In this document: positions 1-36,433 of the stretch, one piece after another
Position numbering within the stretch: position 1 is the first letter of the stretch
How the letters are laid out: each line of letters begins with the position of its first letter
Virus record (IMG/VR): IMGVR_UViG_3300036770_003480
Location: 1 to 36,433 of that record
Source: a virus
Direction: 5' to 3' (one strand)
Length of the DNA stretch: 36,433 nucleotides
Notes under the pieces: generated by a model
What the model was told of the DNA's origin: nothing
Database searches by the model: none
The model's input: only the letters and a program-made list of their open reading frames with translations
Made by a program: the position numbers and the translations under genes

Positions 1-301
1 ATACTTTATATTCAGAGTCAATACTTCTTTCCCTTGCGTCATGAATAATGTTACGGATATTATCAACACCGTTATTGGAAGCACCATCTATTTCAATAGG
101 GTTTCCTTGCCCACCATTGATGGCCATAGCAAAAATTCTGGCAAGGGTTGTTTTACCAACACCTGAAGGTCCAGAGAAACCATAAACATTAGAATACTTT
201 TTAAGTTCTAATTGTCTTTTTAAAATAGTTACTGTCGATGATTGACTTGCAACATCTTCAAAAACCTTTGGTCTATATTTTACTGCTAATGATTGTGCCA
301 T
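1..301 (-). CDS. dnaX: DNA polymerase III gamma/tau-like clamp loader ATPase, N-terminal part
   Basis: AAA+ subunit expected to load the sliding clamp onto primed DNA. The first 100 residues are present; the gene runs off the left edge. The N-terminus has the DnaX signature KYRPKVFEDV (residues 8-17), a Walker A GPSGVGKTT at about 44-52, and IEIDGASNNGVDNIR at 69-83, almost the bacterial DnaX consensus. The zinc-binding cysteines normally found between the last two motifs in bacterial DnaX are absent. The start is the ATG at 301, preceded by AAGGAG. It is the last visible gene of the replication block and lies 10 nt after the stop of the unknown gene. With the DnaN-like clamp encoded at 5981-7090 it implies a phage-encoded clamp and loader pair of bacterial rather than T4 type. 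Whether other loader subunits exist lies outside the window. Confidence 0.92.
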   Translation of the reverse strand, partial: MAQSLAVKYRPKVFEDVASQSSTVTILKRQLELKKYSNVYGFSGPSGVGKTTLARIFAMAINGGQGNPIEIDGASNNGVDNIRNIIHDARERSIDSEYKV

Positions 302-311
302 CTTTATCTCC

Positions 312-677
312 TTAAATCTTTTCTAATACTTCTATTTGTGCTATAGGTAACCAGCCAGACCATGAAGCATTAAGGTCTCTTTGATTTTCATAGTCATATG
401 CTATACTATTAACTTTTACCATTTTACCCATGACTTTGGATACATCTACTTTCAAATACTTATGTGGGGGTAATGTTCCTTGGTTCCAATTAACCGAAAG
501 GGTAGATGCTTCATTAGGGTTAAGCAGGGCTTCATCTAATTTAATAATATAATAAGAGTTTTCTTCTAATCGAATTTTTGTGATTCTTGGAATTAAGAAC
601 TCACCTTTGCTCTTATCATAGTTAGATATATTTGCAACAGATACTTTGTTAAGTTCAGCTTTAATTAATTTATTCAT
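312..677 (-). CDS. Unknown protein between HD hydrolase and clamp loader
   Basis: 121-residue soluble protein that I do not recognise. It is rich in alternating hydrophobic residues (IPRITKIRL, SYYIIKL, YLKVDVSKVMGKMVKV), which suggests a small beta-barrel or OB-like fold, but this is only an impression. An in-frame ATG six codons upstream (695) is rejected. The ATG at 677-675 overlaps the TGA of the HD gene as ATGA, the usual arrangement for translational coupling in this window. The position between an HD hydrolase and the clamp loader suggests a replication or recombination accessory role, but nothing in the sequence proves it. Confidence 0.8.
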   Translation of the reverse strand: MNKLIKAELNKVSVANISNYDKSKGEFLIPRITKIRLEENSYYIIKLDEALLNPNEASTLSVNWNQGTLPPHKYLKVDVSKVMGKMVKVNSIAYDYENQRDLNASWSGWLPIAQIEVLEKI

Positions 678-1372
678 TCCATACGTTCCGTGCAATAGGT
701 TGAGATAGTGTCTGCCATATGAAGATATACGGTTAAGTTATATTTATTTAGAATAGATGGTAAATCTTCAGTGTTTTCAGACTTATCGCTTCCCGCATAT
801 TGATTAATAAGAGCAACGACTTCTTCGTGTTCTAAGGGAATAAACCTACTGACAAGCATAAAAGAGTTCATACCTTTACTACCTGCAATCGTTCGATGTC
901 TGGCATCAATGACTTTATAGGATTCTACTGAAACCCAATCATAACTACCAAGTTCATCATGTTTACCACCTTCCGGTGAATAAAGCTTTTTGTTTTGAAC
1001 ATACTTCTCATAAAAGTTAACTTTAGATAAATCATGAAGTAATCCAACAATCTTTAATGTATCGGATGAATACTTTGGTTTAACAATGTTTTCTTCTACT
1101 TCAATGCCATCTTCAGTTGTAGATGTAACAACTTCGTGTTCAACAGCAAAGGTATCTGTGATTTTAAGCAGGTTATAATAAACACCCAAAGAGTGTTGGC
1201 ATAAACCACCCTTAAAAGAGGAATGGTATTGAGTAGATGCCGGTGCTGTAAAGAAATCACTTCCTTCTAAAAAGGAAATAAGACCATCAATGTTGGCCCC
1301 TTCAATTGAAATGGATTTAACCAGTTCAATGAACTTTTCTTTGTTTTGTTGTATTTGTTCTTCTGTTATCAT
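674..1372 (-). CDS. HD-domain phosphohydrolase
   Basis: 232-residue protein of the HD superfamily, metal-dependent phosphohydrolases that commonly act on nucleotides or nucleic-acid phosphodiesters. Visible metal-ligand motifs, in order: CQHSLGVY with H60, LLHDLSK with H113-D114, and LHMADTIS with D221. This matches the H...HD...D pattern. The open frame extends upstream to 1528, but that extension reads through tRNA-Glu and the end of the tmRNA. The start is therefore placed at the ATG at 1372, which has GTGAGG before it and the AGTTGTATAAT element ending 16 nt upstream. Its stop overlaps the next start by ATGA. The substrate cannot be told; a nucleotide or replication-associated role is inferred from the neighbours. 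Confidence 0.85.
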   Translation of the reverse strand: MITEEQIQQNKEKFIELVKSISIEGANIDGLISFLEGSDFFTAPASTQYHSSFKGGLCQHSLGVYYNLLKITDTFAVEHEVVTSTTEDGIEVEENIVKPKYSSDTLKIVGLLHDLSKVNFYEKYVQNKKLYSPEGGKHDELGSYDWVSVESYKVIDARHRTIAGSKGMNSFMLVSRFIPLEHEEVVALINQYAGSDKSENTEDLPSILNKYNLTVYLHMADTISTYCTERME

Positions 1373-1388
1373 AATTACCTCACATTCT

Positions 1389-1399
1389 ATTATACAACT
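1389..1399 (-). promoter_or_regulatory. AGTTGTATAAT element before the HD hydrolase gene
   Basis: Exact copy of the recurring 11-base element; its last six bases form a perfect -10 box. No TTGACA-like hexamer is found 17 nt upstream, where tRNA-Glu ends. It lies 16 nt before the ATG at 1372. The predicted transcript would start at or just before the GAGG ribosome-binding site, giving a very short leader. It could allow transcription of the HD gene separately from the tmRNA-tRNA unit. Confidence 0.6.
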
Positions 1400-1412
1400 T
1401 TGAAAATAATTT

Positions 1413-1489
1413 TGGTCACCAGTATGGGATTCGAACCCATGAATGCTACCGTGAAAGGGTAGTGAGTTAAGCCACTTCTCCAACTGGCG
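1413..1489 (-). tRNA. tRNA-Glu (anticodon UUC)
   Basis: 77-nt cloverleaf including an encoded CCA. The acceptor CGCCAGT pairs with ACTGGTG (one G-U pair). The D stem is GAG/CTC, the anticodon stem CTACC/GGTAG closes the loop CTTTCAC with anticodon TTC, and the T arm is ATGGG-TTCGAAT-CCCAT. It reads GAA and GAG. A C1-G72 first pair is unusual for glutamate tRNA, where G1-C72 is the norm. Only one base separates it from the 3-prime CCA of the tmRNA, so both are probably processed from one precursor. Confidence 0.93.
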
Positions 1490-1490
1490 A

Positions 1491-1874
1491 TGGTGGACCT
1501 GAGGGGAGTCGAACCCCTGTATTAACATCCTTCATCACAACATCTACATCTTGTTCCACTTTAGGTGGAGATACAATCATAATGGACGATAACTGTATCT
1601 TCTTAGTTTCTATTTCTCGCAGAAGGATGAGAAACTACTAAGTCAACTTCTGCCAGTCTAGTTATTACGGAGTGAGCTGCTACTAGACGTTCACAGGTCT
1701 CCGGAGTTGCTACAGGTTAATTAGTAGCTAAGAGCCATTACAGGAGCAAACATGTTGCTGAAGAAGGCTGCGACTCGGCTAAATAAAGATTTAGCAGTTA
1801 TTGTTTTTTTGGTTTTAGGTGACCAACCGATGCAGTTGAGACTCTGATATGCTAAGCGAAACCATGACAGGCCC
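1491..1874 (-). ncRNA. ssrA: Transfer-messenger RNA (tmRNA)
   Basis: 384-nt one-piece tmRNA, which rescues stalled ribosomes by acting as alanyl-tRNA and then as a short mRNA. The tRNA-like ends are clear: 5-prime GGGCCTG pairs with 3-prime CAGGTCC, followed by A-CCA. The T arm is AGGGG-TTCGACT-CCCCT and the 5-prime conserved segment is TCATGGTTTCG. TTAGCAT near the 5-prime end pairs with ATGTTAA near the 3-prime end as helix P2. A PK1-like CAAC/GTTG stem lies before the tag reading frame, whose resume codon follows ATAACT as in Bacillus tmRNA. The predicted tag runs from the GCT at 1795 to the TAA at 1723-1721. It is 24 codons long, starts AKSLFSRVAAFF and ends SNMFAPVMALSY. The stop lies in the loop of a GCTAC/GTAGC hairpin, the position it has in known tmRNAs. 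The usual ALAA degron is replaced by ALSY. A perfect sigma-A promoter precedes it. Confidence 0.93.
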
Positions 1875-1920
1875 ATGGTAAACGACTTTCTACTAAACCT
1901 ATTAACCTCCTACGTAAATA

Positions 1921-1949
1921 ATTATAGCACGTACATTTAATTCTGTCAA
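1921..1949 (-). promoter_or_regulatory. Consensus sigma-A promoter for the tmRNA
   Basis: TTGACA at 1949-1944, a spacer of exactly 17 nt, and TATAAT at 1926-1921. Transcription would begin near 1914, leaving a leader of about 40 nt to be removed to reach the mature tmRNA 5-prime end at 1874. Such a perfect promoter should be read by the unmodified host RNA polymerase from the start of infection. Confidence 0.85.
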
Positions 1950-1958
1950 CACTTTTGT

Positions 1959-2615
1959 TTACTTTTCAAAATCTTCGTCTGAGTTCTTCCAGAAATACTC
2001 GTCTGTATCGCCTAATCTCTTCCAGTCTAATCCATTCTCTACTTGGTATATTTGTGTGGAAACTTTAAAATCAGGTCTTAACGGTTTTTCTGGTGTTAAA
2101 CTTAGGTCATAGATTCTCATTCTATTGTTTGGGTAGATTGCGAACTGACCATTTGCTAATTGTATTACATTGTGAGACTTGTGTTCATCGGGCTTCTCTG
2201 AGGTATTCGTATCTATCATATTAACATCCCCATGGTAATTGTCAAGTGTAAACAGGTAAGAACCTTTCATCTTGGTTCCGGAACGTGTGTATAACTCAAA
2301 GTCCATGGAACTAATAAATGATTTTCTAATAACAGTAATACCATAATCCATGCAGTTCCAGAATTGCAAGTCAGGTAACTTTAAGTCAGGTGTAGGTGTC
2401 ACAGGACTTGCTACAAAAGCAGAGATGGGTAATTTATCATACATAGCACCATACTCAGGTAAGTACGTTTCAAAATAGAATGCCCTACCTGGAATGCTTT
2501 TAGCAGATATCCATACCCCTCTTACGAATTCACCCTTGCCATGTTGAAAGTCAGTAAGATATTCCTTTCTGACCCAAACATTAATGGAAGGTAAATTAAC
2601 AACTAACTGTGACAT
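1959..2615 (-). CDS. Conserved phage protein of unknown function
   Basis: 218-residue protein. From memory, its N-terminal half (INVWVRKEYLTDFQHGKGE, GRAFYFETYLPEYGAMYDKL) resembles an unnamed protein common in T4-like and other large phages. I know no assigned function. The middle contains TLDNYHGD and a later NGQFAIYPNNRM segment. There is no membrane helix or signal peptide. Many aromatic and glycine residues suggest a compact beta-rich fold. The start ATG at 2615 has a GGAGAG ribosome-binding site close upstream. It follows the PD-(D/E)XK nuclease gene and precedes the tmRNA promoter, so it is probably the last gene of the recombination transcript. Its placement suggests a core replication or recombination accessory, but that is inference. 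Confidence 0.85.
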   Translation of the reverse strand: MSQLVVNLPSINVWVRKEYLTDFQHGKGEFVRGVWISAKSIPGRAFYFETYLPEYGAMYDKLPISAFVASPVTPTPDLKLPDLQFWNCMDYGITVIRKSFISSMDFELYTRSGTKMKGSYLFTLDNYHGDVNMIDTNTSEKPDEHKSHNVIQLANGQFAIYPNNRMRIYDLSLTPEKPLRPDFKVSTQIYQVENGLDWKRLGDTDEYFWKNSDEDFEK

Positions 2616-2626
2616 AATTACTCTCC

Positions 2627-2977
2627 TTACTTATTTTCTTCTTCTAATTTTTCAGTTAAGAACTTCATCATCTTCTCATCGATAACGAAGTAGTTTGGTT
2701 GATTAGGTCCGAAGTTAAATGCAATAACACCATTACCAAGTCTTTGTGTAAATGCTTCTTCTTTATTCTTTGTCAGCCATTCTTTCTTAATCGATACTGA
2801 CTCTTTATCAGTAACAACAGTTTTACACTCAATTAAAAGAGATGCATTACGATGAATGCAATCCCCTTTACGGAACTTACCTGCTCCTGAGTTTGATGTT
2901 TGCTGTGACCCAAGTAACTTACAGACAGACTTTTCTTGTATGTCGCTGAAATACCTAGTTGTACCTTCTTTTGCCAT
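2627..2977 (-). CDS. PD-(D/E)XK nuclease, Holliday-junction-resolvase-like
   Basis: 116-residue protein with the core of the PD-(D/E)XK nuclease fold: E15 in the first helix, D39 in RKGDCIH, and E50-C-K52 in LLIECKTV. The segment GAGKFRKGD followed by a strand and ECK resembles small archaeal Hjc-type and phage resolvase-like endonucleases. It would cut branched DNA in recombination or before packaging. The ATG at 2977 overlaps the TAA of the preceding gene as TAATG, which suggests coupled translation. It is distinct from the RecU-like protein at 5507-5974, so the phage has two PD-(D/E)XK enzymes. A restriction-type or repair nuclease role is an alternative. Confidence 0.75.
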   Translation of the reverse strand: MAKEGTTRYFSDIQEKSVCKLLGSQQTSNSGAGKFRKGDCIHRNASLLIECKTVVTDKESVSIKKEWLTKNKEEAFTQRLGNGVIAFNFGPNQPNYFVIDEKMMKFLTEKLEEENK

Positions 2978-3354
2978 TAAGCATCACCTTTATTGTTTTT
3001 CTTGTCCTCTGAGCGGAAAAACTCATCAACATCATCTTCATCGAGTTCTTTTTGTTCTCTTAACTCATCTAACTCTTGTTCTAAGTTATCAATTTCAACA
3101 TCACGTTGATAGTTCTCTAAATACTCTGCTTCATCAGGATATAACCAATGTGGTTGTTGTAAGTCGATGTTGACGGCATTAGGGTTAAATTCAATTACGA
3201 TTGCACCTTCACCGGAATATACTTCAGAGATGACACAAACATATCCTGTTTCCATTAACAGTTGGACTTGTTGTGAAATTCTGTAGTAAAGGTCTTCTAC
3301 TCTTTTATAATTTCTTTTTAAGAATACGATTCTATTAACTGTAGGTCTTGACAT
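2977..3354 (-). CDS. Unknown acidic-tailed protein between RecA and a nuclease
   Basis: 125-residue protein that I do not recognise. The N-terminal 85 residues look globular (NRIVFLKRNYKRVEDLYYRI, GYVCVISEVYSGEGAIVIEF). Residues about 86-125 are highly charged and probably form a helix or coiled coil (DNLEQELDELREQKELDEDD), ending in a disordered acidic and basic tail. The acidic tail could be a protein-interaction or DNA-mimic segment. Its ATG at 3354 abuts the RecA stop codon, and its own stop overlaps the next gene. It therefore sits tightly inside the recA-nuclease operon, where a recombination mediator role is possible but unproven. Confidence 0.8.
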   Translation of the reverse strand: MSRPTVNRIVFLKRNYKRVEDLYYRISQQVQLLMETGYVCVISEVYSGEGAIVIEFNPNAVNIDLQQPHWLYPDEAEYLENYQRDVEIDNLEQELDELREQKELDEDDVDEFFRSEDKKNNKGDA

Positions 3355-4503
3355 TTAATCTTGCTCCTCTTTTTTTAAGTCTACTCCAAACTTCTTTTCA
3401 ATATCTTCATCTAACATTTTATTAAATGCTGTGATACTGAGTTCATCTTTTGCAGACAACTTGTCATAAACAGACTTATTCAACTTATTCCATACATCTT
3501 TATGTTCTAAGAAATACGGTTTTACGTTCTTTCTTCCACGAATTTTAGTTAACACTTCACCAGATTCGGGGTCTACAATGTTATAGGAACCTTGAACGCT
3601 ATTATCAATAAATCCAAAGTGAGTAGCAACGTCAATCGTATCTTCTAGATAATCTACACCATTAACATAGTTTAAATGCATGTAACCTACTTTTCTATCC
3701 CACTTACAAACTTTGGTTTTAAGAACAGCAACTTCAATAATATGTCCTGCTGGAGATTCTGCTGACTTAGTAAGTTTATTTCCTTCGTCGTCGAAGAATT
3801 CACCACGTTTAAACATTAATCGTAAGGAGCAGGCATGTTTCCAAGCACGTCCTCCCGGAGTTAATAAGAAGTCACCATAACCACTTAAGTTCTCACGAAC
3901 TTGGTTAATTGCTACTAGGGTTGCTTTATACTTACGTAATAAACCAATAGCAGTGTTTGCGAATCTTGTTAAGGCAACTGAGATACCACCCATTTGCTTC
4001 TTTTCCATAGACTCATCAGCAATTTGTTGAGGAACAAGGGTAGCGATAGAATCAAATATCATTAATCCCACTTCCCCTGTTTTAAGCATATCTAATGCCA
4101 TATCAAATATTTGTTCTGCATTTTGACCCTCAGGTCTAATGATGATAGTAGGAACTTTTGCATCCTCATCCATATTGTAACCTAATTTCTTAGCCCAGAT
4201 AGGGTCAGCTGTTCCTTCGTTATCTAATAAGATAATAGAACGTGGGTTCTTAGGATTACGTTTGATTTCTTCTTTTTGATAAGAACCAGCAATCATAAAG
4301 GCTGTTGTAGTTTTACCACTTCCTTCAGAACCACTAAGTTCAATAATACGTCCTTCAGGGATTCCCCCGTATACGCAATAGTCAAAAGTAGGCGAACCTA
4401 ACGATAAAACACCATCAATGGCTAAATCGTCAACACCAACCTTAACAACGTTGGCCCCATACTTCTTACCGATGTCTTTTAATACTGATGATAAATCACT
4501 CAT
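3355..4503 (-). CDS. recA: RecA/UvsX recombinase
   Basis: 382-residue strand-exchange ATPase. It has a Walker A GSEGSGKTT (58-66), the catalytic glutamate in LLDNEGT (about E96), a Walker B LMIFD (147-151) and NQVR (200-203). The GGxPxGRIIELSG segment before Walker A is typical of the family. The length is like bacterial RecA. The C-terminal 80 residues are divergent and lysine/acid-rich. It would form filaments on ssDNA coated by the phage SSB and drive repair and recombination-dependent replication. The start ATG at 4503 has AAAAGGA upstream and an AGTTGTATAAT element 22 nt before it, so it can be transcribed as the head of a recA, 125-aa, nuclease and 218-aa unit. Confidence 0.96.
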   Translation of the reverse strand: MSDLSSVLKDIGKKYGANVVKVGVDDLAIDGVLSLGSPTFDYCVYGGIPEGRIIELSGSEGSGKTTTAFMIAGSYQKEEIKRNPKNPRSIILLDNEGTADPIWAKKLGYNMDEDAKVPTIIIRPEGQNAEQIFDMALDMLKTGEVGLMIFDSIATLVPQQIADESMEKKQMGGISVALTRFANTAIGLLRKYKATLVAINQVRENLSGYGDFLLTPGGRAWKHACSLRLMFKRGEFFDDEGNKLTKSAESPAGHIIEVAVLKTKVCKWDRKVGYMHLNYVNGVDYLEDTIDVATHFGFIDNSVQGSYNIVDPESGEVLTKIRGRKNVKPYFLEHKDVWNKLNKSVYDKLSAKDELSITAFNKMLDEDIEKKFGVDLKKEEQD

Positions 4504-4525
4504 AATTTATTTCCTTTTCTGTATA

Positions 4526-4536
4526 ATTATACAACT
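4526..4536 (-). promoter_or_regulatory. AGTTGTATAAT element before recA
   Basis: Exact copy of the element in the 40-nt gap upstream of recA, with an A-rich stretch (AAAAAAT) before it and no -35 box. The start codon is 22 nt downstream and the ribosome-binding site is retained in the predicted leader. Confidence 0.65.
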
Positions 4537-4543
4537 ATTTTTT

Positions 4544-4924
4544 CTAATCAATCTCGTCTTCATATAAATCTTTAATATCTTCGTCCCATGCCTCTCCATA
4601 CTCCATACTAGTTTCATGTAAGTACTGATTAAGGGCTTCTTCATAATACTTCTCCATTAACCATTGTGTGAACTTACCGTCTTTAGTATATAAAGACCAT
4701 GTATCAAGAGAATTGTTATTCCACAGTGTTTGCAAGTTTTGAACGAACTCTCTTGCACCTTCTTCTAAATACCAGGAATGATACATATACTTACTATTAT
4801 ACTCTTCTTCAAATAGATATTCAATAACATCTTGAAGGTTCTCAGTAATATTGAATGAATAATCAACAGTAATATCCTCTCCGTCATAATAGAAAGTTAA
4901 GGGTATATTAATTACATGAATCAT
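4544..4924 (-). CDS. Unknown acidic protein upstream of recA
   Basis: 126-residue protein that I do not recognise. It starts with a beta-strand-like stretch (MIHVINIPLTFYYDGEDITV). The remainder is strongly acidic and aromatic (LFEEEYNSKYMYHSWYLEEG, LYEDEID at the end), with no membrane segment or known motif. Strong negative charge in a small phage protein is compatible with a DNA-mimic or partner-binding protein, but this is conjecture. The start at 4924 overlaps the TGA of the upstream gene as ATGA, so it is probably translated by coupling. It is followed by the recA element. Confidence 0.8.
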   Translation of the reverse strand: MIHVINIPLTFYYDGEDITVDYSFNITENLQDVIEYLFEEEYNSKYMYHSWYLEEGAREFVQNLQTLWNNNSLDTWSLYTKDGKFTQWLMEKYYEEALNQYLHETSMEYGEAWDEDIKDLYEDEID

Positions 4925-5505
4925 TCTTCGTTACCACTGAATCCACTTCTATTTTGTTGAGGACCAAAAGAAGAGAGTTGCATTTCAGTTCCTTTTACTG
5001 TTAGAATCTTACGTAAGGTGTTCATCATGTCTTGAGCACTTTGAAGTTTACCTTTTACCACTTTATATGCGTGGTCATAGATAGAGGCAACCACAGATTC
5101 ATATTGAGATGATAATTCAGCCTGTGCTTGAAGTTCGGCTACCGTAGTTTTATTCTTACCTGTTCCAGACTCTTTAACCTGATTAGATAAATAACTCTTT
5201 GAGTAAACTTCTTTAGAAGCACTCTTTGCCATGTCTGCATAGACACCTAGTTGTTCTAACTTATCAATCATGAAGTAAACCATATTAGATAGTTCTAAGT
5301 AATATTTATTTAAAGTGGAAACGGTTGCATTGCCATCTTTAATGCATTCAATGTATAAATCACTCATCAAGTTATCAAGTGATTCACTATACTTTTTAAT
5401 GACTTCGGCACATGCATTATTAAAATAAGTAACATTTGATGTTGTCTCAGATAACAACGCATCAATCTTCTCCGTATCTAAATTGTTTAGAAATGTTTCT
5501 GCCAT
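4921..5505 (-). CDS. Unknown helical protein of the recombination block
   Basis: 194-residue, mostly alpha-helical protein (MSDLYIECIKDGN, YLELSNMVYFMIDKLEQL, AELQAQAELSSQYESVVASI) with a flexible Gly/Ser/Gln-rich tail. I do not recognise the family. Residues 110-120 (KESGTGKNKTT) look Walker A-like at first sight. They lack the GxxxxGK[ST] spacing and a following Walker B, so an ATPase is not supported. It has a good ribosome-binding site (GAAGGAG) before the ATG at 5505. It lies between the RecU-like gene and the small acidic protein, which suggests a recombination-associated role without stating one. Confidence 0.8.
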   Translation of the reverse strand: MAETFLNNLDTEKIDALLSETTSNVTYFNNACAEVIKKYSESLDNLMSDLYIECIKDGNATVSTLNKYYLELSNMVYFMIDKLEQLGVYADMAKSASKEVYSKSYLSNQVKESGTGKNKTTVAELQAQAELSSQYESVVASIYDHAYKVVKGKLQSAQDMMNTLRKILTVKGTEMQLSSFGPQQNRSGFSGNEE

Positions 5506-5506
5506 A

Positions 5507-5974
5507 TTATTCTCCTTCTTGTGTTGCCATCAACACACTGTAGTCAGATGTCATAAAGACTCTTTTTTTAACTGAAGGTATATCTACATATCGGTAACCT
5601 TCTTCATCTATCGTCTTTATATTAATAGATTTTTTACCATCTTGTTTCATTCTGGTTATAGTTGATATTGGAACATAGATTACTTTATCGTGTTCATAAA
5701 ACCAAATAACTACTCCTGCTCTCACACCATCTATACCAACCTTTGCAGTTAACTTATCATACTGAGTAAGATTTTGAAACGGGAAGGTATTTCCTTTAAT
5801 TGTCTTAGCCTCTAAGTAGAATATGTAAGGCATCTTATAGGCAATAAAGTCACTGATGTTAGAAATGGTTTTATACCCACTGACAGAATCATAAAGTCTA
5901 TCTATAGTAGATTTGGGCATAGATGATTTCCAATCCTCCCTTAAAACCAATTCAAATTGCTTACCCTTACTCAT
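5507..5974 (-). CDS. recU: RecU-like Holliday junction resolvase
   Basis: 155-residue PD-(D/E)XK nuclease of the RecU type, which cleaves four-way junctions symmetrically. Visible motifs are NISDFIAY with D42, FYLEAKTIKGNTFPF with E55-A-K57, and YDKL. The LEAKT-KGNTFP string is the RecU hallmark. RecU is typical of Firmicutes and their phages, which supports a Gram-positive host. It is shorter than Bacillus RecU (about 200 residues). It lies 6 nt downstream of the clamp gene. The ribosome-binding site is weak (GAGGT about 17 nt before the ATG at 5974), so translation may depend on coupling to dnaN. Confidence 0.85.
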   Translation of the reverse strand: MSKGKQFELVLREDWKSSMPKSTIDRLYDSVSGYKTISNISDFIAYKMPYIFYLEAKTIKGNTFPFQNLTQYDKLTAKVGIDGVRAGVVIWFYEHDKVIYVPISTITRMKQDGKKSINIKTIDEEGYRYVDIPSVKKRVFMTSDYSVLMATQEGE

Positions 5975-5980
5975 AGTCTA

Positions 5981-7090
5981 TTAATTTTGTACCTCAGGTA
6001 TAATGTTATTAATATCATTACGTTTAATAATAACTGCTTTGTGATTACCGAACGATACTAAAATGTATTGACCTTCTGATGTTTCTAATGTAAGTTTTAA
6101 ATCGTTTGTATTAAATTTTGCTTCATACGGTGTAACCAGAGTTGAAACATTATTAACGTATTTAACTTCTTCATTATTGGTTTTGGTTGAATCAAAGATA
6201 GTAACACCCTCTACACCAAAAGACATATTTGTAAATCCTAGGTCAGAACCATTCTTAGAGAAAAGAGATAACCTATTAATAGATTCTAACAAAGCAAGTC
6301 TATCAACAGTAATAGTGTAGTCATAAGAATCATCAACCCATTTTCTAATTCCTTGAACAGGGAACTTGTTAATTAGTTCTTCTTTTGTTGTGATAATAGA
6401 GGTAAGCGTAACTTGGTCATCTGAAAATGAAACTTTTTGAGCAACTATACCTGTTTGAAGTTCATCAAATCCCATGGTGAAGTTTATGTCTTCAGATTTA
6501 AAAAGTTTAAATAATTTTACAATCTTCTCTGTTAGGGTTAAAATAACTTTTTGTTCTAGGGAGAAATTGTTAACACATGCACCATTAGTAAATGTAATAG
6601 CACCTTTATCATCAATATAGAATAACTTTTGGACAGGTGAAGAACCACCACCCTTTAATAATTCTTTAGTGTTATACTTCAATATAGAGTGAAGAATAGA
6701 ACCCTTAACAGTAAAAGTGTTTGTGACATTGTCGATTGTAATCTTTGGAAGTTCTACAACTTTATCCCCGTCGTAAATCAACGGTATTTTATAATTACCA
6801 TTACCTTTAACGATTAGGGTATTATCACCGGTTGTTAATTCTAAAGTTCCAGTTGTAATCTTACTAATAAGATTTAAAAATAACTGGGCATTAACCACAG
6901 CATGAAGTTTTACTTCCACGTCTAGTGGCATTTTAACCGAAACGTAATATTCCTTGTTTGTAACGTTCAAGTGTAATATTTGACCATCTGCTTCTAACTC
7001 AAGTGTTTCGTTAATTGTAGATGAGCTATTTGTAACTGCATCTAAAATCTTCTTACAACTGTCTTGAAATATTTTTGTTTGTATAATCAT
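5981..7090 (-). CDS. dnaN: DNA polymerase sliding clamp, bacterial beta (DnaN) type
   Basis: 369-residue protein whose length and fold pattern match the bacterial beta clamp of three similar domains. Supporting segments are DAVTNSSSTINETLELEADG near the N-terminus, KMPLDVEVKLHAVVNAQLF around 50-70, a central domain with FPVQGIRKW and YTITVDRLALLESINRLSLF (about 245-285), and a C-terminal ILVSFGNHKAVII. It would be a ring-shaped processivity factor for the PolA encoded immediately downstream and would need a clamp loader, for which the DnaX-like gene at 1-301 is the candidate. The start ATG at 7090 has GGGAGG 9 nt before it and a variant AGTTGTATATT element upstream. T4-like phages use an unrelated trimeric clamp, so this is an unusual acquisition from a cellular replisome. 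Confidence 0.88.
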   Translation of the reverse strand: MIIQTKIFQDSCKKILDAVTNSSSTINETLELEADGQILHLNVTNKEYYVSVKMPLDVEVKLHAVVNAQLFLNLISKITTGTLELTTGDNTLIVKGNGNYKIPLIYDGDKVVELPKITIDNVTNTFTVKGSILHSILKYNTKELLKGGGSSPVQKLFYIDDKGAITFTNGACVNNFSLEQKVILTLTEKIVKLFKLFKSEDINFTMGFDELQTGIVAQKVSFSDDQVTLTSIITTKEELINKFPVQGIRKWVDDSYDYTITVDRLALLESINRLSLFSKNGSDLGFTNMSFGVEGVTIFDSTKTNNEEVKYVNNVSTLVTPYEAKFNTNDLKLTLETSEGQYILVSFGNHKAVIIKRNDINNIIPEVQN

Positions 7091-7107
7091 AGATATGTCC
7101 TCCCATT

Positions 7108-7118
7108 AATATACAACT
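7108..7118 (-). promoter_or_regulatory. AGTTGTATATT variant element before dnaN
   Basis: Differs from the common element at one base of the -10 half (TATATT). It overlaps the last base of the polA stop codon and ends 17 nt before the dnaN ATG, leaving the GGGAGG ribosome-binding site in the leader. No -35 box is seen. Confidence 0.5.
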
Positions 7119-9580
7119 TATTCACTGAGTATTTCTACTATCTTACTTGCCGGTAACTCAGTGTGCTCAGATACCACCAAATTCAACGCATCTTCTTTAC
7201 TAAGACTTGGAAGTACTTTTTTGTATTCCTGTCTTAAAGTGTTTACATAATCATTATAATACCAATGCTCACTGACATCTGCATCACACTTGAATGGGAC
7301 AGCAGACACATCATCGATACATGTTTTCATGACTTGGGTTAGTTTTTTGGCAACTTGGTCTGCATTCTCTTTAGGGCATTCGCCAATTAATTCATCGTGC
7401 ACCGTTAAGAGAAGTTTAAACCCTAATCGATTTAACTCTTCATCTCTAAATAACTTATTCATGGCAATTTTAGCCATTGTAGCTGAGCCACCTTGTATTC
7501 TAGCATTAACACATTGACGTTCTGCTTGAGCAATAAACCCACCATTATTCTTAATTGTAATACCGTGTTTAGATGCTTCTTGAACTATTTTATCTATTTT
7601 TTCCCTGTCTCGCCCTGCTTCACGTAAACTTTTTTTATAGTTTACTATCAGGGGGTTTTCAGAACTGGTATTTTTTACACCCAGTATAGGATTAAAAGTA
7701 GAGTCTGATTCAGAAGTCTTCTTAAAATAAACTTCAAACTTAGGGAGTGAGATATCAGACAGTCTTCGTCTTCTTCCCCATAAGTCTTCAACATACCCAT
7801 GCTCCCTTGCAAAGGATATGGTTTCATCCATCCAACCTTTTACTTTAGGGAAAGAGTCATAGAATTCGTTAATAATTGCTTGAGCTTCTGGAATAGTGCT
7901 GCCAATACTCTCAGCAACAGCAGTAACACCTTGCCCATACATAATACCTAACAAAAGTGTTTTACAGGCATTACGTCTTTTTTTACCGTCAGGGTTAGGT
8001 GTTCCATCTTGAAGGTATTCCATATTATCCCAGTAATCATTTTTATAAACACTGCTAGCGATGGTGGCATATAAGTCTTTCCCATCTTTATAGGCTTGAA
8101 TCATATCCTCATCACCAGAATAATTTGATAGAAGTCTTGGTTCTTGTTGAGACCAATCAGAACCAACTAATACATAACCTTCTTTAGCTTTAAACATCAT
8201 GCGAATTTCTTTATTGGATGCTGGTAATTGTTGAAGGTTCGGGTCACTGGAACTGAATCGCCCAGTTGCTGCACCATATTGATTAAAGTGGCCATGAACC
8301 CTTCCATCGATAGGGTTTACCTTTTGAGGTAATGAATCGATAAAAGCATCTAATAGTTTAACTAATCCACGTCTTTCTAGGAGGAGTTTTGCCAAAGGCA
8401 ATTTAAGTGCCTTAAGAATGTCTTCCCCAGTTCCACGTGGACTTTCTTTACTTACTTGTCCTACTTCGATAACATCATATAGGAGAATAGCAAGTTGTGT
8501 AGGACTTCCTAAGTTGATTTCATCAGGTAATTGTTCCGATTTAGATTTACCTTCACCGTCACCTGCTTTATTTTTAGGTTTTTCATTTGCTTCTGGAGTA
8601 AGTCTCCATGCATCTATTTTAGATTGATATTTCTTTAATTCAGACGCTATTCTTTCATCTAAGTCATTTAACTTCTTGTGGTACTTAAGACTTAGTCTAT
8701 TTGCATAATCCTTGTCAAGTTCAATACCGGCAAGTTCCATTTCTGCAATAACACGAATAACAGGCATTTCAACATCACGGAAGAGGTTGTATACTTTAGA
8801 ATAACTTTCACTTTCCATGATTGGTTTTTGCCATTGATAAAGTTGGTATGTCATAAAGGCATCCGTTGCTGCGTACAGTGCGAAAACTTCAGGAGGAAAA
8901 ATAGCATACTCCTGCTTTTCAAAAAGCTGTTCGATAGAATACTTTTCTTGTTCTGAATCAATATGTAAAATATACTGATTCTTCAACCCTGCTTGTTCAT
9001 TTTCATCAATAAGCTTGGCCGCAATCATTGTATCCCAATAGCAAGGAACCTCAATGCCACAAGTTGTTTTTAAGACTTGAAAATCAAACTTAGCGTTGTG
9101 CATCAAGATTAATATCTGAGCATCAACAACTCGGCTTAATTCTTCTTTAAGCTCTTGTTCTGTAAGTTGGTCAGAAAGTTTTTCACCTGTTTTGTAGTCA
9201 ACATGGTTGACGGGAATATATGCTTTTTTACCTTTGGGGGTATAAAGACATAGACCCATTAACTTACATGTTAACGGGTCCAGGGAGTTGTTTGTTTCTG
9301 TATCAACTGCAAGGATATCGTTGGCGATAGATTGGCTAATATAGTCAGTCAAGTCTTTTCTTGTACGAATGACAATAACGTCATCCTTTTGTTTTTCAAG
9401 AGTCTTATTGACTTTTTCTGTTATTAAACCAATCTTCTCTTCAACAGATACCTTTTTAGATTTAATTCTTTTTTCAACTGTAACTTTTGGTTCTTTGGGA
9501 TTCTTAGCTTTTTCAACTAATTTTTTTGCTTGTTCTTTTGAGTCAGTAATTTCTAACTCAAGCCCAAAGAGATTAATCAT
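7118..9580 (-). CDS. polA: Family A DNA polymerase with 3-5 exonuclease (PolA)
   Basis: 820-residue replicative Pol I-type polymerase. The exonuclease motifs are DTE (about 93-95), NAKFD (162-166) and YAATD (236-240). The polymerase motifs are DWSQQEPR (motif A, about 475), RRNACKTLLLGIMYGQG (motif B, about 535-551) and VHDE (motif C, about 727-730). There is no 5-3 nuclease domain; the first 65 residues are a lysine-rich extension. The residue aligning with E. coli F762 in the O helix is Leu. The insert between motifs B and C (about residues 620-680, KKTSESDSTFNP to NNGGFIAQAERQCVNARIQGG) resembles that of SPO1-type phage polymerases. A TTG at 9583 is an alternative start; the ATG at 9580 is preferred. 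No good ribosome-binding site is seen for either. It lies 14 nt after the SSB stop codon, so it is probably co-transcribed. Confidence 0.97.
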   Translation of the reverse strand: MINLFGLELEITDSKEQAKKLVEKAKNPKEPKVTVEKRIKSKKVSVEEKIGLITEKVNKTLEKQKDDVIVIRTRKDLTDYISQSIANDILAVDTETNNSLDPLTCKLMGLCLYTPKGKKAYIPVNHVDYKTGEKLSDQLTEQELKEELSRVVDAQILILMHNAKFDFQVLKTTCGIEVPCYWDTMIAAKLIDENEQAGLKNQYILHIDSEQEKYSIEQLFEKQEYAIFPPEVFALYAATDAFMTYQLYQWQKPIMESESYSKVYNLFRDVEMPVIRVIAEMELAGIELDKDYANRLSLKYHKKLNDLDERIASELKKYQSKIDAWRLTPEANEKPKNKAGDGEGKSKSEQLPDEINLGSPTQLAILLYDVIEVGQVSKESPRGTGEDILKALKLPLAKLLLERRGLVKLLDAFIDSLPQKVNPIDGRVHGHFNQYGAATGRFSSSDPNLQQLPASNKEIRMMFKAKEGYVLVGSDWSQQEPRLLSNYSGDEDMIQAYKDGKDLYATIASSVYKNDYWDNMEYLQDGTPNPDGKKRRNACKTLLLGIMYGQGVTAVAESIGSTIPEAQAIINEFYDSFPKVKGWMDETISFAREHGYVEDLWGRRRRLSDISLPKFEVYFKKTSESDSTFNPILGVKNTSSENPLIVNYKKSLREAGRDREKIDKIVQEASKHGITIKNNGGFIAQAERQCVNARIQGGSATMAKIAMNKLFRDEELNRLGFKLLLTVHDELIGECPKENADQVAKKLTQVMKTCIDDVSAVPFKCDADVSEHWYYNDYVNTLRQEYKKVLPSLSKEDALNLVVSEHTELPASKIVEILSE

Positions 9581-9594
9581 CAATAATTACCAGG

Positions 9595-10404
9595 TTAAAA
9601 TTTATAACGTTGCGGTCTACCTTCAGTAGGATTAACTGAACCTTGTGGGTTAGTGTCTACTGTAGGTGCAGATGTTGGTTGTTGCGGAACAAAACTAGTT
9701 GTAGAAGTATTTGTAGCAACAGGGCCAGTGTAACTTTGACCTTGAGGTTGATTTGTACTTTCAACCCGTGGGAAATCACCTGTTTGTAAGAAACTGTTAA
9801 TTTCTGCTTCAGTTTTCACTAAATAGAAGTTTCCAGCAATTTTGAACCCTTCAAAATCTGAGAAGTCTTTAAAATAAACTTCAGGTTTATAGATAGGTGA
9901 GGTTTCAGGAATATAGATAGCGTCGTAGTCTGTCTTCATACTTCCACGTGCACCTCTACGTTTAATTTTAAAGATGTGGTTTGTTAAGTCACCGTACTCA
10001 TCTAAAAGTGATTTAATCTTACGTGCAAAGTTTGCTGGACGTTCCCAGACTCTTGCCTTAGGGACAACACGACCATTTCCGTCTTTGACATATTCTACAA
10101 GTTTGATAAAAAATTTATCAACAACTTTATCACCAGCAAGGCAAAGTGGGCATTTAGAAACTGGGTCACCCGCTTCACGCAAGCAAGAGACACGTCTAAA
10201 TATTTCTTTACCGTCTTTGTTCGTTGTTTTAATAACGTGAACTGTCACGATATTGAATTCTTGGGCGGAGGTGTAAGGAAAACGAACAATCGCTTCATCT
10301 CCATCATCTTTGAGTGAAAAGTAATCTACTTTATATTCCTTAGTGGATTTATTAGTAGGTTTGCTCTTCAAGTTTTCGTAATCTGCATAACTAATGTTTG
10401 CCAT
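9595..10404 (-). CDS. Single-stranded DNA-binding protein, T4 gp32-like with zinc site
   Basis: 269-residue protein covering ssDNA at the fork and in recombination. A gp32-like layout is visible: a basic N-terminal arm (residues 1-25), a core with C74, C85 and C88 (the last two in SKCPLC) plus upstream H56, close to the H, Cx9Cx2C zinc site of T4 gp32. A basic region (KIKRRGARGS, about 146-155) and conserved aromatics follow (YFKDFSDFEGFKIAGNFYLV). The last 60 residues are a low-complexity Gln/Thr/Pro/Ser linker. It ends in GRPQRYKF rather than the acidic tip usual for SSBs, so tail-mediated partner binding may differ. The ribosome-binding site AAGAGG precedes the ATG at 10404. It is the gene before polA. 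Confidence 0.87.
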   Translation of the reverse strand: MANISYADYENLKSKPTNKSTKEYKVDYFSLKDDGDEAIVRFPYTSAQEFNIVTVHVIKTTNKDGKEIFRRVSCLREAGDPVSKCPLCLAGDKVVDKFFIKLVEYVKDGNGRVVPKARVWERPANFARKIKSLLDEYGDLTNHIFKIKRRGARGSMKTDYDAIYIPETSPIYKPEVYFKDFSDFEGFKIAGNFYLVKTEAEINSFLQTGDFPRVESTNQPQGQSYTGPVATNTSTTSFVPQQPTSAPTVDTNPQGSVNPTEGRPQRYKF

Positions 10405-10428
10405 AAATTTCCTCTTAATGTTTAGTTT

Positions 10429-10605
10429 TTAGTCTTGTGTTTCGTCTGTAGTAGGTTGTGTAGAAGCTGCTTGAGCATTAGCAAGTTGTTTTTCTGCTTG
10501 GGCACGAATGTTACCAATCAAAGCAGCTACTTGAACAAATGGTAATTGCGATAACGCATTTAACACTGCTTGCACTTCTTCAACTTTAAGTTCTAAGTTT
10601 AGCAT
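10429..10605 (-). CDS. Small unknown protein between primase and SSB
   Basis: 58-residue protein with an AAAGGAG ribosome-binding site 7 nt before its ATG, so it is very likely translated. It is helical: LELKVEEVQAVLNALSQL, then FVQVAALIGNIRAQAEKQL, then a short polar tail. The pattern suggests two amphipathic helices, possibly a helical hairpin or oligomer. I do not know a function. Between primase and SSB, it could be a small replisome adaptor. A variant AGTTGTATATT element lies 22 nt upstream, so it heads the small-protein, SSB and polA transcript. Confidence 0.85.
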   Translation of the reverse strand: MLNLELKVEEVQAVLNALSQLPFVQVAALIGNIRAQAEKQLANAQAASTQPTTDETQD

Positions 10606-10627
10606 AGATGTTTCTCCTTTCTATATT

Positions 10628-10638
10628 AATATACAACT
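10628..10638 (-). promoter_or_regulatory. AGTTGTATATT variant element before the 58-residue gene
   Basis: Same one-base variant as the copy before dnaN, in the gap after the primase stop codon. AAATA precedes it and no -35 box is visible. It ends 22 nt before the ATG, and the ribosome-binding site AAAGGAG stays in the leader. Confidence 0.5.
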
Positions 10639-10668
10639 TATTTTTAGTATTTGCAACTAAGTCATAAA

Positions 10669-11679
10669 TTAATTATTCCTCTTTTCCATATATTGAGTAT
10701 TTAATGCATGGTAATCTACACCAGCATCTATTAGTAATTGTATAAACTGTTCTTTATCTAAATCATTGACATCTTTACCTTCAGGCAATCTCACTACATC
10801 TATAAAAACATCTTTTCTGATATTCTTCATAAATCTTTGAACAGCACGATTTCCCGCTTCATCCCCGTCAAATGCTAGTATATAATGTCTAACATTACTT
10901 TTATTAAAGATTTCAAATTGCTTTGGTGTTATTCCTACACCGAAGGTAGCAACAGATGCCAGACCGAATGATAAACAAGTTAATGCGTTTATCTGACTTT
11001 CTACCACCACCGCATGCTGTATATCTTTTTCTTTAATAAAATTCATTAGATAGATTGGTTTCTCTTTATCTGCATCGATGATAAATGTTTTGTCTTTTAC
11101 TGAACGTCTTGTTAACATGTACAGTTTACCCCGTTCATCCCATACAGGAAATACAATACTTGAAGTCTTGGGGTCATACTTTACTTTAAACATTTCACAA
11201 ACTTCTTTTGAAAGTTTTCTTTTTTCCATATAAGGATGATGAGGTTCAAATGTATCTAATATTGATTCATTTAAGTAATCATCATATCCAGTTGAATTAA
11301 GGCCGAGGTCAATGGTAGGAAGGTAAAGTTCTTTCTCTACGAAAGTATTTCCATACCTTTCTAATAACCAGGACTTTCCAAACTCTTCCGTCTGTTCAAA
11401 GCATCCAGCTACAAACTTATTAAATGAACCGTGTGCATTACACACAAAGCAATGGTAATCACCTTCTTTGAAATCATTATGTTCAGTACCAAATACCGTA
11501 CATGCAGGTTTCTTTTCTTTGTGGTCAGCATGGAATGGACAAGTTACTACAAAGTTATCACCACGTTTGATGATATCTCGTAAGTACATATCACCTCTGT
11601 CTGAGGTTTCTTGTCTTATTTGTTCAAGGATTTTTTCAATGGGTTCGTCTATATAACGTGACTCATTTATTTTAATCAT
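10669..11679 (-). CDS. dnaG: DNA primase, DnaG type
   Basis: 336-residue primase that makes RNA primers for the lagging strand. The N-terminal CHC2 zinc domain has C47-PF-H50 and C77-FV-C80. A TOPRIM catalytic domain follows, with E227 in VVVESQINAL and D271-G-D273 in LAFDGDEAGNRAV. It is shorter than bacterial DnaG (about 600) and lacks a helicase-binding C-terminal domain, as usual in phages that encode a separate helicase. The start ATG at 11679 overlaps the dnaB stop codon as TAATG, so the pair is translationally coupled. It should work with the DnaB encoded just upstream. Confidence 0.95.
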   Translation of the reverse strand: MIKINESRYIDEPIEKILEQIRQETSDRGDMYLRDIIKRGDNFVVTCPFHADHKEKKPACTVFGTEHNDFKEGDYHCFVCNAHGSFNKFVAGCFEQTEEFGKSWLLERYGNTFVEKELYLPTIDLGLNSTGYDDYLNESILDTFEPHHPYMEKRKLSKEVCEMFKVKYDPKTSSIVFPVWDERGKLYMLTRRSVKDKTFIIDADKEKPIYLMNFIKEKDIQHAVVVESQINALTCLSFGLASVATFGVGITPKQFEIFNKSNVRHYILAFDGDEAGNRAVQRFMKNIRKDVFIDVVRLPEGKDVNDLDKEQFIQLLIDAGVDYHALNTQYMEKRNN

Positions 11680-12980
11680 TAAAACACATCCTCTTCAGCA
11701 GGTTCTCTTTGTGGGGAACTTGGGCTTGGTGGAACTAAATACTCACTACTTTCAGAAGGTTGGAAAGATTGTTCTCCACCTTCAATCTCTTCAGGGATAA
11801 AAGTGAATTCACCCTTATTGAAGTCTGCCAAGTAAGATAAGACCTTACCATTAGCACTGTCACGTGATTTGACCAAGTTTAACTTGATAATGTCTTCATC
11901 ACGTTCTAAGAATATAATACATGTGCTATCTTGACCAATTCGGTCTGACTGTGCGATTTGTGTTGTGTCAACACCTCCACCTTCGTTCTTAGTTCTGTTT
12001 TGTTGAGAAACAGAAACAATAGGAACACGTTTAAGAACTTGGAGATTCTTTAAGTCTTTTGAGATGTTAGCGGCTTTTTCAACTGGAGTCTTACCATGTC
12101 TGTGGTCTTCTAATAAAGATAGTTGGTCCACAAATAGGATATCCAATTCTTCTTTTTCAATAAACAAACGTAATGCATTAACATCAGCAGGACCATTAAT
12201 CATGTTAGGTGTTAATACTTTAAGGGAACCTGTAAACATTTCAGGTAATTGTTGAATAAATTGTTCGTACTCTGCCTGGACAGAAATATTACCGTGAATC
12301 AAACTACCATTGGCAATATGACCAACTAAAGTATCAATACGATAACCAACCTTACGTTCACTCATTTCTCCAGAGTAAATACCTACTTTAAGACCCTGCT
12401 TAGCTGCTGCTGCAGCACACTTTAAAAGAATCCAAGATTTACCGTAGTTAGTACGAGCAACAATAGTTGCAAGTTCTTCATGTCTATCCCAACCACCAAT
12501 AATATGGTCAAGCTCTTTAAAACCTGTAGGAATATAGTACTTGGTAAAATCTTTCGTTCTTTCTAAGTATGCATCATAGCGTGATGTATCTCTAAGAATA
12601 TCTACAGACTGTAAAGAAACACCTACATAAAAGTTTTCAGCTTCTTGTTGATATAAACTTGTTGCTTCATCAACCTTACCATTCATAAGTAAAGTTCTAA
12701 TCTTATTAAAGACTTCTGCAAGTTTTCTTTTCTTATAATCTGTAAATAATTCTTCAATAAGATAATGAGGTGTTTCATTTACTTTAATAACCTCAAAATC
12801 AGGGAAAGAAGAAAGGAAGGTTTCCATGTCTGGAACATTCCCATAACGGTCAAGATGTCTTTTAACATAACTAAATTCACCCTTGTAATCACTGAAATGA
12901 TTATCAGTAAGATTGTTTAAAACAATTAAGGACGTATCCTTTGAGTTTAGTATGTAATTTAAAAACTGTAATTGAATCAT
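11679..12980 (-). CDS. dnaB: Replicative DNA helicase, DnaB type
   Basis: 433-residue hexameric fork helicase. The N-terminal about 120 residues form the helical primase-interacting domain. A RecA-like domain follows with the Walker A variant ARTNYGKSW (175-183), Walker B ILFVDQLSL (281-289), and SVSQQNR (323-329) close to the DnaB motif H3. The C-terminal tail (about 405-433) is rich in Pro, Ser and Glu and probably disordered. The start ATG at 12980 has AAGAGGTG before it and an AGTTGTATAAT element ending 22 nt upstream. Its stop overlaps the primase start. The loader ATPase gene lies one gene upstream, separated by a small membrane protein gene. Confidence 0.95.
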   Translation of the reverse strand: MIQLQFLNYILNSKDTSLIVLNNLTDNHFSDYKGEFSYVKRHLDRYGNVPDMETFLSSFPDFEVIKVNETPHYLIEELFTDYKKRKLAEVFNKIRTLLMNGKVDEATSLYQQEAENFYVGVSLQSVDILRDTSRYDAYLERTKDFTKYYIPTGFKELDHIIGGWDRHEELATIVARTNYGKSWILLKCAAAAAKQGLKVGIYSGEMSERKVGYRIDTLVGHIANGSLIHGNISVQAEYEQFIQQLPEMFTGSLKVLTPNMINGPADVNALRLFIEKEELDILFVDQLSLLEDHRHGKTPVEKAANISKDLKNLQVLKRVPIVSVSQQNRTKNEGGGVDTTQIAQSDRIGQDSTCIIFLERDEDIIKLNLVKSRDSANGKVLSYLADFNKGEFTFIPEEIEGGEQSFQPSESSEYLVPPSPSSPQREPAEEDVF

Positions 12981-13002
12981 CAGTTAACACCTCTTCCGGT
13001 TA

Positions 13003-13013
13003 ATTATACAACT
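13003..13013 (-). promoter_or_regulatory. AGTTGTATAAT element before dnaB
   Basis: Exact copy in the 33-nt gap between the 91-residue membrane protein gene and dnaB, with no -35 box. It ends 22 nt before the dnaB ATG. TTAAC and GTTAA flank the ribosome-binding site just downstream and could pair, but the first arm would lie upstream of the predicted transcript start. Confidence 0.65.
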
Positions 13014-13289
13014 TTATTGTAAATATTCTTCTTCATCTAAATCTTGTTGTGTCATTGCTGCAACAACACTTGCCACTAATAAAGCACGTCGGTAAAGAGC
13101 GTACTCGAACACAATGTCAAGTAACACGGCACCTAAAATAAGTGAGTTAATGATTACATAAATTAATGCATTTAAACTAACTTGATTTAAGGCACTTAAC
13201 GAAAGTTGATACAGAATACCACTTCCAACTAATAATAACACTAAGTCAAACACTAACGACATAAAATACTTTCTTTTAATAATTTTCAT
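13014..13289 (-). CDS. Small two-helix membrane protein next to helicase loader
   Basis: 91-residue integral membrane protein of unknown function. A basic N-terminus (KIIKRKYF) is followed by a transmembrane helix at about 9-28 (MSLVFDLVLLLVGSGILYQL) and a second at about 40-60. An amphipathic helix lies at 64-80, and an acidic tail ends QQDLDEEEYLQ. The ATG at 13289 overlaps the TGA of the helicase-loader gene as ATGA, so the two are translationally coupled. Coupling to the loader and position before dnaB are unusual for a membrane protein. It may tether the phage replisome to the membrane, or may simply be an inserted host-takeover or lysis-related gene. Confidence 0.8.
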   Translation of the reverse strand: MKIIKRKYFMSLVFDLVLLLVGSGILYQLSLSALNQVSLNALIYVIINSLILGAVLLDIVFEYALYRRALLVASVVAAMTQQDLDEEEYLQ

Positions 13290-13906
13290 AATTTGAATAT
13301 CCTTTTATCCTGTCCTTTTAATTCTATACTGTGTGACGTTTTTGAGATTCTGGAATGTAATCTTTTTCCTACTGCCCTCAATAATTCGTCGTCGGTGAGA
13401 TTGGATGTATATATGTTTGTTTTTCCGGCATCTATTCTAGCATTAATTAAACTAAAAATATTCTCCCTCTCAAACTCTGTCATACCTTTTGTTCCAACCT
13501 CATCCCAGATAACAATGTCTGCTGTCAACACATTCTTCTTTATATAACTTACGTACTCATTCTTCTCGTCGATATTATCCTTGATAGCAAGCATGTATCT
13601 TGGAACACTAATGAATAAGGCTCTACACTTTAACTCTGTTTTTAACCATATTTTATCAAAGTATGCTTGAACCATCCTTATGGACCAAGAAGTTTTACCA
13701 TTTCCGCAGATAGTTGAATGGATGTACAAATGATGTCCACCATTAACAAAGTCTACTATAGATTCTTCTATCAACTTTAATTCAGCAAATTCTGCTTTGT
13801 CAGAAGAATCACTATCTAACCTTAAATCTATTCTTTTCTTTTGTTTATCGGAAAGGAGAGCTTTTTTATACAGGTAATCTAATTTAAATTGTTTTATATC
13901 TGTCAT
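13286..13906 (-). CDS. DnaC/DnaI-like helicase loader ATPase
   Basis: 206-residue AAA+ protein expected to load the DnaB helicase. The Walker A is STICGNGKTS (64-73) and the Walker B is IVIWDEVG (about 131-138). A sensor 1-like NIYTSNLTDDEL lies at about 164-175, and arginines at KRLHSRISKT (181-190) could be the sensor or finger region. The N-terminal 45 residues are charged and would carry the helicase-binding part. The first possible start is the ATG at 13906; in-frame TAA TAA lies just upstream. The ATG is only 5 nt after a CGTTGTATAAT element and has no Shine-Dalgarno within 30 nt, so the mRNA may be leaderless. Its stop overlaps the membrane protein gene. Confidence 0.87.
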   Translation of the reverse strand: MTDIKQFKLDYLYKKALLSDKQKKRIDLRLDSDSSDKAEFAELKLIEESIVDFVNGGHHLYIHSTICGNGKTSWSIRMVQAYFDKIWLKTELKCRALFISVPRYMLAIKDNIDEKNEYVSYIKKNVLTADIVIWDEVGTKGMTEFERENIFSLINARIDAGKTNIYTSNLTDDELLRAVGKRLHSRISKTSHSIELKGQDKRIFKL

Positions 13907-13911
13907 ATCTT

Positions 13912-13922
13912 ATTATACAACG
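13912..13922 (-). promoter_or_regulatory. CGTTGTATAAT element directly before the helicase-loader ATG
   Basis: Ten of eleven bases match the element and the -10 hexamer is perfect. It ends exactly 5 nt before the ATG, so transcription would start at or within one base of the start codon. The same spacing occurs at 32434-32444. A GTTATTT-AAA-AAATAAC hairpin (13922-13938) and an AAGGAGG (13939-13945) lie just upstream. Confidence 0.6.
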
Positions 13923-13958
13923 TTATTTTTTAAATAACCCTCCTTCCGTTAATTTTTA

Positions 13959-14034
13959 TGGCACCCCGAGCAGGAATCGAACCTGCGACCAACAGCTTAG
14001 AAGGCTGATGCTCTATCCACTGAGCTACCGGGGT
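13959..14034 (-). tRNA. tRNA-Arg (anticodon UCU)
   Basis: 76 nt with encoded CCA. The acceptor ACCCCGG pairs with TCGGGGT, the D stem is GCTC/GAGC, and the anticodon stem TCAGC/GCTGT closes the loop CTTCTAA with anticodon TCT. The T arm is GCAGG-TTCGATT-CCTGC. It reads AGA and AGG, common arginine codons in AT-rich phages. It is the last RNA of the tRNA transcript. Confidence 0.96.
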
Positions 14035-14076
14035 ATGCTCAAGAGAGTAGTTTTAAGACATGCTCAGGTCCTCATA

Positions 14077-14244
14077 TTAAAAGATGGCTAATAAACCAAA
14101 TCCAATTAACACTAAGGTAATCCCCATCATGAGGATTTTAAAGAAATATCCTACTAAGCTATCTGGAGCACTGTCTGGAGTTAAGTTCCAATACATGAAA
14201 CCAACACCGGCTAAAGCAATAATCGCACCGATAATTAAATCCAT
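14077..14244 (-). CDS. 55-residue membrane protein between tRNA genes
   Basis: Short protein with an AAAGGA ribosome-binding site before its ATG at 14244. It has two hydrophobic segments: about residues 2-19 (DLIIGAIIALAGVGFMYW) and 36-55 (FKILMMGITLVLIGFGLLAI), joined by a polar loop NLTPDSAPDSLVG. It is probably a helical-hairpin membrane protein. No family is recognised. It lies between tRNA-Thr and tRNA-Arg and would be co-transcribed with them from the strong promoter at 14440-14468. Its expression early in infection and in the membrane is compatible with superinfection exclusion or a holin-like role, but neither is shown. Confidence 0.75.
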   Translation of the reverse strand: MDLIIGAIIALAGVGFMYWNLTPDSAPDSLVGYFFKILMMGITLVLIGFGLLAIF

Positions 14245-14272
14245 ATAATATCCTTTCTTTTAATTTTTAATC

Positions 14273-14348
14273 TGGTGCCGTCAATAGGACTCGAACCTAC
14301 AACCTATTGATTACAAATCAATTGCTCTGCCAATTGAGCTATGACGGC
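14273..14348 (-). tRNA. tRNA-Thr (anticodon UGU)
   Basis: 76 nt with encoded CCA. The acceptor GCCGTCA pairs with TGACGGC, the D stem is GCTC/GAGC, and the anticodon stem ATTGA/TCAAT closes the loop TTTGTAA with anticodon TGT. The T arm is GTAGG-TTCGAGT-CCTAT with one G-U pair. It reads ACA, a frequent threonine codon in the genes of this window. Confidence 0.96.
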
Positions 14349-14353
14349 ATATA

Positions 14354-14428
14354 TGGTCCTCTCGGGAAGAGTCGAACTTCCATCTCGCCCTTATAAGGAG
14401 CTTGCTCTGACCCCTGAGCTACGAGAGG
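14354..14428 (-). tRNA. tRNA-Ile (anticodon UAU)
   Basis: 75 nt with encoded CCA. The acceptor CCTCTCG pairs perfectly with CGAGAGG, the D stem is GCTC/GAGC, and the T arm is GGAAG-TTCGACT-CTTCC. The anticodon loop is CTTATAA with anticodon TAT. Its stem AGCTC/GGGCG has a G-U pair and one A-G mismatch at the outer end. A UAU anticodon reads AUA directly. Most bacteria instead read AUA with a CAU tRNA modified to lysidine, so this tRNA is unusual and would free the phage from that modification. Confidence 0.88.
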
Positions 14429-14439
14429 CTTACATAACT

Positions 14440-14468
14440 ATTATACAACTAATAGCTATGAATGTCAA
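14440..14468 (-). promoter_or_regulatory. Hybrid promoter for the tRNA cluster
   Basis: TTGACA at 14468-14463, a 17-nt spacer and TATAAT at 14445-14440 make a perfect sigma-A promoter. The same -10 box is also part of an exact AGTTGTATAAT element (14450-14440), so this is the only site in the window with both signatures. It would drive tRNA-Ile, tRNA-Thr, the 55-residue protein and tRNA-Arg, and might be active throughout infection. Confidence 0.85.
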
Positions 14469-14472
14469 CAAT

Positions 14473-14679
14473 TTACTCTAATGAATTTAAGAAACTTTCC
14501 AATTGACTAATAGTCTCAAAGAACTTTCTTATACCACCATTAAGAAAAAGGTAAACTGTGTAACCATATTTAAATTCTTCAATCTCTAAACCATAACCAT
14601 TAATATTTCCTCTAACTTTACCATCATAGAAAGTTGCTTCAACACGTCCATACTTAGAAAGAATTTCTGATAATTCCAT
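14473..14679 (-). CDS. 68-residue unknown protein
   Basis: Small soluble protein that I do not recognise. An N-terminal helix (MELSEILSKYG) is followed by a likely beta-sheet (VEATFYDGKVRGNINGYG, then YGYTVYLFLN) and a C-terminal helix (ISQLESFLNSL), suggesting a compact alpha-beta fold. The ribosome-binding site AAAGGG is 10 nt before the ATG at 14679. It follows the winged-helix-like gene with an 18-nt gap and precedes the tRNA promoter, so it ends a transcript that starts at 16326-16354. Confidence 0.75.
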   Translation of the reverse strand: MELSEILSKYGRVEATFYDGKVRGNINGYGLEIEEFKYGYTVYLFLNGGIRKFFETISQLESFLNSLE

Positions 14680-14697
14680 ATTTTATTTTCCCTTTAT

Positions 14698-15408
14698 TTA
14701 AAATGTTTCCTTACTTAAAGGTATAGGTGATTTTTTCTTTTCTTTTGATGAATAATCATATGTATCATCTGCATGTAATGATTTTTCATACTTACCTGTA
14801 ACCCAGGAAGAATCTAAGGACTGAGCTGAAATAGCTATCCTAATAAGTTTTCTTAAAACGTTTTTATTACCGTTAGCATACTCTATTAAATCCTCTTCAA
14901 AGATTTTAAACCCCTCTAAAGTTAATTTTCTATTTTTAACTCTTACCTGAGATGCACTGTCGACATAAGTACACCATAGTGGTAATAAATCAGGGTCATC
15001 ACATCGAATACTAGCCTTAATAGATTCAACATCAACACCCTTCTTATCACGGCTCTTATTTACCGATGATTGAAGATGGACAGTTATTTCCTGAATCGTT
15101 TTTTTATCCTCACCAAGTAATGTTCTCATAACTTCTTCATTAAGTTTTAATACATTCGTATCAATAGGGTCTTTACTGATAAGATTAATTGATTTCCAAG
15201 ATTCATCATATTTAAGTTGATTTTCAACACTGACATAAATCTTCTTTTCAATGTAATTACGGTCCAGTTTGATGAAACCATTATCGAGAAGTTTATTCTT
15301 GTCTTTTGCTTTTGCATGAATTGTAGAAAGTTCAGAGTAATAAACAGCTCCTTCTAAAGTTAAAATAGGGATTAAGTCTGTGTTGACAATAATATATCTA
15401 TAATACAT
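14698..15408 (-). CDS. Unknown protein with possible winged-helix N-terminus
   Basis: 236-residue protein of uncertain function. Residues about 1-80 read like a winged helix-turn-helix of the DnaD or phage replisome-organiser kind: LTLEGAVYYSELS, then GFIKLDRNYIEKKIYVSVENQ, then LKYDESWKSINLI. The middle part (about 85-180) is mixed and the last 25 residues are a lysine/serine-rich tail. It could be a replication-initiation or transcription regulator. The ATG at 15408 has AAGG upstream, 11 nt after the stop of the sigma-like gene, so both share the strong promoter at 16326-16354. The fold assignment is an inference from pattern only. Confidence 0.7.
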   Translation of the reverse strand: MYYRYIIVNTDLIPILTLEGAVYYSELSTIHAKAKDKNKLLDNGFIKLDRNYIEKKIYVSVENQLKYDESWKSINLISKDPIDTNVLKLNEEVMRTLLGEDKKTIQEITVHLQSSVNKSRDKKGVDVESIKASIRCDDPDLLPLWCTYVDSASQVRVKNRKLTLEGFKIFEEDLIEYANGNKNVLRKLIRIAISAQSLDSSWVTGKYEKSLHADDTYDYSSKEKKKSPIPLSKETF

Positions 15409-15419
15409 TAATTAATACC

Positions 15420-16274
15420 TTAACCTTTCAACATGGAAACTAACATTTCATCATTGCGAACATCTTCTAACGTGTTGTCAATATATTTATACAACTTTCT
15501 ATTAGGCAATTTCACAATGTTAGTAACAGCATCATTAATTTTGAACTTATCAATGCGATAGGTAGATTCAAAATAAGAGATATATTTACCATCCAATGAA
15601 TTTAGTAACTTAACTACTTTTTTATTGTCAAATCCCTTTTTAGAATCAAAATTAACTTGATGTGCAATGGAGTCAACAATGATTGCTTCTAAAATCTTAC
15701 CTCTATTTATAAAGTGCTGAACAAGACTATAGGTTGAACTTTCCATTTCTAAAGTGGAATAATTACCTGATTCGTAAAAAACACGGTCTGCATAACGGCC
15801 TATATCAGAAGTGGAAGACATGAAATCATCTTCTACCGGTTCAACCCAATCTTCAAGCATAACAGAGTTAAAATGGTCTACCCTTCTTTTATCTTGGTTA
15901 AAATATTTATACCAACGTTGACGAGTAGAATAAAATGAACGGTTAAAAATTTTATCAGGTCCGTTAGGGTCAGTATACAATGGATGAGAAGAGTCTCTCC
16001 ATCGACGATATTTTAAACCCACATTCAAAGATTCACTTACCCATGAAGCAAAATCATCTAGTTCTAACTTTAAAGAATGCGAAGAATTTGAAAAATCATA
16101 AATCTTATACCAATAACGAAGCATTAATGCAGAATAATATTGGTCCCGTTTTTGTTCATCATGTGCATCATCTGCATCACAATAACCATTGGCAAGTTCT
16201 GTTTTTGACATCGCATTGTAGTCTCCAAGTAAACTTGCACTCGTAACATAACTTTTGTACATATCTTGTAACAT
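15420..16274 (-). CDS. Putative phage RNA polymerase sigma-like factor
   Basis: 284-residue protein. Residues about 45-130 (YYSALMLRYWYKIYDF, then LELDDFASWVSESLNVGLKY, RRWRD, NRSFYSTRQRWYKYFNQDKR) resemble, from memory, proteins annotated as sigma factors in phages of Gram-positive bacteria. There the aromatic ALMLRYWYKI stretch corresponds to sigma region 2. The remainder is helical, and a clear region 4 helix-turn-helix is not visible, so the call is tentative. The gene has the strongest expression signals here: a perfect sigma-A promoter with extended -10, a 5-prime hairpin and GAGGAGG 9 nt before the ATG at 16274. An early regulator switching host polymerase to phage promoters would fit. 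A non-sigma conserved phage protein is the alternative. Confidence 0.55.
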   Translation of the reverse strand: MLQDMYKSYVTSASLLGDYNAMSKTELANGYCDADDAHDEQKRDQYYSALMLRYWYKIYDFSNSSHSLKLELDDFASWVSESLNVGLKYRRWRDSSHPLYTDPNGPDKIFNRSFYSTRQRWYKYFNQDKRRVDHFNSVMLEDWVEPVEDDFMSSTSDIGRYADRVFYESGNYSTLEMESSTYSLVQHFINRGKILEAIIVDSIAHQVNFDSKKGFDNKKVVKLLNSLDGKYISYFESTYRIDKFKINDAVTNIVKLPNRKLYKYIDNTLEDVRNDEMLVSMLKG

Positions 16275-16302
16275 CTATGTAAACCTCCTCAGGTTTTATT
16301 TT

Positions 16303-16319
16303 GAGAGATTGATACTCTC
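16303..16319 (-). promoter_or_regulatory. 5-prime-terminal mRNA hairpin of the sigma-like gene
   Basis: GAGAG-TATCAAT-CTCTC can fold into a 5-bp stem with a 7-nt loop. With the -10 box at 16331-16326, the expected first transcribed base is 16319, the first base of the stem. In Gram-positive bacteria a stem-loop at the extreme 5-prime end shields mRNA from 5-prime exonuclease RNase J, so this may stabilise the message. Confidence 0.5.
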
Positions 16320-16325
16320 TAACAT

Positions 16326-16354
16326 ATTATATCATAATTTTAGGAATTTGTCAA
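16326..16354 (-). promoter_or_regulatory. Consensus sigma-A promoter with extended -10 for the sigma-like gene
   Basis: TTGACA at 16354-16349, a 17-nt spacer and TATAAT at 16331-16326 preceded by TATGA, giving a TGn extended -10. It drives the sigma-like, winged-helix-like and 68-residue genes. Confidence 0.88.
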
Positions 16355-16371
16355 ATAAGAATTGTTAAGTT

Positions 16372-16770
16372 TTAAAAGGCATCATCATATTTAGACAAAT
16401 CAAGTGTGTGGTGAATATCATCTACTTGATTTAACCAAGCTGTTATAATCTTGTTTCCACGAATAGAAACACTAATATCACGTTTGCTGTCATAAGGAAC
16501 TCGAACAACATATTTTGTAATATAGAAAGAATTAGCATCCTTAACATCCACTTCAACTTCAAATGGGTCAACAGGATTCGTGCTTAAAGTTTTAAGGCAA
16601 GACATTAATCCTTCTTTGGTATAACCATGTTTGTGGTCACCGCCCTCTAAGTGTTCTTGAATGTGTCGTGACAAAACCATTTGACCAACGTCAAGCTTGC
16701 GTTGAATGTTTTCCACTCGTTTCAGGACTTTCACCGGAATGTTTTTTTCAATGTGTAATAATTTTATCAT
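16372..16770 (-). CDS. Unknown protein with conserved-looking C-terminal module
   Basis: 132-residue protein. The N-terminal 50 residues are helical and histidine-rich (MVLSRHIQEHLEGGDHKHGY). The C-terminal part (about 80-130) reads KYVVRVPYDSKRDISVSIRG, then NKIITAWLNQVDDIHHTLD. This resembles the C-terminal halves of small nucleases of the barnase/EndoU/RelE-like group, where an R...V.RxGKIIT.W pattern recurs, but catalytic residues cannot be assigned. It has its own perfect-spacing promoter (16795-16823), a second promoter upstream and GAGGTG before the ATG at 16770. Strong early promoters and a nuclease-like pattern would fit a host-takeover function. A harmless structural role is equally possible. 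Confidence 0.75.
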   Translation of the reverse strand: MIKLLHIEKNIPVKVLKRVENIQRKLDVGQMVLSRHIQEHLEGGDHKHGYTKEGLMSCLKTLSTNPVDPFEVEVDVKDANSFYITKYVVRVPYDSKRDISVSIRGNKIITAWLNQVDDIHHTLDLSKYDDAF

Positions 16771-16794
16771 GTGTTTTTCACCTCACTGTAATTA

Positions 16795-16823
16795 ATTATA
16801 CTACACCTTGTTATACTCGTCAA
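16795..16823 (-). promoter_or_regulatory. Near-consensus sigma-A promoter for the 132-residue gene
   Basis: TTGACG at 16823-16818, a 17-nt spacer and TATAAT at 16800-16795. The predicted start near 16788 gives a leader of about 20 nt containing GAGGTG. It is the inner of two tandem promoters. Confidence 0.85.
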
Positions 16824-16877
16824 TAGTTATTTTTACTACAACTATTTTTAAAGAACAAGATGTCCACTATATCTAGG

Positions 16878-16892
16878 TAGGATTTTGTCCTA
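16878..16892 (-). promoter_or_regulatory. 5-prime hairpin in the leader between tandem promoters
   Basis: TAGGA-CAAAA-TCCTA forms a 5-bp stem with a 5-nt loop and starts about 4 nt after the predicted transcription start of the outer promoter. Like the hairpin at 16303-16319 it would sit at the very 5-prime end of an early mRNA. There is no U-run, so it is not a terminator. Confidence 0.45.
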
Positions 16893-16902
16893 TCTGTATA
16901 TA

Positions 16903-16931
16903 ATTATATCATACTTTTAAACCTTTGTCAA
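16903..16931 (-). promoter_or_regulatory. Consensus sigma-A promoter with extended -10 (outer tandem promoter)
   Basis: TTGACA at 16931-16926, a 17-nt spacer and TATAAT at 16908-16903 preceded by TATGA (extended -10). The -35 box overlaps the TGA stop codon of the gene upstream. It supplements the promoter at 16795-16823 for the 132-residue gene and may read on into the sigma-like operon. Confidence 0.88.
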
Positions 16932-17239
16932 GTGGTGCTCTTATTTCTTTTTAAAGTCTTTTGATATTTTTGATATTCCTTATTCTTAGTTGGAAGGAAT
17001 TCTTCAGGAAGGTCACCTTCACTGTTTAACCAGTCTAAAGGTATTTGATAGCAGTATATCTTACCGTTTGATGTTAACTTACATTCTTTCTTAACTCTAT
17101 CCCCATCGAAGGAATAAAGGTAAGGATATTTTGCATCAACGACAAAATACAGATAGTTTTTACCACTACCTATATTTTTTCTGTCTACTAAAACCATCTT
17201 GTCCCAATATCGGGGCATCCAAATAGGGCTTGCTTTCAC
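16928..17239 (-). CDS. 103-residue unknown protein
   Basis: Soluble basic protein without a recognised domain. The N-terminal segment SPIWMPRYWDKMVLVDRKNI, followed by YLYFVVDAKYPYLYSFDGD and later KIYCYQIPLDWL, suggests a small beta-rich fold. The tail (KEYQKYQKTLKRNKSTT) is highly basic. Such an aromatic, basic small protein could bind nucleic acid. It starts 9 nt after the stop of the previous gene and ends on the -35 box of the next promoter, so it closes the 17533-16928 unit. Confidence 0.75.
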   Translation of the reverse strand: MKASPIWMPRYWDKMVLVDRKNIGSGKNYLYFVVDAKYPYLYSFDGDRVKKECKLTSNGKIYCYQIPLDWLNSEGDLPEEFLPTKNKEYQKYQKTLKRNKSTT

Positions 17240-17248
17240 CTATTACCT

Positions 17249-17533
17249 CTAGTTAATACTTTCTGATGAAGCATCGGCATCCTCTAGATAACTTGCTTCT
17301 TCTTTTTCTTGGAAGTTGTGTGTTTTAACACTTTCGTTTAAAACCCTACTAGATTCTTCAATATCAAATACAACAGTGCAAACAGTGTCATCCATGAGAA
17401 AATGCATGCCCTTAATCGACCATGATGGATTTTTTCTTAAATCATGATTGATTTGGTCAGTAATATCCATAGATTTTTCTTTTTTTCTGAAATCTCCGGG
17501 ATAATATGCATAATTTTTAACAAATTGTTTCAT
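17249..17533 (-). CDS. 94-residue unknown protein
   Basis: Unrecognised small protein. The ATG at 17533 is chosen over an upstream in-frame ATG at 17551 because AAAGGAG lies 7 nt before it. A beta-alpha-like core (SWSIKGMHFLMDDTVCTVVFDIEE) is followed by a polar, acidic C-terminal tail. An AGTTGTATAAT element lies 30 nt upstream, so it has its own element although the GHG/WCHSD gene ends only 45 nt away. No function is suggested by the sequence. Confidence 0.72.
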   Translation of the reverse strand: MKQFVKNYAYYPGDFRKKEKSMDITDQINHDLRKNPSWSIKGMHFLMDDTVCTVVFDIEESSRVLNESVKTHNFQEKEEASYLEDADASSESIN

Positions 17534-17563
17534 ATTTTTGTCTCCTTTCAAAGTTTACATAAT

Positions 17564-17574
17564 ATTATACAACT
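17564..17574 (-). promoter_or_regulatory. AGTTGTATAAT element before the 94-residue gene
   Basis: Exact copy in the 45-nt gap between two genes, preceded by AAAAAT, with no -35 box. It ends 30 nt before the ATG at 17533 and leaves the AAAGGAG ribosome-binding site in the leader. Confidence 0.65.
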
Positions 17575-17578
17575 ATTT

Positions 17579-18106
17579 TTACAAAACAAGAATGTTTTTT
17601 CTGTTATAAAGTGTAACTTCATCATTTCCAACGTAATGTTGCAAAACATAATCTTTCATTTGTTCAGGTGGTAAGTCAATACATTCACCGATTATTTTTG
17701 AAAACATAATCATGTTGTCCAAAGTTTCCTCATCATCCAAGGGTGCTTTTCCTAAAACAGCAAGTGCTTCATAAACTTCTGAAATAATCATACCCGTGTG
17801 AAAACCTTTCATGCCATGTTTTCTAAAAAATTGGTCAGAATGGCACCAAACAGAGATAGTTTCTTTAGTTTTTAATGTGTTAGCATGAAAACTATCAACT
17901 AAATAACCACCTAATTGAGGATTTAATAATCCTGAAGGTGTTCCGTGGCCTAACATGATAATCCTATCGTGTTCTTCCATCATTTTCAACAGTTCATCTT
18001 TCTTGGTGGAGCCGTCATTAACAACTGTAAAGCCTTTATCTTTGTAGATTAACTTCAACATGTCTGTCGTTTGGTCTGCTGGGTGAATAACTAATGTCTT
18101 TTTCAT
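17579..18106 (-). CDS. Conserved GHG...WCHSD protein, possible caspase-like fold
   Basis: 175-residue protein. The N-terminus (TLVIHPADQTTDMLKLIY) and the motifs MLGHGTPSGLL (G53-H54-G55) and ISVWCHSDQFFRKHGMKGF (C88-H89) are, as far as I recall, shared by an unnamed family scattered in bacteria and phages. The order beta-strand, GHG, beta-strand, C-x-S resembles the His-Cys dyad layout of clan CD peptidases (caspase/CHAT fold). Neither activity nor fold is established, and metal binding by the histidines is possible instead. The ribosome-binding site AGAGG precedes the ATG at 18106, which lies 1 nt after the stop of the SNF2 helicase gene, so the two are co-expressed. Confidence 0.75.
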   Translation of the reverse strand: MKKTLVIHPADQTTDMLKLIYKDKGFTVVNDGSTKKDELLKMMEEHDRIIMLGHGTPSGLLNPQLGGYLVDSFHANTLKTKETISVWCHSDQFFRKHGMKGFHTGMIISEVYEALAVLGKAPLDDEETLDNMIMFSKIIGECIDLPPEQMKDYVLQHYVGNDEVTLYNRKNILVL

Positions 18107-18107
18107 T

Positions 18108-19781
18108 TTAAATTTCCTCTTTTATATAATTTCTTAATATATGCATCGTATCTTCGTCATTTACATCGTCTACTATAAAGTCACTGATAGCCTTTTTCTT
18201 CTCTAATAACTTGGACACCATCACGTCAATTGTGTTTTCAGCTATAAGCCTGTAAATGAATACAGGTTCTTTTGACCCTATTCGGTGAATTCTATCTTCT
18301 ACCTGCTCTTGTAAGGCTGCTGTCCAAGGGGAATCAATACAAATCATATATCTTGCCCTTGTTAAAGTGATACCTGTTCCTACCTTACTTGTTGTCCCTA
18401 TAAAAACTTTATGTTTCTCACTGTTTTGAAACAAGTCTATGTTATCGGAAACTTCTGAATCTTTTAAGTCACCTGTCCCGATAACTGGGTAGTATTTCTT
18501 TAGGGCCTCTTTTAAGATATAAACAGGTTCTTTAAAGGTACTCATAATAACCACCTTGTCACCATTGCTCGTAATCTCTTCTACAAGGTCCATAGCACGC
18601 TCTAATTTCGACGAAATGATGGGGGTTGATGTCAGAACACTCGGACAACTTGTTGCTTGTCTTAGACGTGTTGTGAGGGCCAGAATATTAGCACTGTTAA
18701 GTTCAACCTTATCACATTCAGATTTAACCCCATCCTTTACACTATCATAGAAGGCTCTATGCTCTTCAGAAAGTTCAACAAACTCATTAACAATGTTCTT
18801 AGGTGGCAAATCAAGTAAATCTTTAGTTCGTCTCAATGAACATGTTTCTAACTCATCTTTAAGTAAGTTAAGGTTTTTAAATCCTATAATTTCATAGCCA
18901 CCAAACCCACCAAACTCACAATATTGATTTTTAAACGTAGTAACATTAGACCTTTCTACATCAATCCATTTTAAGGGAACATAAGCATCTAATGGATTAT
19001 TCATGAGAATTGTACCTGTACATGCTACCTTATACCTGAAGTCTTTAAGTTTTAATAGGTTTTTACCTTGTTGGCTAGACCATCCTTTTGCCTTATGTGC
19101 CTCATCAAAGACAATCATGTCTATTTCATTAACATTTTCCTTTAATGCTTCTACAACCTCATTACTTCTTAAGGTTTCAATGTTCATAATAATAAAGAAC
19201 TCATCTATCTTGTTTCTAAGTTGTTCTGCTCTTTTTGGAACAGTTTCCCACTTGACTTTACCTTTAGAGGTTGTTTTCTTACCTATAATGATGGCATCTT
19301 TATTGGAATGACGTTTTATTTCCTTTTCCCAGTTAGCCCTTAGGGTTGCTACACCACACACTATAAGGCAGTGTTTAAGCCCACGTTGAGCATTTAGTTC
19401 TTCGGCAAGGTAAATAGCCTGGAGAGATTTTCCGAGCCCTGGTGAGTCTAAAAGAAGCCATTTATCATGATTTAGACCATAGGTGATGCCATCTAACTGG
19501 TAAGGGAAGGGTTTTGTCTTATATTCCAGAATTGGTTTAGCTTGTTCCTTGTTTTCATCCTCTTCTTTTACCTTAAGTGTGATGTCATCGAAGTATACTA
19601 AGTTATCTAATAAGTATGAAAGACTTGTAACAGGAACTTCCCACAACCTTGTGTTTTTGTTATAAATGGCTGAACCACTTGATTTAATAATATTGATAAC
19701 ATCTTGATTAAAAGAAAAAGAAAGGAATAACGAAGTATTCCCTGATAACTTATTCGTTTTATCTTCGAAAATGTTTATCAT
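18108..19781 (-). CDS. SNF2-family DNA-dependent ATPase/helicase with HARP-like N-terminus
   Basis: 557-residue superfamily 2 ATPase. Residues about 15-60 (SLFLSFSFNQDVINIIKSSG, then YNKNTRLWEVP) resemble the HARP annealing-helicase domain of SMARCAL1-type proteins. FPYQLDGI (92-99), Walker A DSPGLGKS (112-119) and DEAH (226-229) follow, then TGTIL. The C-terminal lobe has GTGITLTRARYMICIDSPW and EQVEDRIHRIG. Such proteins move or remodel branched DNA, for example fork reversal or branch migration, a job done by UvsW in T4. The start ATG at 19781 has a weak ribosome-binding site (AAAGAAA) and lies 12 nt after the zinc-ribbon gene, so coupling is likely. Confidence 0.93.
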   Translation of the reverse strand: MINIFEDKTNKLSGNTSLFLSFSFNQDVINIIKSSGSAIYNKNTRLWEVPVTSLSYLLDNLVYFDDITLKVKEEDENKEQAKPILEYKTKPFPYQLDGITYGLNHDKWLLLDSPGLGKSLQAIYLAEELNAQRGLKHCLIVCGVATLRANWEKEIKRHSNKDAIIIGKKTTSKGKVKWETVPKRAEQLRNKIDEFFIIMNIETLRSNEVVEALKENVNEIDMIVFDEAHKAKGWSSQQGKNLLKLKDFRYKVACTGTILMNNPLDAYVPLKWIDVERSNVTTFKNQYCEFGGFGGYEIIGFKNLNLLKDELETCSLRRTKDLLDLPPKNIVNEFVELSEEHRAFYDSVKDGVKSECDKVELNSANILALTTRLRQATSCPSVLTSTPIISSKLERAMDLVEEITSNGDKVVIMSTFKEPVYILKEALKKYYPVIGTGDLKDSEVSDNIDLFQNSEKHKVFIGTTSKVGTGITLTRARYMICIDSPWTAALQEQVEDRIHRIGSKEPVFIYRLIAENTIDVMVSKLLEKKKAISDFIVDDVNDEDTMHILRNYIKEEI

Positions 19782-19793
19782 GTAAATTTCTTT

Positions 19794-20102
19794 TTAGTTT
19801 TCCTGTAATGAAGACCTTTTAGAAAAAACAACTGTTTCATAGTCTTCATCAAACTTAGCACGGTCAGATTCCTTAGTTGAAAACTTAACAGAACCTTCCA
19901 CAGTAAATTTGCAATCACAGATGTCGCAAGTAAACTCCTCAGTAAAATCAATTGATTCCCCGATAAAGAATTCAACTTTACCCTTTTTATCTTTTATAAT
20001 GTTCTCAGGACTTCCAAGTATCTCCTCTGGATAGAATACTTCTGCAGGCAGGTATTCTGCACCACATTTAGGACATACAATATAATTAGGTTTATTTTCC
20101 AT
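19794..20102 (-). CDS. Small zinc-ribbon protein
   Basis: 102-residue protein with two cysteine knuckles: CPKCG at C10/C13 and CDICDC at C59/C62/C64. They are separated by an acidic linker and together probably bind one zinc ion as a rubredoxin-like ribbon. A CPxCG start is common in phage-encoded zinc-ribbon proteins of unknown role. The ATG at 20102 has AAGAGG upstream and the AGTTGTATAAT element 31 nt before it. It heads a unit with the SNF2 helicase and the GHG/WCHSD gene. It may bind nucleic acid or a partner ATPase. Confidence 0.8.
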   Translation of the reverse strand: MENKPNYIVCPKCGAEYLPAEVFYPEEILGSPENIIKDKKGKVEFFIGESIDFTEEFTCDICDCKFTVEGSVKFSTKESDRAKFDEDYETVVFSKRSSLQEN

Positions 20103-20133
20103 ATAAATTAAATTTTTCCTCTTTTATTATACT

Positions 20134-20144
20134 ATTATACAACT
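20134..20144 (-). promoter_or_regulatory. AGTTGTATAAT element before the zinc-ribbon gene
   Basis: Exact copy in the 54-nt gap after nrdA, preceded by AATAAAA, with no -35 box. A second TATAAT follows 4 nt later on the same strand. It ends 31 nt before the ATG at 20102. Confidence 0.65.
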
Positions 20145-20156
20145 TTTTATTATAAA

Positions 20157-21809
20157 TTAACCTTCGCAACTCACACAACCCTCATTCATAACCTTTTTAC
20201 GGGATAGTTCTTGTGCTTGACTCATACCAAATTGATAATATAACGTTTTGATACCCATATCGTGTGCATACAGGTAAAGAGCATTAATCTCTTTAACTGG
20301 AACACTGGCTGGCATCATTAAGTTAATAGACTGTGCTTGGTCAATGTATTCTTGACGAACAGCAGCCTGGTCTATAATAGCATGTGGATTGATTTCTGCA
20401 AATGTCTTAAACACTTCTCGTTCTTCTTGAGTTAAGAATGTTAAGTGTTGAACCGAACCATCTGCCTTTTGAATTGAATCCCACACTTCTTCTGTATCCT
20501 TTTCATAATTCTTGAGAAGTTGTTTAAGATAAGGATTCTTAATCGTTGTTTTAGATTTTGCTAAATCCTTAACGTAATAGTTAGAGAACTCAGGTTCAAT
20601 AGATTGAGAGACTTGTCCCAAGATAGATGAGGAACTCTTCGTAGGAGCAATAGCCATTAAGGTTGCATTACGACGACCATATCCTTTAAGAAGTTCAGGT
20701 TCACCAAACATCTTGGCAAGTTCAGCAGATGCCTTATAAGTTTTTTCTTTTAAGGTTTTGGCAATCTCTAAGTTTTTCTTAGCGGCACTACGGCTTTCAA
20801 AAGAAAGCATATTTGATTGAAGATAGGAATGCCAACCAAGAACACCAAGACCTAAAGCACGATGTCTCATGGCGAAGTTTCTAGCACGTTTGTGATATTC
20901 CTTACCTTCAGTTTTGATAATAAACTCAGTGACTACTGTATCTAAGAAGTATGTAAGTGTTTCAATAGCATCTGTTTCTTTAATTTCGTCCCAGTGTAAG
21001 AGATTAATTGACGATAATACGCAAGTAAAGGTTTCTTCAGGGTTTGAAGGTAGTGCTATTTCTGAACACATATTACTTGCATAGATAGGCATATCTTTAT
21101 CTTTATATACATCGGGTCTTCCGTTGTTCATATTATCTGTAAACAAGATATAAGGATAACCTATTTCACTTCTACGTTGTAATACCTTTGCCCATAGTTT
21201 ACGAGCATGTTTATCTCCGTCTCTAACTTTTTGTAAAAATTCATCAGTGACAGTGATAGCATGGGTGAGACCTTGAATAGGATTACCCTCTGTTCCAATG
21301 TCTAAGAACTCTTCTGCATCTGGGTGTTCGATAGGTAAGTAAGCACTAAAGAAACCTCTACGAACACTTCCTTGAGAAACAACAGATGATAAAGTATCAT
21401 ACATTCTCATGAAATGAACTGCACCGCTTGATTCACCATTATTCTTAATGGGAGCACCACGTCCACGCAATTCACCAAAATAACCAGAAGTTCCACCTCC
21501 ACCTTTCATGAGCATACCGTTTTCTGCATGTCCATATAAGATGGATTCCATGCTGTCTTCAATATATGAACCAAAGCATGAAACAGGTAATCCTCTTTCT
21601 ATACCGTAGTTTGACCACACAGGTGAAGAGAGAGAAAAGAAACCTTTTCCCATATAATTATAAAACTTGTCAGCATATCCGGGAATGCCTAAGTATTCTT
21701 CTGCCTTGTCGGCAATCTGTCTAATTCTTTCTTCTGCGGTTTGTCCTTCCATAAGGTAACCACGAGATAGAAACTTTCTTGATTCTTTGTTAAGCCACTC
21801 GAATGCCAT
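20157..21809 (-). CDS. nrdA: Ribonucleotide reductase large (catalytic) subunit, class I
   Basis: 550-residue alpha subunit reducing NDPs to dNDPs. Active-site residues are visible: C78 in LPVSCFGS, N246-M-C248-S-E250 and C263 in TFTCVLSSINL. A YY pair in IKTLYYQFG serves radical transfer, and the C-terminal redox tail is CVSCEG (C545, C548). The N-terminal ATP-cone is missing; the protein starts directly with the ten-stranded barrel region, so activity control would lie in NrdB. At 550 residues it is compact compared with bacterial NrdA (about 760). The frame is uninterrupted, with no intein or intron. AGGAGG precedes the ATG at 21809, 12 nt after nrdB. The thioredoxin encoded upstream should re-reduce it. 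Confidence 0.96.
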   Translation of the reverse strand: MAFEWLNKESRKFLSRGYLMEGQTAEERIRQIADKAEEYLGIPGYADKFYNYMGKGFFSLSSPVWSNYGIERGLPVSCFGSYIEDSMESILYGHAENGMLMKGGGGTSGYFGELRGRGAPIKNNGESSGAVHFMRMYDTLSSVVSQGSVRRGFFSAYLPIEHPDAEEFLDIGTEGNPIQGLTHAITVTDEFLQKVRDGDKHARKLWAKVLQRRSEIGYPYILFTDNMNNGRPDVYKDKDMPIYASNMCSEIALPSNPEETFTCVLSSINLLHWDEIKETDAIETLTYFLDTVVTEFIIKTEGKEYHKRARNFAMRHRALGLGVLGWHSYLQSNMLSFESRSAAKKNLEIAKTLKEKTYKASAELAKMFGEPELLKGYGRRNATLMAIAPTKSSSSILGQVSQSIEPEFSNYYVKDLAKSKTTIKNPYLKQLLKNYEKDTEEVWDSIQKADGSVQHLTFLTQEEREVFKTFAEINPHAIIDQAAVRQEYIDQAQSINLMMPASVPVKEINALYLYAHDMGIKTLYYQFGMSQAQELSRKKVMNEGCVSCEG

Positions 21810-21821
21810 TGGTCATTCCTC

Positions 21822-23060
21822 CTAAAATAAGTCGTCTTCTGTAAATGATTTGGTTTTTTTAGAATATGCTGTGCTTCTCTTTACAAAGAAGTCTACGTTT
21901 TTAGTTCCCAACATTTCTTCAGCAAACCATGCTGTATCTTTTAATATCTTCTTATCGACTTCAAATATATCTTCTAAACCGATGGCTCTCATTGATTGAT
22001 TGAATCTATCTTTAACAAATTCTTTTACTAATGCTTTAGGTAAGAAATCTAAGTCATTATCCCCATAAATCCAATCGACCACACCTGCTTCTGCTTGATA
22101 AGCACTCAGAGTAAGTTGTTTAAGGGCATTGATAACATCTTCTGTAAACCACTTTGGATTTTCTTTCTTTATAATATTGACTAACTCAAATCCGAATCTT
22201 GCATGGATATCCTCTTCTTTAGAGGTTGCTTCCACCGCATTTGAGATACCCTTCAAAACATTCTTGTGTTTATTAAAGGACATCATGATTAAGAACTGGG
22301 AGAATAAAGATACATTCTCTACAAACATGGAGAATAGTATTACATTTTTAAAATAGTCTCTATCTTCAACTTGATACCTAATTGCTTGGTCTAAGTATTC
22401 AATTCTTCTTTGAATGGCTGGAACGTCTAGTATATTTTTAAACTCATCATTTAAGTTCATTAATTCAAGTAAGTTGGAGTATGCATCAGCATGTCTAACT
22501 TCAGACTCTGCAAAGGTAGCACCTACACTTTGAATTTCTGGTTTTTGTAATCTATCCCCAACTTTAGCCCAGAAAGTCTTTACTTGGACTTCGATTTGAG
22601 AGATGGCTAACATAGCACGACTAACTATCTCTGCTTCTTCTTTTGATAACTTAACTTTTAAATCTTGTATATCACTTGTATAGTTAAACTCTGTATGAAC
22701 CCAGTAAGAGTGTCTAATGGCATTAACATATTCTAATAAGTCAGGATATTCGTAAGGTTTTAAGTTTGCCCTCTTCTTAAAGATACTTCTTTTGTTTGTT
22801 ACACGGTATCCAATATATTCTCTTGCAAGTTCGTATTGGTCACGCTTCATTAAAATGTTTTCTACAATAGTGTGAATTTCATCAACGTGAATTTTATCCT
22901 TATTGGTTGCAGCAATATCTGTAACTGCATCATTGGCAACTTGTTGAGGTAAAAGACCATAATCTTTACTACCAATACTTGCCAATGCTCTTGTGATAGC
23001 ATTTTCAATTTTTTTGTAGTTTAAAACTTCTATCGTACCGTTTCTTTTTTGAACAAACAT
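21822..23060 (-). CDS. nrdB: Ribonucleotide reductase small subunit with N-terminal ATP-cone
   Basis: 412-residue radical-generating subunit. Residues about 1-90 are an ATP-cone (VQKRNGTIEVLNYKKIENAI to REYIGYRVTNKRS), a regulatory domain normally on NrdA. The ferritin-like core follows with inferred metal ligands E157, E187-x-x-H190, E248 and E283-x-x-H286, and Y194 four residues after H190 as in tyrosyl-radical enzymes. The first ligand is Glu where E. coli NrdB has Asp84. An N-terminal cone plus all-Glu ligands matches the NrdB type known from Leeuwenhoekiella, described as using a dimanganese (class Id) cofactor. The C-terminal tail SFTEDDLF would dock to NrdA. The start ATG at 23060 lies 1 nt after the thioredoxin stop. 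Confidence 0.95.
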   Translation of the reverse strand: MFVQKRNGTIEVLNYKKIENAITRALASIGSKDYGLLPQQVANDAVTDIAATNKDKIHVDEIHTIVENILMKRDQYELAREYIGYRVTNKRSIFKKRANLKPYEYPDLLEYVNAIRHSYWVHTEFNYTSDIQDLKVKLSKEEAEIVSRAMLAISQIEVQVKTFWAKVGDRLQKPEIQSVGATFAESEVRHADAYSNLLELMNLNDEFKNILDVPAIQRRIEYLDQAIRYQVEDRDYFKNVILFSMFVENVSLFSQFLIMMSFNKHKNVLKGISNAVEATSKEEDIHARFGFELVNIIKKENPKWFTEDVINALKQLTLSAYQAEAGVVDWIYGDNDLDFLPKALVKEFVKDRFNQSMRAIGLEDIFEVDKKILKDTAWFAEEMLGTKNVDFFVKRSTAYSKKTKSFTEDDLF

Positions 23061-23061
23061 A

Positions 23062-23316
23062 CTAAGCTTTCTCCGTAAAATATTTTATAAGTTGTTCTTT
23101 ATTTTGAAAACCTAATGCACGACGGTATTTTTTACCATCCTCAAAGAAGTCAAGTGTGGGTATACTTTTTACACTATTTGCCTCTGCTAATTCTGTTTGT
23201 TCATCAACATCAACCATCTCGATGTCATAACCTTCAGATTGTAATTCCTTTAAAATTGGGGTTAACATTTTGCAGGGTGCACACCATGCAGCCTTAAAAG
23301 CGATTAATTTTCTCAT
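23062..23316 (-). CDS. Thioredoxin-like protein
   Basis: 84-residue dithiol reductant. The active site AAWCAPCK is at W11-C12-A-P-C15 and the cis-proline segment is KSIPTLDFF. It is shorter than classical thioredoxin (about 105-108) and lies in the size range of glutaredoxins, but WCAPC is thioredoxin-like. Genetic linkage to nrdB and nrdA indicates that it reduces the C-terminal disulphide of NrdA. AAAGGAG precedes the ATG at 23316. It heads the three-gene reductase unit, about 60 nt after the tail fibre gene ends, with an imperfect AATTGTATAGT element between. Confidence 0.92.
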   Translation of the reverse strand: MRKLIAFKAAWCAPCKMLTPILKELQSEGYDIEMVDVDEQTELAEANSVKSIPTLDFFEDGKKYRRALGFQNKEQLIKYFTEKA

Positions 23317-23359
23317 ATTTTTTATCTCCTTTACAATATGATATTTATGTGTTCACTAT

Positions 23360-23370
23360 ACTATACAATT
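23360..23370 (-). promoter_or_regulatory. Imperfect element (AATTGTATAGT) before the reductase operon
   Basis: Nine of eleven bases match the recurring element. It is the only candidate promoter in the gap between the tail fibre gene and the thioredoxin gene. It lies about 44 nt before the ATG, farther than the other copies, and lacks a -35 box. Confidence 0.35.
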
Positions 23371-23377
23371 TTATAAA

Positions 23378-25465
23378 CTAATTTATACCGATAATCTGAA
23401 CTCTATCATCATTACTGTTCGAATAACTAAACCAAACTCTAACACTTGTTTCGTCACCGGAGGTAAATCTCACCTCTATCATAAGGACTGAAAAAATTGT
23501 TTGATAAGTATCTCTAGATGCCATAACAGTATATGTTTTTGTTACTCCCCCAACACCTAACAGCGATAGAATTTCAGAGACAGGTATTAATGCAGTACCA
23601 TATCTTAAGTTAGGTGAATTAGAAGCACTTACTGCTTGTATTAATATATACTTATATTCTGTCCAATTTTTAGAGAGTCCAGCAGAGGATAAATTAAGAA
23701 TTGCACCTGTATCATTTTTTGCATTTGATGCCGTTGAATAAAGAACACCTATCAATTCCCTTGTCGGGGTTGTGGCAGTTTGAACAAATGCCGTTGTAGC
23801 AATACGTGTACTGTTATTACTTGAAGCTTGTGTAGTGGCGGTAGGATTTCCTGTAAAGTTTGGACTAGCTAGGTCAGCTTTAAGGTCTAAAGCAGTTTGT
23901 ATTGCATCTGCCCTAACCAGTGCTGTAGTAGAACTAGATAAAGTTGTTTGAACTGTATACCCATTATTGAGAGCATTACCAGATATCCCATTCCAAGTTG
24001 GAACATTTCCACTTGTTGATGCAGATAATTTTTTAACTTGGGCATCATTTGTTACATTGCCTAAACCTACTTGTGTTTTTGTTACGCTGTGTGGATTGCT
24101 TGTAGAACTGATATGGGATTGTATATTAGCATTGGCAGGTTCTGCTCCAATTTGAGCGGTGGTAACACCGTGAGGATTACTTGTCGAAGATATATGTGAT
24201 TGAATATTTGCGTTAGCAGGTTCTGCCCCAACCATTGAAGCAGTAATACCTGTAACAGTACCTGTAAATGCTGGAGATGCTAACGGTGCTTTCAAATCTA
24301 AGGCATCTTGTGTAGCATCACTGATAGGTTTATTGGCATCGCTGGTGTTGTCCACATTACCTAAACCTACTTTAGATTTAGAAATGGTTAACCATGATGG
24401 GTCAGAATAACTACCATTAGTATAAACACCATTTGTTACAGTAGCAGAATTTCCATCAATAGAACCTGAGATTGTTGAACTAAAAGTTTTTGTTCCTGCA
24501 ATGGTTTGATTACCTGATGTATAAACACCGTTTGTTACAGTGTCTGCATTACCTGTAAGGTCACCAATAAAGTGTGTTGCATATACATTAGCATAAACTT
24601 TAGAGGAAGAACCGACAGATGATACGTTATTTAATTTTGGAGTAATACTATTTGTATTTTCAATCGTACCATCAATATTCGCAGTACCATCAAAAGATTG
24701 TCCCCAAAGAGTTCTCGCTGTTGTTAATTGTTCTGCTTGTCCTGCTACTACGGTAGATTGGTTTGCCCAGACAGGTGCAGAGGTACCACCAGCAGAAACA
24801 AGAACTTGGCTAGATGTTCCAGCAGTAATAGGAGCAAATACAGTATCAGAGGTATTTAACGTTAAATCATCATTAATTTTTGGTAAGCCTTCCACATCAG
24901 TTGCTTCAAATTTTAAAAGACTAGTTAAAGGAACTGCCCATGAAGATGGACCACCAGAAAGTATTTTTAATTCATAAACATCGCTAGCAGGTGTACGTGG
25001 TGTTTGTGTAAGGTCTAAACCCTCAAAGAAATAAGTACCACCAGTATCAACATCTAGGATTCTACCAGAAGGTTCTGTAATAAAACCAACTGTATCATTC
25101 GCACCGACAAGAGTAAAACCCTTATATTTTGTATTTGGAGCAGATGGTTCACCTTCATCAGTAATAAAAGGTATAACCTTAATAGAAGCATACACATCTG
25201 TCCATGATGCACCTGTTCCACCTACACCTAAAAATTCGGTAAGGTTAGCTTCAAAATAATATCCGTGGATATTAAATTTAATAATCTTAGTTCCGGAATT
25301 CCAATCAATAACAAAACTATCCCTTGAGGCAAGCCTATTGGTTAGGTTTGTCACATTGAACTCAGTGTTGAGTCTTGATTCAGGATTATACTTTGTTGTT
25401 CCTGAAGAGGGTCCCCTAAACGCTGATGGGAATACTTTTACTGCTGTACTTTTAATGTTTGCCAT
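23378..25465 (-). CDS. Tail fibre / putative receptor-binding protein
   Basis: 695-residue fibre. Residues about 1-200 form a distinct N-terminal part (attachment to the baseplate is inferred). The central and C-terminal parts carry repeats typical of phage fibres: TNGVY twice, KVGLGNVDNTSDANKPISDA, ALDLKAPLASPAFTGTV and again LKADLASPNFTGNPTATT, and two copies of EPANANIQSHISSTSNPH. The last about 125 residues form a separate beta-rich tip that would contact the host surface. The ATG at 25465 has AAGGAG 7 nt before it, and an AGTTGTATAAT element directly abuts that ribosome-binding site. It is the last virion gene before the reductase operon. Confidence 0.88.
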   Translation of the reverse strand: MANIKSTAVKVFPSAFRGPSSGTTKYNPESRLNTEFNVTNLTNRLASRDSFVIDWNSGTKIIKFNIHGYYFEANLTEFLGVGGTGASWTDVYASIKVIPFITDEGEPSAPNTKYKGFTLVGANDTVGFITEPSGRILDVDTGGTYFFEGLDLTQTPRTPASDVYELKILSGGPSSWAVPLTSLLKFEATDVEGLPKINDDLTLNTSDTVFAPITAGTSSQVLVSAGGTSAPVWANQSTVVAGQAEQLTTARTLWGQSFDGTANIDGTIENTNSITPKLNNVSSVGSSSKVYANVYATHFIGDLTGNADTVTNGVYTSGNQTIAGTKTFSSTISGSIDGNSATVTNGVYTNGSYSDPSWLTISKSKVGLGNVDNTSDANKPISDATQDALDLKAPLASPAFTGTVTGITASMVGAEPANANIQSHISSTSNPHGVTTAQIGAEPANANIQSHISSTSNPHSVTKTQVGLGNVTNDAQVKKLSASTSGNVPTWNGISGNALNNGYTVQTTLSSSTTALVRADAIQTALDLKADLASPNFTGNPTATTQASSNNSTRIATTAFVQTATTPTRELIGVLYSTASNAKNDTGAILNLSSAGLSKNWTEYKYILIQAVSASNSPNLRYGTALIPVSEILSLLGVGGVTKTYTVMASRDTYQTIFSVLMIEVRFTSGDETSVRVWFSYSNSNDDRVQIIGIN
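24089..24142 (-). repeat. Fibre repeat, copy 2
   Basis: 54 nt encoding EPANANIQSHISSTSNPH. The amino acids are identical to the copy at 24170-24223 while many third codon positions differ, so the duplication is old and held by selection on protein. Confidence 0.85.
24170..24223 (-). repeat. Fibre repeat, copy 1
   Basis: 54 nt encoding the same 18 residues as the copy at 24089-24142. The offset is 81 nt, so the repeating unit is 27 residues, the linker being HGVTTAQIGA in the first spacing. Confidence 0.85.
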
Positions 25466-25478
25466 ATGTTATCTCCTT

Positions 25479-25489
25479 ATTATACAACT
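25479..25489 (-). promoter_or_regulatory. AGTTGTATAAT element abutting the tail-fibre ribosome-binding site
   Basis: Exact copy overlapping the stop codon region of the gene upstream and followed directly by AAGGAG, 13 nt before the fibre ATG. A promoter here would start transcripts after the Shine-Dalgarno, so only read-through mRNA would carry it. Either the element makes a near-leaderless fibre mRNA or it has another role here. Confidence 0.5.
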
Positions 25490-25995
25490 TGTTGTGCTTG
25501 ATTTGTAATCTTCATCGTCCACGTAATCAGGATGTTTGATTTACCGTCTGATACTATGGGTTCATCTAGTAAGAAGTAAGCAATATGATTACCCCAACTT
25601 GTAGAATTTTGACTGTACAATCTTATTACATTAATCTCTGAACCTAACGATACAGATGCGAATGGTATTAAAAATTTGAATACTGCACTTGCATGGGTAT
25701 CACTTTCGGTATTACTGCTTTCAATTGATACACCTGAATATGGTATAGCGTTAGTTGATATTTGAACTGCAACTGCATCTGATGCCCCATTGCCTACCAT
25801 AATATATCTAGGTGTTCCACCTGAATCAAATTGACCAATTAGAGCATTAGCAAGGAATGAAAATAAAGGAAGTTTACCGTCGTTATGAGTTTTAATGGTT
25901 TTAATAACCTTTTTACCCCTAACTAATTTTATTTCAACATTTCCAATGTACCCCAATGAGGCATTTGTTTGTTTAGTAGTTTTTGTTTTTGCCAT
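25480..25995 (-). CDS. Virion protein adjacent to tail fibre
   Basis: 171-residue protein, probably structural. The lysine/threonine-rich start (MAKTKTTKQTN) and beta-rich body (VEIKLVRGKKVIKTIKTHND, YIMVGNGASDA, ILITWTMKITNQAQQVV) suggest a fibre-associated or baseplate-periphery protein. No cysteine motifs or membrane helices are present. AAAGGAAGG precedes the ATG at 25995. Position between the gpI-like protein and the long fibre suggests that it connects fibre to baseplate or assists fibre assembly. I do not recognise a named family. Confidence 0.75.
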   Translation of the reverse strand: MAKTKTTKQTNASLGYIGNVEIKLVRGKKVIKTIKTHNDGKLPLFSFLANALIGQFDSGGTPRYIMVGNGASDAVAVQISTNAIPYSGVSIESSNTESDTHASAVFKFLIPFASVSLGSEINVIRLYSQNSTSWGNHIAYFLLDEPIVSDGKSNILITWTMKITNQAQQVV

Positions 25996-26009
25996 ATTTT
26001 TACCTTCCT

Positions 26010-26693
26010 TTATTCGTTACTTGGCCACACAATGACCGTATTATCTGTTAAACCACTTGTCGCATTATTTAACTCATCAGAATCTAATGTTACTAGTCCA
26101 GGAGTTATAATGCCAATCTCTTCACCTGAATATGGTTCACTTGTTTGAATAATATCTACTGATACAGCATCAGAACCAATGGGTTGACCACTAACACTGG
26201 CAACGATAATAATGTAGTTAAAACCTGCCGGTAATACGTAATCTAACATATCTTCTAACAAGGCAACATCTCTAACTTCTTTTGGAATGTAGATTTGAAC
26301 TTCTCTATTATACACTATTTCTTCACTTGTTTCAACTGATGATGAATCAATTACAACTTCAAACTTTTCTGTTATATTTTGAGCCTTTAATAAAACCCTT
26401 ACACAGTCTTCAATAGATTTTTTAGTACCCTTTATCTTTAAGATACCTTTAAAGGAATTTACTAATGCTAAAAGATTTGGAATATCATACTTTCTTTTAG
26501 ATTCAAATCCAACAGTTTTTGTAATTAAGTCCACTAAAGAATCATCATAGTTACTAGATAAAGGTGTATTGCCTATTGTATCCGTTCCCGTTTTAGAATG
26601 ATTAAAGACAGCTTCAAAAATTCTACCAAGCAACTGGAAGTCTCTTGATTCGTTATAATAATAATCAGGAACCTGTCTTTGTGTTTTAATCAT
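26010..26693 (-). CDS. Baseplate protein, P2 gpI-like
   Basis: 227-residue baseplate component. The N-terminal part (RDFQLLGRIFEAVFN, then ESKRKYDIPNLLALVNSFKG and KIKGTKKSIEDCVRVLL) matches the pattern of tail protein I, in which a GTKK/GTRKGI-like turn precedes a helix. In other myoviruses such proteins sit at the wedge tip and join the fibres to the J/gp6-like protein. The gene order J-like, I-like, fibre here is the same as in P2. A beta-rich C-terminal third (from about 120) is specific to this phage. The ATG at 26693 follows the stop of the gp6-like gene by 2 nt with a weak AGGA. Confidence 0.75.
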   Translation of the reverse strand: MIKTQRQVPDYYYNESRDFQLLGRIFEAVFNHSKTGTDTIGNTPLSSNYDDSLVDLITKTVGFESKRKYDIPNLLALVNSFKGILKIKGTKKSIEDCVRVLLKAQNITEKFEVVIDSSSVETSEEIVYNREVQIYIPKEVRDVALLEDMLDYVLPAGFNYIIIVASVSGQPIGSDAVSVDIIQTSEPYSGEEIGIITPGLVTLDSDELNNATSGLTDNTVIVWPSNE

Positions 26694-26695
26694 AC

Positions 26696-29600
26696 TTAAA
26701 TCCTAGATGTTCTCACAATCTCTATTCTCGAGCCTACAAAATCAATTTGAGACATCGTAAACTTATTAGCCAAGTTATTGGAATCAAAAAATGCTCGTGG
26801 GTCCGAAATATCATTAAATTCAATTAATGATACACTGTCTAATGTTCCATTGTAGAAAAATATGTTTTGAGTATCTAATGCAGCAATCTTTTCAAGAATA
26901 CCTCCAGTTCCTTCAAAATCACTCACAGCCAAATTAATTGCTGAGTTGTATCCAGAAGTTACAGAGAAAGGACTTAATTGAAGTACATCAGTTCCTGATG
27001 AGGGGTCATCTATATTTAAGAATAAATCATAAATAGAATAAACTTCTATAATATTTATTCCAGGAGATAACTGAATCGTTTCAGAAAAGGCATCACCTGA
27101 ATTATATTTTCTTATACCGTTTCCAACATTAACAGCAACAGTTTCTAACTCTACAGTTGTCAATGAGCCCTCTGTTTTGTCCCAATATATCATCATTAAT
27201 TGTGTAGCACCATCTTCACTAACACGATTACCAACGGTATCAACAAAATAAGATACAACAGGAATTTGTATTTGAGATATACCTATAGAATCTACTTCAA
27301 GATTAGCCAAATTGATTTGATAGTATCCAGAAAGTTGTTTTTCTATATTGACAATGTTTCCAGTTGTTTCTGTATAAGTTGGTGCAGTATAATTAAAAGT
27401 ATAAGCAGAAACATCGTAAGATTTTTCGCCACTTAAATAAGTAACTTCTAAGTTAACATCGACACCACCGGCTTGTTGTAAAAGTGTGTTAAAAACAATG
27501 TAACTATTTACATGTGCATTTGCTTTATTAAATATTCTTGTTCTTTCTCCACCTAAGCCATCTGAAAGAACGAGTGTTATAGTTTGATTTGTTAAAATCT
27601 TTTGCTTCAAACTCGGCCCAGAATTTAAATCTAATCTGGAACGAACTTCCCAAACATAGTTTGAACTATAAGTAGGAAGTGTTTGTGTTTGACCTTCTGT
27701 GGTGTAAGTAATTACCCAATCATTAGAAACCTCAACCCAATCATTTGTTAAATCACCGAGAAAGTTTACAGGGGCTGTTATTTTAATGACATCACCTTCT
27801 CCTAAAGTTAAAATAGTCATTTCTTCAATAGTTAAATTATAATCAGTAGAATTGAAGTTTCTATATTTCCAATTGAAACTTTCAAAAGCAGCTAGCCCTT
27901 TTTCGCTTACTTGGGTTATTTCTACTTTTTCTTCTGTTTCAGAAAATACAATTTTCCATCTATTTAAATCTTCTGTAGTTGTTGTATTTAAAGTTAATCT
28001 TGTACCACTTCCTAAAACTTCTAACTCAGTTAAAGAACTATTGGAATACATAAAGTATTCATTTTCAGATAAAACTTTTTGATAACCGATTAGAACTGCT
28101 GCACTTCCTTCGCCTTCATATATTGCATCAGCAGAAGTGAATAAAGCATTATCTGCGTTATTTACAACCCAGTAGCAAGGTAAGGATGTAGAAGTAAGTG
28201 TTGTTTCAACAAATTTTCTTTTTTCAATTGATTCTTCTGTACCTAAAGTATAGAAATCTAAATATACGGGAGGGAATTCTGAACTTTCAGGGTTACCAAA
28301 CCTAAGTATTTTAGTGATTATTTTACCTGAAACAGAATACTCAGATGTTTCGATTAGTGTTAAACCAACAGGTTTAAAAATATTTGATGGAACTGTTATC
28401 TCACTTACAATAGTTGCTACATAATAGTCCTGACCAGATTCTCTTATTTTACTAACTCTGTAGGTAATAATTTGATTGGAAGTATACTTTATTGCTATAT
28501 TACTATCATTACTGTCAACATAATTAACAATTAAATATTCCTCACCTGTAATAATATGTTCTTCATTTTCAGGTACAGGGGAACCATTCCACTTATAATT
28601 TACATAAGTAGGATAAATTATTTCAGTTGCTAAACTTGGAGCAATAGCTTGAACATATTCATTTTCTTTTAGTGTATATCCTGTCGAACTTATTACACTT
28701 GCTTCGGGGATTGTTACTTCCGTGGTTAATTTAATAAGACTTTCATGAATAAAATCAACATCAAGGGACGATTCTTCTGCGGGTAATAAAACTGATTGTT
28801 GACCTAATTCAAATTCAAAGCCATTGTTGTAATCAAATAAAGAAACTCGTCCAGCTAAAATATTTTTAGCAGTAAGGTTAAGGTAGGGTTCTTTATTAGA
28901 AGGGTCTAATAGGAAAGTCTCTGTTTTATCCTTAGTCATTACTTTTGTATAAAGTTCAGGTTCTTCTAAAGAAACGTTTTTAATTCTTGAATCTGCTTGT
29001 TGAATTGTGGTAAGTAATGTGTCAAAAGGAATTTCGTACCCATAATCTAATTCTCTAGAGTTAAAATCACGGTATAAAGCATTATTGATATTTGCAAGAA
29101 TGGAATTTTGTTCAAAACTATTTACCTTATAGTTTGTAGAAATCTTTGCATTTAACTTATAGTAATTCTTATATAGGTAAATATCTCCATTTAATAAATT
29201 TTTATAGTTATGGGATATGGTTTTATTATCTTCAATACTTGATTTTAACTCTGTTAAATCTACTAAAGGTAGAAATGAATTACTATAGGTGGTCAAGTTA
29301 AAAGAAGTATTAATAGGATTTAAAGGGTATAAGCACAAATCAAAAGGTGTGATGTCAGCACTGTCTGTCAGATTAAGTTTAACAGGACCGAATTGATTAA
29401 AAGAAAGAATATTATTAGAATAGTTTATATCTGTTCTTCTATCTGCTACTTGAACATTAGAAACGATATTTTTACTGTCAGAAGTTAAAAGATTGTAAAT
29501 AGCATTAGCATAATCACGACTTGTAACTAAAGTATCGAAAGTTCCAACTGTTCTCTTGAAAGAGTTATAAATTTCATCGATTGTTTCTGGGTCTTGACCG

Positions 29601-30538
29601 TTGCTAGAATCGGTTAAGTTACTAATAGTTAAAACCGTGGTTTCACTTTGATTTTGATTGGTGTCAGGATAAATAGTAATAGAACTATTACCATCAACAA
29701 AAATTTGAGATGGCGATAGAAGTTTAGTTAAAAATCCTGTTCTCACATTACCACTAGAGCCTGATGTTCTTATGTAGTTAATATTTAATCCATCACCAAT
29801 AATGCTTGAAATATCAGATGCAAACTCTAAGTATGGTAAATTTTTAACTGAGTCAAAACCAAATTTAAAAACCAACTGTCCAGGTTCGGTTGTGTTTAAG
29901 TTATCAACTTTAGACCAGAAGTTTCCTGTGTCACCTATTCTTTGAACAAACACACCGTTTTCAGCAACAAATCGTTCGGGGAAATATATTCTGTTATTAT
30001 CATCTAAATTTGCAAGATGGATTTCTGTAACGTTATTTACAACTAAAGGTTCTATTATACCTTCAATAGCAGAGGCTCTAACCGTAACGAATCTAGAGTT
30101 GATAATAACATCTTCCAATAAAGTGTAAGAAGTGAGGTTATCGGTATCAGAAACAACTGTTTCAAATGCTTTTAGTGTAAAGGCTTGGTCTGTACCCAGC
30201 TTGTTTCCAGTATACATGAAAGAAATATCTGTTGTAGCAGAACGATAGTACCTTGGGAAGTAACCATTAATCTCAGCAAGATTTCTCATGGAGCTTTCTT
30301 GAGTTGCCGAGGGCATAAAGGCTTCTAAAATGTTTTTATCAATATTATAATTAATTTTGTCACCCATAAAACCTAAAAGCTTCAAAAGAACAACACCTGG
30401 GTCACTTTCGTTAGAAGTTGAAGGGTCCCATTTGGCGGATAATTGTCTTGCCAATTCTAAAATTTCTGGGTAAAGTTTTTGAAAATCCTTATTCAGGTAA
30501 GATTTGTTGCTTATGTTCAATTCTTCTTGATTTATCAT
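26696..30538 (-). CDS. Baseplate wedge protein, gp6/J-like, very large
   Basis: 1280-residue structural protein and the largest gene in the window. The first about 110 residues carry the baseplate J signature: LYPEILELARQLSAKWD, DPGVVLLKLLGFMGDKINY, ILEAFMPSATQESSMRNLAE and GYFPRYYRSATTDI. A second conserved stretch lies around 315-360 (NSFKRTVGTFDTLVTSRDYA). The rest is long beta-rich sequence without recognised domains and accounts for roughly twice the length of T4 gp6 (about 660). The extra domains probably enlarge the wedge or bind other proteins. GAGGAG precedes the ATG at 30538, which lies 2 nt after the gp25-like gene, the usual partner. Confidence 0.9.
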   Translation of the reverse strand: MINQEELNISNKSYLNKDFQKLYPEILELARQLSAKWDPSTSNESDPGVVLLKLLGFMGDKINYNIDKNILEAFMPSATQESSMRNLAEINGYFPRYYRSATTDISFMYTGNKLGTDQAFTLKAFETVVSDTDNLTSYTLLEDVIINSRFVTVRASAIEGIIEPLVVNNVTEIHLANLDDNNRIYFPERFVAENGVFVQRIGDTGNFWSKVDNLNTTEPGQLVFKFGFDSVKNLPYLEFASDISSIIGDGLNINYIRTSGSSGNVRTGFLTKLLSPSQIFVDGNSSITIYPDTNQNQSETTVLTISNLTDSSNGQDPETIDEIYNSFKRTVGTFDTLVTSRDYANAIYNLLTSDSKNIVSNVQVADRRTDINYSNNILSFNQFGPVKLNLTDSADITPFDLCLYPLNPINTSFNLTTYSNSFLPLVDLTELKSSIEDNKTISHNYKNLLNGDIYLYKNYYKLNAKISTNYKVNSFEQNSILANINNALYRDFNSRELDYGYEIPFDTLLTTIQQADSRIKNVSLEEPELYTKVMTKDKTETFLLDPSNKEPYLNLTAKNILAGRVSLFDYNNGFEFELGQQSVLLPAEESSLDVDFIHESLIKLTTEVTIPEASVISSTGYTLKENEYVQAIAPSLATEIIYPTYVNYKWNGSPVPENEEHIITGEEYLIVNYVDSNDSNIAIKYTSNQIITYRVSKIRESGQDYYVATIVSEITVPSNIFKPVGLTLIETSEYSVSGKIITKILRFGNPESSEFPPVYLDFYTLGTEESIEKRKFVETTLTSTSLPCYWVVNNADNALFTSADAIYEGEGSAAVLIGYQKVLSENEYFMYSNSSLTELEVLGSGTRLTLNTTTTEDLNRWKIVFSETEEKVEITQVSEKGLAAFESFNWKYRNFNSTDYNLTIEEMTILTLGEGDVIKITAPVNFLGDLTNDWVEVSNDWVITYTTEGQTQTLPTYSSNYVWEVRSRLDLNSGPSLKQKILTNQTITLVLSDGLGGERTRIFNKANAHVNSYIVFNTLLQQAGGVDVNLEVTYLSGEKSYDVSAYTFNYTAPTYTETTGNIVNIEKQLSGYYQINLANLEVDSIGISQIQIPVVSYFVDTVGNRVSEDGATQLMMIYWDKTEGSLTTVELETVAVNVGNGIRKYNSGDAFSETIQLSPGINIIEVYSIYDLFLNIDDPSSGTDVLQLSPFSVTSGYNSAINLAVSDFEGTGGILEKIAALDTQNIFFYNGTLDSVSLIEFNDISDPRAFFDSNNLANKFTMSQIDFVGSRIEIVRTSRI

Positions 30539-30540
30539 TT

Positions 30541-30927
30541 TTATTGCTCCTCATTATTAAATAACACTAAGTTGAAGGTATTTGTCGTAAAATCTAATCT
30601 ATTTGTAACTTTAATGGTTGCCTCTAATTTAGCACGTTTTCCTATACCTGTTTGCGTTATTTTTATATCTTTTCTATTGATAATAACTTGAGGTATAAAT
30701 GTCGTTATCTGAGTGTATAACTCATCAATGATAATATCCCTTAAAATAAAGTTATTTTGTTCGAAAATGTATTTTTTTATGGCAACACCGTAGTCGGGGT
30801 CACCAGAAAGTTCCCCACGTTCAGAACCAAGCAAGGATAAAAGATTTTGCATTGTAGCTTGTGCATTTGTTTTAGTGACATTGGTTGAACTTGAATTCAA
30901 CATATTTGGGAATTGAATGCTTATCAT
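30541..30927 (-). CDS. Baseplate wedge protein, gp25-like
   Basis: 128-residue protein of the T4 gp25/GPW family, which nucleates the sheath at the baseplate. The typical pattern is present: QATMQNLLSLLGSERGELSG, then DPDYGVAIKKYIFEQ, with a helix-rich middle and a beta-rich C-terminus. The ATG at 30927 has AAGGA at an unusually long distance (about 15 nt, through an A-rich stretch), so its translation signal is weak. The gap of 73 nt before it contains no recognisable promoter. Confidence 0.88.
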   Translation of the reverse strand: MISIQFPNMLNSSSTNVTKTNAQATMQNLLSLLGSERGELSGDPDYGVAIKKYIFEQNNFILRDIIIDELYTQITTFIPQVIINRKDIKITQTGIGKRAKLEATIKVTNRLDFTTNTFNLVLFNNEEQ

Positions 30928-31000
30928 ATTTTTTTATTTATATCCTTATAATTTATAGATTTCATATCATTTAATTTAGCCAGTTAATCTAAGAGAAATT

Positions 31001-32428
31001 CTATGTTCCTCTTTCAATTTTAGTCAGATAAAGATTTGTTGTAGTTGTTATACCTTCGTCAGAAACCCATCGTGGGTTTAAGAAGCGAATGGTTGTAGAA
31101 GATGTTACATCTGCTGCAGTCCCTAAATAGCAATCAACATACATTGTATTGAAACTTCCACCACCACCGATTGCTTGTTGTATACGAGCATAACCCCCAA
31201 GAGTATTTAGACTACTAATATAAAACTCTGTAACAAAGTCATTGCCACTTGTCCTGTAAGACCAAGTGATTCTTAACTTATCGTGTCGGTTTATGGTCGC
31301 ACTCATAACTATATCCGTATTTCCACTTGTACTAATAGTCTGTGCTGAGTTACTATAAACTTGAGACCATAAATTATGGGTATGGTTATCAAGTGTCTCT
31401 AGGGCATCTTGAACATTATTATCAGACGAAGATAGTATATTATTAAAAGTGGATGTATCTGTTAAAATAGATTCTGCATTGGGGATGGGTATTGAACCAG
31501 TAGGTACTGGAAATAAGGTTCTAACAGGTGAAGTCCCACCAAATTGGAAATCATAGCTAGAACCAACATTACCTTTTAAGTCAGCATAGTATTTGATAAC
31601 AATTCTATCCGTATTTAAAAATATACCATTATTTAATAATGCTGAGGCTCTAAACTCTTGATAAGAAGGTGCTTCTATAATATCAGATGTTTCATCAGAT
31701 GTAGCAATAAGTGTTTCTACACCTGCTTCACTTCGTTTAAACACTTTAAAATAGAAAGCTGCATATTGTTGACTATTACCAACTGTTTTTCTTATATTAC
31801 CGATTGTAGTAATATTAATAATACCAGGATTACCAACTAAAACATTTGGTTCGGATATTAAACTGGCTAATAATTGGTCATCTGTGTTAATTAAACCTGT
31901 AGTAATGTCTACAGCAGTAGTGTTGTACGAGGGGTCATCAATATTGGTGACCATCTTAAAGTACCCTGAAACATCTGCACTTGCAGTTGTGGGGTACAGA
32001 ATAATGTTAGCAAATTGCGTTGCTATGCTTAACCTATCTATTGACTCATTAATAGAGTTAAAATAATTTAATACATTATCAAAAGGAACATTTCCTATTG
32101 TTGTATCATTAGGAAGCGTTGCTTTGTGTGTTACTCTTAAATCCGTGTTATATTGATACCCTGAGGATTGTTCTTCAACCTTAACAAATAACTTTCCAAT
32201 AATAACAGGGCGTGAATAAAGGTTATCTTCAAAAGTTACAAATACACAGTCACCCGGTACTAATGCTTCATATGTTCCCGGGTTATGTGAAAGGGTACAT
32301 TCAGTAATAGAAGAATTTAAATCATTAGAAGTTAAGCTTACACCTGAAGACTCAAAAAGAGGTATTCTTACTAAATACTTATTCGAAGCATCTGGAGATT
32401 TTCTAATTACATATCCTTTTGTTACCAT
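31001..32428 (-). CDS. Baseplate hub/spike-associated protein with gp5-like OB domain
   Basis: 475-residue protein. Residues 1-90 look like the OB-fold of gp5/VgrG-type spike proteins (GYVIRKSPDASNKYLVRIPL, then GTYEALVPGDCVFVTFED and SRPVIIGKLF). The middle is low in recognisable motifs. Residues about 345-475 form a beta-rich domain (SGNTDIVMSATINRHDKLRI, then RFLNPRWVSDEG) that could be a decoration or carbohydrate-binding domain. No lysozyme motif is seen. The ATG at 32428 is 5 nt after an exact AGTTGTATAAT element and has no Shine-Dalgarno, so a leaderless transcript is likely, although the upstream hub gene ends only 19 nt away. Confidence 0.72.
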   Translation of the reverse strand: MVTKGYVIRKSPDASNKYLVRIPLFESSGVSLTSNDLNSSITECTLSHNPGTYEALVPGDCVFVTFEDNLYSRPVIIGKLFVKVEEQSSGYQYNTDLRVTHKATLPNDTTIGNVPFDNVLNYFNSINESIDRLSIATQFANIILYPTTASADVSGYFKMVTNIDDPSYNTTAVDITTGLINTDDQLLASLISEPNVLVGNPGIINITTIGNIRKTVGNSQQYAAFYFKVFKRSEAGVETLIATSDETSDIIEAPSYQEFRASALLNNGIFLNTDRIVIKYYADLKGNVGSSYDFQFGGTSPVRTLFPVPTGSIPIPNAESILTDTSTFNNILSSSDNNVQDALETLDNHTHNLWSQVYSNSAQTISTSGNTDIVMSATINRHDKLRITWSYRTSGNDFVTEFYISSLNTLGGYARIQQAIGGGGSFNTMYVDCYLGTAADVTSSTTIRFLNPRWVSDEGITTTTNLYLTKIERGT

Positions 32429-32433
32429 AATAT

Positions 32434-32444
32434 ATTATACAACT
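32434..32444 (-). promoter_or_regulatory. AGTTGTATAAT element directly before the gp5-like gene
   Basis: Exact copy, preceded by AAA, in the 19-nt gap between hub and gp5-like genes. It ends exactly 5 nt before the ATG, as at the helicase-loader gene. The transcript start would fall at the start codon. Confidence 0.65.
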
Positions 32445-32447
32445 TTT

Positions 32448-33710
32448 CTATTCAATAAACTCAGAATTATCAGGAGAAATTCTGGTTATTCTTAATGTGG
32501 TTCTATATCCATTACTGTCGATTTGGTCTTCTTGTGCAGTTATAATGTAAAGACCAGAAGTAATGTGCTTCTTACCGTAGTAATACACATTAACTCTTAC
32601 ACGTGTCATTAGTATTGCAGGTCTTAATAATCCTTTAAGGGTGATTGAAGCAGTGATTGGATACTCTGTTGCTTTTGTCCACCACGTTCTATCTGATTCC
32701 GCTACTGTAAAGGTTTCAGTGTTTGCTGCTAGGATAGGTGCATAAACTTCTACAAGATTACCATTATCATCTATTCTTTGTGTGTATTCAGCATCGTTAA
32801 TACTTTGTTGATAATCAAAGAAAAGAGAATATGTTAAATTGTTGTCAACATTAAAAGCTGTAACAATATTTTGAGATGGGTATCCAACATCAATTTCGTA
32901 TGTTTGTAAATCATCTGCAAGTTTATTCACCGGAACTACTTTAAAGTAAGGCCCTTCAAAATCCCCACTAGTATCATCAATAATCACAAGAGAATAGATA
33001 GTAGTTTTTTGTAAACTAAAACTTCCATCAATAGACATAGAACTAACTAAAAAGTTTAAATAATCAAGTGCAGACATTCTTGTTTTTGTGTTTAATCTTA
33101 CTGCCTTATCATTACTTGCTATTAATCCTAATGTTTCTACTAAAGCTCTATTTCTCATACCGGGGAAAACTTCCAGTAATCCATATCTAGGTTCATAAAG
33201 TATTTCTTTAATGACATCACTTGGTTTTGCTGTTCTTCCCCTAAATGTCCAAGCACCACTTGATGCAAGTATCGCAGAACTTACAGCACTTACAGTATAC
33301 TCTATTCTAGCAGATGCTGCATTTAGTTGTGATGTAATAGAAGTAATAATAGCCTGTTCATCCCTATAGATATAACTAGGTGCAGATAAATCACCATAAC
33401 TAAACACTATTTTTCTTGTATTAGATACACTGCTAAAAACCTTCTCAAAGAAGTTAGGGTCGTTATCTTGCGTTATAGCGTAATGAATGCTTAAAGTATA
33501 TCTATTGACTTTACCGTTTATTTTTGTTATATTTAAAGATTGAATAAAGTTTGGGAACTTTACTTTTTGCAAACGGTAAACACCCATAGAGTCTTGTCCT
33601 CTTTGTAGGTCTCTATTTTCGTAAACACCAAAAGTATATTCACCTATAGTTACTTTTACAAAAGGTGTTTCAACTCTTGTAGTATATCCTAATAAGTTTA
33701 CAGAGCTCAT
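32448..33710 (-). CDS. Baseplate hub protein, gp27/gpD-like
   Basis: 420-residue virion protein. It is beta-rich, with a tail-tube-like N-terminal region (VETPFVKVTIGEYTFGVYEN, then FPNFIQSLNITKINGKVNRY). The middle has a helical segment (SDVIKEILYEPRYGLLEVFP), and the C-terminal part (VRVNVYYYGKKHITSGLYII and later TTLRITRISPDNS) ends like hub proteins of the gp27, gpD and XkdQ group. Such proteins connect the tail tube to the central spike. The order LysM-like protein, hub, OB-fold spike is the usual one. The ATG at 33710 overlaps the stop of the LysM gene as TAATG. The family call rests on position and overall pattern more than on a single motif. Confidence 0.75.
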   Translation of the reverse strand: MSSVNLLGYTTRVETPFVKVTIGEYTFGVYENRDLQRGQDSMGVYRLQKVKFPNFIQSLNITKINGKVNRYTLSIHYAITQDNDPNFFEKVFSSVSNTRKIVFSYGDLSAPSYIYRDEQAIITSITSQLNAASARIEYTVSAVSSAILASSGAWTFRGRTAKPSDVIKEILYEPRYGLLEVFPGMRNRALVETLGLIASNDKAVRLNTKTRMSALDYLNFLVSSMSIDGSFSLQKTTIYSLVIIDDTSGDFEGPYFKVVPVNKLADDLQTYEIDVGYPSQNIVTAFNVDNNLTYSLFFDYQQSINDAEYTQRIDDNGNLVEVYAPILAANTETFTVAESDRTWWTKATEYPITASITLKGLLRPAILMTRVRVNVYYYGKKHITSGLYIITAQEDQIDSNGYRTTLRITRISPDNSEFIE

Positions 33711-34036
33711 TATCTAACCTCAAATGCTATCTGACCTAAGTTAGGTATTTTAATAACTGTCAGATAATCAAGTAAAGGAACAAGGGGGTCTTTAATTCTG
33801 TTAAAGTCTGCTATAATCCAAAAATAGTCCGGTCTACCATAATACTTTAAAGCAAGAGAGTCAAGAGTATCCGATGCCGTAAGTGTGTGTGCAACATATT
33901 CCGTGTTTGTAAGAATATGATTTGTTAACCCATAAACAAACTTATCATCAAGGGTATGGTAGTAATAGGAAAAAGGTTGGTACCTAGACAAAGCATCATA
34001 GTCAGTTCTTTTTTGTTTGTTTGTTAATACATCCAT
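33710..34036 (-). CDS. LysM-containing baseplate protein, gp53-like
   Basis: 108-residue protein. Residues about 48-100 form a LysM-type fold (VAHTLTASDTLDSLALKYYG, then YFWIIADFNRIKDP, ending VIKIPNL). The N-terminal 45 residues are aromatic (ALSRYQPFSYYYHTLDDKF). T4 gp53 and P2 gpX have this size and arrangement and help join the wedges around the hub. In baseplates the LysM fold is structural, not a cell-wall binder. GGAGG lies before the ATG at 34036, 3 nt after the adaptor gene. Confidence 0.82.
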   Translation of the reverse strand: MDVLTNKQKRTDYDALSRYQPFSYYYHTLDDKFVYGLTNHILTNTEYVAHTLTASDTLDSLALKYYGRPDYFWIIADFNRIKDPLVPLLDYLTVIKIPNLGQIAFEVR

Positions 34037-34039
34037 ATC

Positions 34040-34624
34040 CTATTCCTCCCTGATAATATTATTGGTTTTAGTTAAACCTCTAAAGCCACCCAATCTTCCA
34101 ACAGAATCTGCATCATAAGGGTCTACTTCAGATACACTAAAACTTATTGTTACCTGTGCATATTTTGATTCGTTATCGTTTACAATAATAATTGGTTTTC
34201 CATACACTACTGTAACACCACCAGTCACAACCCCTTTAATGAATATTTCATCACCAAATCGGATAGCAACCATCGGAGGAACAACCGTTTTAGAGCCAAC
34301 TAAATACCTTGGTAAGGCAATTGATTGTAATTTTTTAATTAAGGTATCTACATAATCATCATTAATATCTTCTATTTTCATATTACTTGTGTCGATATTA
34401 ACACCATCAAGCATGTCCCTGTGAAGATTTAAACTTATTTGAATAGTTCTTGGTCCTGAATTACTGTAAGAGAAAATAGGTGCACTTCTACTTAAAGCAT
34501 TTGTACTACTGAAAGTTGATTGCATAGAGTCTGTAATGGTTTCAGGGTAAAGTGGAAGAATCAAAAATTCTTCTGTGTGATAGAGGTATATGTAGTTATT
34601 GATAAGATTTATTTTATCTGCCAT
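34040..34624 (-). CDS. Tail tube/baseplate adaptor-like protein
   Basis: 194-residue virion protein. The segment LPLYPETITDSMQSTFSSTN, followed by RSAPIFSYSNSGPRTIQISL, is a pattern of tail-tube adaptor proteins of contractile tails. In Bacillus PBSX XkdP and related injection systems it precedes a LysM domain. Here the LysM domain is encoded by the separate next gene, so a two-gene split of that arrangement is possible. The C-terminal part (VAIRFGDEIFIKGVVTGGVT, then YAQVTISFSVSEVDPYDADS) is consistent with a tube-like beta fold. GGAGG precedes the ATG at 34624. Confidence 0.68.
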   Translation of the reverse strand: MADKINLINNYIYLYHTEEFLILPLYPETITDSMQSTFSSTNALSRSAPIFSYSNSGPRTIQISLNLHRDMLDGVNIDTSNMKIEDINDDYVDTLIKKLQSIALPRYLVGSKTVVPPMVAIRFGDEIFIKGVVTGGVTVVYGKPIIIVNDNESKYAQVTISFSVSEVDPYDADSVGRLGGFRGLTKTNNIIREE

Positions 34625-34626
34625 AA

Positions 34627-36024
34627 TTAATTACCTCCCGTGTATTCGCCTATTGCTTTTTCAGAATCTTTATCAATAAAACCTATTAAATCAAACTTAT
34701 TAGAGTTTGGTATGGTTTCAATGTTTGAATTAAATATAGCATCATAGCAAACATTTCTTAGTTTTATTGACCACAATGAAACCTCATTAACAATACTACC
34801 CATACCAATGAATCTATGAATAGGTAATCTCATCTTCTTTCTCGGGTCAGTAGAAGGAAGGGCATCAAAGGCAGCAATTGAGATTGCAGTACCATTAGAT
34901 AAAACATAATCACCATTTAAATCTAATAAGTAAACAAAATCACCGGTTTGGTCTTTGACATAGTCATTATATCTTTGAACCAATCTTTTTTGAATTCTTG
35001 CTATATTACTACCTATTTCTTCATCTGAGGTAATAACATGTCCGAAGATATATTCAATCAACCTTGAAGCAAATGGATAGCTTATAGTTGAATTAAAATC
35101 TAAAAGTTGTGGTCTTGATATGTATCTTCTTTCTGTATTTGCACCGTTATAAACAAATGTTTGACCATCTATATTGATTGTACCTGTTTCAAAATTACAA
35201 ACTTCAAAAGGAACTTTACGACTTGAGAATGTGTCATCTTCATCAAAGTGTAATTCAGAAAACTTAAGATAATCTCCTTCAAGTACAACTAAAGAAGATG
35301 TAGAAGTAGCAGGAACTTTAATAAACAATTTTAAATTAGGTTCTTGCAGATAAAGTGTCCTTGTTAGTAAATCACCTAAATCAACTAACTTTGTGTATAA
35401 AAATGGTGTAGTAATTTTTGTTCCGACCTTTTTAACATAAGTAGAATTATAAAGGGCTGTATCTTCAGGATTGCTTGAGAAGTTTACCAGTTTATCATTA
35501 TCATATAATCCAGCAATAATCTCAATTTTTGTATCACACTCAAATCCTATTGTGTACTGTTCAAAGAATTTTACAGGAACCATGTAAATTTTAAAGTTAT
35601 TGTTTTCAGTGTCAAATATAAATTTAAGGTTGTTTTGATTATCTCTAACTTGAATGTTAATGTTTTTTGCTAATTCATTTGCATAACAATTATACATACT
35701 CATTAAATTAACTTTCTTTACATCCCTATAAAACCTTAAATAATCACCTAGATATTTATGGGTATAAGAATCATAAACCATGTCAGATATAATATAATTT
35801 TTAGTGATATTAGCAATCTTTTTGCTGTAAATATATGGTTCAATTACTTTAAGGGTGGGTGGTTGACCTGCTACACCTACACAAAGACTATTATCTTTTA
35901 TGTAAAAAACACCAGGAAAAATTACAACACCTTGTTTCCAAACTTTTAATTGGGGTAAATTAAATTCTTTTAAGAGTTGTTTTATCTCACTTGTAATTAT
36001 ATTGTCATTATTAAATCTTAACAT
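34627..36024 (-). CDS. Unknown virion protein
   Basis: 465-residue protein that I do not recognise, in the middle of the baseplate block. It has long beta-rich stretches, several cysteines without a metal pattern, and a C-terminal third with GSNIARIQKRLVQRYNDYVK and GDFVYLLDLNGDYVLSNGTA. It lacks signal peptide, membrane helix and enzymatic motif. GGAGG lies before the ATG at 36024, 11 nt after the previous gene. A role in the baseplate hub or as a tail completion protein is inferred from location only. Confidence 0.72.
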   Translation of the reverse strand: MLRFNNDNIITSEIKQLLKEFNLPQLKVWKQGVVIFPGVFYIKDNSLCVGVAGQPPTLKVIEPYIYSKKIANITKNYIISDMVYDSYTHKYLGDYLRFYRDVKKVNLMSMYNCYANELAKNINIQVRDNQNNLKFIFDTENNNFKIYMVPVKFFEQYTIGFECDTKIEIIAGLYDNDKLVNFSSNPEDTALYNSTYVKKVGTKITTPFLYTKLVDLGDLLTRTLYLQEPNLKLFIKVPATSTSSLVVLEGDYLKFSELHFDEDDTFSSRKVPFEVCNFETGTINIDGQTFVYNGANTERRYISRPQLLDFNSTISYPFASRLIEYIFGHVITSDEEIGSNIARIQKRLVQRYNDYVKDQTGDFVYLLDLNGDYVLSNGTAISIAAFDALPSTDPRKKMRLPIHRFIGMGSIVNEVSLWSIKLRNVCYDAIFNSNIETIPNSNKFDLIGFIDKDSEKAIGEYTGGN

Positions 36025-36035
36025 ATACTATCCTC

Positions 36036-36433
36036 CTACTGTGTAAAATTACCTGGAGCACTAACCAAGGATGAAACACTACTTACACTTCCAATGTTAA
36101 CCGTTATACCGTTTTTTAGTAAAGCATGGATACCTGAAACATCTTCTGACAAATCTTCTAACATTTCATACTTAGATGATTGGGATTCACTCACAGGCTG
36201 AGATGCTGTAACAGTTGTTCCGTAGTTTAATATATACTCACTTTGTTGACCAACCTTGTTATCAAAAGATGTTAAACCTACATTATATCCAGCCATAGAA
36301 CCTAATAGTTGAGTCATTGTACTTAACTTAGGGTCAAGTAAGTATACTAAATAATTAAATATATCATTTGATGTCTTTTGGTCTTTTGCTGCTTGTTCTT
36401 GTTGAACTTCAGCAGGAGCTCTTGCTTTCATTA
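36036..36433 (-). CDS. C-terminal part of a virion protein (runs off the right edge)
   Basis: At least 132 codons are open to the window edge. The ATG at 36431 cannot be checked for a ribosome-binding site, so it may be internal. The sequence is Gln/Lys-rich at first (PAEVQQEQAAKDQKTSND). A hydrophobic helix follows (IFNYLVYLLDPKLSTMTQLL), then Ser/Val-rich stretches (NIGSVSSVSSLVSAPGNFTQ). This could be the end of a tape-measure or tail-associated lysin protein, which normally lies before the hub genes, but the visible part has no diagnostic motif. Confidence 0.6.
   Translation of the reverse strand, partial: MKARAPAEVQQEQAAKDQKTSNDIFNYLVYLLDPKLSTMTQLLGSMAGYNVGLTSFDNKVGQQSEYILNYGTTVTASQPVSESQSSKYEMLEDLSEDVSGIHALLKNGITVNIGSVSSVSSLVSAPGNFTQ

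Follow-up and report, generated by a model that had tools for sequence, protein, structure and literature searches.

The window, that is the whole stretch of DNA analysed here, is a 36.4 kb piece of a tailed phage deposited as an IMG/VR virus record. Its genes include baseplate-wedge genes, a family A DNA polymerase, a DnaB-like helicase, RecA and a ribonucleotide reductase, and all three stop codons are in use (TAA 25, TAG 8, TGA 4). At 1959-2615 the window encodes a 218-aa protein of PHROG 3704 (labelled ferredoxin), which is found at ~70% identity in at least 80 viral contigs and is far more widespread and conserved than the adjoining genes. The minus strand carries a one-piece tmRNA gene (ssrA) with a tRNA gene one base beyond its CCA. 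The features are listed below, together with their state in four related viral contigs, L003-L006.

1491..1874, minus strand: complete one-piece tmRNA (ssrA), 384 nt, CCA encoded; Rfam RF00023, conserved in L003-L006
1868..1874, minus strand: 5′ strand of the acceptor stem, GGGCCUG, pairing with 1495-1501; 7/7 pairs kept in L003
1495..1501, minus strand: 3′ strand of the acceptor stem, CAGGUCC, followed by ACCA; read from the sequence
1810..1828, minus strand: pseudoknot 1, GGU[UGGU]C[ACC]UAAA[ACCA]; columns invariant against L006, pairing read by hand
1796..1800, minus strand: frame-setting UAACU ahead of the resume codon, with A at -4; from the sequence and the rule in PMC2481249
1721..1795, minus strand: tag frame AKSLFSRVAAFFSNMFAPVMALSY plus UAA; conserved in L003-L006
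1709..1728, minus strand: distal hairpin GCUAC/GUAGC, whose loop begins with the stop codon; compensatory GUUAC/GUAAC in L006
1413..1489, minus strand: tRNA-Glu(UUC), one base beyond the tmRNA CCA; same order in L003-L005

Anatomy and reading frame of the tmRNA gene

The preliminary description had proposed a complete tmRNA, and a covariance-model search bears this out. RF00023 covers the gene end to end (model positions 1-374 of 374, 92.7 bits, E 5e-35), against a gathering cut-off of 47 bits. ARAGORN, run on the window, did not report the tmRNA at 1491-1874 of the minus strand. The tRNA-like domain has the G3-U70 pair, a T arm and the CCA; both the CCA and G3-U70, the alanine identity pair of the acceptor stem, are encoded in the window and in L006. 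The D-loop of the window gene, UUCGCU, is atypical. A perfect 7-bp inverted repeat (GCTAAAT-CTTT-ATTTAGC, window 1778-1795) spans the resume codon and could hide it; the same repeat is found in L003-L005 and is absent from L006.

Reading from 1795 to 1721 gives exactly 24 sense codons followed by UAA, with the coordinates and length of tag originally put forward. The resume context is UA-ACU-GCU in the window, with U at -5 and A at -4, and CA-AAU-GGC in L006. A at -4 is a near-invariant determinant of the frame and U at -5 tolerates C (PMC2481249), and the earlier reading of this context fits the published rule. The stop codon likewise lies where it had been placed, in the loop of the GCUAC/GUAGC hairpin. 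A resume codon with A at -4, an open frame and a stop in the helix-5 loop are thus all present, as in one-piece tmRNAs; of the alternative frames, one stops after 1 codon and the other after 18 codons. Moreover, the frame is fixed by the relatives, since L003-L006 carry the same one. As first described, the tag has no ALAA and ends in ALSY, which holds for the window, L003-L005 and L006. A sequencing artefact or a wrong frame might mask an ALAA-like end, and a one-base shift does give a tag ending ..LLATN. However, the same frame is found in three other contigs and a diverged contig reaches MALSY by different codons, so that the probability of such an artefact is vanishingly small. A frame error hiding an ALAA-like end was rejected, as the relatives keep the frame.

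Relatives and selection on RNA and peptide

A scan of IMG/VR for the phage RecA returned 17 loci, and a tmRNA lies in the same neighbourhood in 4/17. The tmRNAs of L003-L005 are mutually identical as aligned, share 93.75% identity with that of the window and encode the tag AKSLFSRVSAFFSNLFAPVMALSY. L006 is a distant relative (RecA 75% identical) and has the tag GKSLINRVKSFFANLFKVGTPRMALSY. A viral scan for further MALSY tmRNAs, or for the same pseudoknot, found none besides these four relatives.

Between the window and L003 there are 24 differences, 8 of which are both halves of four compensatory pairs (26/347, 34/340, 174/205 and 278/303; the first two were read by hand from the list of window-L003 differences). 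In L006 the stop-codon hairpin is GUUAC/GUAAC, a compensatory change from C-G to U-A, and G3-U70 in the acceptor stem is kept in all relatives. At the level of the peptide, pS is 0.52 and pN 0.24 between the window and L006 tags, whose lengths differ by an in-frame 9-nt indel. Four nucleotide changes separate their last five codons, with MALSY kept (P 5e-4 under random substitution). Taken together, the compensated pairs, G3-U70 and the conserved tag indicate, at the level of sequence comparison, that RNA and peptide are both under selection. The anatomy, frame and conservation of the gene are likewise established in sequence.

A tmRNA taken from the host and now decaying, with its tag drifting, would account for a score of 92.7 bits, compared with about 120-160 bits for most bacterial tmRNAs of the group, and for the fast evolution seen as a long branch in the tmRNA tree. 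However, the compensatory pairs, the intact acceptor stem and CCA, the retention of pseudoknot 1 and the synonymous-biased change in the tag all speak against decay, which we consider very improbable.

Candidate host, its proteases and the tag end

A similarity search of named phage records for a host gave distant polymerase and tRNA-gene matches only. Against 84,980 species genomes, the phage RecA has a single relative, at 70-73% identity, on a contig of 126 kb that belongs to a yak-rumen MAG of Acholeplasmatales. The RecA gene of this contig (L130; MAG G029, contig C4, 94081-95268) has four in-frame TAG codons, suggesting that the contig may be a stop-codon-recoded relative of the window phage; the window has no in-frame TAG codons, and the difference counts against the link to this host. 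The MAG has its own tmRNA tags, GKTNLFARSNNMNAAFAC and AENNDYAFLAGRNTQANYAFC. Its two tmRNA genes with different tags (C84 65909-66296 and C56 4031-4427) may be genuine copies of one genome, or the bin may be mixed.

The phage tags are similar to a cluster of bacterial tags from the same phylum, to which ANKIKNAVANMFGTRQAVAFA, ANKAKNVLANMFGGNQAVAFA, GNKIKTVLANMFGSRQAVAFA and GKNFLANLFGGNRQVAFAA belong among others. For the L006 tag, the six best of 178 tags all fall in this cluster, with a best score of 40 that 0/500 shuffles reach. The window tag also finds most of its top matches in this cluster, but 99/500 shuffles equal the score and the match is not significant. When the window tmRNA was compared at the nucleotide level with 152 one-piece tmRNAs, the gene encoding GKNFLANLFGGNRQVAFAA matched best. 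In a tmRNA tree the phage genes form a clade with a support of 0.992, and have no supported position among the bacterial tmRNAs (0.59-0.64). From the one MAG contig and the resemblance of the tags we infer that the host is likely a bacterium of the phylum of this MAG, with Acholeplasmatales and relatives best supported.

ClpX was not found above the family cut-off in any of 24 genomes of Acholeplasmatales, the order of the MAG, or in any of the 10 genomes carrying phage-like tags; the same search gave about 665 bits in two other genomes of the phylum. Lon is present in 24/24 genomes of the order and in 9/10 of those with phage-like tags, and FtsH in 23/24 genomes of the order. Judged from these genomes, the candidate host group lacks ClpX and has Lon. 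ClpP is present in 13/24 genomes of the order and therefore another Clp unfoldase could take part. Mollicutes have no active ClpXP and their tags are read by Lon (PMC9382460). Since the candidate hosts have no ClpX, the phage would meet no ClpXP from which to escape, and in a ClpX-less, Lon-bearing host the missing ALAA is expected. The own tags of the candidate hosts are also mostly not ALAA-ended. The escape from ClpXP first suggested for this tag is thus not supported, and we rejected it as the leading account.

The phage tags carry neither the ALAA-type ClpXP degron (C-terminal LAA or a near relative) nor the (N)YAFA-like C-terminal motif of Lon-type Mollicutes tags; their end is MALSY. 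Tags from the order and phylum of the MAG end mostly in FAC, YAC, LAC, AFA, FAA or LAA. The 64 ARAGORN tags from IMG/VR tmRNAs are all A-, V- or G-ended, several of them without ALAA (APVAV, LATV, YAG), and among 178 distinct ARAGORN tags neither a Tyr end nor an -LSY end occurs. Bacterial tmRNAs of the group that ARAGORN missed were decoded by hand and include the Tyr-ended tags ANTQSYSFAY and GKNTNTIGVNSSTEQNIYSYVPASYSNYSSTLACY (...STLACY). The Tyr end therefore has bacterial precedent, and its being unique to the phage was rejected. MALSY was not found among the bacterial tags examined. On this comparison of tags it is the conserved LSY, and not the Tyr end as such, that is special to these phages. 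Among openly licensed papers, a literature search found none that deals with altered ends in phage tags. Because tmRNAs whose tags end atypically escape ARAGORN, surveys of tags from phages and from ClpX-less bacteria are probably biased toward A-ended tags.

Fate of tagged proteins and known systems

On balance we lean towards the view that the tmRNA is functional, that its phage infects mycoplasma-group bacteria and that its tag is of the Lon type and independent of ClpX. The phage would be large and tailed, with Acholeplasmatales and relatives as its hosts. In infected cells its tmRNA would be expressed and, as predicted, charged with alanine; together with host SmpB it would enter stalled ribosomes and release them by ordinary trans-translation, adding the 24-residue tag ending in MALSY to unfinished proteins. 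The tag would be of the long, ClpX-independent kind of this bacterial group, and degradation by the Lon (or FtsH) of the host, not survival, would be the most likely fate of the tagged fragments. The atypical D-loop and the inverted repeat over the resume codon count against this reading.

The preliminary description had spoken of tmRNA reprogramming by the phage. While its ClpXP form is not supported, a milder form remains, namely that MALSY is conserved where the bacterial tags closest in sequence have VAFA(A). Here, MALSY in place of VAFA or VAFAA would evade the host protease that reads the tag, so that phage fragments are spared or host quality control is titrated. MALSY is kept across diverged phages, the body of the tag is like that of bacterial tags with a different end, and the 178 distinct ARAGORN tags have no -LSY end. 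However, the ends of the group's bacterial tags vary widely (FAC, YAC, AFA, FAA, FAY, LACY) and the change to MALSY may therefore be neutral to Lon; the candidate hosts, moreover, have no ClpX. We regard such evasion as rather unlikely. It is also unlikely that a phage of ClpX-less bacteria has kept a host-type tag body and fixed a MALSY end such that ribosomes are freed and the protease fate of the product is altered.

The tag might instead direct rescued proteins to the membrane, resulting in degradation by FtsH or in disturbance of the membrane. All three versions of the tag have a hydrophobic, cationic, helix-like body (moment 0.50-0.63, net charge +2 to +5), and FtsH is encoded by nearly all candidate-host genomes (23/24). 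However, these moments are only mildly above those of shuffles (105-143/2000 reach them) and bacterial tags of the same phylum have similar bodies. The window tag had been called amphipathic; it is hydrophobic, but its moment of 0.50 is equalled by 105/2000 shuffles and the term is a weak one. Routing to the membrane is improbable.

Phage tmRNAs are usually seen as spare copies of that of the host. A tag that is selected as a peptide, and whose end is unlike those of the most similar bacterial tags, means that phage retuning of protein quality control can be asked about directly. On a 117 kb viral contig (L153, 4103-5307) a tmRNA and a ROOL RNA lie inside a dense tRNA array, and four other viral contigs have genes of 77-82 nt for the tRNA-like domain only, with no tag region (L139 3031-3110, L147 1209-1285, L161 46-127 and L183 182-258). 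The latter resemble the case of mycobacteriophage DS6A.

Bacillus phage G and the mycobacteriophages Bxz1 and Wildcat likewise have a complete one-piece tmRNA in a large phage genome (PMC4131195, PMC7474061). Compared with phage-encoded tags, that of the window is unlike any in the IMG/VR sample. Another close system is mf-ssrA/mf-Lon of Mesoplasma florum (PMC9382460), where the tag is long and without ALAA, like that of the phage, and the host group lacks ClpXP and has kept Lon. That tag ends in AFA whereas the phage tag ends in MALSY, and the phage version is a phage gene for which reading by Lon is predicted. In the same phylum, ClpX-less bacteria have tmRNAs whose tags (ANKIKNAVANMFGTRQAVAFA, GKNFLANLFGGNRQVAFAA) share with the phage tag a K-containing start, a FANLF/NMF core and R/Q before the end. 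These bacterial genes, however, are chromosomal and their tags end in VAFA or VAFAA, where those of the phages end in MALSY.
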